A stretch of 64,000 nucleotides of DNA from Dacryopinax spathularia (lineage: Eukaryota; Basidiomycota; Dacrymycetes; Dacrymycetales; Dacrymycetaceae). The first letter of the stretch is position 1. Each line of letters opens with the position of its first letter. Positions 1-64,000 of the stretch are shown piece after piece. The notes under the pieces are model-generated. The model was given only the letters and a program-made list of their open reading frames with translations, searched no databases and was not told the DNA's origin. The position numbers and the translations under genes are program-made. The stretch is from assembly GCA_037974965.1 (NCBI GenBank), contig JBBPFI010000001.1, positions 1,550,001 through 1,614,000 on the forward strand. The letters are read 5' to 3'.

Positions 1-656
1 GTATCGGCTGGCTCATCGGCCCTCCTACGATCATCGCCCCCACTCTGGCAGTGACGACGCGCACGGTCTTCTGCACCAACTCGCCGCTGCAGGAAGCGGC
101 TGCTGCTGGTTTGGAGGGAGCGGCGAAACGGAACTACTTTGAGAAGCAGAGGCAGGAGTATGAGGAGCGGTTGAAGGTGCTCGAGAAGGCGTTTGATAGG
201 CTTGGGTTGAGCTATGTCGAGCCGCAAGGGAGCTACTTCTTGCTTGTGGTAAGTAGTCCTCCTATTGCTCTTGGCACAATCTCTGACAGTCGCGTCCGCA
301 GGACATTGACGACGTCGAATGGCCAGAAGACTACCCCTTCCCCAAGACGATCGAAGGTCGCGGCAAGGACTTCAGGTGACCCCCCCCCCCCCCCCCTCTC
401 CCTACCACCGCAACCCCGCAATACTGACTGACCCAACCCAAGGTTCTGCTGGTTCGTCGCCCAGGAAATCGGCGTCTCCGCCATCCCCGTCTCTGAATTC
501 TACTGCAAAGAGCACCAGCACATCGGCGAGAAATACGCCCGGTTCGCTTTCTGCAAGGATGTCGCTACGCTCGAGCTTGCGGGCGAGAGGCTGCAGAAGT
601 TGAAGAACTACATTAAGCCGAAGGGGGCTGCGAATGGCGTTAATGGGGCGCATTGA
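1..656 (+). CDS. BNA3: Kynurenine aminotransferase (class I/II PLP aminotransferase), 3' part
   Basis: C-terminal part of a fold-type I PLP aminotransferase, cut by the left window edge. The first in-frame codons read IGWLIGPPTIIAPTLA, the stretch after the PLP lysine in kynurenine aminotransferases (Bna3/KAT), followed by NSPLQEAAA and later EIGVSAIPVSEFY. Kynurenine aminotransferase converts kynurenine to kynurenic acid; KAT-type enzymes also act as cysteine-conjugate beta-lyases. Two introns are visible: 249-301 (gtaagt...ag) and 376-442 (gtgacc...ag). Splicing both gives an uninterrupted frame that ends with TGA at 654-656. Intron 2 contains a run of 17 C bases. The symbol rests on motif recall; a closely related aminotransferase remains possible. 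Confidence 0.85.
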
Positions 657-1130
657 TCGGCTGATTACGGGGGTACGTACAATATGTGCGACGGTACATC
701 TTATTTTGTCGGATCTTGTCAGCGTTTTTTGAATTAGAAATCTTTCTGGAGACTTTATATTGAGAGCTGTGTTGAATAGCTGGGAACGATCAGGTGGAAA
801 GCATTTGGAGATGTTCAGAGCGGCAGGTTGAACCGCCGTCTTGACGCAAGCTGCACGAACCATCGACCCCCGTCCGACATCGGGACCCAGTCCTCCTCCA
901 TCAGACCAAGTTTATCGCTTATTTCTTGACGACAACGGAGGATTATTGCTGCTCGAGGGCATCATTGTCTTCGTCCGCACTTGCGACGATGACCTAGGCC
1001 GCCCGTTCTTTGGTAACTGGGCGGAATGAGGCGAAAACACTGACGTGCCTGTACTAATTGCCGGCCGGAGTAAGTAGATCACTCCGGGTATGAGTATCAG
1101 AGCACTCTTGAGGATTTCCCAACTGTTGCT
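657..1130. other. Intergenic, no gene seen
   Basis: Region between the aminotransferase stop and the tRNA gene. Short open frames occur on both strands, but none shows recognisable protein motifs or a convincing splice structure. It probably holds the aminotransferase 3' UTR and spacer. Confidence 0.6.
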
Positions 1131-1224
1131 GGTGTCGTGGCCGAGTGGTCTAAGGCGTCTGACTTGAATTTCCTTCGAGATCATATGTGCATCGCACGCG
1201 TAGGTTCAAATCCTGCCGGCACCG
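1131..1224 (+). tRNA. tRNA-Ser(UGA) with a short intron
   Basis: Cloverleaf read by eye. The acceptor arm GGTGTCG pairs with CGGCACC (one G-T pair), followed by discriminator G73, typical of serine tRNAs. The D arm is GCCGAGTGGTCTAAGGC. The anticodon loop starts CTTGAA, giving anticodon TGA for serine UCA codons. A long class II variable arm has a GTGC/GCAC stem. The T arm is GTAGG-TTCAAAT-CCTGC. About 12 nt beyond a normal tRNA-Ser lie just after position 37, where nuclear tRNA introns sit. A run of five T follows, fitting a Pol III terminator. The 3' anticodon strand pairs imperfectly in my fold, so the exact intron edges are uncertain. Confidence 0.85.
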
Positions 1225-1735
1225 AAATGTCTTTTTGTTTGTTTTGTAGTTCACGCTTGATCGCTTGGCCATATACGGAACCGGGCTGCCGCTTTCGTCT
1301 TATTTCTATGTGTACGAATGATCTCCTCTTGATGCGAGTTTGAAAAGCATGAAGTGTATATCTTAACGTGAGCATCCATGTTTTGGTGGGAATCGTCTCT
1401 TTTGTGGCGATACGCTGCATCCGTCCGATCGCGCTCCGCTTGGCAGGGCTTCACGCTGTCGATTACAGGGGACCTCGCACGACCGCGTCTCAGCGTCTAC
1501 CTCGTTGCTCTGCACGTCTCTTCGCTTCATCTGCACCTCACTGGTACATTCCTTTGGAAAACTTCCTGTCGATCCTACGATCTCGTCATAACCAGCCTTT
1601 CTGAGCACACCCATCAATCAGTCTTCGCGATCCCGGCAGTAGCGCCCATCAAGTCACCGCTTTCCCGGCCTGTCAGACAAGGTCATCGGTACACCCTGCC
1701 GCGCCTGCGCGACCTAAGGATATAGACATCGCACA
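1225..1735. promoter_or_regulatory. Upstream region of the calcineurin B gene
   Basis: No gene is seen here. The first bases hold the tRNA terminator T-run; the rest is presumably promoter and 5' UTR of the calcineurin B gene. Open frames at about 1368-1725 lack recognisable motifs. Confidence 0.4.
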
Positions 1736-2705
1736 ATGGGTCAGACATGTGCGTGCTCCATCAGTTCTCTCTGGTGTGGACGACGAAAGGCTCAATGGAA
1801 CGGTTTCTCGCAGCTTCACAGTTCATGGATGAGATGGGGAAGAAGGCGAACTGTGCGTACGCCTCTATCATGCCCTGGGCTGTCTGCTGATGCCGCGATC
1901 AGTCACGCCTGCTGAGTTGGAGCGACTCAGGAAGCGGTTCATGAAGCTGGATAGGTGAGCCCTGGGCTCGGCGTGCTAATTTGGGTCGTGCTGATTCATG
2001 ATGGAAGTGACAACTCAGGCTCTATCGACCGCGATGAGTTCCTGTCCATCCCGGCAATAGCCACGAACCCCCTAGCAAGTCGGATGATTGCCATCTTCGA
2101 TGAGGAGTGTGTGGCCTTCACCAACCCGTATCATTCAATGCTAATCGATTCTCTTCGCATCGCAGTGGCGGAGGAACCGTCGACTTCCAGGAGTTCATCA
2201 GTGGGCTTAGCGCGTTCAGCGGTCGAGGAGGGCGAGAAGAGAAGCTGAAGTGTAAGCTACCCATTCCTTTTACCTGTTAAGACCTGTGCTGACTGAAACC
2301 ACGCGCATATAGTTGCCTTCAAGGTATATGATATGGACCGGGATAACTATATCTCGAATGGAGAGCTGTTCCTGGTGCTGAAGATGATGGTGGGGAACAA
2401 CCTGAAGGTTCGTTATACGGTCTTTTGTGGATTGTCCATTGGTTGAATTTTGGATGCAGGATCAGCAACTACAGCAGATTGTCGACAAGACGATTATGGA
2501 GGCGGATAAGGATGGGTAGGTCGCCGTCTCTCGAATAATCCGAGCATATAGCTGATGGGTGTTAGTGACGGCAAGCTGAGTTTCGAAGAGTTCGCCAATA
2601 TGGTTTCCAATACGGTTGGTCATTGACAAGTAGTACCCATGCACATCGAACTAAGTCCTCCTTCAGGACGTCATCAAGCAAATGTCCCTCGAGAACCTCT
2701 TCTAG
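1736..2705 (+). CDS. CNB1: Calcineurin regulatory subunit B (EF-hand protein)
   Basis: Calcineurin B is the calcium-binding regulatory subunit of the Ser/Thr phosphatase calcineurin. It acts with calmodulin in fungal Ca2+ stress signalling. The protein starts MGQTSSQFMDEM, and Gly2 fits the family's N-myristoylation site. Four EF-hands follow: the [14 protein letters not shown] type, a degenerate [23 protein letters not shown] and [14 protein letters not shown]. It ends [10 protein letters not shown] before TAG at 2703-2705. The gene is broken by many introns of about 45-70 bp; the first exon is only 13 nt (ATGGGTCAGACAT). The spliced frame is open and full length for the family (about 175 aa). 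The start is fixed by the MGQ motif. Confidence 0.93.
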
Positions 2706-4684
2706 GCTCCTCGCCGTCTCCCACGCTCCTCACGACGCTCGCTGGCGCTTTCCATCCTGGCGGATCGGTGGCGGGGGTCGCGAATGGACGGCCGTCTCAG
2801 CCTCTCAAGGATGACCACACGATCCCGCACGCCCCGTACGGGGCCAGTCGCCCAGCTCATGCTTGTACTTTTCCTTACTGGGCTAGGTCCTCTGTTACTT
2901 CGATACCAGTGTGCAATCAGAATCTATGGCAACCTCCAACGGGACGCTCTCTTCGATCAGACCGATTACAGGACAACCTGCCCCGATAGCGCGCTGCGAG
3001 AGGCCTCCAAACCGCCCGCGGTAGAACATCCCTCCGATTCTCAGGCTCTGTGGGGCTCCAATCCCCTAGTGCTTCCCAAACTCCAGTTTGTCTCAAGAAG
3101 CATACAGCGTGACGTCGGCGGCATTCCCTCCCTCCATCTCTAGCTATGCTCCAACCGTCTTCTATTTGCTGGGACGAGGGAATACCCAAAACGGGAGACT
3201 GTTGAGTGAGATCAATGTGGTTGTCATTGAGTTTGAGTGATTGGAGCACGTGAGCTAAGAAGCGAGGCGCGAAGAACATTGACACAGAACACCGGAGAAA
3301 CCTAATAAACTGAATGAGAACAACAGACACAAAAAAAACATCAACATCGTCATCGTCAACATAAGAAAACATCGTCGTCGTCATTGTCCCGTATGCCAGG
3401 CCCGGTAGGAAAGAAGGACAGGCTTGAGTAATCCCGGCGAAGTTGTAAGGCGGCCAGCATGGACAAGGTGCGTCATCCACTTTCGAAGTGTGCGGTTCTC
3501 CACCTTCGTCCAAAGGCAAACATAACCCATCCATACGACCTCGCAAACCCCGACAAAACCGGCAACTCCGACTCAGCCGGCTATCCGCCCTCCGCCATGC
3601 ACGCCCAAACCGCTCGGTCCGAACATCCAATGCGCATACATTCCGCACTGGACCATCCACCAAGCCGGTTGATACGTACTCCCGGGAAGCGAGTCCCCCA
3701 TCTCGTTCGGAGCATGCTCCATGCCCGTGCCTCCACGTGTGTCGTTCCCCGCACCACACGAAGCCTATCCTGCTTTCCCCACGGGCGCACGCAAGCAGGC
3801 CCGACGCCCATGCCGGACCGGGCGGCAGGCCCATCGTCGAGGATTGCACATCCACTTTCAGGCTGCCGCCTCCTGCCGCCGCTCCCTTAGCAGGTGGAGG
3901 AGCCAAAAGGCTGCGGAGCCGAGCTCGGCGCAAGCCCAAACCCAAACCTTCAGGAACGTGACCCCTTCCCCCATCCCAACCCCCACCCGTACCTAATCTC
4001 GCCAAGCGTTCTCAGGCTGACAAGATAGACAGGCCCTCAGCTGGGGGATGTGGGGGTGGCGGTGCAATTCTACTCGGGGCGGAGCCTATTCAATTCCCCC
4101 GAAGCCCGACGGAGGCAGATACGGTACAGAAGCGCTTTTATTTGCTGGCCCGGGCTGGGTGAGAAGTGAATCGGACCGGACCGGGTGTGCCCGGGTTGGG
4201 AGGGTGCGGCGTTCCGGTCTAGGCCGCTCTCGGATTTGGGTGTGGTTCGGTTGTGCTGAAATGGGTTGGGATGGCGTTTGGACTGGATTGGGATTGGGAT
4301 TGGATTGGATTGGATTGGATTGCTTGTTCGGGAAGTGGACGCCGGCGGCGGGCGGGAGATTGTAAGGCCGAGACCGAGCTGGGTGATCGAGCTTGCCTGC
4401 CCGAATGGGACGGAACGAGGGAAAGGACTCAATTTGCCGTTTTGCGAATGTGGACCGGGGGATGGCGTCTTGTGGGATCCAAGAAGGGGGAGAGGAAGGG
4501 GAAGGGGTATCAAGCGTTTCGTTCGTTGGCAAGGAGTATTGTACACATACATGCTGGAGCGTTGGAGTCGTAGGATCGAGAAGTGCGTGCGAGAGAAATA
4601 AGAGCCCAATCGAGAAACAGCCCGGGGCAGGCAATGATGCATGCTGGTAGCCAGCAGAGCAAAGCATATGGCACGGCCTACCGC
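2706..4684. other. Long intergenic stretch with simple repeats
   Basis: Nearly 2 kb with no supported gene. Both strands have GC-driven open frames, including one of 362 codons on the minus strand at 2917-4005, but composition is erratic and no domain or splice pattern is recognisable. Visible features are CATCGTCGTC-type triplet repeats near 3335-3390 and a (GGATT)n microsatellite at 4281-4322. Part may be 3' sequence of the minus-strand gene that ends at 4685. Confidence 0.5.
4281..4322 (+). repeat. GGATT/GGGATT microsatellite
   Basis: Imperfect tandem array of GGATT and GGGATT units, ending in four perfect TGGAT units. It is a simple repeat in noncoding DNA and does not match the TTAGGG motif found elsewhere in the window. 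Confidence 0.85.
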
Positions 4685-5473
4685 CTACCGCCTGCCGTCA
4701 TCCCTCGCCTGTACAGGCTGCGCATACCCCGCCGGCCAAGCAGGGTTCCAACCCCCCATCACGGGCACCGCAGGTGGACAAGCTTCCATCGGCGGTGACT
4801 GGGGGAAGAACTGGCCGTAGTGCTGCGCGGCCTGGGCTTGCTGGAGGAAGGGGTCGGACGTGGCGGCATACCCGCCTTCATGCGGATGGTGGGCGTATGA
4901 ACTCGGGGGTATGGGCATGGGCTGATGATGCGGGTAGGTCGTGCGGGTTGGCGAGGCTGGTGGGGAGAGGGGAGGAGCTGTTGTACCCGATATGGGTGAC
5001 ATAGGAGGGAATACCGGGTGTGCATGCCCACGGTGGGCGGCGAACGAATCTTGCGGGGAATGCATCCCCTTCCGCTGCTGCGACCTCCAGCGCTCCCGAT
5101 CCATCCCGCCCACGCTCGTACTGCTCTCCGCGACAGGCTCGTCAGCTTCATCAATCGCCATATCGAACCCGCGGCTCTGACTCCTATGCCTGCGAGCTGA
5201 GCGGGTGTCCCACGGTGCGCCCATCGGCGGATGGGGAGAGACGGGCGTGCCCTGTGGGGTGTTGGAGGTGTGCGTTGGCGTGTAGCCGTTTTGGGTTGCC
5301 ACTGGGCCAAGCGTCTGAGAGAGATGGGCCTGAGAATAGACGCCGGTTAGTTTGGTGTGGAGGGGGAGGAGGGAAGGGAGACGGACCTTTACGGCGGCGA
5401 GGTCTGAGGCTTCTTGTCCGATTCCATTCCCCTTGAGGGAGGCGATAAGGTCGTCAATCGAGACGGGAGCCAT
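4685..5473 (-). CDS. Hypothetical protein, Pro/Ser-rich, conserved-looking N-terminus
   Basis: The start is ATG (complement of 5471-5473) and the protein opens MAPVSIDDLIASLKGNGIGQ, a structured-looking amphipathic segment. It is followed by about 200 residues of disordered Pro/Ser/His/Gln-rich sequence. The segment at 5330-5386 has GT...AG ends and a pyrimidine-rich 3' half, so it is probably a 57-bp intron that also happens to be open and in frame. Splicing gives about 243 aa and retention 262 aa. The N-terminal start resembles short interaction modules, but I do not recognise a family and assign no function. Large gene-poor regions lie on both sides. Confidence 0.6.
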   Translation of the reverse strand: MAPVSIDDLIASLKGNGIGQEASDLAAVKVRLPSLLPLHTKLTGVYSQAHLSQTLGPVATQNGYTPTHTSNTPQGTPVSPHPPMGAPWDTRSARRHRSQSRGFDMAIDEADEPVAESSTSVGGMDRERWRSQQRKGMHSPQDSFAAHRGHAHPVFPPMSPISGTTAPPLSPPASPTRTTYPHHQPMPIPPSSYAHHPHEGGYAATSDPFLQQAQAAQHYGQFFPQSPPMEACPPAVPVMGGWNPAWPAGYAQPVQARDDGRR

Positions 5474-8120
5474 GACGAGTGAGGAGGAGGGAAGGCGGCG
5501 GCGAGGGGCAAGGAGAGACGAAAGGGAGAAAGAGTCAGAGCGAGTCCCACGCCCTTTCTATAGTGTAAAGTAGCCGGACAGCACAGATAAGCACGAGCAA
5601 GCGATCGTTGTCCAGAGGTGTGATGGGAAGTGTCTAGCCGGGCACAGGACAGAAAGGGGAGATAGCCTCAATCACGACCGGCTGAACACTTTGTACGGGA
5701 CGGGATGGGCGATTGACTGATTGGAGGGGGAGGGGGAAGGGGAGAGGAATGGACGATATGGCCCGCCCGATTGATATTTATCGTCATTAGCCCCCTTTAG
5801 CCCGCACCGAACTGCCGGTTCTCTGTTCTCTGTGTGTTGTCCCCTGAGCTGAAGCCCCGGCATCGGTGGCTGTCCCGGCCTTTTGTTCCCTTTTTCAGCT
5901 GCAGACCGGTGAGGGGGCGGCGCGCGAGGAACCCTCAGCTGGTGCATCTTCCCTTCTCTCGTTCAGTCGAATCAATTGCTCCCGTGGACTAAGCTCGGCA
6001 TAACGGTCCGCCCCGCTCCTTCTGGCCGCATCCTCCTCACTTCCCTTTCGGGCTAAAGAACCCCCATCCATTTGGATGTTTTGGGTTCCCGTCACGAACG
6101 GCGGCGATGATCCTGATCCCTGCATGCCATGCCTTTACAGCGCACCGGATCCGGTCCCCAGCCTCAACATAACCCGTCCTCGGCAACATCCGCTGCCGAC
6201 TGCCGGTCCATACGATCGCCGCCAACTTTTTGGACGATATGAAGCTGCTATATTAAGCGAAATGCAAACTTGTACCCCGTATGCCTGTCTCGCCCGACGA
6301 AAAACAAACGCCATGCATGCATGAGGGATCGCAGCACCAGCACATCGGGCTGCTCAGGCCCTGTTCGTGGTCAATTCGGGCAGACACGGGTCGACGTGCA
6401 ATCTCACTCCTTTCGAGCGATTACGTGGCGCGAGGAGAGAGCACGTATGCGTACGTACAGCGCATCGGAAAAACGTTCGTGCTCGGAGTAACCCCGGCAG
6501 GTGCATGGTGCATTGGTTGGGTCAGCGTTGGCGTCTTTATCACTGCTGGCAGCCCATGTCCAGCGCATCGGGACTGGCTTCCTCCGGGGTCGGGCGAATT
6601 CTAGTTCAGCCTGACTGACTGAAAGACACGGCCACAAGGGGTGATATCTCCGCACGCGCAGGCGATCTTTGGGGCATAGTCATCCTGGCGGGTTTGATCC
6701 TTCTGGCCGCTCCTTACATCGTACGCCACTACGCCTTACTGCGCGTTGATCGCCGCGAATCTCCCGTACGCTACGAAGCGCAACATAGGTCTGCAGGCGA
6801 ACAAACGGATTGTCATGGAGCGCCAAGGCGACCGCGGGATCCCTTCTGTGGGGCTTCTGACCACGCCGTCGGCGGCTGCGAAGGCATATGTTCTGTGCCT
6901 GCCGCTCACTCGGTGCCTGAGGGATATCTGGGGTAAACTACCCGCGGCTGGTGATGGCGTGTATTCTGCTGGACTGCTGGGCGAGGGGAACTGGTGCTAG
7001 CTGGTCTGCGGCCCAGGTACGATAACTTTGGTGACATGCGCTGAAGCTGAACGGCCCCTCTTGTCGGGTTTATCCAAACCAGAGGTGTATGGCAAGAAGA
7101 ACAACATGAGAACATACGCCACCGTTCGGAATCGTATACCTTTTACGACAAGTCCTTTCCGACGAACACGGCCTGTAAGAACGAACATAATCCCGACGAC
7201 TCACCGCACTCTAGTGGATTACGCCAGCACCGGCAGCACATGAGCTCATTTCGCGTACCCTCTCGAGGCACGGCGACACGCGGAGTACAAGGCTTGGCAG
7301 AGCGTTCCAGATAATAGGAGAATAACAGTTGCAGCTGATTAGGAGCAGGAACGAAACCGGCCTGTGAAAGACTCCATGCATGCTGCCAGCACTGTAAACA
7401 GTGCTCCGAGGAAATGCCTCATCCTAATGGAGGAGGAGCATTCCCAAATACTATCATGTCGCTCGTTGATTAGTTATGCATAACCGGTTGAGAACTGACA
7501 ATTTTGAGGTGAAAGACCGAGCTTCTCGACCTGATTCCTCAGCTCAAAAGGGAACACCGCCGATCTGATAAATGGGAATGTCCGTGTGTGGGTGCATCGA
7601 TCCTCTCTGGCCTAATCGGTCCAAAATAACGGACATGACGTCGCTCTTGCCCCGAGTGTCGTGCCGTCGAAGCTTAATTGGGACAGCGGGAACAAGGAAG
7701 GGTTTTGGGTCCAGGCCGAGGGTTGTGATGATGATGTGCTTGCACGAGCCCTTATCATGCTCAGTGCTCGATTTGGGAGGACTCCGCTGTTAGAGGATGG
7801 GGTTTGAAATGATGTTTGGGGCGAGGGATTTTGATCTTCACATTCGATAGGCTAAGGTTATTGTTAGACGTTGGGAGAACTGGGCTCGGGCAGGGCGGTG
7901 ATGGTGTATGGCTCGGTCTAGCCCGGCCAGCGATCTATAGATATGTACACCACATGAATCAAGACTGATCGGGAAGCTACAGCCAACCATCTGGCATATT
8001 ACTACCTACCAGTATTACAGTGAAAAAAGAAACATGGATGTCACAGTGCGTTATTCGTACATATGCGGGATAAGATATGAACCAAAGAAACAGCAGCCCA
8101 GACCCTTCAGCCCTCAGACC
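5474..8120. other. Long intergenic region
   Basis: About 2.6 kb between the minus-strand hypothetical gene and the TRA1 stop. It presumably holds a long promoter for the hypothetical gene and the TRA1 3' UTR. Open frames are short with no recognisable motifs. A palindrome, AGCACTGT-AA-ACAGTGCT, lies at 7388-7405. I see no RNA gene, repeat array or transposon ends, though an unrecognised noncoding RNA cannot be excluded. Confidence 0.5.
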
Positions 8121-11100
8121 TCAGAACCACGGCATGGACAGCTCGCTCATCTTCGCCAGCTCGAGCGGATTCGTCGCCGTTCCGATAAGGTCGATAATCG
8201 TCTGGAAGACAGGCACGGTGCTCGCGGCGCCCTTGGCGCGCTCCATCTTGCAGGAGAGAAGGTCCACTTTTTCTGTGATGGCTTTCACGCACTCGCCGAC
8301 GATGGCCATGATTTGAGGTTCGGCGAGATTGCCCTTGATTTGTTGCTGCCAGGCGGACACCTCGTCCCGCATGAACAGCAGAAGGGTCATATCAAGGTCG
8401 TACTGTGGAGCTATCAGCATGAGTCTCTACATATTAGGCATGCATGGACTCACCTCAGGCGTGGCGAGAGCTCGAGCTATGCACAGCAGGGCGGACGGTA
8501 GAATCCCTTCTACTCCTTCCTTCGTTATGAACCTCTGGAGATTAGGTGTGAGTCGGAATGGAGTCGATTCGTTTGCTTTGGGACCAGCAAGCGTAAGCAC
8601 AGGATGTTGCTCGGTCATGAAAATGTTGCCAGTCGCGCGATCCACGTAGAAGCGGTTGGGGATACGGTGGCTCAGAGAGAAAACGTAAGTGAGGAACTGC
8701 TGGATGGCAGTCTGGAGAGTGAATTGCTTCCGGAAAGACCAGAGATCCTTCTTGTTCGGGTATGTGCGCAGGAAGTACTGTAGCTAGGTTAGGTGACAGC
8801 CAGGAGAACGGAATGAGTGACTTACGTTCAGCATCACATTATCTGACATGAGCTTAGTCTGTATCTCGTCGTACACGCCGAGACGAAGTGGACCCAGTTG
8901 TAAACGATCAGGCAACTATGGTAAGTGGTGTCAGTTTCATGATCGCGAGAGGGGATGGACGTTCGTACGCTGCCCTGCCGGCCCAATGTCAAGCTCGTCT
9001 CCCGCATCTTATCCGCGAAAGAGAGAATAGTGTGCTCCTTCGTCCATCCTCTCTTGGCCATATATTCATCGCTGATATCCTGGAACGAGATGACCGAAGA
9101 CTTGTGTTCGATGAGACGCACACCGGAGGACACCGGTACCACTGGAGGGACGTAGAAGTTGATACCGCGCTTCATGGATTCCTTCCTTGTCTCAACAACA
9201 CTACGAAGGTTGAGTTATTTGATGTATGTGTTGGACAGACCGGAACCCACCTTCCGAGAATACGGAATAGCTGCGTAAGACGCTCTTCTCTCCTATGACC
9301 TCTGCTCGTACCGTGGTGCACAGTGAAACCGTACTCGGCACCATTGGTGCCTATGATAGTCACTCGCTTGAAGGTGCCACCAAAGGCTCGAGTGGTTTCG
9401 TATTGAGACTTGAAGCGCTGAATCTTCACGAAGTAGATGTTGGTGTTCTCAAACTTGAGGTACTGCCCTGGTACCTCGATATCGTCGAACTTCGAGTGCT
9501 GGAACTCGGCAAGGTGATGACTTAGGCTGTCCAAACCACCGGTCTTCGGTCTACGATCAACGAGCATGTCATACTTGTCCCGCCACGCAGTAATCCTTGA
9601 CAGATACTCGCGTAGATTGACCTTGACGTCCAAGAAGTCCTTCTTGAACTCAGCCTGCGTTCGGTCAGATAAAGAGGCAGACGTCTCCGAGCAACATACG
9701 CGTACATTGACACCCTCTGGGAGGCTTGGCGCAAAGCTGTGCATGTGCTGTAGGATGCTTGGTGGCACCGGGTCGCCGCCAGGTTGCGGATGCATTGAGC
9801 GCCCAGCCCAGCCCTGTGATTCCAGAATTAGTTTCGTCTGGTTTCAGGTCTCAGCTGCATCCACCTACACTCAGAGCCTCCATAACCATGTGCTGAAGAT
9901 ATCGTAACAATTCTTCCTCGGGCCCTGTTTTGAAGCCTTTGACGAATTGTTCAGACATTGACTCCATTGTCAAGGCCAGCAGAGGGAACGCCGTCTTCAA
10001 GATGGTCGTAATTTCATCCACGTAGTGCCACGGCTGTCGTGGCTCTTGAGGGGCGACTGCCCCTCCTTGTCCAGGATTCGCAGAATTAGCGGTCGACGCC
10101 ACTCCGTTGACATTTGGCGTCTCTTCCTTGACAACTGTGCCATTTGTGGCTACAACAGACTGCGAAGACTGACTTCCTTCTGCATTGGTATGAGCACCGT
10201 GCGGGGTTCCAGTCACATTGGCTTGTGCCTGCGAGAAACCTGTCAGCTCATTCTCGGGAATTCAGCCCGTTTAACTAACATTGGCTATCTTCGCCCTTGC
10301 CTGAGCTTGTGCCTCCCGCTGCCTGCGCGCCAGCGCCTCTTCATCGCGCATTGTGCGTAGATGGAAGAACAAAGCCTATGAGAACTTAGCCATGCAAAAG
10401 AAAAGGCCACAGACCGACATACCTGCGGGTAAAACTTTGCCAGCGAGAGAAGAATAGCCCGAGCCTGTCTTGCCTCCTTGTGCCCCAGCGACATTAAGAG
10501 CTGGGGTATAAGGTGGATCCACCACCAATATGCGTAATCGCCTCGATGATTGTCGAATGCGGCGGCAACTCGACCTTCTGGATCGTCGACCCTCAACAGC
10601 CATAATATTCTTGCAAGAACGGGTCGGGCTTTGGCATTCTTATACATCATGGCGGCTTGCAGATAGCAGGTGACAGCATGCGCTGCTAATTGCGTGTCGC
10701 CTCGTACTCGGTACAAGCGATCGCAGAACTTTCCCCACTCGGCCCAAGCCTTCGGTAACGAAAAGTCTGTCTTCACGGCCGTGGAGAACGCTGAATACGC
10801 TTCGTCGTCCATACTGCCGGCTGCAGCAATGAACATCCCCTTCATGGTGAAAAACTCTGCTTTCTGTGGAGCCGAGAAGTAAATCAAGTTGGTATTATTG
10901 ATCACCTCCAGGCCAGCGGCCAGTTCACGACGCTGCAAGTGACACTTGGCTTGTTCACGCAGTTTTAGGAAAGCCTCCGAAATCTCGATGTTGGGTAAGG
11001 TGTAGATCTTCGTCAGAGATGTGTGACAGAGATCCCACAGCTCATGTTTGCGAGCGACGTGAGCGAAGCGATTGATGATCCAGGCCATTTCGTGGTATCC

Positions 11101-14100
11101 TCGATAACCGAACGTGTTATTGTTAGCCGTCGCAGTGCCTGCGTTAGGTGCTTGCGCAATCAATGGTAGATATGCCTTGTTGATTACGGTAAACATGTGC
11201 TGACGCCAGGCCACAAGGTCGCTCCAGATCTGTATGTCATCCCAGGGGTTCGGTAATCGCTCCCTCCATCCTTGCAGGATGACCTTGAGCTCGCTAGACT
11301 TTTTCTCCAGGTTGCTCGCCTGCGTGTTCTGGATGCTCGAGAATATTTGTTGACTTTCCTGGAGCTCGACGAGCTGTTGGAAGTGATGGAGGAGGGGTAT
11401 GTGCGCAGCAGAAACAATGAGTGGAAGAGCTACCCATTTTCTTAAGGCGAGCTGAACTGCCCTGTCTATCGATGCATTGAAGGCGGTAATGTCGCTTGTA
11501 CCGGCGGTGTAGGCCTTGAGCATGGACAGGAATGTCTCAAATACGGAATGACGAGGCGTCGGCGTATCGGAGACGGCTTCCAATGCCCGCTCGATGGGCT
11601 CGCGATCTGCAGTCCAATCCTGAGTACGCCAGGCGCATTCTAAGATCAGATCTGGATCCTGGATAGTCCGACTATATTCCCACAAAATGTCCCATTGGCC
11701 CAACTTCTGGGAGCCCAGCAACCAGTGATCCTCCCACAGACTATGCTCAGCCTCAGTCGACGGATGTGTGGTATTCTTCGCCTTGAGCTGGGCATTTTCA
11801 TAGATGGTAAGCGCCTCTTTCCAGAGTCCGTTTTGCTGGAATGACATTGCGACGTTGGTTTCCCAATGTAGCGCTCGGCGGCGCCACACCCCATAGAACA
11901 TATCCTCTTCTTGCAGCTCCGCATATAATTCGGCGAGTGAATCTAGGGTGTTCTCTTGGAAGCCATCGTCATCCTTGATCAGTCCAAGCGACATTTGCAG
12001 TTGCTCCATGGCGTCGTGCCAAGCGTTGAAACTCTTCCCGATATATTTGATCAGATGCGGAGGAAGGGCAATGGGTGGCGAACATCCAGCCAAGCCAGCG
12101 AGGAATGTTTTGGGCACGTTCGGTTCCTTCTCCACCTGTTTTCGGTGATACGGCTGACCGAGCTGTGTGACGATCAACTGGGGCATATCGCTTTGCGCAC
12201 GGCGCGACAAGCACAGCCAAAATGACTTGAACGCGCCCACCCAAATGACGTGTGTGGTGTTCGCATCTAGCCATGTCAATCTTCTCAGCAGAGAAACTAG
12301 CTTGGCGCTGCTCTTTCGCGCAAGGGTCGCGGCGAACTCGGATGTGGGCTGATCGACGTCCATGGCATTTTCGGAGGGCTGCTCGTATGCGATGTCGTCT
12401 GTCGCCCCCAGGACCAGGTCGAGTACTTGATGCATCCAATAGGAGTCGGCGACATGGTCCCAAGAAACAGAGGCGAACACATATTGCAAACGCAGCGCTA
12501 GAGATCTGGGCAGAGTGTTGTCCAGCAGATCCAGGAATTGATTGCGCAGCACCGGGTCCTTTAGCCGTGTGCCAGTAAAGAAGGCACCCTCGAGCCGAAC
12601 GGTCAAGTCCGTTCGATGCAGAGACTGATCGAGGAAGATATCGCGGATGATGCTGTAGTATTGCGTCCGAAGGACATCGTCTCCTTTGGTTTCCAGTGAG
12701 ACGACTTTGTGTAACATGACCGCAATGTCCTTCAGCGGTGGCGAGCCATCTGTGCGGTGGAAGATCCACTTGCGCACCATATCAAGGATAGCCTTGCACA
12801 TGGATTGGCTGTTCGACTTGTCGACGATCCCCGACAGGATGTTGAACATTAGCCTGCGTGGTTCACCCAACGGTCCAAGGCGGTCCTGGAATAATTCCAT
12901 TATAGTCCGCATGGAGCGCGCGTCTGCAGACATTGTGGCAGATGTCGAATCGTTAATTTGTACATGCGCGCGGGCCAGCTTGCCCATGACGTTGGCGAGT
13001 GGGCCAGCAAACGCATCCACCTTCTCTGGTCTATTTCTTGCCCAACTTCGCAGAAGGAAGAGGGCACCTTGCAGCCCATTCACGGAAGTGATGCCGGCAA
13101 CAATGGTCTCCTGCGCGAACGTGTACCAGTTGGTTTCGCCTTCTGTTTCCTCCTGATCCTCTGGTGGCTCGGGAATATAGTCGAACATTCGGTCGACTAC
13201 ACCCGTTAAGGACTCATGGAGTATGGTGTCATCGCTAAGAAGTGGCTTGCGAAGCAGTTCCAGAAGAGTTGATGCCTGCGATCGGAACCATTCCGCGGAC
13301 CGTCTCTCCACTACCGCTGCCAGCACGACGGCGTTATTGCGGAATGTTGTAGCTGTCTCCGAGCTGTAGTCCGTCTGAAGACAAGTAAGTAGACAGACCT
13401 GTAGCTTCGGGGTCAACTCACCTGGACCAAATTTCGCATGAAAAACGAGAGAACGACATGCACATCTTGCCACTCCGGCGACTTCAGCACGTCCGTCAGA
13501 AGATTGTACATCTTGCCGACCAAACCTCCCGCGCTGATCGCCTCTTGGGCAGTGCAGATGCACCGCACCAGGAAACTAACCACAGTTTCCTTAAGCTGCA
13601 CGTTCATCTTATACCCTCCACTACCGTCGCTCATTGATTGATGCTCCCATCGAACGACCAATTCAGCAGTTTCGACGGCGAGCGTTCGGGTCTCGGTGGT
13701 CGCGGTTCCAGCTATTCCGAGCTTGAAAAGCGAGTGCACCATGTGACTCACAAAAAGCTCCCTACTGTCAAAAAAGAGATCGGCATGGCGGAGAATGAGC
13801 TGATAAACACTGGTCAACTGGGACATGCTGCTGGCTTCCTCGGCAAGAACCCTTCGCGTGTTCTTGGCCCACCAGTTAGCGTTTGCCCCTCCTTCTGTTG
13901 CCGGTTTTCTCTTGGGTAAGGCTGGCGCAAGGATGTCGAGCGCTCTTTTCGTCAGAGCTCTACCTTCGGTGGTGTGTGTACGAACAAGACCTGCCCACAC
14001 GCGCTGCACGATCTTCGCTGGGGAGTCGAAAAGCTCGAGGAATTGTGCAAGCAGGACATAGGCTGTCTGCTTGAGGATGATGTCATCACTGGAGATATGG

Positions 14101-17100
14101 TTCCATCCACACTTGATGATGTCTTTCCGCGCCTCAGTCATCAGGTTGGGAGCGATCCGCATGAGGCTTGTGGAGAACTGTAAGACTTCGATGACGTAGG
14201 GCGTTTCAGACTCCTGGAACGAAGCAGTATCCATCGTGGAAAGCTTGTGCCACAATGTCGCATGTGCTTGTGCGATGAAGTGGGCATCCACAAACGAGTC
14301 CGAATTCTCCTCGTTCAGAGAAAGATATAGCATAGGGTTAATAACCACGCGGAGGAAGCTGGTCTTGTGATCAAGGGTTATTGTTTGATCGTCGAGGACG
14401 GCAAGGGTATGGGTGAGCATCCGGCCCTTGAATTCGGGCGTATTATGGCGTCGAAGAAGGTGGTATATGAATCGAGAACAGTTGGAAACGTCGACCGCTA
14501 CCTTCCTTGTGAACACCAGGGTGAGGTCAACAAGGACGTCTGGCGATGGTTCATGGCGCAGATGATCCATCAAAATGTCCATAGTGATGGATGTCTGATG
14601 GGCCCGCGTGATTGGCCAGACAGCTGTTGCATCGTAGTCCTCGAATGCACTGTCGCGCCACCACTTGATTATCACCTGGAAGACTTGCGGCCGTTCATGC
14701 AGCCAAGCGGGATTTGTCCGAATCATATCGCGACACAAGAGAAGTCCAGGAATCAGCAAACCGGTACGGTCGGCAGCGAAGCACAAGTTGACAACTTGTT
14801 GAAGCCTTCTGTTGAGAGTGTTCGTCAAGGACGGAGCGAATCCTGAGGTCAGACAAGCGCGGACCGTCCTGACGTAAGATGGATTCTCGATGTTCTGTAC
14901 CAGTTGCTCGAACGCTTCTTCAGGAAAGCGCTCAAGATACTTTGCCAAGGGCTCAGTAAATGGCGTCGGGCCAGAGGCTCGTAGAGTTGTTTCTGTCTGC
15001 ACTACCAGGGGTAGAACGTGCTCCAGGAAGACATTCGCTGTTTGGGGAAGAAGGTGGAATACGTTCACCAGTCGCACGAGCTTCTTGATCTCCTCGTTGT
15101 CGGAAAGAGGATACTGGGCTGCTTCTTGCAGTACTTGCGCATCAGCGATGACTTTGAAGTGGTCGATCAGCTTGACACCTATTTCCACCTTGAAGTAGTT
15201 GGTCAGCAACTCCAGTAACCGAGCAAGACCTTCCAAGTTGGGCACGGTCAATCTTCTGGCGTCAGCGAGATTCATCAAGATGGGTTTGAGTCCAGCTTGA
15301 AGTGTGTCCTTTGGTAGCTTATTCTGATGCTGCAGGACCAGCTTCAACCCATCGTAAGCCGCAGCCTTAATGTCGTGCGAGGCGGAGTACAGAGACTTGA
15401 AATAAAGACCTGTTACCCTTGACCCGCTCGTCAGCGATGGGAACCGACGTGAGTGTTAGTAGAACTAACCTCTGCCTCGTCTGTGTTTGCTTCGCCATGA
15501 AATCGGTTACGCTCATGGACGCAGTCAACAGGCGAATACATGCAACTCGGAGCTGCGACACGAGTCCGATATTCTTCTTTTGAGGTGTCTTACCGACCAG
15601 AGTGTTGTCCTCGGCATCGGCAAGGGCCAGCGCTTCTCCGAGCAGCCGCCAAAGTGAGTCATCGACCTCCACCAGAGGGGGAGTCAACTGCAAGCAGTAA
15701 GTCATGGCCTCTATGTGTCCGATTTGTATCGGGAAAGGCAGCGCCCGCAGCGGCTTCTGGTATATTGACAGCAAGAGCCGGTCTCGGTGCTGGCCGATCA
15801 ATTGGCTGACAGGCTGATCCTCCAATTCCGCGTAAAGATTGAGGACTGATTGTGCAGCTTGCCGGACCCCGGGAATCGAGCTGGACAGTTCACGGAGCAT
15901 GACCACGCCCGTCATAAACTTGGTTTTCGCGTCCGGTTCTTTTACATGCCCCGTGCGGACGACAAACAAGATGGTGTCGACAATCTGCTTCACATATTGA
16001 GGAGCACCATACGGCGTCTCCTTCAATACAGCCAGCAAGGCCTGGACCATATCGATTTGTCGATCTTGCACGTATTCCGTGAAATCTTCTCGTGAAGTGA
16101 GGAGAGTGATACCGGTGAAGCCTGCAAGCTTGTAAAACCATTTCGCATGATAGCAGAGGCCAATGAACCGCGTCGCAAACTGGGCGACGAACGCCATAGC
16201 TTCACCCTTGTGATATGGTCCATCTGGAACCTCGTCCATTCTCCAATGTCCCAAGTCATCCAGCAGTTGTCGCACCAACTGGAGCACTCGTTCCCTTTCG
16301 GGCGAGGGAGCGCAAGCGAAGCTTTGAGCGACCGCGTCGAAGAAGCACGTAATGGCGTTTCCCCAGAAACGACGTGATGAACTGGGCGAAGGCGTCCTCT
16401 TCCGCGATTCGTCCTCAAAAAAGTACTTCAACATATCGCGTATGTACGGAACAGCGGAGGCATGAAGGTCTTCCATTCGAAGAGCCAGAAACAGACCCTT
16501 AAGGGCTTGCTCGAACCGCAAGATCTGCTCAGTCGACGTAACTCCCTAGTTCCGCGGGTCAGCAAACATTCACGCTCGATTACTCAAACAAACCTTCTGC
16601 ATCATTGACCCAACCGACTCTTTCAAGAAGTCGAAGGCTTGCGTACGATACAGCTCAATATTGTTCTCAACCGACCTAGAAGCGAGTTCGATGGCCGGCC
16701 CGATGTCCAGCTGTCGGTGTGTGCCATCAAATGCAACAGTGATGAATGCATCTTCGCCCACGCTGCGATGGTCCAGCGGCAGCCTGAGCTCTTGCAGCCG
16801 GCGATTACGTCCACCAAGCTTGCCGAGTATTCTGGCACATACGTGTGACAGCTTCACGTCGTACGGATAGGGCTTGAGATGCTTGTGTAGACCCGTCAGT
16901 AGCTCGCAATAAGCCGGCCTGATGATAGGTTCCAAGAACTCGGCAGTGAGATTGTCAACACATAGTTCCAGAGTCCTCAACGCTTGTGAGACGATTTCGG
17001 GACCAGCGTTGAGGCCGGCGATGAGTGGCTTGATCAAGAGACCGAGATGGGGTAGGAGATGCGTCAGCCGTACAGGGACCGTTAGAGCCAGCTCCACCAG

Positions 17101-19468
17101 GAGATCATAGTGGGTCGGATCGACGAAATCTATGAACTGATTGAAGGCTTCCAACATCTCCTGAAGAATCGGAAGGACCTCGGTGTACAAGACTTCGAAG
17201 CGACCACCTCCAATAGCGCGGAACAGGTTTCGGAGGTTGAGGAAGTAGTTGAGCGGTTCGGAAGCTTTCGCTGCCAATGGGAATGAATCGAGAATAAGCT
17301 TAGCCAAATGGCGCTGCATGACCCGTTCATTCTGCTGTGAGAACTGCGCGGTTGCTTGATAACACGCTTTGAACAGCTTCAGCGTGACCTGTGCTGAAGC
17401 TCGATCCTGATCACCGAGGGTAGGATAGCGATCCACGAGATAACGTAAGAGAATTGAAACCATCTGCTGAGTCAGCCGATCGGTGTTGGTCAGCTTGTAT
17501 AGCAAAGCCAATAACTGAGAGTCCTGCTTCGTCTGCTCGAAAAAGAAGTCCATGTGGGTCATCCAAACCTCTTGCACGACATGTGGCTCCATCTCGAAGA
17601 ACGTGATGGCGAGCCATTCGAGCAGTTCCTTCTCTTCTCGAGACTCTGCTCTCTCACTGTTGAAGAATCCCATACATCGCACAAATCCCTCGAAGAGAGG
17701 GCCCATCATGCTCGCATCCATGACGGGCGCGTCCAACGATCGCATGCCTTGGAGCACCGTTCGCAGGCCATGCATAAGTAGCCGAACAAGATAGCGTGTA
17801 TCCTTCTTGGCGTCAGAGAGCGGTACTTGCACGAAACCGGCGCCCGCGAATGGCTTGATGCGCTCGACAGCGATAGGCGATAGCGAGTCCTTCCCATCAG
17901 GATCAGCTTCGATCGAAGCGATGTCCGTACGGAGCAGCTCCAGGTGCTTCAACTTCTGGACAATGCTCTCAACCAGCCGGACAAGAAGACGCCCGGCTCG
18001 CTGCCTATCCGGGCACTTGACAAGTGGTTCGACGAGGTTGAGCAGGAGCTTTGCGCATACAGTGATGACATCGGGACCGAGCGCCGGATTGAGCCATATG
18101 ACCGTGTAGGCTATAAGGACTTTCTCGATTTGCTCGATCTTGAGCTCCGCACGAACATGATGAACTAGGTCCGCGAGCATGCTGTAACCGAGAGGTCGTA
18201 AATGCTGCATAGCCGTTGCACCGGAGCCGATTACTATCCGTTCATCCAAGAAGGCATCGATCTGACTCTTGAAGTTGACTCGGAACTCGGTGTTGAAGAT
18301 ATGACGGATGGCGATGAGAAGTTCACGTCGCACGGCTGCGCTCTCCCTTGGAATGTCCTGCAGCAACCGCACGCAAATCTCCGGAATCTGCGTCTCGTAC
18401 TTCCTCAGATCCTCGACTTGTGCGCGAATGACATAGGCTAAGAATGAGGTGCTCTTGATTTGGGCGTTCACGAAGTCGAGATAGACGGGTCGGAGCTTGG
18501 CAGGGATGTTTTCGGACATTCCGAGTTGGCGCTCGCCGCGCATAGCAGCCGCTTCGTGGGCGGCTTGTTGCGGAGCAGCTTGACATGCCATGAACTAGAG
18601 CTCTCATCAGCAAAATGAAGACGGACGTAAGCAGTATGGCGCACATTGATCACGTCTGGAAGATACTCTCGCGCTACCTCGTTCATGCCATTCTTGAAGA
18701 AGGTCTGCAGGGCGATCACAACCGCTATTGGGCATTCAACCAACACCTTGAAGCTGTATATGCTATGCGGTATCGTCTTCTCGTCGTCCCGTGGGAAATG
18801 TGGACACTGCAGATACATGATTAGCACAATTCATCGAATCGCATATAGTCAACTTTACTGGTTGATTGGGATCACCAAAGATCTCATGCACGATGACAGC
18901 TCCGTTCTTGTACATCTCGTGCACGACGTTCAGGAACTCGCGCATGTTCGCCTCGATAGTCTGCTTGTACATCCTCGTGATATCGATGACCAGCTTGATG
19001 CAAGCAGTTCCAATCTCCTCGTTGTCCACTCGTAAAAGCTTGATGGAAAGTTGCATGACATCGTTGGCATATTGCATGAACGTGTCGTTATGTGGAAGTC
19101 GGTGAACAAGGTCAAGGGCGGCATAGCGCAGTTTCTGATACGCATGTAAGTCAGCATCGAGACGCGTATCGGTCCAGACTGCCATACCTGTTCGGGAGAG
19201 TCTCGCACGAATGTTGCCTGTTCCGGCGCCAACAGCTTCTGCAGCGCCGGCCAGACGACCTGCAGGAGTGCGCCATACTCCGCATCCTTTGCGCCATCCG
19301 CCAGTTCTTTCAGCTCGGCCAGACATTGGATCTTCTGCTTCAAGTCTTCCGGGAGTCATGAGCGACTGTAAAGCGAGCGTGAGGCCAATACTCACCGACT
19401 TTCGCGTCTCCTAACTTCGCCGCGATGGTCTTGAAGTCATGGGGTTGTGAGCCATTCGTGCTGGCCAT
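8121..19468 (-). CDS. TRA1: Tra1/TRRAP, PI3K-like pseudokinase scaffold of SAGA and NuA4
   Basis: The gene encodes a giant protein of roughly 3,600-3,700 aa in about a dozen or more exons with short introns. It starts MASTNGSQPHDF at 19468 and ends with a FATC tail, ELSMPWF, before the stop at 8121. Long HEAT-repeat exons fill about 18591-16594, 16547-15470 and 15400-13420; the FAT region lies about 13380-10370. The C-terminal PI3K-like domain (about 9800-8830) includes VPGQYLKFENTNIYFVKIQR and later GHRREERLTQLFRI. Tra1 carries no kinase activity; it binds activators and recruits the SAGA and NuA4 acetyltransferases in the nucleus. Family length in yeast is about 3,744 aa, so this copy looks complete. 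The exact exon count was not settled. Confidence 0.95.
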
Positions 19469-19868
19469 TGCGGGGCGCAATCGGATGCCCCGACAATTTT
19501 AGCAGCTCCAGCACCTTCGTAGGTATAGTACAGTCGAGCTTCAGAAATGGTATATAGCCCGATGGTAGTGGGAAATAAGGAGTATTGGCTCCTCGAGCCT
19601 GAACTCGCCCAGCCGTCCAAGCACTCAGGGTAGCGATTTCCTAATTAGGAGAAAGAATGCGAGATTACGCTTTGGGTCCGGGTTGCTCCCGAGCGTGAAA
19701 TTCTGTTTCCATCCCCGCAAGATCTCGCACGCGTCGAGAAGCGCCCGGGTCAACCCCTGATCCCTGACACATAGGGCGCTGCTCCTTCGTCTACGGCAAC
19801 CATGTCCGCAACGACTCCGCCTGTTGGCTTCGGTCATGCAACCCGAGTTGCCACAGCGTCTGATACAC
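19469..19868. promoter_or_regulatory. TRA1 upstream region
   Basis: About 400 bp between the TRA1 start and the left end of the Harbinger element; no gene is seen. Before the insertion, TRA1 and the seven-helix protein gene probably shared a head-to-head intergenic region of about 700 bp, now split by the transposon. Confidence 0.45.
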
Positions 19869-19871
19869 TTA
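19869..19871. repeat. Target-site duplication TTA, left copy
   Basis: TTA directly before the left terminal repeat of the Harbinger element; the identical TTA follows the right end at 22787-22789. Three-base TWA/TTA duplications are diagnostic of PIF/Harbinger insertion. Confidence 0.85.
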
Positions 19872-20034
19872 GAGCGCGTTCGGATGCGACGACCAGATCG
19901 AGGTGGATGACCACAAAGCACGATCTCAAGGGTTTGGAAAAGTTGTGCGGTCATCCACGAAAGGAGGTTGCATTCAGGGCCCTGGTGACGCGTTCGGCTG
20001 CCGCATCTTTCTGCTTGACCACCATCTTCTCTGT

Positions 20035-21358
20035 ATGGCTCGCTTCTCTACATTGTCTGTGGATCAACAACCCTCTGTTCTCAGGCGTCATCGGCTTCTG
20101 CTCTCTGCTGCTCAACTTGTCCTGTCTGCTGGTGCTGGTGCTGCGGCTACCTACTATCGGAATACCTATCTGAACAAGCAGAAACAGCACACCTCGGTCC
20201 TTTCTGGTCGGCAATGGGTTGAAGAGCTTTTGCAGGGCAATCCAGCACGGATCTACAATGCTCTGGGCATGCACAAGCATGTCTTCCGACGTCTTTGTCT
20301 TATGCTGAGAGAGCGGGCTGGTCTTGGCCGGACGAAGTATGTTGAGCTTGTTGAGCAAGTCGCTATCTTCCTTCGGATCGTCCGGGCTGGTGATTCCAAC
20401 CGGTCTGTGTGTGAGCGGTTCCAAAGGAGTGGTGATACTATATCACGGTGTGTATGTCTCTTCTGCATATTCCCTCTGGCTGATCATGCTGCAGGATGTT
20501 CTATCGTGTCCTGAATGCTCTGCTTTCACCTGCAGTCTACAATGTCTACGTCCGGCTTCCACCAGCCTCGACTCCACTCGAAGTCCGCCTCCAGCCCAAG
20601 TGGTATCCATTCTTCAAGGACTGTATTGGTGCAATCGATGGGTCACATATCGATGTTACTCCACCAATTGCTGAGCAGGCTCGCTATCGAAACCGAAAGG
20701 GTGGCGTGACGCAGAATGTCCTTGCGGCCTGCACCTTCGACATGCGGTTCTGCTATGTGATGAGCGGTTGGGAAGGTAGTGCAGCAGATGGTAGACTGTG
20801 GGCGGATGCACGTATGCATGACTTCCGTGTCCCGCAAGGCAAGTATTATCTGGCAGATGCAGGCTTCACAACCTGTGATGCCCTGTTAATGCCATATCGT
20901 GGGGTGCGCTATCATCTCAGAGAATGGACTGTTGTAAAGCAAAGGTATGTCATTGGTGCACTGCTGAGCTATGCTAATCGGTAGACAGACCCCAAAATCC
21001 CGAAGAACTTTTTAACCTCCGTCATTCGCAAGCACGAAATGTGATCGAGCGGATTTTTGGTGTCTTCAAGAAGCGGTTCGCAATTCTGCGCCATGGCTGC
21101 GAGTATCCTATCGAAACCCAAGCACGTGTGGTGAATGCCTGTGCTGTCATTCACAATTTCATCCGTACCTATGACCCGGACGATTTGGCCGAAGATCTTG
21201 AGGGACAGGGAGAGGAGCCACAGGCATACAGTTCAAGCCTTGCTGAGTCAGAGCACGCTTCAGCTGCAGAAAAAGCACGAGCATCAGCACAACGGGATGC
21301 AATTGCAGCAGAGATGTGGGCAAGCTATCAGGCAGAGTTAGACCGACGTGGAAGGTAG
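20035..21358 (+). CDS. Harbinger transposase (DDE superfamily, HARBI1-like)
   Basis: Three exons (20035-20447, 20495-20944, 20989-21358) give an open frame of 410 aa. Intron phases agree and both introns are GT-AG. The N-terminal half has a helix-turn-helix-like stretch (HKHVFRRLCLMLRERAGLG, then ISRMFYRVLNALL). The catalytic core shows the first Asp in GAIDGSHIDV, the second in YLADAGF and the Glu in RNVIERIFGVFKKRF, the DDE triad of the DDE_4/HARBI1 family. It cuts and pastes the element by binding its ends, probably with the Myb-like partner encoded next door. The ATG at 20035 was chosen as the first good ATG; the frame is open upstream with no ATG near the element end, so a short extra 5' exon is possible. 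Confidence 0.92.
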
Positions 21359-21362
21359 ACTG

Positions 21363-22527
21363 CTACGGATGTAACTGATAATCTACACTATCCAGACCCA
21401 TCCCAAACAAATTCTGTGAAAGACCGGTAGAGTGTAGAGCTCCTGGAGTCAGCTGGGACCGCAGCCACTCAGTCCGGATCCCCGGGTCAGTACTCCCCAT
21501 ATACACATCCACCGCTGAGATATCCTGCCGAAAGAGTGTCATTCCGGCAATGACCTCTTGCCTTGTCAATCCCTCTTCAGCTTGCAACCGTTGGACCGCC
21601 TCTCTCCGACGCTCTGGGGAACTCTGAATACGGGAGGAACCCTCAGAGGATGCAGTGTGGGCAAGCGCATCAACAACCATCTGCATGGTGTTCTCCATTG
21701 CAGTGCTGATTGCAAAAAGCCCTGCTGTACCGGACTTGCGGAGGCGGACCCGTTTGTCATCAGGAGCTGAAATAGGTGATGAGGCTCGCTTCCGCTTGGG
21801 TGCTGGAGTGGCTGCTGGGGCCTCATCCTGTCCGATGTGTTTTAATGACTGAGAGGCATAGGAAGAGGCTGGTGCATACCTCAGACTCGCTCCGGTGATC
21901 TGGAGTTGCACCAAAGTCCGGCCAACTCGGGCTCTGTCTGCCACGCTCCTCATCATGCCCAGTCACCTCATTCTCTGCTCCGCTCTCTCCCTCTTGAGTA
22001 CTGGGCCGGAAGACATGTTCACCGGTGGCTATCGTATCCTTGGTGAGAAGGGCCATGGAGTCATAGAGTGGGAATGGTTTCTTCCTCCATGGTTTGATCT
22101 GCGGATGCGACTTGATGGCCTTCTCCCAGGTATCTGGCTCGGCAGTAACCCGTTGATTGGCTTCATCCCAGCCAAAGCCAGAGAACTTGAGAGGGTCACG
22201 CAGGTCTCGTACAATCCGATACTGGCCTTTGAGCTGAGGTATATCAGTGTGATGCTCCGAGGCATGAGCAAATTTGCGTACCCTCTGCCAGCGAGCCTTG
22301 CAATGCTCCACCGTCTTAGGCACAGTGGGCTTCAGGACAGACAGCACCTCCACAACTCGCAGCCAGACAGGTGTCTTCCATCCACTCTGGGCCTGATTCC
22401 CCCCTTCCATCTCAAGCACCAATTGCCGGACCATCTCAGCCTCGTCCTCAGCAGTCCATTCGGCCTTGTCCTCCCTCACACCCTCTTCCTCCGGTGCTTT
22501 CAGTGCTTTCTTTCGCTTGACAGCCAT
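21363..22527 (-). CDS. Harbinger-associated Myb/SANT-like DNA-binding protein
   Basis: This is the second gene of the Harbinger element, 377 aa after removing a 31-bp GT-AG intron at 21849-21879. The N-terminus has a lysine-rich start and a trihelix Myb/SANT-like domain: AEWTAEDEAEMVRQLVLEM, later VEHCKARWQRVRKFA. The second half carries a basic stretch (APKRKRASSP, KRVRLRK) that could be a nuclear localisation signal, and a C-terminal helical segment. In characterised PIF/Harbinger elements such a protein helps import the transposase and bind the ends. Without splicing the frame ends shortly after the intron start, so the very short intron is probably real. Its stop lies next to the transposase stop. 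Confidence 0.85.
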
Positions 22528-22789
22528 TGCTCTTCAGTGTTGGGAGGTGATAGACTATTGAGGGAGGGAGCAGAGTGCAGTACAGGGTATGTGAAGTCAG
22601 AGGAGATCGTCGAGAAAGTGGTTGACCGCAGTTTCTCAAAAGGGACCATGATCTGACGTGGTCATGGCCTTGATCCTGCGCGGTCAAGGGTCGCCGAACG
22701 GTCCCTGGACCTCTTGAGATTGCACGACCTCGACCTCGACCTTGATCTCGCAGATCACGCATGATCTCGCGCATCCGAACGGCCTCTTA

Positions 22790-23090
22790 CGCTCTGTTCG
22801 CGATCGTGCTGGTCATTCTCACGGCCATTACAAGGCCGAGACTCGAACAGATGGCTGTGCTGGCACATTTAAGGGGGACACTCTCTGCACCGCTCGCTTG
22901 AGTCTTGAGACGAGGCTTCGCGAACTGATATCTTCGGCGCGCATGACTTAGTGGGCAAAGGTTCCCACCTTCTCTCTTCCTCCCTCCCCTATCCAGCTGT
23001 CATCCACGGGGCGCGGGCGCCCTGGCTCTCATTCCAGCAGCGCAGGCCGCTGCTCATGCTTCACACCTTAACGGCTCTCGTTTACTCTCT
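22790..23090 (+). promoter_or_regulatory. Upstream region of the seven-helix protein gene
   Basis: About 300 bp from the right transposon end to the next ATG, with no gene seen. The transposon therefore sits within the probable promoter region of the membrane-protein gene. Confidence 0.4.
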
Positions 23091-25523
23091 ATGTCTACAA
23101 CTAATGGCACGGCATCTGTGATCCAAGAGTTCTTCAACAGCCCTCAGGAGTGAGCCAGAAAGGTTAGGGCATGTGCGTCAGTTTTCTAATAATACTCTCC
23201 AGCCGTGTCGTCTCAGCCTTCTTCCTTGGCGCCGTGCTGGTGTGCTCCACGTTCCTGTTTGTCCGGGCAATCATCCACAATCTCCTTGGCTACCGGCTCC
23301 GCCGCAACGCGAGGGCAGAACAAGGAGAGTCGCTAGCTGATCGCTTGTCACGACTGGAGGCGAATGAAGAACTGCCGGCTGACGCCCTTCGGGATGCCTT
23401 GGCGCGAGCACTCGGGGGCAGAGCGGGAGTCGCGTATGACGAGCAAGCATACAACGTGAGAGTGGTGCTGGTCATCAGCTTCTTGGGGTTGGCAAGCATA
23501 TCCCAGCTCGTGCAGCTTGTCGATTTCCCGTCTGGGATGGATACTGCTTGTGGTGCGTTCCCTCTTTTCTACCAACGCTTGACAGCATCTAATGAACGGT
23601 GGCAGCCTTCTTCACGGCTTTCGGCGATATATGCGTGGAGGCAGCGTACGTTAGCGCTTTGTACGAGATCTCAGTGGAGCTGTCGGCTCTTGGAGTTGCG
23701 CGCAAAGAGGTCATTCCTTTCCGACTTCTCATTTTGGCTCCCCTCAGTAAGTCCATCGTACACAACGTGGAACGCCGAGGCTGACAGCTGGCAAAGTCAT
23801 ATGTATCGCATCGCAAGGCGTCGCAACCGGAATCGTGGCGCCCCTGCCTGCGCCTTTCTCCCATGTATCACTATGCACACGTCAGCGGTACGCACAATAT
23901 GTCACGATGTAGAAAGAATCCGGCTAATGTTTCTATAGCTTCGTTCCTCTGGCAGCTGCGATCGTAGCGCTGAACTTCATCTTCGACATCTATGCGTTCA
24001 TCCGACTGTACTGGACTCTCGTACCAGCCTTTCTACTCCTCCGACACCGGATGGAAGCTATGCTCGACGCCCGCTTCTGCTGGGTACTCAGCCTAATCCT
24101 CTTCGAGCTGCTCATCTGCGTCCCAAACCTGATAATGACGAACATGTCGGCCCAAAACATCCCTTTGTCTCTGGGAGCGATCTGCGTCCTGATCGCATTC
24201 ACCTTCCGACCTGCGCCGGAGGCACCTCCTTCGACGGCATCTATCCCTGGCTCGGACGCGCCTACGGGCCGCTCGACAGGGAGGAATATCGAGACTGCAT
24301 CTACGGGCTCCAAGTACCCGATCGAAGACTACGGCCGAGAAGGGTACGAGGAATACAAGCGCCGATGGAGCACAAATGGTTCGAAGTCCGCACCCGTGCC
24401 AAAACGGTCTAGTATGCGCCAGCCGGGAGGTCGAGAGAGGCGTACATCACGAGTGTCCATGCAAGCACCCGGCGAAGAGCCTCCAGTCCCGGTCCTGCCG
24501 GTGCAAGATGTCCGCACTGCTCCTCTGGGGTCATTCACCATGCCCTCCGTTGCCGAGTCCTCTTCCGAGCCTCCGCTGCCTCTAGTCAGAGCAAGCATGC
24601 CCGAACGCCCCGTAAACCCTCTCTCGCCCGAGACGGCAGACCGAATCCGAAAGAAGCGCTATCGCGGCACGCCTGTCATGTTTCCCCGCGGCTCGACAGA
24701 GATACAGGAGGCGATCAACGCGCAAGCCGGGCCTTCTGTGCCTCGCCCTCTCATTCTGCCAACGATGAGGGAGAAGAGGCTCAGCTCCTCAGGGTCATCC
24801 AGGCGCGTTTCGCCCAAGGGATCGCCAAAAGAGCGTAGGAAGCCGACGTTGATGCTGTACATCCCTCCTGGAAGCTCGGCGGGGGAAACGAGACCGCCGC
24901 TCCCGCGGCAGAATACGAACCCTTCGTCCATCCTAGCGGTGGACGACAACCACCGGCGTACGCCGGAGGCTGACACGCCCGTCCCGGATACAGCGTATGA
25001 GCAAGACATCGTCGCCCATCGCCCGAGCACACCCTCATCCGCTCAACACAGCTCGCGTAGCACGTCTTCCTCTCTCAAATCAGTCAAGCGTCGGCACAGA
25101 CGGTCATCGACGGCGCTGGCGATCGTGACTCGCACAAGCAGCGGGGCAACGCAGAAACGCATTTCCATCGGGAAGGAAGGCGACGTAACAATCGAGATTC
25201 GTCAACCCTCTCGTCGTCCGCATGCGCAGCCCACACCACGGACAACCAGTCTAAGGCACAGCCAAGATCATCAACCCCAACCCCAAGCTCAGGCTCAATC
25301 CCAAAATCAAGACCTCCAGGTCCAGCCGGCCACACCGACCCCGCTAAGGGAGGCGATCACTTCCCCTAAACCGAGGGGCCCGAGGCAGCCTCCCCCCGGA
25401 TCAGCTAGGCTAGCGCCTAGGGAATATCCGGTCGGCAGCGGGGGCAGCAGCAGCAGGCGGAGCCCGATGTTGTTAGGCCAGCTGTCGTTCGAGCGTAGGC
25501 CGCCGGAGGGGAACTGGATCTGA
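23091..25523 (+). CDS. Seven-helix membrane protein with long cytoplasmic-type tail (orphan, GPCR-like layout)
   Basis: Exon 1 starts MSTTNGTASVIQEFF and is spliced (GTGAGC...AG) to the first helix. Seven hydrophobic segments can be counted: VVSAFFLGAVLVCSTFLFV, VRVVLVISFLGLASISQLV, an AFFTAFGDICVEAAYVSAL segment, a LLILAPLIICIASQG segment, FVPLAAAIVALNFIFDIYAF, FCWVLSLILFELLICV and LSLGAICVLIAFTF. A Ser/Pro/Arg-rich tail of about 430 aa follows, with a Gln/Pro-rich patch near the end. Short N-terminus, seven helices and a long phospho-site-rich tail is the layout of a G-protein-coupled receptor, but I see no family signature. At least four introns; the splices checked keep the frame open. 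No function is assigned. Confidence 0.75.
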
Positions 25524-25895
25524 TCTCGCTCGTTTGCTTTGCTCATAGATGCCCAGATGGGTGATGTATGTCTAGTGTAGATCCGGGAATCAGGAGCTTC
25601 GTTCTGTGTATGAACAACAAACAGGCGGGACCCGGGGTTGTCCAGGCCGTGCAGGCCCGAAGAGCCGAAACATGCTATGTTGAAGATCTGACAAGATAGG
25701 AAACAACCGTAGCCCGTAAGAAACAATGACGCGACAAACCACCAGCCAAACTACGACCAGCAACGCTCGCTTGAAAGCACCATCACTAGGCCATACGGCG
25801 CGGACACGTTCGCTTCCTCGGCCCATCGGCCCAAACCGGAACGTAGCATTCCGATCCCTGACGCGACCGGGCCCCTCACCGGCTCCGCCAGAAGG
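25524..25895. other. Intergenic between the membrane-protein gene and the foldback element
   Basis: Probably the 3' UTR of the upstream gene plus spacer. No gene or repeat is seen. Confidence 0.4.
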
Positions 25896-26043
25896 GACAG
25901 GATAGGGGCGAGAATGGCCAACGGCCAGCGTTTGGCCGACAGAACCTTTTTTTGGCCGACGGAAGCATCTTCTGGCCGATGGAGGCAAACAAGCATTGTG
26001 GCTAAGCACGGAGGTATTATAAGGAAAGTGGAAGTACAATTGC

Positions 26044-26323
26044 TTCCGAAATGAAAGTACCGCAGATACCGCAGATACCGCAGATACCGGAGATACCGGA
26101 GATACCGCACCTACCGCAGATATCCAATGTCAGATAGTATTATATATCTTGTTATACTCACACACTATTCTTCATCCAAAAATGTTCGGAACCAACTTCT
26201 GTTGTTTACTTGCACAAACACTATTGGATATATAGTAGTTATTGGAACTGAGATAACTGCGGTAGGTGCAGTATCTCCGGTATCTCCGGTATCTGCGGTA
26301 TCTGCGGTACTTTCATTTCGGAA
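26044..26323. repeat. Inverted 9-bp minisatellite arms (GATACCGCA / GCGGTATCT)
   Basis: The left arm (about 26044-26120) runs TTCCGAAATGAAAGTACC, then GCAGATACC and GGAGATACC units, then GCACCTACCGCAG. The right arm (about 26259-26323) is its near-exact reverse complement with one unit fewer. The arms are about 140 bp apart, so single strands could form a long hairpin. A third block of the same unit lies at 26466-26510. Confidence 0.85.
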
Positions 26324-26334
26324 TTGTTTACGAT

Positions 26335-26408
26335 TCAGTTAGGGTTAGGGGCGAGCGAAGCGAGCGGTAGGGGTTAGGGTTAGGGTTAGGGTGAAGTGTT
26401 AGGGTTAG
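26335..26408 (+). repeat. Interstitial telomere-like TTAGGG repeats
   Basis: GTTAGGG units, including a perfect run of four from about 26369, interrupted by GCGAGCGAAGCGAGCG and by short degenerate spacers. Genes continue on both sides, so this is not a chromosome end in this assembly. It lies inside the foldback element. Confidence 0.85.
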
Positions 26409-26465
26409 TTAATATATTATCTTCTGCTTAGAAGCTTTGGTTCATCTTACAAAAGGTTGGGTGAT

Positions 26466-26510
26466 ATATGCGGTATCTGCGGTATCTGCAGTATCTGCGG
26501 TATCTGCTAC
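26466..26510 (+). repeat. Third GCGGTATCT minisatellite block
   Basis: Five units of GCGGTATCT, one with GCAGTATCT, in the same orientation as the right arm of the inverted pair upstream. Confidence 0.8.
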
Positions 26511-26914
26511 TTTGGGAGGGATCTGCGCTAGGGAAGGCGGAAGCAAAGCGGAAGTTATCTTAATCATTGATGGAAGGTAATCTACATTGCTTCCATCATT
26601 TACCTCCGTCGGCCAAAACGGAACTATATTCTGGCCGTTCTCGCCCCTATCCTGACGGTTCCCGGCTCCGCAACGCCGGCCGAAGCGCCAAAGGGCAACG
26701 AACATCATTCCATCCGAATTGGTCGATGACTTTTTTTTCGGGCGGGCGTATGTAACACGTAGAAAAGTCCCTCCTCATCCTCCCCCAAGCGGCGCCACTA
26801 CTTACCCCGGCTTTGCTCTCTTCTCCCTCTCTCACCCTCTCTCTTCTGTCTGTATACCTCACCCACACTTTGTGTATCTCTACGACCACTACCTTCCACC
26901 TTCGAGAAGACAAG

Positions 26915-27392
26915 ATGAACGCCGGCCTTCGGACAGCTCTCTCTGCCTCTCGCGCAGCCCGCACTTTCCCTTCCTCCACGTCAGCAGTCGTTGGGCGTCG
27001 CTTTGCCCACTCCCCCGCAGGAGGGAAGAAGACGCTCTTCCAGACCTGGTTCGCTGTTGAGGTGCGTCCGTTCCCGCCTTCCCATCCAAACAAAATTAGG
27101 ACATTTGCTGATTGGGATATTGTTCGTGTGTAGGCTATCCCCATCTATGTCATCATCGGCGGTGCTGTCGGAGGAGCTGCTTGGTATCTGTCTCGTCTTG
27201 CGCGCGGGCCTGATGGTGCGTCTCTCTCGTACTTCCTCCTCAGGAGTTGCGGATAGCTGACGGGTTGGGATAGTCATCTGGGACAGGCATAACAACCCTC
27301 GCCCTTGGGAGCACGTGACGCAGGACACGAACACGAAGATGTTTGCTGTTAATGGCAAGTTCGACAAGAGCTGGGTTAGGGATCGTCTGTAG
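26915..27392 (+). CDS. NDUFA4/MLRQ (B12D)-like small mitochondrial inner-membrane protein
   Basis: Three exons (26915-27061, 27135-27215, 27274-27392) encode about 115 aa. The N-terminus (MNAGLRTALSASRAARTF...VVGRRFAHSP) looks like a mitochondrial presequence with an Arg-2 type cleavage region. A single membrane segment follows (AIPIYVIIGGAVGGAAWYL), then RLARGPDVIWDRHNNPRPWE and a C-terminal NGKFDKSW. The GPDVIWDR...NPRPWE pattern matches the NADH dehydrogenase MLRQ/NDUFA4 family, which is linked to complex I or cytochrome c oxidase. A reverse CCAAT box (ATTGG, 26718-26722) lies about 195 bp upstream, as often seen for respiratory genes. Complex assignment is uncertain. Confidence 0.8.
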
Positions 27393-27630
27393 ACGCCTTT
27401 CTCTCGGATTGGCAGCTCAGGCTGGTGGCCCTGGGTGGGGTGGATGAGGCAGCGTCTCTTGAGAGCTTGAGTTGATCGGCGGAGGTGCACAATAGATTCT
27501 AGAGCTTGCCAAGGACTTGTTGGTCTGAGAGCCGCTAGATCTTGTTTAGACCGATCGGTACATACTTACATATATATTCATTTCCCCGCCTAATATCGCT
27601 GCCCCCCGTCCCGCGGCACCTCTCAAACAC

Positions 27631-28652
27631 CTAAAGCTCCTCACCTCTCTGCCTCTCCCTTTCCTTCTCCACATCCGTCGGCAACGCGTTCCCCTGCGCA
27701 TCACACCCCACCGGCACAGGCGCATCCTCCGGAATCGGATCATGCAACACCTTCCCGACCAAAAAATACTTCTCAGAGTTCAAGAAAAACTGTTTCCAGT
27801 GCTCGATCGCTGCTAGTTCTTGCTGGGATAGGCCGCGTAAATCGTGCGTGCGGTGGAGCTTGAAGCACCCTGTGCTGAAGGCTCGGGCGCCGTCGATGCC
27901 TGCGAAGTTGGAGTAGGAGCCGCCGGGGCCGTATATGCGGCGGGAGGCTGAGACGTCGAATACTAGGCCGTCCAACTAGGGCGCACATCAGCTTCATGGG
28001 TCCCTCTGGTTACGAGAGCAGAGAGGGGGCAGGAAGAGGAAGGAGAGGCACGCACCCCAAGGTAGATAGGCAAATCCGGATCACTCCCATCATACCTCGC
28101 CAGCTCCTGCTCCGTAAACACCCTCTCCCGGTGGGGCAAATAAGTCCTCAACTTGACCCACTTGCCATCATACCCCCAGAACACCGAGCCCGTCACGAAC
28201 CTCCCAGCAACGCCTACGAACAGGAGGAGGAGGACGAGCAGTTTGAGCAGGGCGAAGAGGGTGGAGGGCTCGGGTTCGTCCTGATCTTCGGCGGAGAGAG
28301 GTTCGCCAGCGGCGAGTTTCGCTTCGCGTCGTTTTTTGCGCTCGAGCGCAGCGGCTTCTTTTTTCTCTTGTTCGGCTTTCCAGCGTCCATAACTGCGCAT
28401 ACATCAGCATCCTCTCGCGTACTTCCCCGTACACAACCGGCCACAAGGGTTAGCGACGAGGCAGAGAGAACAGAGGACGTACGCCAAGAACGGTTGGTTG
28501 GCCTTCTTGTTGCTCACCAGCCTCCCATGCGCATCCCGGACTTTGGGTATGTCTTTCTCGCCCGGTGCTGTACCCGGCACAGAAGTGGGCGTAGGCGTAG
28601 CTTTGGCAAACGCGCCATCGTATTCCTTTGGAGGTGGGGGAACGCCGCTCAT
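27631..28652 (-). CDS. Membrane-associated cytochrome b5-like heme-binding protein (MAPR family)
   Basis: It starts MSGVPPPPKEYDGAF at 28652 with a polar N-terminus. A charged helix follows (KKEAAALERKKRREAKLAAG), then one membrane segment (LLKLLVLLLLFVGVAGRFV), then a cytochrome b5-like fold: FTEQELARYDGSDPDLPIYL, GLVFDVSASRRIYGPGGSY and NFAGIDGARAFSTGCF. The YGPGGSY...FAG...A motif is the hallmark of membrane-associated progesterone receptor (MAPR) proteins such as Dap1, which bind heme and support P450 enzymes. This version is longer than Dap1, with an N-terminal charged region and a C-terminal extension ending in EREREQR-like repeats of Glu and Arg. At least three introns; stop at 27631. 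Confidence 0.85.
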
Positions 28653-29012
28653 GCCTTCCTGCTCGTCCGCCTGAGTCTTGACCTAATGTCGGTGGGAGTA
28701 AGGTGGTGGGTTACGAGTATGGTACAAGCAAGTTTGAAGTGGGTGGGTGGGACACGTCGATATTGCAGGGTTATCGTATCAGTACGCAGCAGAAGGCGAT
28801 GCCAACTCTCAATCGATGGGAGCTGTGGCGAAGGAACGCCCCGCATGGGTCGCGCGCGTGATCGAAGATCGGTGACCGGAAGCGACAGATCGGGCGACAC
28901 ATCTCCGGTGAAGGGAACCCCGCACTCTCCAGGCTCCTCTCCTCTGTCTAGTTCTAGTACGCAGCGCTCGACTTGTCGGTATAGGCTATCTTGCACAGGA
29001 GAAAGCGAGGAA
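28653..29012. promoter_or_regulatory. Divergent intergenic region
   Basis: Shared 360-bp upstream region between the heme-binding protein gene (minus) and the isochorismatase-family gene (plus). No gene or clear site is seen. Confidence 0.4.
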
Positions 29013-30082
29013 ATGGCGGCAATCGGGAAGATCGCGGCTCAGCGTACCGCGTTCCTGTTATGTGACCTCCAGACAGCGTTCCGTGAGCATCCTCTTCTCC
29101 TCGATCTGGGGAGGAGCTGCTGAATGCATGCATGATGGACCAGGCACGGCCATCTGGAACTTTGACGACGTCGAAGCGACAGCTAGCAAGATGATTCGTG
29201 CTGCCCAGGTCCGTTCCCTTCCTCCCTCCGCCCTCTTCCCCTCTTCCCCACTCCATCTTCCACGCAGCTCATCCGAAAGGCAGATATTCGACATCCCCCT
29301 CCTCATAACCGAGCAAAACCCAAAAGCGCTTGGCTCTACCGTCACCTCTCTGCCGCTCGACATGTTGAAAGAGAAACAGCTCGTATACGGACCGTGGCCG
29401 AAGAAGAAGTTCTCGATGCTTATTCCTGAGGTTGAGGGGGTGTTGAAGGAGAAGGGCGTGCAGGATGTGGTGTTGTTTGGGATTGAGGTGCGCTCTCTCG
29501 TCAGATTGGGTTATCTGGCTGTGCTGACAGGAAAGTAGAGTCATATATGCGTGCTACAGACTACGCTGGACCTTCTGCGGGAGTCGTATAACGTCCACGT
29601 CCTCGCGGACGGTATATCCTCATGCAACAAAGGCGAGCGCAGTCCCGCCATTTCCGTGCGTCCTTCTCCTCTTCCTTCCATCGGGACTCAGCTGATCAGG
29701 TCACTCGGATTACTTGCTACCTTTTCGTTGGTGCTACGAGCAGACCATGCGCCAGGCCGGAGCGAGGATCACGACGAGCGAGAGCGTGCTATACCAGCTT
29801 ATGGGTCAGTCTCCGTTCGTCTTCCCTCGAAGACCAGGCTGAGCGCTTGCTTCATCGCCTCTCTTCCATCCCGCAAATCTTCGACTGGACTCGTTCGCTC
29901 TCTGCGCGCTTGTATTCCATCGAATTGTTCGCCCTACCTGTCCTCCGTCGTCTGGCCCGCATGTATGCGCTGGAACGATAGAGGACGCGAGTGATCCGAG
30001 GTTCAAGCAGTTCGTCACGCTCGTCAAGGAGGAGAAGGAGCGGACGCACGTCACGACCACCAACTTGCTGGCCGGGCTCTAA
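29013..30082 (+). CDS. Isochorismatase-family cysteine hydrolase (ISOC1/2-like)
   Basis: It starts [23 protein letters not shown], where the Asp of CDLQ is the first catalytic residue of the family. [17 protein letters not shown] is the strand-loop typical of ISOC1/ISOC2-type members. The nucleophile Cys is in [11 protein letters not shown]; the intron just before it (GTGCGC...AG) must be removed to see it. Later [18 protein letters not shown] and [13 protein letters not shown] complete the fold. At least five introns; stop TAA at 30080-30082. Close relatives act on unknown substrates. Its stop faces the stop of a hydantoin-racemase-like gene 156 bp away. Confidence 0.85.
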
Positions 30083-30238
30083 CCCAGCGCGCTACGCTAA
30101 GGGCGACGAACGGAGACTGTAGGCGAGGAACAGATAAACAATGTACAACCAAGGAATCCAATGTCATTAACTATCCCGCCCTCTAACCCTGCTCATGCCT
30201 CAGTGTTCCAACGCTTCCCATCCGGCGTCGTACGCAGA

Positions 30239-30910
30239 TCAACCCGCCTGACACCTGACCAACCCCACAAGCTCCCACAGCCCACTCGTAACATCCACCA
30301 CCCTCACCCCCTCCCCGACAGCATCCTTGACCGTCTCCCCCAAGCCAACCATCCCCGCGCAGCCCAGGGCGATCGCCCCCGCTCCCCTATCCACCAGCTC
30401 CCTCGCCGCCTGCCCCATCCGCCTATTAACCTCTTCCCGAGGAGCGTCGTGCAACTCCAACACGCCCAACCCCGTACTTCTCACCCCAACAAATCTCTCA
30501 CTCTCCCCACCTAGGAAATCCCGCACTGCTTGAGTGAGCAAGGGCTCCCATGCAGGACCAGTAGTGACGATCCCCCACCTCTCGGCCAACAACAGACAGT
30601 GCGTGACAGAGCTCTCGAATATCCCCACCACTGGCTTGCTCGTCCTGTTCTTGAGGGCAGGCACGAGCGGGTGGGCACTATAGCACGCCACGAGGAAACC
30701 GTCATATTCCCCCAAGAGCGGTTCGAGCGCGGGCAGGCAGGCGGAGGTGGAGAGCTGCGAGGTGGGGAGGTCGTCGATCGATGGTGGGGCTGGTGGGGGG
30801 CCGGTGAAGTATGTGAGGTGGGTGTGAGGGGGCGTGAGGGGGGCGAATGAGGTTTCGAGGGACGTGGTGATCGAGGGGGAGGAGTTGGGGTTGATTATGA
30901 GGAGTCTCAT
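30239..30910 (-). CDS. DCG1: Asp/Glu/hydantoin racemase family protein (Dcg1-like)
   Basis: Single exon, about 223 aa. The start MRLLIINPNSSPSITTSL is the family N-terminus; an ATG three codons upstream is also possible. The first catalytic Cys is in DGFLVACYSAHPLVPAL and the second in GAIALGCAGM, the paired cysteines of the Asp/Glu racemase fold. PVVGIFESSVTHCLLLAERW is also typical. Hydantoin racemases invert 5-substituted hydantoins; Dcg1 of yeast sits among allantoin catabolism genes but its reaction is unproven. The family call is firm, the symbol tentative. Confidence 0.85.
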   Translation of the reverse strand: MRLLIINPNSSPSITTSLETSFAPLTPPHTHLTYFTGPPPAPPSIDDLPTSQLSTSACLPALEPLLGEYDGFLVACYSAHPLVPALKNRTSKPVVGIFESSVTHCLLLAERWGIVTTGPAWEPLLTQAVRDFLGGESERFVGVRSTGLGVLELHDAPREEVNRRMGQAARELVDRGAGAIALGCAGMVGLGETVKDAVGEGVRVVDVTSGLWELVGLVRCQAG

Positions 30911-31182
30911 TTCTTTCATCCTGCCTAGCAACCTATATTTGGAAAGTGTCAGTATGCAAAGAGGACATAGGAGCTTGTGAGGTGCTTGCTTTCAGGCCTG
31001 GTGGGGTGAAGTACGCGGTCCACGGACGGAGACGTGGAGAGAGCGGTCAGAACCCGCCCATCAATCCCGGTCGTTCTCCTGTCCCCAACCTCATCGGGTC
31101 TGTCAACCGATGGCTCCCCACCTCCCCCAAGTAACGCTCCTCGCTACCGTCCTGCTGGATACAGGCTAAGAGAAGAGCGACC
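30911..31182. promoter_or_regulatory. Divergent promoter, Dcg1-like and SDR genes
   Basis: Shared 272-bp region between two divergent genes. No specific site was recognised. Confidence 0.35.
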
Positions 31183-32131
31183 ATGTCTAACCAAATACCG
31201 CAGGTTATCATCACCGGTGCTTCTAAGTGCGTTCTGCTCCTGTAGACTGACGAAGGACGCGACTGACAGTGCTTATCGCGGCGTCTGCAGGGGGATTGGG
31301 TTGGCGACGGCCCAGGTGCTGCTGGAAGAGTATGACGCTAAGGTGGTCACTGTCTCACGGAGTATGACCCCCGAGCTGGAGGCTCTGAAGGCGAAGTATG
31401 GGGACAAGCTGACCACTATCCTCGGGGACATGTGCGTATTCACTCCAGGAGAGAGGAGAGATCTAGTGTTAAGAGAAAAGGCAGCTCCGACCCTCAAGTC
31501 TCGCTCCAAGCGCTCAAGGTCATGCCCTCCCCCACCGCCCTCGTTCTGAACGCCGCCATCTGCCTCTTCGGCCGCGTAGAAAAATACAACGCCGACGACT
31601 GGCGCAAGACGTTCGAGCTGAACGTCTTCTCCCTATTCAACACGCTCGTCCCTGCTCTCCCCGCGCTGAGGGAGAATAAGGGCAAAGTGGTGTTTGTGAG
31701 CTCGGGGAGCGCGGTGGGGAAGACGGCGGGGATGGCGAGCTATAATGCGAGCAAGGCGGCTATGAATGCGATTTGTAGGACGTTTGCGAATGAGGAGCCG
31801 GACGTGGCGAGCTTTGCGGTTCATCCTGGGATGGTCGAGACGGAGGTACGTGTCGCTCGCTCTCTTTCTCTTATTTCCTCCTCCCTTGCTATGCTTTGCA
31901 ATGCTGACCCGCGCAAAACAGATGCAGAAGAACTTCCTTAAAGCCGCCCCAGCCCACCTGAACCCGAAAGAAGCAGAGTTCGTAGCGGACGTACATGCCT
32001 CTGGCAAGCTCGTCAAGCCGGAGGACTCGGGCTACGTACTTGCCTCTCTGGCGGTGAAGGGCTCTACGGAGCTGAGTGGGCAGTTCTTTTCCTGGAACAG
32101 TCCAGAGGCGGAGCCGTATATGAAGAAGTAG
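31183..32131 (+). CDS. Short-chain dehydrogenase/reductase (YIR035C/sepiapterin-reductase-like)
   Basis: A classical SDR of about 250 aa. The start MSNQIPQVIITGASKGIG gives the TGxxxGxG cofactor loop, with an intron splitting the Lys codon of GASKGIG. A NAA motif in ALVLNAAICLFG replaces NNAG. The active site shows Ser in VVFVSSGSAVG and Tyr-x-x-x-Lys in SYNASKAAMNA. The C-terminus (HPGMVETEMQ, GSTELSGQFFSW) resembles fungal SDRs of the YIR035C/IRC24 group. Three introns are visible, the last before MQKNFLK. NADP(H) preference is likely, as VSRS follows strand 2. The substrate is unknown. Confidence 0.88.
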
Positions 32132-32293
32132 ATTGTTGTTGTAGAATAGAGTATTACTGCAATATGAAGGTACCGACGGATTAGATGACTGTGCTTTGCC
32201 GGTCTGGCGGATGACGATGATGACCAAAGAAAACAAGCGCCCATCGACGCGTCCCCTGCATTCCTCAACATCCTCACGCTTTCGCATACGACC

Positions 32294-32847
32294 ATGACAA
32301 CCCCAATCCCCCTCTCAGGCCCGCTAATACCCCCCAAATCCTTCGCTAGAGAGATAGATGGCACTCATACAGAACTGCATATCCAGACGTATGCCGACCG
32401 GGTGCTGGTCCTTATTACGCAGCTGAACAAAGTGGGGTGCTTGGTACGTCTCGCCTCCGCTCCCTTTCCTCTTCTGTATGGCCTGAGAGGAAGGCTGATT
32501 ATGAGGCGCAGATCCAAGCGACCATCCCGCCTACCGCTCCGCTCCTCCCTCCTTTACCTGGCCGATTGACAGAACCGTCCTTAGCGACCGTCCTCACACC
32601 TTTATTCGGCGCCGCCCCCTCCGAACACCTCCACGACCTCTACTCCCTCTACGCCAACCAAGTCGCCGCCATCATATGGACTGCCGAAGGCCTAGCCGGA
32701 TCCAGGAGACCAGTGGTCGTTGGAGTTGCATTAGCGCGGGGAAAGGAGGCCGAAAGTGAAGGTGAAGGGCAGGGCGTGACGGAGAGAGAGAGGAGCACGT
32801 TTGAGGGTGTTATGAACATGGTTGTGGAATGTTATTCTGGGAGATGA
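32294..32847 (+). CDS. Proteasome assembly chaperone 3-like protein (PAC3/Irc25)
   Basis: Two exons joined at TGCTTG|ATCCAAGCG encode about 155 aa. The start MTTPIPLSGPLIPPKSFARE is followed by GTHTELHIQTYADRVLVLITQLNKVGCLI, a beta-sheet start typical of PAC3/PSMG3. The end has LYANQVAAIIWTAEGLAGSRRPVVVGVAL and ERERSTFEGVMNMVVECYSG, also as in that family. PAC3 with PAC4 guides assembly of the proteasome alpha ring in the cytosol. A disordered Glu/Gly-rich insert (about KEAESEGEGQG) separates the last strands. Confidence 0.75.
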
Positions 32848-32980
32848 TATGCTACTAGCGATACAGGACGTGTGGTGCGAGACGCAGTGATAAGGATAGG
32901 GATAAGGATATGCGTGATGGACTGTTCTTGTCCGAGAGTAGAGAGGAAAAAAATGTATGTAGGATGTATCCAATGGATGT

Positions 32981-35900
32981 TCACCCAGCGACCTTGACCA
33001 CCACCACGCCGCCATTGGCATCAAGTCGCTCGATCGCCTCCGCCGCACGCTCCATAGTGACCACCTCGACCCCATCCAGCTCCTGGCCGTCCTGCGGCGT
33101 GCCATCTTCAAGCGACAGGAAGGGTATCGCGATACCCTCTCTGGCGCTGGCAACGAGGCCCTCCAAGCTATCTCGGACATCTTCTCCTTCCCGGTCGACC
33201 GCATCGACAGCGGAAACCCACTCATACTCCACTCTCCGAGCTTTCTCCAGTTTGGTAGTCGCAACAGACACAGTCGAAGCAGCAGCGTTGCCCGACGTAG
33301 ACGATGGCGTCAGGAACGCTCGTCTGAGAGAACGTAGGTTGGAGTGAATATGCGCCTTCAGCGTAGGCGGTACATCCGGCGAATCCCCCGCAAGAGTCGT
33401 GAACTGTCCTCCGTCCTTCAACACCCCCCTCGCCGCTCTCCAGACCTCTCTCCCACCTACACAGTCCACAACAAGGTCGAACCTCTCTTTCTCTTTTTCT
33501 CCACTGCTGTCGTCGTGAGCGAGGTTCTCACCAAGGCTCTGGAGACAGCGCAGGACCTCGCCTTCCCACACTTCGTCGGCTTCGCAGATCCTGCTTATCC
33601 CTTCGGCGTGTTCTTCGCCTTCGAGCTGGATGCTGACTTGACATCCTTGCGCTACGAGCATGCGCGCACATAAGACACCTTGTGAGCACCCGAGGGCGGT
33701 GCATTTACCGAGGAGGACCAGCACCTTCGCGTCCCTCGGGAGAGAGGCGGCCGTCCGAGCAGCTCGGTACGCCGCTACCCCCGACAAAGGGAGAACCGCC
33801 AGTTGTGGCAACGTCAAAGCCTCGGAAGGACAAGGGCAGGGGTAAAGTCTCCTCCGATCGACAAGTACAAACTCCGCCAGCGTGCCCGGTTTCTTGTGGT
33901 CCAGCAGGCCTACGACCCAGTCGCCCTTAGAGACACCGGGACAGTCCCACCCAGCCTCAATAACGACTCCCACCAGAGCGCGGCCAGGGATGTACCCAAA
34001 GGCGGAGTCTCCTTCTGCAAGTTTGGACCGAAGCAGGAGGGCGTCGAGCGAGTCGAGCGCTGCTGCGTATACCCGGACTAGGGCGGAAGTGGGCGGTACG
34101 CGAGAGGGGGGAGGGGTGCGGACTGAGAATGCCAATGCGTGGGCAGATACCCGGCCGTCGAGGGAAGACCGGCCGGACTCGCCTCGCGTTAGGCTGAGGC
34201 TCGCACGGCGTAGCAATCCACCAGAACTACGGCCTGCAGCACCACGGATAACGGACACGGTCGCCATTGCCGCTTGGCCAATCCCGAGCTTTGCGACGTC
34301 CACTTTTCCGGTCGTAGCAGCCCGGACAGGGTCAGAAGCGGGTACATACCCCGCTTGGGGGAGCATGAGGGACGTGTAACCTTGTTGGGTTGAGGCGTCC
34401 AGAGGAGCTGGGATGGGCAGAGGTAAAGGGAGGAGGACTGTATTGTGTGACTTTGTGGTTGTACCGGAGAGGAGGCTGGGGGCGGTGGTGTATGCCGAAG
34501 CTGGGCGACTGGGGGCGGAGGTGGTGCGTAGCCGGGTGCTGGGTGCACGCGCGGGTGGTTGAGCGCCGGCGAGGGTCGGAGTCTCTGTGGTGCTTGATCT
34601 CGCAGAGGTTGTAGGGGTACGTGACAGCCCTGAGGCGGACATGGGGGCATCGTAAACCCTTGCGGTTACAGCGGCCGCGGAGGCACTCGCATATAGCTCG
34701 TTGGAGTACTCCTCATCAAGCTCGGGCACGTCCGACATCCGGAGCTGGGCAATAAGCTGCGACGGCCGCGACGAGTTTGCGCGAGGCCTCGGCCTTGCTT
34801 GGGGGAGAGGTGCCGGGGCGGAATGTGAGGGTTGGAGGGCGGACGACGGGGCGAGAAGATGTGGTTGGATCGGGGTGGGGAAAGGATTGAGTCGTTCTTG
34901 CTGAGGTGCGGTAATTGGCGGGGCGCTAGCAGAAGTGCGCTGTGACCTCGCGGAGGAGTTGCGCGATAGGCTGGCGGGTGTCGAGCTCGCCGAAGTGGCA
35001 GATGTCGCTGTGGTCGAGCGGGAGCGCACTGATGATCCTCTTGTTAATTGAGACGGCGATGCCGAATCAAGCGACGTTCTCCTGGAGCGCTCCTTCGTCC
35101 CTCCCGTTCCTGCGTTCCCAACAGAGGTACTGCTCCGCATCACTCTTTCCCTCACATCAGCCGGCAACTCATCCAGCACATCCGGAGTAGAGACCACAAG
35201 CGCCGGTGCCTGTACCGGTGCTGACGCCGCTGTTGTTGGCACGGTCCGCTTCTTCTGCTTCGGTTTGGCTTGCGTCTTCTTGGGCTCCGGTGGGGAGAGT
35301 TGATCAGGCGGGACGAGCCATTTGACGTCTTTTGCCCATTCTGGTTGTTGATGCGTTTCAGTGGAGGAGACGCGGCGCCGTTTCTTGACTTCCTGTGTTG
35401 GAGGGGCAGCTGAACCTGCGGTTGTCCTGCTTGACGGGGCTGGGTTTGTGGCTGCCAAAGGAGGTTGAGGCCACACTTGCGGCACGTGCTGCTGAGACTG
35501 CGTTGCGGAAGAGGATTTGGAGATGGAAGGATTCCTGGACAGCGCGGGCGAAGGCACCGTAATCCCCGTACTGTTACTCCTCGCCGCCCAAGAATAGCTC
35601 GAATACGCGTCCTCCGAACTCGGGATAGTAGTAGTAGTGGCCGTCATACTCGTAGAAGTAGAGCTCGATAACGCAGCAGAGGGTAAGCGGGACTGGTTGG
35701 GTCTTGTTTGTGTTTGTGCGTAAGCGCAGGGATGAGGAGGAGAGGAGGGACGGATGGCGTGGATCTTGGGTGCGTGCACTGGTGGGGGAAGGGGTTTGGC
35801 TTGTGTTGGTGCTGAAGATGGAGCGGGGGAAGTGGGGAATATGAGTGTGTTACGGGGTGAGGTGGAGGGCGATTGGGGTGGGGTTACGAATTCTTCGGTG

Positions 35901-36475
35901 TCGGTATCTGTTTCTGAGGGCGCTTCTTCTGCTGCTGGCGGTGGGGGTTGGACTTGGACCGACGGGGGCGGAGGAGTGGGTTGTGCGGACTGATGCGGAG
36001 ATCTGGGTTGTGCGGGCCGAGAAGCAGGAGCGGGAGGAGTAGTGTATTGCGGCGCTTGTCGTGTTTCTCGTTGCGGCTCAGCCTGAACAGCAGGTTGAAC
36101 GAAGCGCGGCGGTGTTCGTTGTTCGACCTGCGCCGGTTGCGCAACCGCAGAAGCAGGAATATGCTGCTCCATACTCCTCCGCACCTCCTTCCCACCGATT
36201 CTCTCATTCTCCATCGACCTCCCATCCCAAACCCGCACATCATCCACCTGCCATCCACCACCACTCCCATACCCATACGCATTCTTATTGCCGCTCCCCA
36301 CCGTCCAGCTACTCCCAGCATTGGGTGAACTCCACCATCCTCCGCTCTGCTGCCCATAACCCCCATTGCTGTAGGCTGACGCAGGCTCTGGTCGCGGGGT
36401 GTCGTATACCGCTGCATGAGCGTACGAGCGACTCGGTTTCCCGAGCAGGTTTTGCAGGAGTGTCGGTTTTGGCAT
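32981..36475 (-). CDS. Large disordered protein with C-terminal quinone-oxidoreductase-like (MDR) domain
   Basis: One uninterrupted frame of 1,164 aa, starting MPKPTLLQNLLGKPSRSYAH at 36475. Residues 1 to about 780 are low complexity (Ser, Thr, Pro, Ala, Gln) with basic patches such as KKRRR. From about residue 800 there is a medium-chain dehydrogenase fold: PPTSALVRVYAAALDSLDAL, the FGYIPGRALVGVVIEAG segment, GDWVVGLLDHKKPGTLAEFV, and a Rossmann region VLVLLGKCTALGCSQG followed by VDCVGG. The cysteines that bind structural zinc are absent, pointing to the quinone-oxidoreductase/Ast1-like branch. The Gly pattern GKCTALGCSQG is unusual for nucleotide binding, so catalysis is uncertain. It shares a 480-bp divergent promoter with the next gene. 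Confidence 0.8.
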   Translation of the reverse strand: MPKPTLLQNLLGKPSRSYAHAAVYDTPRPEPASAYSNGGYGQQSGGWWSSPNAGSSWTVGSGNKNAYGYGSGGGWQVDDVRVWDGRSMENERIGGKEVRRSMEQHIPASAVAQPAQVEQRTPPRFVQPAVQAEPQRETRQAPQYTTPPAPASRPAQPRSPHQSAQPTPPPPSVQVQPPPPAAEEAPSETDTDTEEFVTPPQSPSTSPRNTLIFPTSPAPSSAPTQAKPLPPPVHAPKIHAIRPSSPPHPCAYAQTQTRPNQSRLPSAALSSSTSTSMTATTTTIPSSEDAYSSYSWAARSNSTGITVPSPALSRNPSISKSSSATQSQQHVPQVWPQPPLAATNPAPSSRTTAGSAAPPTQEVKKRRRVSSTETHQQPEWAKDVKWLVPPDQLSPPEPKKTQAKPKQKKRTVPTTAASAPVQAPALVVSTPDVLDELPADVRERVMRSSTSVGNAGTGGTKERSRRTSLDSASPSQLTRGSSVRSRSTTATSATSASSTPASLSRNSSARSQRTSASAPPITAPQQERLNPFPTPIQPHLLAPSSALQPSHSAPAPLPQARPRPRANSSRPSQLIAQLRMSDVPELDEEYSNELYASASAAAVTARVYDAPMSASGLSRTPTTSARSSTTETPTLAGAQPPARAPSTRLRTTSAPSRPASAYTTAPSLLSGTTTKSHNTVLLPLPLPIPAPLDASTQQGYTSLMLPQAGYVPASDPVRAATTGKVDVAKLGIGQAAMATVSVIRGAAGRSSGGLLRRASLSLTRGESGRSSLDGRVSAHALAFSVRTPPPSRVPPTSALVRVYAAALDSLDALLLRSKLAEGDSAFGYIPGRALVGVVIEAGWDCPGVSKGDWVVGLLDHKKPGTLAEFVLVDRRRLYPCPCPSEALTLPQLAVLPLSGVAAYRAARTAASLPRDAKVLVLLGKCTALGCSQGVLCARMLVAQGCQVSIQLEGEEHAEGISRICEADEVWEGEVLRCLQSLGENLAHDDSSGEKEKERFDLVVDCVGGREVWRAARGVLKDGGQFTTLAGDSPDVPPTLKAHIHSNLRSLRRAFLTPSSTSGNAAASTVSVATTKLEKARRVEYEWVSAVDAVDREGEDVRDSLEGLVASAREGIAIPFLSLEDGTPQDGQELDGVEVVTMERAAEAIERLDANGGVVVVKVAG

Positions 36476-36955
36476 CCTCCCTCGCGTTCCTCTTCAGCCT
36501 CAAGCCAGTGTAGTGGTCGTCAAGCCAATTAGGAGCGTAATAGGAGCAAAGCGGGGATGTTATGTTCGTGTCAAAGCTGTCTGTCAAGAAGTCCAGTACC
36601 GCATATCTTCCAACCACCAGTGTTGACAAGAAAGAGTTTGCGGGGGCGTGTCCAGCCGGTTGATTGAGTGAGAGAAGCGCGGACGGACGGTCTAGCCGCA
36701 GTTTGGGTGATGAGAGAAGGCGCGGAGGAAAACAACAACGATTGTAGCGCCGATCTAGGGGTTGAGAGAGTGATGTCATAGCACCGCCACCCACCAATCT
36801 GTGAGTGATGGGCGCTTCCCTCGGATTCGGCGGGGTTCTATGTCTAGTTAACTATGCTACTGATAATCTTGATGCAAAACTAGACAATCAGCCTCCCCAC
36901 ATACCCTAACAACCCATTTCTCCCCCTTCAAGCGCAACCGAATCCTATCACGCCC
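36476..36955. promoter_or_regulatory. Divergent intergenic region
   Basis: Shared upstream DNA of the MDR-domain gene (minus) and the NTF2-like gene (plus). No gene is seen. Confidence 0.35.
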
Positions 36956-37444
36956 ATGTCCAGCTCAACCTCCTCCTCATCCACCACCCAACCCGACCGC
37001 CGCTCCCTCCTCCTCCAAACCACCAACCGCCTCTGCACGCTCTTCGCCAAATCCGCCCCTCCTTCCCAGCTCGCGCCGCTCTTCACCCCCTCCCCAACCA
37101 TAACAGAACACGGCCCCTCCACACCCCGTCTCCCCTTTCTCTCTACTTTCTCGGGTCCTAGCGCTCTCGAAGAGTATATGTCCATCCTCGCCCGGCTCTT
37201 ACAAGTCTCCGAAGCGGAATACGACGAACCCGTTATAGATGCTGAGAAGGAGGTCGTGACTGTCAAAGCACGGGCGAAGTTTACGTGGATTGACGGAGTG
37301 GGGAAAGGGACGGAATGGAGGGAAGAATTCGTCTATGTGCTGAGTGGGTTCGATGAGTCTGGGAGAGTGGGGAAATGGGAGGTCTGGGCGGATCCGTTGA
37401 GCGCTTGGTTGGCTAGTCAGGGGAAGAGGGTCAAGGATGCTTGA
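36956..37444 (+). CDS. NTF2-like (SnoaL-type) small protein
   Basis: Single exon, 162 aa. A Ser-rich start is followed by a helix-rich segment (LLLQTTNRLCTLFAKSAPPSQL), then FTPSPTITEHGP, FSGPSALEEYMSILARLL and strands KEVVTVKARAKFTWIDG, EFVYVLSGFDESGRVGKWEVW. This helix-then-antiparallel-sheet order, with TITEHG and a final W-x-D-P motif, matches fungal NTF2-like/SnoaL proteins. Members bind small ligands or act as enzymes; no substrate can be named. Confidence 0.7.
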   Translation: MSSSTSSSSTTQPDRRSLLLQTTNRLCTLFAKSAPPSQLAPLFTPSPTITEHGPSTPRLPFLSTFSGPSALEEYMSILARLLQVSEAEYDEPVIDAEKEVVTVKARAKFTWIDGVGKGTEWREEFVYVLSGFDESGRVGKWEVWADPLSAWLASQGKRVKDA

Positions 37445-37651
37445 CTCTCGCGTCCAGGCGCTGTCGTAGGAAAGTCGAAGGATGTACAAACAACTTGGTA
37501 TGAAATGTATTTTTCGTTATGATGTACGCGTCGTAGGCAACTGCTGTAATTACAGATCATCATCAGCTATCACCACCATTCCCTCCAACCTAGTTCCAAG
37601 TCAAAGTCAGAGCCTCCTCCTTCCGTTCCTCTACGAAATTAGTCCTCAGCA

Positions 37652-39612
37652 TCAGTTCCACATATCCCCCGGCTCGACACCCATAGTCTTCCACATAACC
37701 GCCGCGTCCAGATCCTCCGCACATTCAACCTCACTGATCCCTTCTCCATCCTGTACAATGGCCTCCCTCAGCCCAACAGTAAGCTTGATCGCCGGCGGGC
37801 CGGGGTAGTATTCCTCCAACTCTTCGTCCGGCACGTCTTTGCCGCCTTGTGTTGCGGTAGCGTTGGTAGGATGAGCTGCTCCGTTCGGGCGGGTGGGGGA
37901 GGAGCGACGTTTGATAAGGCGGATGATGTTGCGCGCTGCGACTTCGGCTTGGTAGTATGCTGTGTGGCCTGCCTTTATGGCTCCGAACGCGTCGGCCGCG
38001 TCGCCAACAGCGAAGATATTGGGCCAAGGAGTATGTGCAGGACGAGGGAGGTGAGCATCCTTGTCCTTCTCACCTCCTTTGCCCCCTTCCTTGGTCTTCT
38101 CGGCCGAGGTCGGCTGGACTGCGTCGTCCCCCTTCCTATCAGCCGTCGAGGTCGGGGCTGTCGAGGCTGTGGTCGATGTCGTTGCTGCCCCCCCAGCTGG
38201 AGCGGGAGAGCCGTCGGACTCGGGTACAGAAGGCAGATCATACGGACAGATCTGCATCGTCCGCAGAACAGTTACATGCCCCGTCAGCGGCGAGAGCGCC
38301 CCCGCCGCCCAAGAATCCGCCAGCAGCTGGGTATTCGGTTTCTGACCCGTGCACAGCATCTATCCCTTCGTCAGCTTCCTAGCCGACGAGGCAGACGAGG
38401 AAGGCGTACGAGATAATCACATTCCAGTTCCCTCCCCTTGAGGGTGTGCACTTTCCCCTCCGTTACTGTTGGGTCGAGGATCCTATCTTCAAGAATGAGC
38501 TCGACGCCTAGCTCTTCGAGGCGCTTGAGGATGAGAGGGTGCATCTCTTCCCTGAACCTGGGGAGGAGGCGGTCGCGGGAGTGAATGAGTGTGACGTGAT
38601 GATTAGGATACTGGGCTTTGATATCCGTCGCATACTCTGTTTCTCTCCATTAGCCCACTGCAACTAAAGACTGAGGCAGGTAGAAGGACACACGGATCCC
38701 CAAAGCCCCTCCGCCCACAACGACGATCTTCTTCGCCCACCTGATCTTCGAAGCCTGATCGACCATCCACCCCACCCCCTCTACCTTCTGCCTCGCATCA
38801 GGGCTCATCAACAGCGGCGGGGGCATACAGCTCCCCAGCGCATACACCATATACTCATACGGCACTGAGTTGCCCAGGTCATGTTCCGAAAACGACCTCG
38901 ACAGGGTGATATGCGCTGGGTAGATGGCCTTGACCGTCGCGTGCAGGATGAGGTGTGGGCCGGGCGGAGTGGGGCGGGGGGGAGGGATGATGTATTGGGA
39001 GTAAACGGTAGGGTCGAGTGTGGGGTCGTAGGTGTACCAATTGTAGTGTCCCCCCTCGGGGTAATGCTGGACTGGCTTGGGCTTGGGCTTGGCCTTCCCT
39101 GCAGGCTCGGGCTTCGGAGGGGGGTTGAGCGACGCATAGGGTATGAAGGCTTTGTGCTCATGTCCCGGGAGGACAGTATATCTCGGCTGCGGGCCAAAAC
39201 ACCGAATTAACACATGACACAATATTCCCGAAATGGAAAGAAAGACGTACGAAGACGTAGAGATGATTGAAGTGTCTGGGGAAAATATCAGTCAGAGTTA
39301 TTGGCCAAGGGTTATCTGATAAATCTGGCGCGCGGCGGATCTAGGGTTTCCCCGCTCGGCGCCGAAGCCAGCGGGCCTGACCGCAGGCGAAGGGAAACGA
39401 GAGAGAGGAGAAGGACATACGACTGTCTTTCGACTAGGATGACCCGCCAGCCCTTTGGAAGATTGTCTGCGAGGAGTCGGGCTGCTCGCGCACCTACAGG
39501 AAGGGAGGTGGTGAGTGAGAGGTTGCTATATGTGGCAAAAGGTGGGGAAGTCGGACGTACCGCCGTATGACCCGCCTAGGACTAGGACGTTCTTGTAGCC
39601 TGATCTGTCCAT
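37652..39612 (-). CDS. AIF/AMID-like FAD-dependent NADH oxidoreductase
   Basis: It starts MDRSGYKNVLVLGGSYGG, an FAD-binding GxGxxG-type loop, with an intron inside GGARAARLLADNLPKGWRV. The family motif FNHLYVF follows, then PRYTVLPGHEHKAFIPY. The NADH-binding loop is KKIVVVGGGALGIR. Later MLCTGQKPNTQLL and WPNIFAVGDAADAFGAIKAG give the second FAD-binding GD motif. Two inserts are rich in Pro/Lys and Ser/Thr/Ala. At least five introns; stop at 37652. AIF/AMID-type enzymes oxidise NAD(P)H and reduce quinones or flavins, sometimes in mitochondria or membranes; no targeting signal is visible here. Confidence 0.85.
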
Positions 39613-41113
39613 TATGCTCGCGTCCGTCCATGGCGCGCGAGAAGAGCCGGTGTAGGGCATCGTTCAAGTCCAAAGAGGTAGGAGTCGACCGAGAGGGAGG
39701 GGATGAGGAGGGAGAGTGGACTGTAGGTGGGCCGTTTATAACCCTCCCGAGAGGACCATCAGACTTACCCAGGCGCGTGAAGCCGCATGTGGCGGATATT
39801 GCGCCGAACCCTCGCACGGCCGACCGCTCAGAGTGCCGATGTCCCTCGTCTTGGTGAGACATCCCAAGATCACGTAACTGCTGGTCCCTGTTCCTCCCAA
39901 ACGGGCGCCAAACGCGGTTTCCAGCCTTCTATCCCGCCCTTCCATTCCTCAAGATCGGAACATCCACGCACTGTCTTGCTGCGGAAGAGTGCAAAATTCC
40001 AAGTTGGTCGTCATGCAAGAACGGATGAGCGGGAAAAAGGAAGATCGGAGAGGATCGATCCCCCAGAGAGAGAGCGGGCGATTGTGGAGATAGAGCGGGG
40101 TACGAATCTGCTGATCTGCTGATCTTCAAATTCCCAGCTAATCCATCTTGGTCCTCTGATTGGGAATGTTCCACTGTTCTACTTTTCCATTATTTTTTCT
40201 TCTTCTGCGGTAAGTGAATTGGATTCGGCGTGTACGTCGCCGAACTTTACGGCAAACGTTCTTAGGCCTTTGTATTGATATCATGAAAAAATTGGAGCTA
40301 AGGCCGCTTCTGTTCTTTCTCAGGCCTTGGAATCCTTTTCTCCTTCTCATCCTTTTAGAACCCTCATCGGAAGTTCCTTTCCGCCGGCCAATATTCAGTT
40401 CTTTTTACCCCATATTCTTCCTTGGGAATCCTTTCTAGCCGACCGCAGACCATATGGAACGTGAAAGAGACAAAGGTTCTTGTGGAAGGGAGATGATGTG
40501 TCGCCTCCCGACGGTGTTATTCGGGGGTTGTGGGCTTTGTCTCCCGACTGGAATTGACTTTAGACTCTCGTTGAACGACGGTGGGAGAAAGGAAGGTCAA
40601 TCTGGAAGGATTGCTAAATCCACATGCCGCCATTGGCTGATGAGATCGGAGGTTTGTAGTCGTGTGGGGAGCCGCGGTGCCTGGCGCTGGGGGAGCATGT
40701 GGTACGCCGCTACCCAAAGGGGATCTGGGGCAGCAGAGAATGTATTCAAATGAGGTTTGTGGCGACAGGGCAGTTCCATGCTGGTTCTATGGTCTTGGGA
40801 GAATATGGAGAAGCAGCAACTATGTTGCCGTTGGTTTGTGGCGACAGGGCGGTTGCCCAATCCATGCTGATTCTGGGACCGTTGGAAATCATGTCGATCG
40901 AGACACAGTGGCAACTCCCCAGGTCCTGTATGCTTGGCGAACCTGGAGAGTGACAAACCTGAAGGACCGCAATGGATACATCCTTGCAACCGGATGCACC
41001 TCACAGCCGGTCTTGTGACCATGGGGCATTGGTCGAGCAGCTGACCGTAGCAACCAGCAAGACGTTCAGGCACGAAAAAGAAATAGGAGCCCAGTTGAAT
41101 ATTACGAATTACA
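39613..41113. other. Intergenic, 1.5 kb
   Basis: Between two minus-strand genes. It holds AT-richer sequence with pyrimidine tracts (about 40180-40440) and a 79-bp-period direct repeat (40754-40880). Open frames are short and lack motifs. It is partly the promoter of the AIF-like gene. Confidence 0.45.
40754..40880 (+). repeat. Direct repeat, 79-bp period
   Basis: GGTTTGTGGCGACAGGGC occurs at 40754 and again at 40833, each followed by a GTTCC/GTTGCCC-type stretch and CCATGCTGRTTCT. Two imperfect units only. Confidence 0.75.
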
Positions 41114-41905
41114 TCATGCATACGGATCATCCTCATCGTCATCCCGCAACGAAGAATTCCGTATACTCGACTTCCTCTCCGGCTCCTCCAACCGTGTCCT
41201 CATCGACATCTTCGGCGCATCCTCAATCACCCCTATCCCCAGTCAGCATCACTTCTCCGCGGAGCAGCACACGCAAGAGAGGGGACTCACCACTCATCTT
41301 CAACCTCAACTCCAACACCCCCGTCTGGAACTCATCCGAGTTCCCCAGTTCCTCAAACCCGACTACGCGGTCCTTCGTCACCCCGCCTACGAAACATATT
41401 ACGCATGGGAGGACTTTGATCTGCAGGCGCTCGACGAGGAAGGGGACGTTCTCTACTAGGACGCGGAGGAACCGGGTGGAGGGGTATTTGGGCGCGAGGA
41501 GCTCGAGGTGCTGGTCCATGATTTTGCACCGGCGGAAGTCGCGGTGGTAAAAGTGGATTACGGCGCGGGGTTCTTTCCTGGATAAACAACACCGTCAGCT
41601 CATCCTATCATCCCACCTTCCAAGGTTGAAAGGGGAGGGAATGGGACTGACGCGCTCAAATGGATAACCTCCTTCTCCTCAGTCAGTTCCAAATACCGCC
41701 CATGCTGCCCATCACTCATAGCCCTCTGGCGCTCCATCTCCCGCTTCAGCTCCTCGAGCCTCTGTTCCCTTAGATTTCCCAGGTCGAACGTTGACTCGTC
41801 ATTCTCGAGTTCTTCGAATAGGGCATCTGTGTCGTCCTCTGCTTCGTCTTCGTCTTGTCTGTGCGGGGCGTCTCGGGGAATGGAGTGGACTGCTGATGAG
41901 GCCAT
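41114..41905 (-). CDS. PLP1: Thioredoxin-domain protein TXNDC9 / phosducin-like Plp1
   Basis: It starts MASSAVHSIPRDAPHRQDED with an acidic region DDTDALFEELENDESTFDLG. The coiled-coil LREQRLEELKREMERQRAM, typical of TXNDC9, follows. The thioredoxin fold shows VIHFYHRDFRRCKIMDQHLE, LAPKYPSTRFLRVLVENVPFLVERLQIKVLPCVICFVGG and a FEELGNSDEF segment. Active-site CxxC is absent, as in the family. It ends with an acidic DDDEDDPYA tail, stop at 41114. Three introns. Plp1/TXNDC9 helps the CCT chaperonin fold tubulin and actin in the cytosol. Confidence 0.92.
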
Positions 41906-42222
41906 TTTGGGGTTGGATGATACGGGATGGGGAGGACGCGTGCAATGACAAGTCGCGACTCACTCGGAGGCGCGCGTGGGCGGACCCTTACCGCAATAGG
42001 AAGGGGGAAAGGCGGATCTCCGAGATCTGTGAGGGAATGAAGCGGACGTTACCGAAAAAGCCGATGGGGTTCGCCCATCCTCACTCCAGGCGGTCTATCA
42101 CACCATCTTGTTGGTGATTGCACTCATACTGTTGCGTCCATCTGAAGTAGATTCGAGACGATCCTGAGGTTGACTACCTACTCTGCTGCACTCTGAACTT
42201 TGGACGATTGGAATCGGACACG
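41906..42222. promoter_or_regulatory. Divergent intergenic region
   Basis: Shared 317-bp upstream region of the TXNDC9 and trans-sulfuration genes. No clear site was found. Confidence 0.35.
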
Positions 42223-43619
42223 ATGTCGCACAAACCGTCATTGCAGACTACCCTCATCCATGGGGACGATGCTTACCGGCCCTCAGCAGCCGTAGCACCA
42301 GAGATCAGCGTTAGCACCAGTGCGTTCACATATTCCTTGTGTTGTCATCCTCGACCTACCCATACGATGCAGCCTTCCGCCATCCCGAACCAAAGGAAGA
42401 CGCCATCCCCGGCGCTCCCGCAGAATACGACCCCTCCGAGCCCGGCCGGCACATCTATTCCCGCTACACCCAGGGGGTCAGCACAAGAGTGGAGAAGCTC
42501 CTGGGACAAATATGCGTTCGTCTTCTCCCCTCTCCTTCCCGCTGCTTAAAAGCTTACGACACATCAGGGTGGACATGCGATGACATACGCCTCTGGCCTC
42601 GCTGCTGGATATGCGGCCATCGTCCATTATGCGCCGAAGAGGATCGCCATCCGCGGAGGGTATCACGGGCTGCATATGGGTATCAAAGTGTACCAAACGT
42701 CGAACAAGCAGTTCGAGGTAATAGACCTGGACGACCCTTTCCAGCCTGGCGATCTAGTATGGGTCGAATCCCCCCTGAACCCGACCGGCGAAGTGCGGAA
42801 TATCAAGCACTACGCCGATCGCGCACACGCGGTAGGGGCGAAGGTCGTTGTGGACAGCACGTTCGCCCCTCCTCCTCTGTCGAACCCTCTGGATCAGGGT
42901 GCGGACTGCGTGATGCATTCGGGGACGAAGTACTTCGGCGGTCATTCGGATTTGCTCTGCGGTGTTCTGGTCGTGAAGACGCGGGAAGAATGGCTCCAGC
43001 TCTGGTCGGACCGGACGTTCCTGGGTAACATGATGGGTTCCCTTGAGTCCTGGCTCCTCCTACGGTCGCTAAGGACGTTGCCGATCAGAGTGGCAAAACA
43101 GAGCGAGACGGCGACGGAGCTCGCAAAGTGGCTGGATAGGATCGCCAAGACGCCGAAGGGGAAGGAGTATGATGGTGTTCCGGGCGGGATTATTGAGCGG
43201 GTTTGGCACTCGCATTTGCAGAAGGAGGCCGGGGAGCAGTGGTTTAAGGAGCAGATGAAGGGCGGGAGCGCTTGTTTTGCTATACATGTACATCCTGCCT
43301 CTTGCTCTTCGATCTTCTAGCCTGAGCTCACGATCATCACAGCTGGTCGACCCGAAGCATGCAACCCGCCTGCCAGACGCACTGGAATACTTCGTTGTAC
43401 GTCTGCTCTCTCCCATTTTCTCATCTACGCATACTCACACCTGAACAGAGCGCGACCAGCCTGGGAGGCGTCGAATCCCTCATCGAACAGCGGATCATCT
43501 CCGACCCGGGCGCAGATCCGAAATTGTGCAGGCTTAGTATTGGCCTGGAGGACCTGGAGGACCTGAAAGCGGATCTGAGGAGGGCGTTGGTGAAGATCAC
43601 GAGGGGAGCGAAGCTGTAA
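42223..43619 (+). CDS. Cys/Met-metabolism PLP enzyme (cystathionine gamma-synthase/lyase family)
   Basis: It starts MSHKPSLQTTLIHGDDAYRP, followed by PAVAPEISVST-type sequence. An intron removes GTGCGTTC...GCAG; then HIYSRYTQGVSTRVEKLLGQ. After a second intron comes TYASGLAAGYAAIVHYAPKR with the RGGYHG loop. WVESPLNPTGEVRNI and VVVDSTFAPPPLSNPLDQGAD lead to SGTKYFGGHSD, whose Lys binds PLP. LGNMMGSLESWLLLRSLRTL and a final SLGGVESLIEQR are also typical. About 400 aa after four introns, stop at 43617-43619. The sequence resembles the fungal YHR112C-type branch, whose reaction is unproven; it is not clearly Cys3 or Str3. Confidence 0.9.
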
Positions 43620-43859
43620 TGGGAGTTTGGTTACGGTTAGCGGCCAGACGAGAAAGGTTGCTCGTTCCCTTGACGTCCTCTCGGGTGAAACGTCGCATAA
43701 AGGAGTCCATGAAGTCCTGATATATAGAAACCACATTGTGCAAATACATTACTGTCGGAAGCCTCACAGGCCCCGACGGAGAGCTTCTCAGGATGGTCCA
43801 GTACCGTACGATCCCAAGTAATTACGCTAGAGCCAAATCACATCCACCCACCTCGCCTA

Positions 43860-45758
43860 CTACTTGCCTATGCAAAACTCCTTGAACACCGCATCCAAAA
43901 CATCCTCAATATCGATCAACCCCGTCACCTTCCCAATCTCCTTCGCCGCATACCTCAGCTCCTCCGCAGCAAGCACCACATCCTCCGGCCCTAGCATTAA
44001 TCCAATCAGCACCACTCAAACCTCCCACGCGAATCGAGGCCTGCACATACCCATTGCAAGAAACGCGTCTAAGAACGCCAACGTAGTCTCCAAGTGCGCA
44101 CGATGTCGTGCGTGGGTGACGATCGGCTCGTCCCCCTCCCTCAGCTCATACCGGCTTTTGATGACCCCCGCTAAGCCATCCGTCATCTCCCGCATCCCAT
44201 CGCCTCTCTCCACACTTATCGGCCATAACTTCACCTCTGCGGGAAGGGCCATCCGAGCAAAGTCCAGCAGCTCGGGCAGCTTGAGGGGGTCGACCTCGTC
44301 CGTTTTATTAAGCAACACGACAGTCCGCTCATCGACATATTGGCCAATCATCTCCGGTACTCTGAACCCATTCCCCACGAGCTCAGGCAACGAAAGCACG
44401 CATACAGCCAAGTCGGCCTGCTCGACAGCTGTGCTCGCACGTTGCACGCCGATGGATTCTACTACGTCGGAGGAATGGCGCAGGCCGGCTGTATCCCGGG
44501 CTTTTACGCGGTAGCCGGCGATGTCGAGGGATACTTCGAGGACGTCGCGGGTCGTACCGGGTATGGGGGTGACGATGGCTGCTTCGCGTTGTGCTGCCTT
44601 GCTGTTCAGTGGACTGAAGCCATATTGGAGAGGAAGGGGGCGTACCGAGGTAGTTGAGCAAGCTGCTCTTCCCTGCGTTTGGAGGGCCGAATATAGCGAG
44701 CGACAGCCCACTAGTGTAGATCTCTCCTCTCTGAGAGGGGGAAAGATAATGCTCGATATCCGCTCTCAGCTTGCTCACTCTTTCTCGTGCTGAACCCCGG
44801 GTTAGTCAGTACGAGAAGGGGCAATGTATAATACAACATTCACCTTTGTCCCAAGTCCCCTCTTCTACGTCCTCCCCTTCCCCAAAATCGATCAACGCCT
44901 CCACCGTCGCCAGCGCCAGAACCGCATCCCTCCTCATAGCCTCATACCGCTCCCTCAACCTCCCCTATCCCCCCAATCAGCCCTTCCCTCTCTCTTCAGT
45001 AATGCTCAATAAGCAGCAAAACGCACCTCAGCCCCTCTCCGAGCAGCTCTCCGCTGAACCTCCGTCTCGCTCTCTATCAGGTCCCTCAAAGCCTCGGCTT
45101 GAGTGAGGTCGATCCTCCCTGATTCGAATGCTCTGCGCGTGAACTCTCCTCGTTCGGCTTGTCGTAAGCCGGGAAGGTGGGAGAGGGAGGAGAGAAGACG
45201 GGTGAGGACGGCTGGGGAGGAATGGACGTGCAGCTCTAGGGTGTCTTGCGTCGTGTATGACGCCGGTCCTAGCACCCAAGAATCAGTTAGCCGCAGCTTC
45301 TGCAACCAAGAGGAGAGGACAGCAGACGCACCATGAAAGAACACAGCCAACCCATCATCCACCACCTCCCCATCCCTCGCATCGACGACTTCGCACCTCA
45401 ACAGCCTCGCGTGCTCCAGCCTCTCCCCCTTCTCTTCCGTCTCCTTGCCCTTGCCCTTGCCCTTCCCTTCTATCTCATTCCCCTTGCCCTTGCCCTGCCC
45501 TTGCTCTAATGCCTGGTCCTTGCCGGACTGTTGAGGTCGGCCAAGTCGCCGAACCATACGATCCCATACTGTTTTCGTGTCTGGCCCGGAGACGCGGATA
45601 ACTGCTACGCCCGCTTTTCCGGGTGGGGTCGAGAGGGCGAAGATCGTTTTACGGGTTGAGAGAGGTGATGTAAGGGAGGATGTCGAGGCGGTCGCGAACG
45701 GTCGGGAGGTGGATGCTCGGAGGGTGGGGCCGAGTCCGGTGGCAGAGCGCGCCCACAT
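43860..45758 (-). CDS. MSS1: Mitochondrial tRNA-modification GTPase (MnmE/TrmE family)
   Basis: Mss1/GTPBP3 works with Mto1 to modify uridine 34 of mitochondrial tRNAs. The start [21 protein letters not shown] is a mitochondrial presequence. The TrmE N-terminal domain has [20 protein letters not shown] and [21 protein letters not shown]. The GTPase core shows P-loop [14 protein letters not shown]3 in [13 protein letters not shown] and G4 NKTDEVD. It ends FKEFCIGK, the CxGK signature of MnmE, with TAG at 43860. Odd: a Lys/Gly/Glu-rich insert of about 30 aa ([18 protein letters not shown]) within the N-terminal domain. At least four introns. Confidence 0.93.
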
Positions 45759-46006
45759 CTCGCAGTTTCGCTTTCCCTTTTGAATAACGATACAAGAAGG
45801 AATGGGTAGGAGAACTACTCCGGGTGGGCTATATGCGCGGTATGCTCATTCTCGGAAAGTGTAAGAGCCAAATTGTCAGTCCTTACGGTGGACCCCTACA
45901 TGCGTAATGACGGGACGAAAGCCCCTCCCCCACCCCACACTTAAATGCATACACTTTCATTTTGTCTGTAACTCATACAACAGCCTGGGTACTCAAGAGA
46001 ACGCCC

Positions 46007-47067
46007 TTACTCAGCGTTCCCCTGCCCCGCCACAACAATCTCGAACTTCCTCTCCTTCGCCCCCTCCCCCACCTTAACCGCCAGCTCTCCCTTTCCCTTC
46101 TCCAGCTTAACCTCCCCAGCCGCATCACCCTCAACGCTCCCACTCCACCCGTCCCTGAACATCCGTTTCTCGTCAACGGAGATCTTGAATTCCTCCGCTC
46201 CCTTGCCCAGGAACCGGCCCCTCCACTCCTTTTTGTCGAAGGAGAAGTCTTCTTGACAGAGTTGGGTCTTCTGTAGTGCGGATGTGAGGGGAGGCGAGCC
46301 GTTCGCGAGGTAGAAATCGCGCGCTTTGGCAACGCAGAGTGGGATCTCGGAGGCGATCCTATCCAAGATCCACGTGGGGATCGAGCCGTTCAGGTTAACT
46401 GCCCACCAAATCTCAGTTCAATCATCTACCTCTACGAAACGAGGGGAGGGGGAACGCACTGTGGACAACGTAATTCACCTCCGTATCGGAACCCTTCTGC
46501 TTGAGCGTCCAGCCGGCAAAGTCGAGCGTGGCACGGACTTTCCCGTCTACCGGCGGGGTCTGGTCGTTATCTGGCACAGAAGTCTGCACGTTCTGCACCC
46601 AGCCGCCATCCTCCGCAAAGATGTTGTTCTGCACTCCAACAATGTCTCTTCCCCAGACCGGCCACTGTCCTATATGCGCCTCGTCAGGGGCATACACAGT
46701 GTGAAGCCAAGAAACGCGCACCCTGCTGGCCAGAATAGAACTTTGCCTGATTCTGCCCATACTTCTCGAGCAAAAACCCGCTCTCAAACCTCGCGTCCCA
46801 GCGCGCCCTACATCCAGGCAAACCAATAGCCTGCCACATCTCCTTCGGCAGCGTATCCTTCACGATCCCAGTCCCCCTCACCATCGGAAGACCCGAATCA
46901 GAGACCTTCTTCTCGAGCAAGACATCTTCCTGAGTGCCGATGGTCGACCAGCCGGAAGAGGAAGTGGACTCGGTCTGGACTTTGGACAGGGCTGTTTCGA
47001 GCAGCGAGGTGTAGGGGTTTGGGATGTAGCCGTTGGGGGCGGGGTCTTCGGGCTGGGGGAGGGACAT
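46007..47067 (-). CDS. START-domain lipid-transfer-like protein
   Basis: It starts MSLPQPEDPAPNGYIPNPYT at 47067. The START/Bet v1-like fold shows LPMVRGTGIVKDTLPKEMWQ, CRARWDARFESG, then WPVWGRDIVGVQ, a GWTLKQKGSDTEVNYVVH strand and an LNGSIPTWILDRIASEIPL helix. This order is typical of fungal START proteins that bind lipids in the cytosol or at membranes. A separate C-terminal sheet-like extension (residues after about 250, ending VAGQGNAE) follows. Two introns are visible. A TATATAT at 47154-47160 lies about 90 bp upstream of this start. Confidence 0.8.
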
Positions 47068-47600
47068 GATGCTTGGATCTAAGTCTGAGTGGTATGGGGG
47101 TGCAGAGTAGACGATATGCAGTGTGGTAGGTTCAGAAGTTGAGGAAGGAGGGGTATATATGCGCCCAGGAATGCGCATCCGACCCGTTCGCTCTCAAATC
47201 GCAGAGAGAGAGAGAAAGAGGGACGATGGTTGACGTCGACTTGTCGTGGCGATCGTCGATGCGACGCGCAGCCCCCTTCGCCCCTCCGATCGCTGTTGTT
47301 CGTCCCTCATCGGACGCGATCACTCGGTCGGGGGAACGGGCGATGAGGGGTAACGTTAGCGCAGGGCACGTGAAAGATGAATGGGGCATTGTTAGGTGCA
47401 CGTGTTCGGCGTCATTCGTTCGCCGGTCCAGGCTCATCCTCCTCGGTCGGGCGCTATTCGCATTGTCAGTAAATCGTCAGCATTGCAGCATATGCGCAGC
47501 TCGCTCGTACAGTATCAGCCTCCTCGTTCTCTTCTGCTAGACTTTCGACTTTCGCTGCACCTCGGACTGGAGAGGGGACGACAATGAAAAGCGCAGCATC
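47068..47600. promoter_or_regulatory. Divergent intergenic region with TATA-like sequence
   Basis: Shared region between the START gene (minus) and the GH16 gene (plus). TATATAT at 47154-47160 is best placed for the START gene. No gene is seen. Confidence 0.4.
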
Positions 47601-49451
47601 ATGCGCCTGCAATCTCTTATCTTCTGCATCCTCTGCTTCTCGTCCATAAGCCTAGTCCTCGCTTTCACCCAGCTAGACTCATACACCCCTACAAACCTGC
47701 TACACCATGCCCGGATTGGCGCCTCAGCAGCCTGGCACTATCTCTGTTCTATCTCCTCGCTTGAAGCAACAAGGCCGATAACTGCACTGAGGAAAAGACT
47801 GCAAGAACCGGGGTATCATCAGTGCGTTCTGTCCAAGAAGCCGGCCGCGAACGTATTGGGTGCGAATGGGACCGCGGCTGCAACATGGGGCATTGGGACG
47901 CAAACCACCACGACGATAACGAGGAGCGTACCGAGCGTCTCGGCGACGCTGAATACGGCCTACAATTCCAGCTCGAGCAGTTTGCATAGCTCGACGTCGA
48001 CGAGCAGAACGACGAGCTCGCAGCAGCAGTCTTCAACGACGCGGAGTACGACGAGCTCTGACCCTCCGACCACGACGTCGGATCCTCCACCTACTACTCC
48101 CAACCCACCTCCGCCGCCTGCGATTACGTCAGACCCACCGCCGCCTCCGCCTCCGCCCACTACGACCTCGTCCGCAGCACCGTCTCCAAGCTCGATATGG
48201 AATGTCGTCGAGACTTTCGTGAGTTGCTACGCTGTTCTCAGAGTGGACGTGTGTTGACCATTTGGCAGAGTGGGCAAAACTTCTTCAGCGGTTTCACCTT
48301 CTGGGACCAGAACGTAGACGGCGGTGACCCGACGCACGGTACGTCCCCCATCTTCCTCTTTCCCACTTACAACGCGCTGACATACTCCCAGGAACGGTCG
48401 ACTACGTCGGCTACCAAGATGCGCTCAACCTCGGCCTCATCGGCATCAACCAGCAAAATCACGCCGTCCTAGCCGTCTCGACCGCCGCAGTCGGCTCTAC
48501 CTCCTCCCGCCCCTCAATCCGGATCTCCACAACCCGCACATTCACCGGCGGGCTCCTAGTAGCGGACATAATCCACATGCCCACGGGCTGTGGCACCTGG
48601 CCCAGTTTCTGGACCTGCGGCCCGAACTGGCCGCAAGGTGGGGAAATCGACATTATTGAGGGAATTCATGCGAGCACGATCAATACCGCTAGTGTGCATA
48701 CGAACCCGGGGTGTTATATGCCCGCGGATTACGGGGCGAGCGGGACGCTGCTTTCGCAGCCGCCGGAGGGGCTGGACTGCTCGGCGGCGGAGACGAATGA
48801 TGCGGGGTGTGGGCTGACGGCTAGTGGGGCGAATACGTATGGGGCGGGGTTTAATAGTGCTGGCGGTGGAGTATATGCCAGTACGTCTTCTCCTCCCCTC
48901 TTCAATCCTATCCTATCCTCGCACCCCATCTTCTCCCCCTCCTGCTCTACTCCCTTCTCGCATACCCACGGACCACAGGGCTGATGAGAGTAATCCGCAG
49001 TGCAATGGGACGAAACCGGCATCTACACATTCTTCTTTCCCCGCTCCTCCGTCCCGTCCGACCTAACATCCGGCTATCCCAACCCCTCCTCCTGGGGCGA
49101 GCCAGCGGGCGCCTGGCCAGCAAGCACGTGCAACCCCTACCAATACTTCTACAACCACGTAGCGATATTCGACACTACCCTGTGTGGAGACTGGGCTGGC
49201 GCTACGTGGAATAGTCAGGTGATGGGGCAGGGAGGGGGGACGTGTGCGCAGATTACGGGGGTGGGGGATTGTGAGAGTTATGTTAGGGCGCAGGGGGGCG
49301 CGTTTGCCAGTGCTTGTGAGTTCTCCTTCTTTCTTTTTCTTTTGGTTTTGTTTTTGGTGGGATGTTAGTTGGAAGAAGTGCTGATTTGGTTGGTGTAGAT
49401 TGGGAGATCGCGAGTGTGACGCTGTATCAAAAAGCCGGACAAGGCGCATAG
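47601..49451 (+). CDS. Secreted GH16 beta-glucanase with Ser/Thr/Pro-rich N-terminal region
   Basis: The start MRLQSLIFCILCFSSISLVL is a signal peptide with likely cleavage near LA-F. About 90 aa of unclear sequence and a Ser/Thr/Pro-rich stretch (about 47930-48190) follow. The GH16 domain begins SGQNFFSGFTFWDQNVDGG and includes NHAVLAVSTAAVG and HMPTGCGTWPSFWTCGP. The catalytic motif is GGEIDIIEG (ExDxxE). Later HTNPGCYMP, WDETGIYTFFFPR and YWEIASVTLYQK complete the fold. Such enzymes cut beta-1,3(4)-glucans outside the cell or remodel the wall. Four introns; stop 49449-49451. The Ser/Thr region may be O-mannosylated. Confidence 0.9.
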
Positions 49452-50039
49452 AGCCCACACCCCAGCGACGGAAGGACCCACGATAGACCGACCATAAATC
49501 TGTCTATCCACGCAAGACTCAAAGAGCATCTCCTCACGAACGAGCCACCCGGATGATACGTGGATACGGACTGTTGTATTATATTTGCACGCGGGGGAGG
49601 ATGTACATATAGACGTTCAGAAACGGACAGTGGACGTAGGAGATAGGACCTTGTTGTAGATGTATGCATTATGATTATTCACGACCTCACCCTAGCTGCC
49701 ATCTAACTGCGGTTCGCGGTTCTTCTGGTGAAACATTCCAGCTGACTAAGCAGCGAAGCGCGCCTTCTTGGGCGTTTCCGTCTCGGCTTACTCCGAGTTT
49801 GTGCGCGTCTCTTTCTTCGTCATGCGCGTTGCGATGTGCACCGGCTCGTCTCCAAATATGTTCGCATCCTCAATCACATCATCTACATACATATAGCAAC
49901 TACGATAGAGGTACGTGCTACTTACTTCAGGACGTTCATCGGCGGTCGAGGCGGGACTGACGGCAGGCTTAGCCGATTTCAAACAGGACCAGTAGGACTG
50001 TCTCGGAGCGTCGTCTCCTACTCTTGGCAACACTCAACA
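49452..50039 (+). promoter_or_regulatory. Upstream region of array gene A
   Basis: No supported gene. It contains TGACTAAGCAG at 49743-49753, about 290 bp before the A start. The same 11-mer lies about 250-257 bp before genes B and C. TGACTAA is a Yap-type bZIP site. Confidence 0.5.
49743..49753 (+). promoter_or_regulatory. Shared bZIP/Yap-like element upstream of gene A
   Basis: TGACTAAGCAG, identical to copies at 52090-52100 and 55529-55539. The core TGACTAA matches the Yap1 response element T(T/G)ACTAA, and TGACNNNGC matches the antioxidant-response pattern. Binding is inferred. Confidence 0.5.
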
Positions 50040-51926
50040 ATGGGCGAAACCTCCATGGCCTCCTCATCGTCTCAGTACCCCTACTCTTCTTACTTGGATC
50101 TGGTATACCAACGACCCAACACCAACGCCGATGACGCCCCCATGCGGCCCCTAACACTCGGCTGGGGTCTCTCCCCCGAACTTTACCCACCTACCAGCCA
50201 GCTGGTCTACGAGCCCAGCCTAGTTCCCTGGCTCTTACATCAATTCAACTCGCTTCTGAGTGACCTTCCAAGAGCAAGCGAGACCGTGCAGCAGAAGCTT
50301 CGGGACTGGCGGTGCTCTACCAATCCGGGTGCTTATCCTGAGGATGGCGCACGCGCGCTGCAGGCAGCTTCGATCGCTCTAGCGCAGGATATACTTAGGC
50401 GTCATCCTGCTTTCTCTTCCCTCGGGTACGAGTCCTCTTCCTACGATGACTCAGACGACGTCGAGTCATCCAGCGACTCGGACTCGGAGTCGAGCACCGG
50501 CCCGATCGAGATCCGCGGCGGCATAGAATATCACTGGAAATGGTTCGGTCTTCCCGAAAGGACTCCTATGTTCCAGATCCGGATCGAGCCGGATAACGAA
50601 GAGGACGAGTATGCGACGTTTATCGTTCCTATCTCCCAGGCTCGGGCGGATCGGTATCTGCCGGAGGTGGTGCGCCTTGCCAAAGGGGGTGGGCGGGTAG
50701 AGATGGGTGTGGCAGGGGGAAAGTATGATGTGCACCATTTTCTTCAACTTGTAGGTCATGATTTTTCTGGTGGGTGAGGAAAGTTGAATCGATCAGTTTG
50801 ATGCAGGTCATCCTCCTCGCTTCAGAGAGCCAGACCTCACACGTTCTGCTCACGTCCTACCGAACATCGCTCCTGCTCAGACTCGACCACTCCCACGCCG
50901 ACACACTAATCATCACATGCTCCGATCTCATCACGGACTGCATGATCCTTCCTGCGCTCAACGCTTCGCTTCAAATCGCGTGCATCTGCCCTGTGGATGA
51001 GCTTGATCTCTACCTCGAGCCTCCGTGGAACCGTGCGGCACCTTCGATTGTCGAGCTTGTGCCTAATCGGTCGCAGATCCCTATACCGCTGGATGAGGAA
51101 GTGGACGACGTCCTACCAGATCAGGTATGTTCCGCCTTTCACGATGCTCGTGTTTGCTGATACCCGCACAGATAATTCTCGCTTTTGCGTCATTAGGATC
51201 TATGTCGGCGCACGAGCATTATCTCCTTTCGCGAGCAGGGGATGGTACAGATGACGTGGATAAGAGCCGAACACGGGGCACCGAGCTACGGGACAAGCCG
51301 CCGCTACTTGTTGCATTTCGTCAAATTGGCGAGGGGACGTGTGGCTCGGTATACCTCGCGCACTATGGGCGGCATCGCATAGCCGTCAAGATCTCGCCTA
51401 CCAGCCAGCAGGAAGAACGATCTATGATGCGAGAGTACGAGATCTACCGCCATATCCGGGATGCTGGACTGGAAGGGACGGCTACGCCGCGCTGTTTTGG
51501 CCTTTACAGGTCGGATGACATGATCGTCCTTCTGACGGCGTATGCTGGCTATGCGCTTCAAAAGTTCGGAGACTTGGACATAGAAGACCGGTGATTTTCC
51601 CAGGTTCTGTCCTGATGGCGTGCACTAACAAAGATAATAGGCTTTCCATTTTCCGAGCAGTCAAAACCCTAGCAGACGCCGGCATCCATCAAGGCAGCTT
51701 CGGTCCCCGAAACGTAGTCTGCGACGAACACAACGTATTCCGCATCATCGACTTCCATCGCGGCAGCTTCAAGCGCGGCAGGAAAGCGGACCTGGAGGAC
51801 ATGCATGGGGATTGTTTTCACCTTGAGGGAGAGGATGTGACGGATATGTATTTTGAGACGCTGGAGCTGGATTGGAGGCATGTTGTACCTGTACCTGAGT
51901 CGGATGAACCGGACCTGCTTGCATAA
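50040..51926 (+). CDS. Array gene A: pseudokinase-like protein, type 1
   Basis: Four exons (50040-50750, 50807-51124, 51172-51590, 51641-51926) give 577 aa. The N-terminal half (to about residue 343) is unrecognised. It carries GWGLSPELYPPTSQLVYEP, an acidic SSSDSDSESS patch, and a strand-rich block HVLLTSYRTSLLLRLD with CSDLITDCMILPALNASLQ. The C-terminal half is a protein-kinase fold: glycine loop GEGTCGSVY (near 396), Lys in IAVKIS (416), Glu in MREYEIY, hydrophobic hinge VLLTAYAG, then IHQGSFGPRNVV and IIDF. The catalytic-loop Asp is Ser (502), while Asn507 and Asp520 remain. So ATP and metal binding look possible but phosphotransfer doubtful. I do not recognise a named family. Confidence 0.85.
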
Positions 51927-52346
51927 ACTCAGTTGATGCCGGATTCGGCTTACCCTTCTCAGCGATGCGGAGACTTGTGCCTTAGCAAACGAACCCTCGC
52001 GTTCTCACGAACGCTGAAGACCTTTGCGGGACTGCATAGCTCGTAAAGAGAGGCTTTGCAGAATGCGGCGTAGCCGCAGGATGACTCACTGACTAAGCAG
52101 AACGTGAAACCGACGCCGCGTCGAGTCGTTTGTTTACGGCGGGAAGCCCGTAATTTGCGCCTCTCCGTCTCCAGCGTCGTCACTCGCCACCAAACCCACC
52201 TCAGAGCGAAGAGCTTTTATACTAGTACTGGCGTGACTCACAATGACAAATGTCGAAACGTCTCCTTATACTCTCACTGACCGGGGGCGCCGCACCTTCC
52301 GATGTGCCCCTTTCCTCCCCCTCTTACCTTTTGACGCCAATTCACG
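51927..52346 (+). promoter_or_regulatory. Upstream region of array gene B
   Basis: Contains TGACTCA (52082-52088), TGACTAAGCAG (52090-52100), the block CGTCGTCACTCGCCACCA and GTGACTCACAATGAC (52233-52247). All but the first recur at similar spacing before gene C. An upstream ATG at 52243 opens a 72-codon frame overlapping the gene B start. Confidence 0.6.
52090..52100 (+). promoter_or_regulatory. Shared bZIP/Yap-like element upstream of gene B
   Basis: TGACTAAGCAG, about 257 bp before the gene B start, next to a consensus TGACTCA (AP-1/Gcn4-like) at 52082-52088. Confidence 0.5.
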
Positions 52347-52461
52347 ATGGGCGACGCTCCCCCTACTCCTCCTCCCTCTATGTCTCCCGGGAGCTCATCG
52401 CCTTCTTATTCTGACTTGTTGTGTGGAAAGGGACAGCCCGCACCGGAAGATGCGCCGATGA
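52243..52461 (+). other. Upstream open reading frame overlapping the gene B start
   Basis: A 72-codon frame starting MTNVETSPYTL 104 bp before, and running past, the gene B ATG in another frame. A frame of identical length starts 104 bp before the gene C ATG. If transcribed, it would reduce translation of the main frame. Whether transcription starts upstream of it is unknown. Confidence 0.35.
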
Positions 52462-54298
52462 GGCAGCTCAGGAACAATATTGGCTGGGGACTGGATGCGT
52501 CCATCCATCCCCTCACTGGCTCGCTCGCATACGTGCCGGATATGACATCATGGCTTCTCGCGCAGATGGATGCCATGGCGCTAGATCCCTCCCCACCTAG
52601 CGCACCCGATATCTGCAAGAAAATGCAAGAATGGAGGCAGTCAGCAACACCTGCTGCCTATGCGGAAGACGGTCCGGAGACCCTTCGACAGGTTGTCATC
52701 GAGCTGGCCAATGACATCTTCAAGCGGCATCCTGCTTTCGAGAAGAAAGAGAGCTGTCCTATGCAGCATGACGACGCTGGATGTTCACAGTCGGACGAGG
52801 GAGAACCCAGCGATCGACCATCGTATACGGTCGATACAGTATACGGGTCGCGCATGAATTTCTTCGGCTTACGCAACCGTGATGGGATCCCTGGCCTACA
52901 AACCGACCGTGATGGACGTCAAAGGGCAGTGTTCAGGACTTTCATAGTGGGGCTACCGCAGCAACGGGCGGATCACTATTTGCCTAAGGTCATCGAACTT
53001 GCCAAAGCAGGCGGTGCCTTCCGTATGGGCCTCTCGTCCTCATCGTATGATGTCGACCATCTAGTTCAACTCGTGAGTACGGTCCCATCCGGAAAGGACG
53101 CACATCTTAACCGAACCCATCTCAGGTCGCGGATCTAGCTTCGGATGACACGCCTTGTCATGTGCTTCTGACCTCTTATCATACCTCTATGTTGCTACGC
53201 CTTTCTCGATATTCCGATCGTCGGATTATAGCTTGTTCAGACATCATCAAGGACTGCTCGATTCTTCCTGCTCTACTGTCTTCGTTGCAAGTGGCGTCCG
53301 TGGAACCCTGCGAGTACACCGTGCTCTATCGTGACGCCCCCTGGGCTCGCATACCCGCAGTTGCGGCAAGCCCGCCGCCGGGTCCTATAGCTTCTGGGAG
53401 TCTAGTAGAGCACGTGCAGGAGTTGAAGGATCTGTCAGCTCCTGAGGTAGGCCATCATCTAGACAGCCCGGACGTAGACTGACTGATGCCCAGATCTCAC
53501 TGGCTTTCGCCGCTGCTGGCGATGATTATGCTTCCGAGCAGTATTCTCTTGTGCGAGCAGTTGCCAAGACGCATCCGGCTCACAAATGCTCACAAGAGGA
53601 AGAGGATGATGACAAAGATCTGGCCGATAATCGTTCGCAACGGGAAGAGGATGATGGGTTAGCCAAAAAGCCCGTACTCATCGCCTGTCGCCGCATTGGT
53701 CACGGCACATGTGGGGAGGTCTACCTTGCTCACTATGGCGGTTACCGAATAGCGGTCAAGGTATGCCCATCTGAGCGAGGGGAGACACGCTCCCTCGCCA
53801 ACGAGTACTGGACATATCTGTGGATCCGTGCAGCCGGTCTTGAGGGGAAGGTGACGCCTCGTTGCTTTGGCCTGTACAAATGTAAACGCATGCTTGTGCT
53901 CTTGACGGCGTATTCTGGGACGGCGTTATCAACTTTCCGCAATCTTTGCATAGAAGACAGGCGAGTGCCCTTTACTAAACCGATTTCCACCGAGCTCTTG
54001 CTGAAGACGCGTTTCCAATCTGTCGATCTTCCGCGCAGCTAAGTTGCTTGAAGACAATGGTATCAGGCAGAACAGCTTCAGCCCTCGGAATGTCGTCTGC
54101 GACGAAAACAATGTGTTTCGGATCATCGACTTCCATCGCGGTAGCTATAGGGAAGGTAGGAAAGCCGATGTCAAATCCATGCATCAGGCGTACTTGCTAC
54201 AACCTGGATGGCGTCCATACTACAAGGACAAACTTTGCCTGGATTGGCGTCATATTGTCCCCGTCCCCGAGCCGGACGATCTGCAGTCCTCCGACTAG
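52347..54298 (+). CDS. Array gene B: pseudokinase-like protein, type 2, with altered intron 3 acceptor
   Basis: Exons 52347-53072, 53126-53446, 53494-53960 and probably 54007-54298 give 601 aa. The start MGDAPPTPPPSMSPGSSS leads to GWGLDASIHPLTGSLAYVP and VLLTSYHTSMLLRLSRYSD. An acidic linker (EEEDDDKDLADNRSQREEDD) precedes the kinase-like half: GHGTCGEVY, IAVKVCP, NEYWTY, LLTAYSG, then RQNSFSPRNVV and IIDFHRG. Ser again replaces the catalytic-loop Asp. Intron 3 has a GC donor (gcgagt). The acceptor used by gene C reads ccaa here; an AG at 54006 keeps the frame open and adds four residues (RVSN). If that acceptor is not used, the gene is disabled at this point. Confidence 0.75.
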
Positions 54299-54530
54299 GC
54301 GCTTTGCCCAGGAGTCCTCAGTATCCCTCATCGCGTTCCGCATGTACCTTCGTTTGAGTCAGAACAAAACAAAAACCAACCCACATACTGTTCTGTGGCA
54401 CACCTTACGATCCGACCCGTCGTTAGCCACAGCTGTTCATCATTCGGCTTAACCAGAGCGAGAGTGTGGCGAATACTTGTGACAGCGATCATCATTCGGG
54501 AATTGTTCAGCGAACCGCATTGGTCTATTG
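54299..54530. other. Spacer between gene B and relic X
   Basis: Resembles the DNA after gene C up to an ACAGCGATCA motif, then jumps into relic X. The region matching the first half of gene D is missing. Confidence 0.5.
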
Positions 54531-55368
54531 CAACGCGGCCTCTCTCTCTTCCATTAGGAGAACAAACAGAAATGGGCCAGTTTACCATTGACTCAGGTGC
54601 GTTCTTTCCAGCTAGACGCATTCCGCTTGCTTATTACGGATTAGCTGCAAAACTGCTTTTGCGCCGCTAGGCGCTACTGCGACAGCAGAACGTCATCTAC
54701 TCCATCGCGCGCACGGGAGGGCATCTATAACTGATCATGCCAACTCGACAGTTGCGCTAAATAGCGGTGAGCAAACTCAGTTGATTGCCTTTCGAGAGAT
54801 ACGGGCAGGAACATGCGGCGAAGTGTACTTTGCGTACAACATCGTATAGCGGTCAAGGTGTGCCCTCCTGAACGGAACAAAGCTAGTTCTCTCTTCAACG
54901 AGTACGAAACCTATGGACATATCCGCGCGGCCGGCCTCGAGGGAAAGGCGACATCCCGCTGCTTCGGCTGTACAAGAATGATGATATGGTTGTCTTGTTG
55001 ACTGCGTACTCTGGAATTGCGATATCCGACTTGCGGCGAGCTTTCCTAGAGGACAAGTGAGTTAACGAGTGCCTCTGCGCCTGCAGCCGAGTCTCCCTTT
55101 CCCAGACTGCCGATCTTCCGTTGCACCAAATGGCTTGAAGATAACGGTATCGCTCAGGGAGCTTTCAGTTCTCGAAACGTGGTTGGCGATGAGAACAATA
55201 TATCCCGCATCAACGACTTTCATCGGGCCGGCTTTAAGCGGGGTAGGAAGGCGGATCCGGAGGAACACGCATGGTGACTGTTTGCACCCTGAGGGGGAAG
55301 ATGTGACGGAGATGTCTTTCGAGACGCTGGACTGGAAGCATGTTGTACCTGTAGATGAATTTGATTGA
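54531..55368 (+). pseudogene. Array relic X: 5'-truncated, decayed type 1 copy
   Basis: Closely resembles gene D from late exon 2 onward: AACGCGGCCTC, the MGQFTID stretch and CGTTCTTTCC match D at the nucleotide level. The kinase-like half is recognisable (REIRAGTCGEVYF, RIAVKVCPPERNKASSLF, GIAQGAFSSRNVV), but compared with D there are several small deletions shifting the frame, one within the GTCGEVYFA-Y region and one at RCFG. The DFG-equivalent reads INDF and the tail (EGEDVTEMSFETLDWKHVVPV) is like gene A. The first about 1 kb is absent. A pseudogene of the host array. Confidence 0.85.
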
Positions 55369-55778
55369 ACCGGACTTGCAGGAATAGATTCAGGCGCACC
55401 TTGCAATGCGCCGAGTCCACCGTATCTTCTCGACAAGCCGAGACTTTCGGCCTAGCAGTCGGAGTCTAACGTGATCTTTCGTCCTCTAATGACCATGGGT
55501 GTGACTGCATAGCGGAATGCTGACTAACTGACTAAGCAGAAAGAACGTGAAACCGAAAGAGGCGTTTGTTTGCGCGTCGCGAAGCGTACTTACACTTTCC
55601 GCCTCTCTCTCTCTCCGGCGTCGTCACTCGCCACCAACCGCAAGGCTAACACGTTGATAACGGCGTGACTCACAATGACGGAAATCTTTACTTATATCTT
55701 GGATGGTAAGAGTCGCCGCGGCTTCCGTGCTCTTTTCTCCCCTTTTCCTCACCTGTTCGGCGCCAACTTGAACCCACA
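55369..55778 (+). promoter_or_regulatory. Upstream region of array gene C
   Basis: Matches the gene B upstream region in order: TGACTAACTGACTAAGCAG (55521-55539), AACGTGAAACCGA, CGTCGTCACTCGCCACCA, GTGACTCACAATGAC (55665-55679). The duplication therefore carried the promoter with the gene. Confidence 0.6.
55529..55539 (+). promoter_or_regulatory. Shared bZIP/Yap-like element upstream of gene C
   Basis: TGACTAAGCAG preceded by a second TGACTAA at 55521-55527, about 250 bp before the gene C start. Confidence 0.5.
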
Positions 55779-55893
55779 ATGGGCGACGCTCCCCCCACTC
55801 CTCCGCCGTCCACGTCTGCCATGGACCCATCGCCTTCTTACTCTGACTTCTTGTATGGAAAGGGACACTCCGCACCAGAGGATGCGCCGATGA
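55675..55893 (+). other. Upstream open reading frame overlapping the gene C start
   Basis: A 72-codon frame starting MTEIFTYILDG, at the same -104 offset and with the same length as the one at gene B. The part over the main gene is constrained by the main frame, so sequence similarity there is not independent evidence. Confidence 0.35.
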
Positions 55894-57779
55894 GGCGGCT
55901 CAGGGACAACATCGGCTGGGGTCTGGATGCGAGCCTCCGCCCCCTCACTGGCTCGCTCTCATACGTGCCGGACATGACCTCGTGGCTTCTCGCGCAGATG
56001 GATTCCCTGGTGAAAGACATGTTGCCGCCTAGCGCTCCGGATTTATTAGAGAGCCTACGAGAATGGAGACAGTCGGCGACACCTGCTGCCTATTCGGAAG
56101 ACGGTCCGGAGGCCCTTCGAAAGGTTGTCATCGAGCTTGCCAAAGACCTTTTCGAACGGCATCTCGCTTTCAAGAAGAAAGGAAGGCGGCCTCTTTCAAG
56201 CGACGGCGATGCATGTGCACAATCGGACGATGGAGGTCCCAGCCGCCCGCTTTCATGTATGGTCCGCACAGAGTACGGGTCGACCGAGAAATTTTTCGGC
56301 TTGCCCGGCGGTCACAATACGATCTGCGGCCTACGAACCGACCGTGTTGGACACCTCGGGCGCACATTCAAGACTTTCATAGTGGGGCTACCGCAGCAAC
56401 GGGCAGATCACTATTTGCCGGAGGTCGTTGAACTCGCCAAATCCGCTGGTGCCTTTCGTATGGGCGTCTCCTCCTCAGAGTACGATGTCAACCATCTAAT
56501 TCAACTAGTGAGTCAGTTCCCCGACCGCAAAGGACGCATATCTCAATCTGACCCACCTCAGGTCGCGGATCTAGCTTCGGATGACAAGCCTTGTAATGTG
56601 CTTCTGACCTCTTATCACACCTCGATGCTGCTGCGACTTTCTCGATATTCCGATCGTCGGATTATAGCATGCTCGGATATCATCAAGGACTGCTCGATCC
56701 TTCCTGCTCTACTGTCCTCGTTGCAGGTCGCGTCCGTGGAACCGTGCGAGTACACCGTGCTCTACCGTGACGCACCCTGGGCTCGCATACCTGCAGTTGC
56801 GGCAAGCCCACCGCCGGGTCCTATAGCTTCTGGAAATCTAAGAGAGAACGCGCAGGAGTTGGAAGATTTATCGGCTCCTAAGGTAGGCCATCATACGGGG
56901 AGCCAGGACGGATATTGACTGTAGTCCAGATTTCACTGGCTTTCGCAGGTGTTGGCGATGATTATGCTTCCGAGCACTATTCTCTCGTGCGCGTAGCTGC
57001 GGGGACGGAACGACCTCATAAATGTTCGCAAGAGGAAGAGGATGATGACATAGATCTGGCTGATGGTTGCTCGCAACGGGAAGAGGATGATGGCACAGAT
57101 TTGGCTGATAATCGTCCGCAATTGGAAGAGTACGATGGGTCAGTCCAAAAGCCCGTACTTGTCGCCTGTCGCCAGATTGGTCACGGCACATGTGGGGAGG
57201 TCTACCTTGCTCACTACGGCCGTTACCGAATAGCAGTCAAGGTGTGCCCCTCTGAGCGAGGGGAGGCGCGCTCCCTCTCCAACGAGTATCAGACATATCT
57301 GCGTATCCGTGCAGCCGGTCTTGAGGGGAAGGTGACGCCTCGTTGCTTTGGGCTATACAAATGTCATCGCATGCTTGTGCTCTTGACGGCGTACTCTGGG
57401 ACGGCCTTAACGACTTTCGAGAATCTTTGCATAGAAGACAGGCGAGTGCCTTTTCCTAAGCCGGTTGCCACTGAGTTCTTGCTGAAAACGCGATTCCAGT
57501 CTGTCGATCTTCCGTGCAGCTAAGTTGCTTGAAGACAATGGAATCAGGCAGAACAGCTTCAGCCCTCGGAACGTCGTCTGCGACGAGAACCATGTGTTTC
57601 GAATCATCGACTTCCATCGCGGCACATATAAGAAAGGTCGGAAAGCCGCCGTCAAATCCATGCGTGACGAGTATTTCCTTCCACCTGGATGGCGTGCGTG
57701 GCGCAACGACAAACTGTACTTGGATTGGCATCATGTTGTCCCAATACCGGAGTCGAACGATCTGCAATCCCCCGACTAA
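55779..57779 (+). CDS. Array gene C: pseudokinase-like protein, type 2
   Basis: Exons 55779-56507, 56562-56882, 56930-57441 and 57500-57779 give 613 aa. The start MGDAPPTPPPSTSAMDPSPS and layout match gene B; exon 2 is almost identical to that of B, while exon 1 differs more. The acidic linker has one extra unit of about 18 aa compared with B (SQREEDDGTDLADNRPQ-type). The kinase-like half shows GHGTCGEVY, IAVKVCP, NEYQTY, then RQNSFSPRNVV and IIDFHRG: the catalytic-loop Asp is Ser, the metal-binding Asn and Asp remain. Intron 3 has a GC donor (gcgagt) and a proper ccag acceptor at 57499. The frame is open throughout. Confidence 0.82.
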
Positions 57780-58229
57780 GTCTGGGCGCTTTACCTAGGG
57801 ATCCTGAGTCATGGCGTTCCATGTACTTTCGTCTGAGTAAAGACCAAAAATGTATATAAAGCTCCCGAGAATAAGCCACAAACTCATACCCCGATGCTCC
57901 AATGTGTTCGTCGTTATGCACAATCGGATAAGGAGTGAGGGAATGGTCGTAACAGCGATCAATCTCGCATTGGGCCGACCTTCTTGGGGCCAGGTAGTCA
58001 TTTGTTCCCGCAAATCTCGGGCGGCGGCATGAGTTACTCACTAACTCCGGCCTCGTGCAACCAGGCTGGCAAGCGCACTCAGCACACGCGTTCCATCTTT
58101 ATAGAAGCTACTAAGAGTCATCCTGACACAGCAGCGGTTGTGATCCACGTATTTTATCTGGAGGATCTTGCTTGCGGACAAGGAATACACAGGCCATCTC
58201 CCTGCGATACCATCCGAGACATCTCCATC
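57780..58229 (+). promoter_or_regulatory. Upstream region of array gene D
   Basis: Contains TATATAAA at 57853-57860, about 370 bp before the D start, and a weaker TTACTCACTAAC at 58034-58045. The exact TGACTAAGCAG of A, B and C was not found. An in-frame open stretch extends upstream of the chosen start without similarity to the other copies. Confidence 0.45.
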
Positions 58230-60133
58230 ATGGGAGATAACCCTCTCAGTGCATCTCCCGTGCTCACCTCTGCATCCTCTTTGCCATCTTATCTGGACTT
58301 TCTTAAGGAGAAGACGTACACGGAATTCGACGCACCCATGTGTGGGCTGTCTCCTGGCTGGGGTCTGAAGCCAGACCTCTACCCACCGACAGGCTCCGTT
58401 GTCTATGACCCCAAAATCGTTCCCTGGCTCACTGAGCAGTTCGAAAACTTGATCAGAGGCCTCCCTGCTCCGGCTGATGATGTACGTGAAAAAATGACCA
58501 AGTGGAGACTCGCAGCAACCAAGGGCGCATATCCTGAGGATGGAGTTGATGCCCTGCTTGGTTTGGTGAGGAGTATGGCGGAAGATATCCTGAAACGACA
58601 CTCTGCGTTCAAGGTCAACACGTCACCATCGAAGGAGACTGAGGTTCCGCCAGCCGATACCGCGGAGAGTCAAAAGGCTAGCAGCGAGAAGGATGACCCT
58701 AGTGACATTAGCGTGGAGGAGCTTTGGCACGTTTCCCCCAAAATGTTCGGTTCTCCCGGAAGGCAGCGAGTACGCAACATTCGAATGGAGCGAGCCTCCA
58801 TGTCAAATGGACGAGGGCTAGGGGCGCATATGACTCTCTTCACCCCGCTCACCCAGGAGCGGGCGGCTGTTTATATCCCCAAAATTCTCGGCCTCGCCAA
58901 GGAGGGCGCTTCCTTCCAGATGGGCGTGTCTTCTTCAAGATTTGACGTCAGCCACCTTCTCCAGCTGGTGCGTCTCGCACTACCGAACATTCATGATAAA
59001 GCTAATCTCCCCTAGATCGCCCGTACAGCCCAGGGAACGGAACCATGCCATATACTCCTCACGTCATATCACACTTCGATATTGCTTCGCCTGTCCCGCT
59101 CCTCTGGAGGTGCATTCATTACATGCTCAGATATCATTAAGGATTGCTTGATCTTGCCTGCCCTGCTGTGTTCGCTTCAGTTCGCATGTCTCGGTCCGAT
59201 CCAGGAGTCTGCGCTGTACAGCGGAGTGCCTTGGTTCTCTTCGTCTCCCAAATCACCTCCTTTGGAACGCGGCCTCGTTCTCTACCGGGACGAGGACAAG
59301 CAGAAAATGACCGATTTCCCATTAGCTCAGGTGTGTTCTTTCCCGCTAGACCCATTCTTGCGCCTGCTTATCACGCAATAGTTCGTCCTTGCTTTTGCGC
59401 CGCTCGGCTCCACTCGCGCAGCAGAACATCATCTTCTCCATCGCACGCAGGGGAAGGCATCTACAACTGATCAGGCCAACTCGACAGATGGGGTCAATAG
59501 CGGAGACCAACCTCTGTTGACTGCCTTCCGTGAGATAGGGGCAGGAACATGCGGCAGAGTGTACTTGGCGCACTATGGTCGACATCATATAGCGGTCAAG
59601 GTGTGCCCTCCTGAAGAGGACGAAGATAGTTCCCTCTTCAATGAGTACGAAATCTATGGACATATTCGCGCGGCCGGCCTCGAGGGAAAGGTGACACCCC
59701 GCTGCTTTGGGCTGTACAAGAATGATGATATGGTTGTCTTGTTGACTGCGTACTCTGGAGTTGCGATATCCGACTTCGGCGAGCTTTCCATAGAGGACAG
59801 GTGAGTTAACGTACTGCCTTTGCGCTTGCAGCTGAGATTCTCTTTTCCAGGCTGTCGATCTTCCGCTGTGCCAAAGCGCTTGAAGATAAGGGTATCTGTC
59901 AGGGGAGCTTCAGCCCTCGAAACGTGGTCTGCGATGAGAACAACATATTCCGCATCATCGACTTTCATCGAGGCACCCTCCAGCGGGATAGGAAAGCCGA
60001 CCTCGAACGCATGCACGAGATCTACTTCGATAGGTTGGAGTTGGACTGGCGGCATGTTGTTCCTCTACCAGAATCGGATGACTCCGACTTGCAAGAGGCG
60101 GCCCCGTCGTCTACTGAAACTGTACCAGAATGA
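58230..60133 (+). CDS. Array gene D: pseudokinase-like protein, type 1
   Basis: Exons 58230-58967, 59016-59330, 59382-59800 and 59851-60133 give 584 aa; splice positions and phases equal those of A, B and C. The start MGDNPLSASPVLTSASSLPS was chosen by alignment with B and C. GWGLKPDLYPPTGSVVYDPK and HILLTSYHTSILLRLSRSSG with CSDIIKDCLILPALLCSLQ mark the N-terminal region. The kinase-like half shows GAGTCGRVY, IAVKVCPPEEDEDSSLFNEY, VLLTAYSG, CQGSFSPRNVV and IIDFHRG. Again Ser stands for the catalytic-loop Asp. Intron 3 has a normal GT donor. The tail adds EAAPSSTETVPE. Confidence 0.85.
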
Positions 60134-60548
60134 CCAATAACAATGCCTTTGTCCTAAGCTAACATAAAACATCAGTGCAGTCCATACCTCACAGTTCACA
60201 GCACCGGTAGTATTGGAGCCAAACTACGGCACTGTAGTAGGAGACAGCGATGACGTTTCTAGGGGACAGCGGGGATACACGTTCTGCTCCCGGGATTGCT
60301 GGGCAGATGGAGCAGAACGGACTCGGACAACCTCTTATCAACTGATCGCATGCCAGATATCCACCATGAAAATCCGTATGCTTCTCTCACCAAAGTTATC
60401 CAAGCGGGTCTGGTGCTCGGGCAGAGAGCTTGGAGATAACGCGTCTACACTTCTTCCTGGCTAAGAGACATATCATCAACAGCCGACCAAGGCGAAGACG
60501 ACAGCGAACTGACCGGGATTTACGAACGCACACTCGTCTGCGGCCACG
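60134..60548 (+). promoter_or_regulatory. Upstream region of the allantoate-permease-like gene
   Basis: Intergenic, no gene seen. The sequence no longer resembles the array spacers, so the array ends at gene D. Confidence 0.4.
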
Positions 60549-62288
60549 ATGTCGCCTGATATCGAGAAGCAAAGTTCCAAGGGGTTGACACCCGTTGCAT
60601 CTATACGTGCTGAAGAGGTCCATGGACACGCCCTAACTACTGCAGGGATCTCAGAGGAGGAGGAGAGGAAGCTGCTGTGGAAGCTGGACCTGCACATTGC
60701 GCCCGTGTTGTGCGGTCTATATCTGCTGAGCTTCCTTGATCGTTCAAACATAGGCAACGCGGTGAGTACTCGCAGATTCGCTGTCGAGGAAGGAAGCTCA
60801 TTGGTATACAGGCCGTTGCAGGCTTGACCACCGATCTTCGATTACCCACCAATGGCCTGAATGTGGCTACGTCGATCTTCTACGTCACATACGTAACATT
60901 CGAGCTTCCCAGTGCGGCGTTCCTCAAGCGCTTCGGTCCGAGTCGGATGATTCCAGCTATCATCATCGCTTGGGGCTTGGTCATCCTGTTCAGCGGCTTC
61001 ATGAGCACGTACGGAGGACTCATCGCAACGCGTTTGATTCTGGGATGTTGCGAGGCGGCTCTGTTCCCTTGTATGAGCCTCTATTTGACCATGTTCTATC
61101 GGTGCGCAATGATCTATGATCATGGTGGCACCGCGCTTACGCACGCATACATAGACGGCATGAGCTCGCTCGTCGAACGGCATACCTGTTCATCGCCGCT
61201 GCCTTATCAGGCGCGTTCGGCGGTTTACTGGCAGCGGCTATACTAAAGATGGAAGGCATCGGGGGGCGACGAGGCTGGCAATGGCTCTACATATTGGAAG
61301 GGCTCGTCTCCGTTTTATACGGCATCAGCGTGATTTGGCTGTTATCGGATAGCCCCGAAAAGGCATGGTATCTAAACGACAGAGACCGTGAGCTCATGCG
61401 GTATGTGCACGGCTCGACCTGTTATTCGTTAAGTAACCCAAATTCAGCATTCGGCAAGGACAAGACGCCTCATATGTCGGCGATTCCGACATGTCGTGGG
61501 CAGAATCCAAACGCGCAATCAAGGACATCAAGGTCTATCTGAGCGGATTTTGTCAACTCGGCGTAGACACGTGTCTATTCGGATTCTCGACTTTCCTCCC
61601 GGTAATTATCAAGGCACAGTCAGCGAGCTACTCGACTATCCAAATACAGCTCCTGACGGTCCCAGTATACGCTTGGGCCGCTTTGATCTATATCTCCCTT
61701 GCGGTGCTCTCCGATCGCATCAATAGGCGGGCAGCGATTATGATACCTTGCGCTTTGGTGTCGATGTGAGTGGAATAAGCCAGCCTAGTAGTGGGCGATT
61801 GCTCATGTCCTGGAAGGATTGGCTATATCATCCTGCTGACAGTCCACACCAACCCCGGCGTGGAATATTTTGCGACGTTCCTTATCGGTACCGGCATATA
61901 TCTCGTATGTGATCATGGAACGGTCCTTGTTTATAATTGATGTGCTCATTGGTCTTAGTGCGTCGGCCTGAATGTGACCTGGTTAAACCAGAACCAAGCT
62001 GGCCACCACAAACGCGCAACAGCGATCGGCATGCAACAGTTCATGGGCAACTGCGGGGGCGTCATTGCCGGTCAAATATATGTTTCCTCCGGATCGCCCG
62101 ACTACATCGTTGGACACGCGGTCTCGCTGGCGGGGATGGCCTGGGCCGCGTGCGGTTTCTTTGCGATGTACTTGTTGCTAAGGCACCAGAATGCCCGCAA
62201 GGATCGATTGACTAAAGAAGAGATGGAGGAGATGGACAGTCAGGCGGTGAAAGGCGACGCGCACTATTCCTTCCGATTTTGCTATTAG
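60549..62288 (+). CDS. MFS transporter, anion:cation symporter family (Dal5/Tna1-like)
   Basis: It starts MSPDIEKQSSKGLTPVASIR with a polar N-terminus, then KLLWKLDLHIAPVLCGLYLL and SFLDRSNIGNA, the signature of the ACS family (allantoate, nicotinate, pantothenate carriers). FELPSAAFLKRFGPSRMIPA, GLIATRLILGCCEAALFPC and GWQWLYILEGLVSVLYG follow. The second half has DTCLFGFSTFLPVII and ATAIGMQQFMGNCGGVIAGQ. About 12 helices after five introns, all frames open. It would carry small carboxylates across the plasma membrane; the substrate is not readable from sequence. Confidence 0.9.
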
Positions 62289-63627
62289 ACGTCTCGGCTG
62301 CCGTAATCTCACGAAGCTGCGTACGTCTTTGTGCCCCATATTGATGACGATCCGATATCTACACGTTATGCTTCTTTACCCGATTGGCTCGAGTTCCTGG
62401 CAACTGTTCTTCTTGTCTTCCCATGAATCGTCATGCCGCCATTTCAAATGGCTCGGACCGAACAAACCGACTGCCATTTGAGGACGACGGGTCGCTTTGT
62501 TCTTTTCCTTGGCTGGTCGCTTGGCAGAAAATCGACCATGGAATATGTATATCAACATCGCTCTAATAGCTTTACAACACGACTCTCGTACGGCTGGTGA
62601 TCCGGTTGGTCCAGACAAGAGCTCGTTATCGTATCGTGGCGGCAACGATCCAAGCCGACGTGATGCCAAGATGCGAGCCGGATACTAGTCCGGAACACAC
62701 CCGTCTAGACAAGAAGTTGTTGATGTTGGTGTTTCATGAAAGAGCGTTACATGCTAGGCTTCTTGTGCCTGATCGGGCGAACGAGAAGAGACCACTACGC
62801 CACCACCGTGCTCTCGGTTGGCCGGACCGGTTCTGGATTTGCGACAAGCTGCGCCGCAACCATGCGAGTTGGGACCAACATCACCGGAGAAGTAAGTCAA
62901 GGAAGAAGCACGGGAAGGTGCGCCTCTCGAGACGCGTCACACGGCGGTACTTCAACGTCCCGAAGCGGCCAGTTTCAGGAGCCTAAGCTTCATCATCGCT
63001 CGGACCAAAAGTCATGCGCCGGGCATCAGGGTCGTGCAAAACCATTTTCCTGGAAGCTTATTGGGCAAACTCTCGCTTGGAAGCGAATGGCCAGGCAGCC
63101 CAAATGCGGGTAACCGCTGAGCTGAGGTTCCGCGTGCGCGTGTCCAGACTAGAAAGATGATCGACGGTGATGAGGTATGCCAAGCGGGGAACGGGCGCTC
63201 GGACCGACCTTCCGGACCCTTTCGCGCCCCTTCCCGCATGGGCACTCGCATTCTTCGCTTTGACCCTTTAGAGTTGCCCGCGGGGTGAAGTCAACGCGGG
63301 TTGCCTTGGCTTTCCTTTTTCGTCCTCTCATTGCGGGGTATTTCCCCGGCTTTCACCCGCAACGCCTATCGCCCCACCCGGGGCCCCTCCCACCTTCCCC
63401 GGTTTCATCGCTGTCCGTCGCGACACATCACTCACCCGTGGGCTGACGCGCCCACGTTCCTGGCCAAGCCCATTGCCCGCATAGGAAAATGTTCACTTCG
63501 CGAACTGATTCTTGACCTTCTCTGGATCCGTGCCCGAAGCGATATAAAGTGGAGAGCTCTACAAGGATGGAGGCGTTCCTGGCGTTGGCACACCCGGCGC
63601 AGTTGCCCCTCCCTTACTTTGCCCACT
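62289..63627. other. Intergenic, 1.3 kb, upstream of a sugar-transporter-like gene
   Basis: No gene supported. The part near 63360-63400 is C-rich with CCCCGG and CCGGGGCCCC, resembling Mig1/CreA-type GC boxes (weak). Short open frames lack motifs. Confidence 0.45.
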
Positions 63628-64000
63628 ATGTCGTCTGCACACCACGAAAAACCTGAGGACACCTACGTCGAGGATTCCAAGCTCCATGGAAGTGAGCGCG
63701 AGGGTTCCTACACCCATGAGGGCAAGAAGGAGCTGTTCCCAACGGGTCGTCGAATGACCTCGGTCGAGAAACAGGAAGCGCTTAGGTTGGCGGAGATGGC
63801 GGATCCCGGTTACAAGGCCTTCTCCTACCGTGGCTTCATCTTCGCTCTCTATGTCCTTTGCGTCTGCTGCTGCTCCGGTGATAACGGCATGGATCCAACG
63901 GTGATGAGCGCCATCAACTCGATGACCCAGTTCCAGTCATATTTCGGCATCCCCGCTGCATCTGGCGTTCCTAAGACTGGTGAGCTCTCTCTCGGGGACA
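63628..64000 (+). CDS. MFS sugar-transporter-like protein, 5' part
   Basis: The start MSSAHHEKPEDTYVEDSKLH has a long polar N-terminus, then EKQEALRLAEMADPGYKAFS and the first helix YRGFIFALYVLCVCCCSGDN. GMDPTVMSAINSMTQFQSYF, with the GxDxxxMxxIN pattern, is the first loop of hexose/lactose permease-like MFS carriers in basidiomycetes. The first exon ends at PKTG with GTGAGC from 63980; the rest lies beyond the window. Confidence 0.8.
   Translation, partial: MSSAHHEKPEDTYVEDSKLHGSEREGSYTHEGKKELFPTGRRMTSVEKQEALRLAEMADPGYKAFSYRGFIFALYVLCVCCCSGDNGMDPTVMSAINSMTQFQSYFGIPAASGVPKTGELSLGD

Follow-up and report, generated by a model that had tools for sequence, protein, structure and literature searches.

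A tandem array of paralogous two-part genes with a putative pseudokinase part in the basidiomycete Dacryopinax spathularia

What can be the function of proteins that resemble protein kinases as far as the DF motif, and then soon come to an end? The question is raised by the window considered here, i.e. the whole stretch of 64,000 nucleotides that was analysed, where a head-to-tail array on the forward strand (50040-60133) comprises four intact genes, A, B, C and D, and a relic, X. The explanation to which we would grant an even chance is that A-D form a locus-confined family of two-part proteins, ending in a putative nucleotide-binding pseudokinase and acting as non-catalytic switches. An earlier note on this DNA had proposed a tandem array of five paralogues, one of them a relic, and this is indeed what is found: the copies lie on the same strand, and A-D are 47-78% identical, with four exons each.

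The array and its turnover

The models of A-D were built from homology and splice signals (splicing and alignment), while the limits of X come from blastn. The features are as follows, all on the forward strand.

50040-51926 (+): gene A, 577 aa; exons 50040-50750, 50807-51124, 51172-51590, 51641-51926
50040-51124 (+): N-terminal 343 aa of A, encoded by its exons 1-2, with counterparts in B, C and D
51172-51926 (+): exons 3-4 of A, linker and short kinase-like domain (PF00069 at A residues 392-522), with counterparts in B, C and D
52230-52247 (+): 18-nt element upstream of B, identical to 55662-55679, containing TGACTCA
52347-54298 (+): gene B, 601 aa, 78% identical to C; exons 52347-53072, 53126-53446, 53494-53960, 54007-54298
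About 54528-55379 (+): relic X, D-type 5′ part and A-type 3′ end, broken frame
55662-55679 (+): 18-nt element upstream of C, same letters as 52230-52247
55779-57779 (+): gene C, 613 aa; exons 55779-56507, 56562-56882, 56930-57441, 57500-57779
58230-60133 (+): gene D, 584 aa; exons 58230-58967, 59016-59330, 59382-59800, 59851-60133

The paralogy of A-D is supported, with B and C as the younger pair (78% protein identity, as against 47% for A-B and 50% for A-C, A-D, B-D and C-D). Identity among copies is far above chance, since a search of the genome with C as query recovered the first exon of B at E 1.3e-106 and exons 1-2 of D at E 1.0e-57. Splice positions and phases had been described as identical. 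This holds for the phases, which are 0, 0, 2 in all four genes (introns of 46-58 nt), but not for every position: the CAG acceptor of intron 3 in C is CAA at the corresponding site of B, where an AG lying in frame 12 nt farther upstream was taken as the acceptor in the model, which lengthens the protein by four residues. Both B and C have a GC donor at this intron. Upstream of the same two genes, the TGACTCA within the shared 18-nt element sits at -113 from the ATG.

Relic X is a chimera of D and A. Its positions 54528-55228 are 84% identical to D (59262-59974), and 55156-55379 match the 3′ end of A (51692-51918) at 79% identity. Its frame carries internal stops, and its differences from D are spread evenly over the three codon positions (36/31/34), matching what neutral decay predicts. 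Turnover, put forward earlier on the strength of a dead copy and recent duplicates, is thus borne out by X and by the B-C pair. As a preserved chimera, X would show how unequal recombination inside the array creates copies and kills them.

The B-C pair, on the other hand, is shown to be under purifying selection overall, with an omega of 0.38 (95% bootstrap 0.30-0.48) and differences of 80/72/141 by codon position. Two alternatives have to be weighed at this point. That the family is in decay, B being already harmed by the loss of its splice acceptor, would agree with the death of X and with the altered acceptor of intron 3; yet four full-length frames persist, B retains an in-frame alternative acceptor, and the omega value speaks in the same direction, so that we regard decay as highly improbable. 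A second proposal makes of A-D recognition (self/non-self) or defence genes, engaged in a conflict within or outside the organism and drawing their diversity from the array. It fits the tandem gain and loss of copies that left a chimeric relic, the 47-50% identity of most copy pairs, the acidic repeats of variable length in B and C, and the uneven rate of change between these two genes, dN reaching 0.365 in a block of 45 codons within exon 1 as against 0.019 and 0.030 in two 50-codon blocks covering most of exon 2. However, dN remains below dS in all 13 B-C blocks, overall omega is low, and the array lies mid-contig (contig C1, at about 1.60 of 3.15 Mb). We consider a conflict role unlikely. 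The earlier suggestion that such an expansion is typical of genes in conflict or environmental response receives no support from the overall selection on B-C, which is purifying.

The family appears confined to its locus. Four whole-genome protein searches (with C, A, the kinase part of D and the N-terminal part of D), in which the best candidates only were scored, yielded no significant match in the remainder of the 29 Mb genome, and it is in this limited sense that the family can be called lineage-specific, as had been suggested. Scanned with a pair of short peptide patterns apiece, viral contigs gave 38 matches and prokaryotic contigs 31, none of them confirmed as a relative.

The kinase-like part

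The C-terminal 190 residues or so of A-D match protein kinases weakly, and this as far as the DF motif. Against PF00069 (Pkinase) the E values are 1.8e-5 for A, 0.014 for B, 0.022 for C and 0.0041 for D, all four scores lying under the gathering score of 31.7 bits and three of the four E values above 0.001. A profile of A-D retrieved 41 PDB sequences at E ≤ 1, with kinases over the kinase part; the best match was CSK (E 0.011), whose HRDL is paired with q-g-s-f in an alignment that ends at DF. The array proteins keep a glycine-rich loop, the VK lysine, a glutamate, the Asn that follows the catalytic loop and the Asp of DFG. Five residues are invariant in all four (K416, E431, S502, N507 and D520 in A numbering), with roles that we take from analogy with kinases; E431 was assigned as the helix-C glutamate by its place, without a structure. 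The ATP- and metal-binding Lys, Glu, Asn and Asp (K416, E431, N507, D520) are retained throughout at the level of sequence. By contrast with what an active kinase has (HRD Asp, DFG Gly, full C-lobe), all four proteins have Q[GN]S for HRD, with Ser at the position of the Asp (register from the CSK alignment), DFH for DFG, and no full C-lobe: the activation segment, APE and helices F-I are not present, 53-55 residues following DFH. A common motif, LDW[RH]H[VI]VP, is found shortly before the end of each protein. These alignments show proteins that have lost HRD and the greater part of the C-lobe but keep the residues predicted to bind ATP and metal.

Certain kinases devoid of the canonical Asp are nonetheless active, a point against the pseudokinase reading. 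A-D could be active atypical kinases or other nucleotidyl transferases, in which other residues replace the Asp of HRD. The invariance of Lys, Glu, Asn, the DF Asp and the Ser at the Asp position would suit this alternative, as would the weak matches (E 0.057-0.21) that A and D give, around their catalytic loop, to small kinases of the KDO kinase/RfaY type; replacement of the catalytic Asp in four of four proteins and the missing bulk of the C-lobe tell against it, and we hold it to be distinctly unlikely. Among PADLOC profiles, mad6 matched all four proteins, each over the kinase N-lobe (E 1.5e-6 to 0.0027), and MkoA matched A (E 0.033).

The AlphaFold model of the kinase part has a mean pLDDT of 38, with no residue at 70 or above; at this low confidence, the order of strands and helices is that of a kinase N-lobe. 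In the model of the N-terminal region mean pLDDT is 33. Both models are poor, so that the folds of the two parts are putative. Sub-gathering PF00069 scores and poor structure models are points to be set against the pseudokinase reading.

The N-terminal region and the FunK1 question

An N-terminal region of about 340 residues belonging to no recognised family, followed by a divergent kinase-like domain, had been claimed at the outset, and the searches support this description, with the catalytic Asp missing from the second part. No Pfam family was above chance in the N-terminal region of A-D, HeLo and four-helix-bundle families included, and the PDB gave no match to that of A at E ≤ 10. PHROGs returned a single match per protein, to families of unknown function (E 0.015-0.39), and NCBIfam, in addition to kinases, a tRNA-intron lyase on A (E 0.22). 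RPB4 chains, which appear when the A-D profile is run against the PDB (E 0.26-0.43, profile positions 111-224), were taken as chance. An acidic residue after an MG start speaks against N-myristoylation, and this modification of the common MG start was dropped, an acidic residue following it.

One match requires discussion. Residues 110-242 of D resemble Csx7 (NCBIfam TIGR02581; E 5.1e-5 and 23 bits with whole D, 2.9e-6 and 27.1 bits with the stretch alone, under a curated cut-off of 108.05 bits), and the same stretch matches Csm3 of PADLOC (E 0.016). At E ≤ 10, Csx7 matched neither the counterparts of this stretch in A, B and C nor D reversed, nor three shuffles taken from a set of five. The match is thus specific to the letters of D, yet has no support across the family, one protein of four being concerned, and we take it as chance or at most a likeness at the level of fold. 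These two matches may hint at a RAMP-type fold. One could imagine the N-terminal region as a novel domain whose fold may be of this type, resembling RNA-binding ones, and the array as a set of fast-turning, pseudokinase-gated recognition or cell-death proteins, similar to MLKL or to plant kinase-pseudokinase resistance proteins while of independent origin; this seems to us very unlikely.

FunK1, the fungal-type protein kinases (PF17667), might provide another origin, A-D being a highly diverged and shortened offshoot that kept the FunK1 N-terminal domain. The order of parts is the same, a long N-terminal region and then a kinase; the same genome has a FunK1 cluster on contig C9 (34 of 39 PF17667 stretches); introns 1 and 2 of the FunK1 models F483 and F553 are likewise in phase 0 and in roughly corresponding regions, though at different aligned residues; and hhalign pairs kinase with kinase at E 0.0016 and N-terminal with N-terminal part at E 0.051. 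Mismatched controls weaken this case, as the array kinase aligned with the FunK1 N-terminal part at E 0.017, a stronger result than for the two N-terminal parts themselves (array N-terminal region against FunK1 kinase, E 0.65). With all five FunK1 sequences hhalign gave E 0.0069 for the kinase stretch and 0.16 for the N-terminal stretch (C14 alone, 0.6). When sequences were mixed with 1000 shuffles, the array profile listed one of five FunK1 (E 35, below many shuffles) and the FunK1 profile none of the four array proteins at E ≤ 50. Membership of PF17667 failed, the family profile matching none of the four proteins at E ≤ 10 (nor the array at E ≤ 1), and a FunK1-like N-terminal domain gains no clear support from the hhalign controls and shuffle tests. 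A FunK1 ancestry is, in our opinion, a minor possibility.

We come back to the switch reading, under which the probable task of the A-D family is signalling without catalysis. The kinase part would still bind ATP and metal, without transfer of phosphate; binding or release of the nucleotide, or of a partner, would alter its contact with the N-terminal region, the presumed output or recognition part, whereby the whole protein may work as a regulated switch or scaffold. If this is true, we have here a compact family at one locus, removable in a single deletion for probing the role of such a pseudokinase; as to its front part, one would be dealing either with a novel fold or with a very distant form of a fold already known.

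Comparison with known systems

Full-length matches to a well-characterised family of constant copy number, which the earlier note named as grounds for dropping its reading, did not turn up in the libraries searched. Nor was a description of the A-D family found in the literature consulted, mostly outside subscription journals and including parts of PMC3937382 and PMC12881547.

FunK1 (PF17667) shares with the array the long region preceding a kinase and clustering in this genome. It differs by keeping HRD in four of five sequences, and LRD in the fifth, where the array has Q[GN]S, and similarity between the two is not significant apart from a weak kinase resemblance. Small kinases of the KDO kinase/RfaY type, among which we place Bud32, match A and D far under the curated cut-offs, and the array has no catalytic Asp. 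Resemblance to the CRISPR RAMP proteins Csx7 and Csm3 is confined to residues 110-242 of D, A, B and C being blank there. With MLKL-type switch pseudokinases, as presented in part of PMC12881547, the likeness lies in the proposed manner of working only, a pseudokinase placed beside an output part; it comes without demonstrated homology, no HeLo or four-helix-bundle Pfam family being present in the array N-terminal region. Canonical protein kinases (PF00069; CSK) differ from the array proteins in their HRD and DFG motifs, replaced here by Q[GN]S and DFH, in their later C-lobe, missing here, and in the sub-gathering scores that result from the comparison; yet it is with them that the glycine-rich loop, the VK lysine, the Asn and the DF motif of A-D align.

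The tandem array and its surroundings

Four intact genes (A to D) and one relic (X) lie head to tail on the forward strand at 50040-60133, and the gene models, built from homology and splice signals, yield after splicing proteins of 577 (A), 601 (B), 613 (C) and 584 (D) residues, 47-50% identical in pairs with the exception of B and C (78%). The array sits between flanks that look ordinary, where the matches are gene pieces, not full models.

Features of the array and its flanks
45006-45845, - strand: TrmE_N match, E 9.4e-28
Just upstream of the array: glycosyl hydrolase 16 match, weak (E 0.0019, under its cut-off)
50040-51926, + strand: gene A
52347-54298, + strand: gene B
53961-54006, + strand: intron 3 of B, GC donor instead of GT, acceptor shifted
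about 54528-55379, + strand: relic X
55779-57779, + strand: gene C
57442-57499, + strand: intron 3 of C, GC donor instead of GT
58230-60133, + strand: gene D
Downstream of the array: MFS transporter match, E 2.6e-9

Each intact gene contains three introns of 46-58 nt in matching places, with phases 0, 0 and 2. Two details depart from the account in the earlier note: intron 3 of B and C has a GC donor, and the acceptor used by C is absent from B, which relies on an AG lying 12 nt further upstream that preserves the frame and adds four residues. Exon 3 of C (56930-57441) and of B (53494-53960) encodes an acidic linker made of repeat units of about 15 residues, more numerous in C than in B, and none were seen in the protein sequences of A and D. 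Upstream of these same two genes, identical copies of an 18-nt element (52230-52247 for B, 55662-55679 for C), at -113 in both, contain TGACTCA, an AP-1/Gcn4-like site; a further TGACTCA precedes B at -265, and the 400 bases before A and before D contain none.

Elsewhere in the window, Rfam places a 94-nt tRNA, perhaps intron-bearing, at 1131-1224 (+), missed by ARAGORN with its bacterial setting. The ARAGORN call of a tRNA-Glu at 47991-48080 (-), inside an open frame upstream of the glycosyl hydrolase match, is likely false.

Relatives, history and selection

The 29.2 Mb genome (24 contigs, the array standing at about 1.60 of the 3.15 Mb of its own, C1) was searched by scoring best candidates only, and among these every match fell inside the array with C (16 of 16), with the kinase part of D (11 of 11) and with its N-terminal part (7 of 7), as did 16 of 17 with A, the last being on another contig, C2, at E 0.83. 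No relative was confirmed in the viral and prokaryotic contigs scanned. On contig C15 (1220-36024), three 5S rRNA genes with identical scores stand 23.1 and 11.56 kb apart, a spacing which suggests that 5S lies inside the rDNA repeat.

X is chimeric. Over its first 701 bases it shares 84% identity with D (59262-59974) and over its last 224 bases 79% with the 3' end of A; parts of the stretch from its end to the start of C resemble the A-B intergenic sequence. In the simplest history, the A-B pair would have been duplicated in tandem to give X-C, after which D-type sequence would have replaced the beginning of the second A. X contains internal stops and, compared with D, lacks 3, 7, 1, 1 and 1 bases and has one extra; X-D differences are spread evenly over codon positions (36, 31 and 34 of 201, 202 and 200; 15 of 97 in introns), the pattern that an absence of selection predicts.

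Between B and C there are 80, 72 and 141 differences at first, second and third codon positions, with a dN/dS of 0.38 (597 codons; bootstrap 0.30-0.48). In every one of the 13 blocks dN is lower than dS, and its range extends from exon 2 (0.019 and 0.030) to one exon 1 block (0.365). Four of the five other pairs are saturated in dS; for A-D it is 2.55.

The two parts of the protein

The Pfam protein kinase match is weak in all four proteins (E 1.8e-5 in A, 0.014 in B, 0.022 in C, 0.0041 in D), and their joint profile matches CSK (E 0.011) from the N-lobe up to the DF motif. The motifs concerned have an established meaning in kinases. The four proteins agree throughout in the Lys, a Glu, the Asn and the DF Asp, DFH replaces DFG, the catalytic HRDL of CSK is aligned with q-g-s-f, and Ser occupies the catalytic Asp position in all four. 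Only 53-55 residues follow DFH, and as all four proteins end shortly after one common motif, the later C-lobe is absent, not lost by mis-modelling. We hold with moderate confidence that A to D are pseudokinases which may have kept nucleotide binding.

Conservation of the N-terminal part, some 340 residues long, is patchy, with motifs such as DAPM, GWGL, LLTSY.TS.LLRL and CSD.I.DC.ILPAL. For that of A, at E<=10, the PDB returned nothing and Pfam AF-4 alone (E 4.6). Residues 110-242 of D (58557-58955) nominally match the CRISPR RAMP model Csx7 (E 5.1e-5, or 2.9e-6 when searched by themselves) and Csm3 (E 0.016); the Csx7 match was found neither in the residues of A, B and C aligned with them, nor in reversed D, nor in three shuffles, and because it is far under the curated cut-off and confined to one of four paralogues, we do not build upon it. 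An AlphaFold model of this part from seven alignment rows has a mean pLDDT of 33, hence no fold is claimed.

The best-supported account is that these proteins would act as a non-catalytic switch or scaffold regulated by nucleotide, with the N-terminal region as the output or recognition part. Binding is suggested by the retained residues, and its coupling to switching by analogy with known pseudokinases; a putative role in conflict is compatible with the tandem turnover.

Comparison with FunK1 kinases

The fungal-type protein kinase FunK1 (PF17667) has 39 matching stretches in this genome, 34 of them on contig C9, where 346000-574000 is a cluster of FunK1 genes and fragments, HRD being kept in all four models made there; a frame beside it (449072-450844) reads like a retrotransposon gag/integrase. 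We read the three stretches on C12, C6 and C10 as ordinary kinases, and the profile also matches in 6 of 14 control prokaryotes.

A layout common to FunK1 and the array, with a long N-terminal part and then a kinase, made us suspect common descent, which the tests, weak with four array and five FunK1 sequences (four models of five tried, one from C14), do not support; a distant link may exist. PF17667 has no match on the array; hhalign scored the pairing of kinase parts at E 0.0016 and that of N-terminal parts at E 0.051, against 0.017 for a mismatched control pairing, and the two matched pairings at 0.0069 and 0.16 with all five FunK1 sequences; in profile searches between the families, shuffled sequences score as well as real ones.
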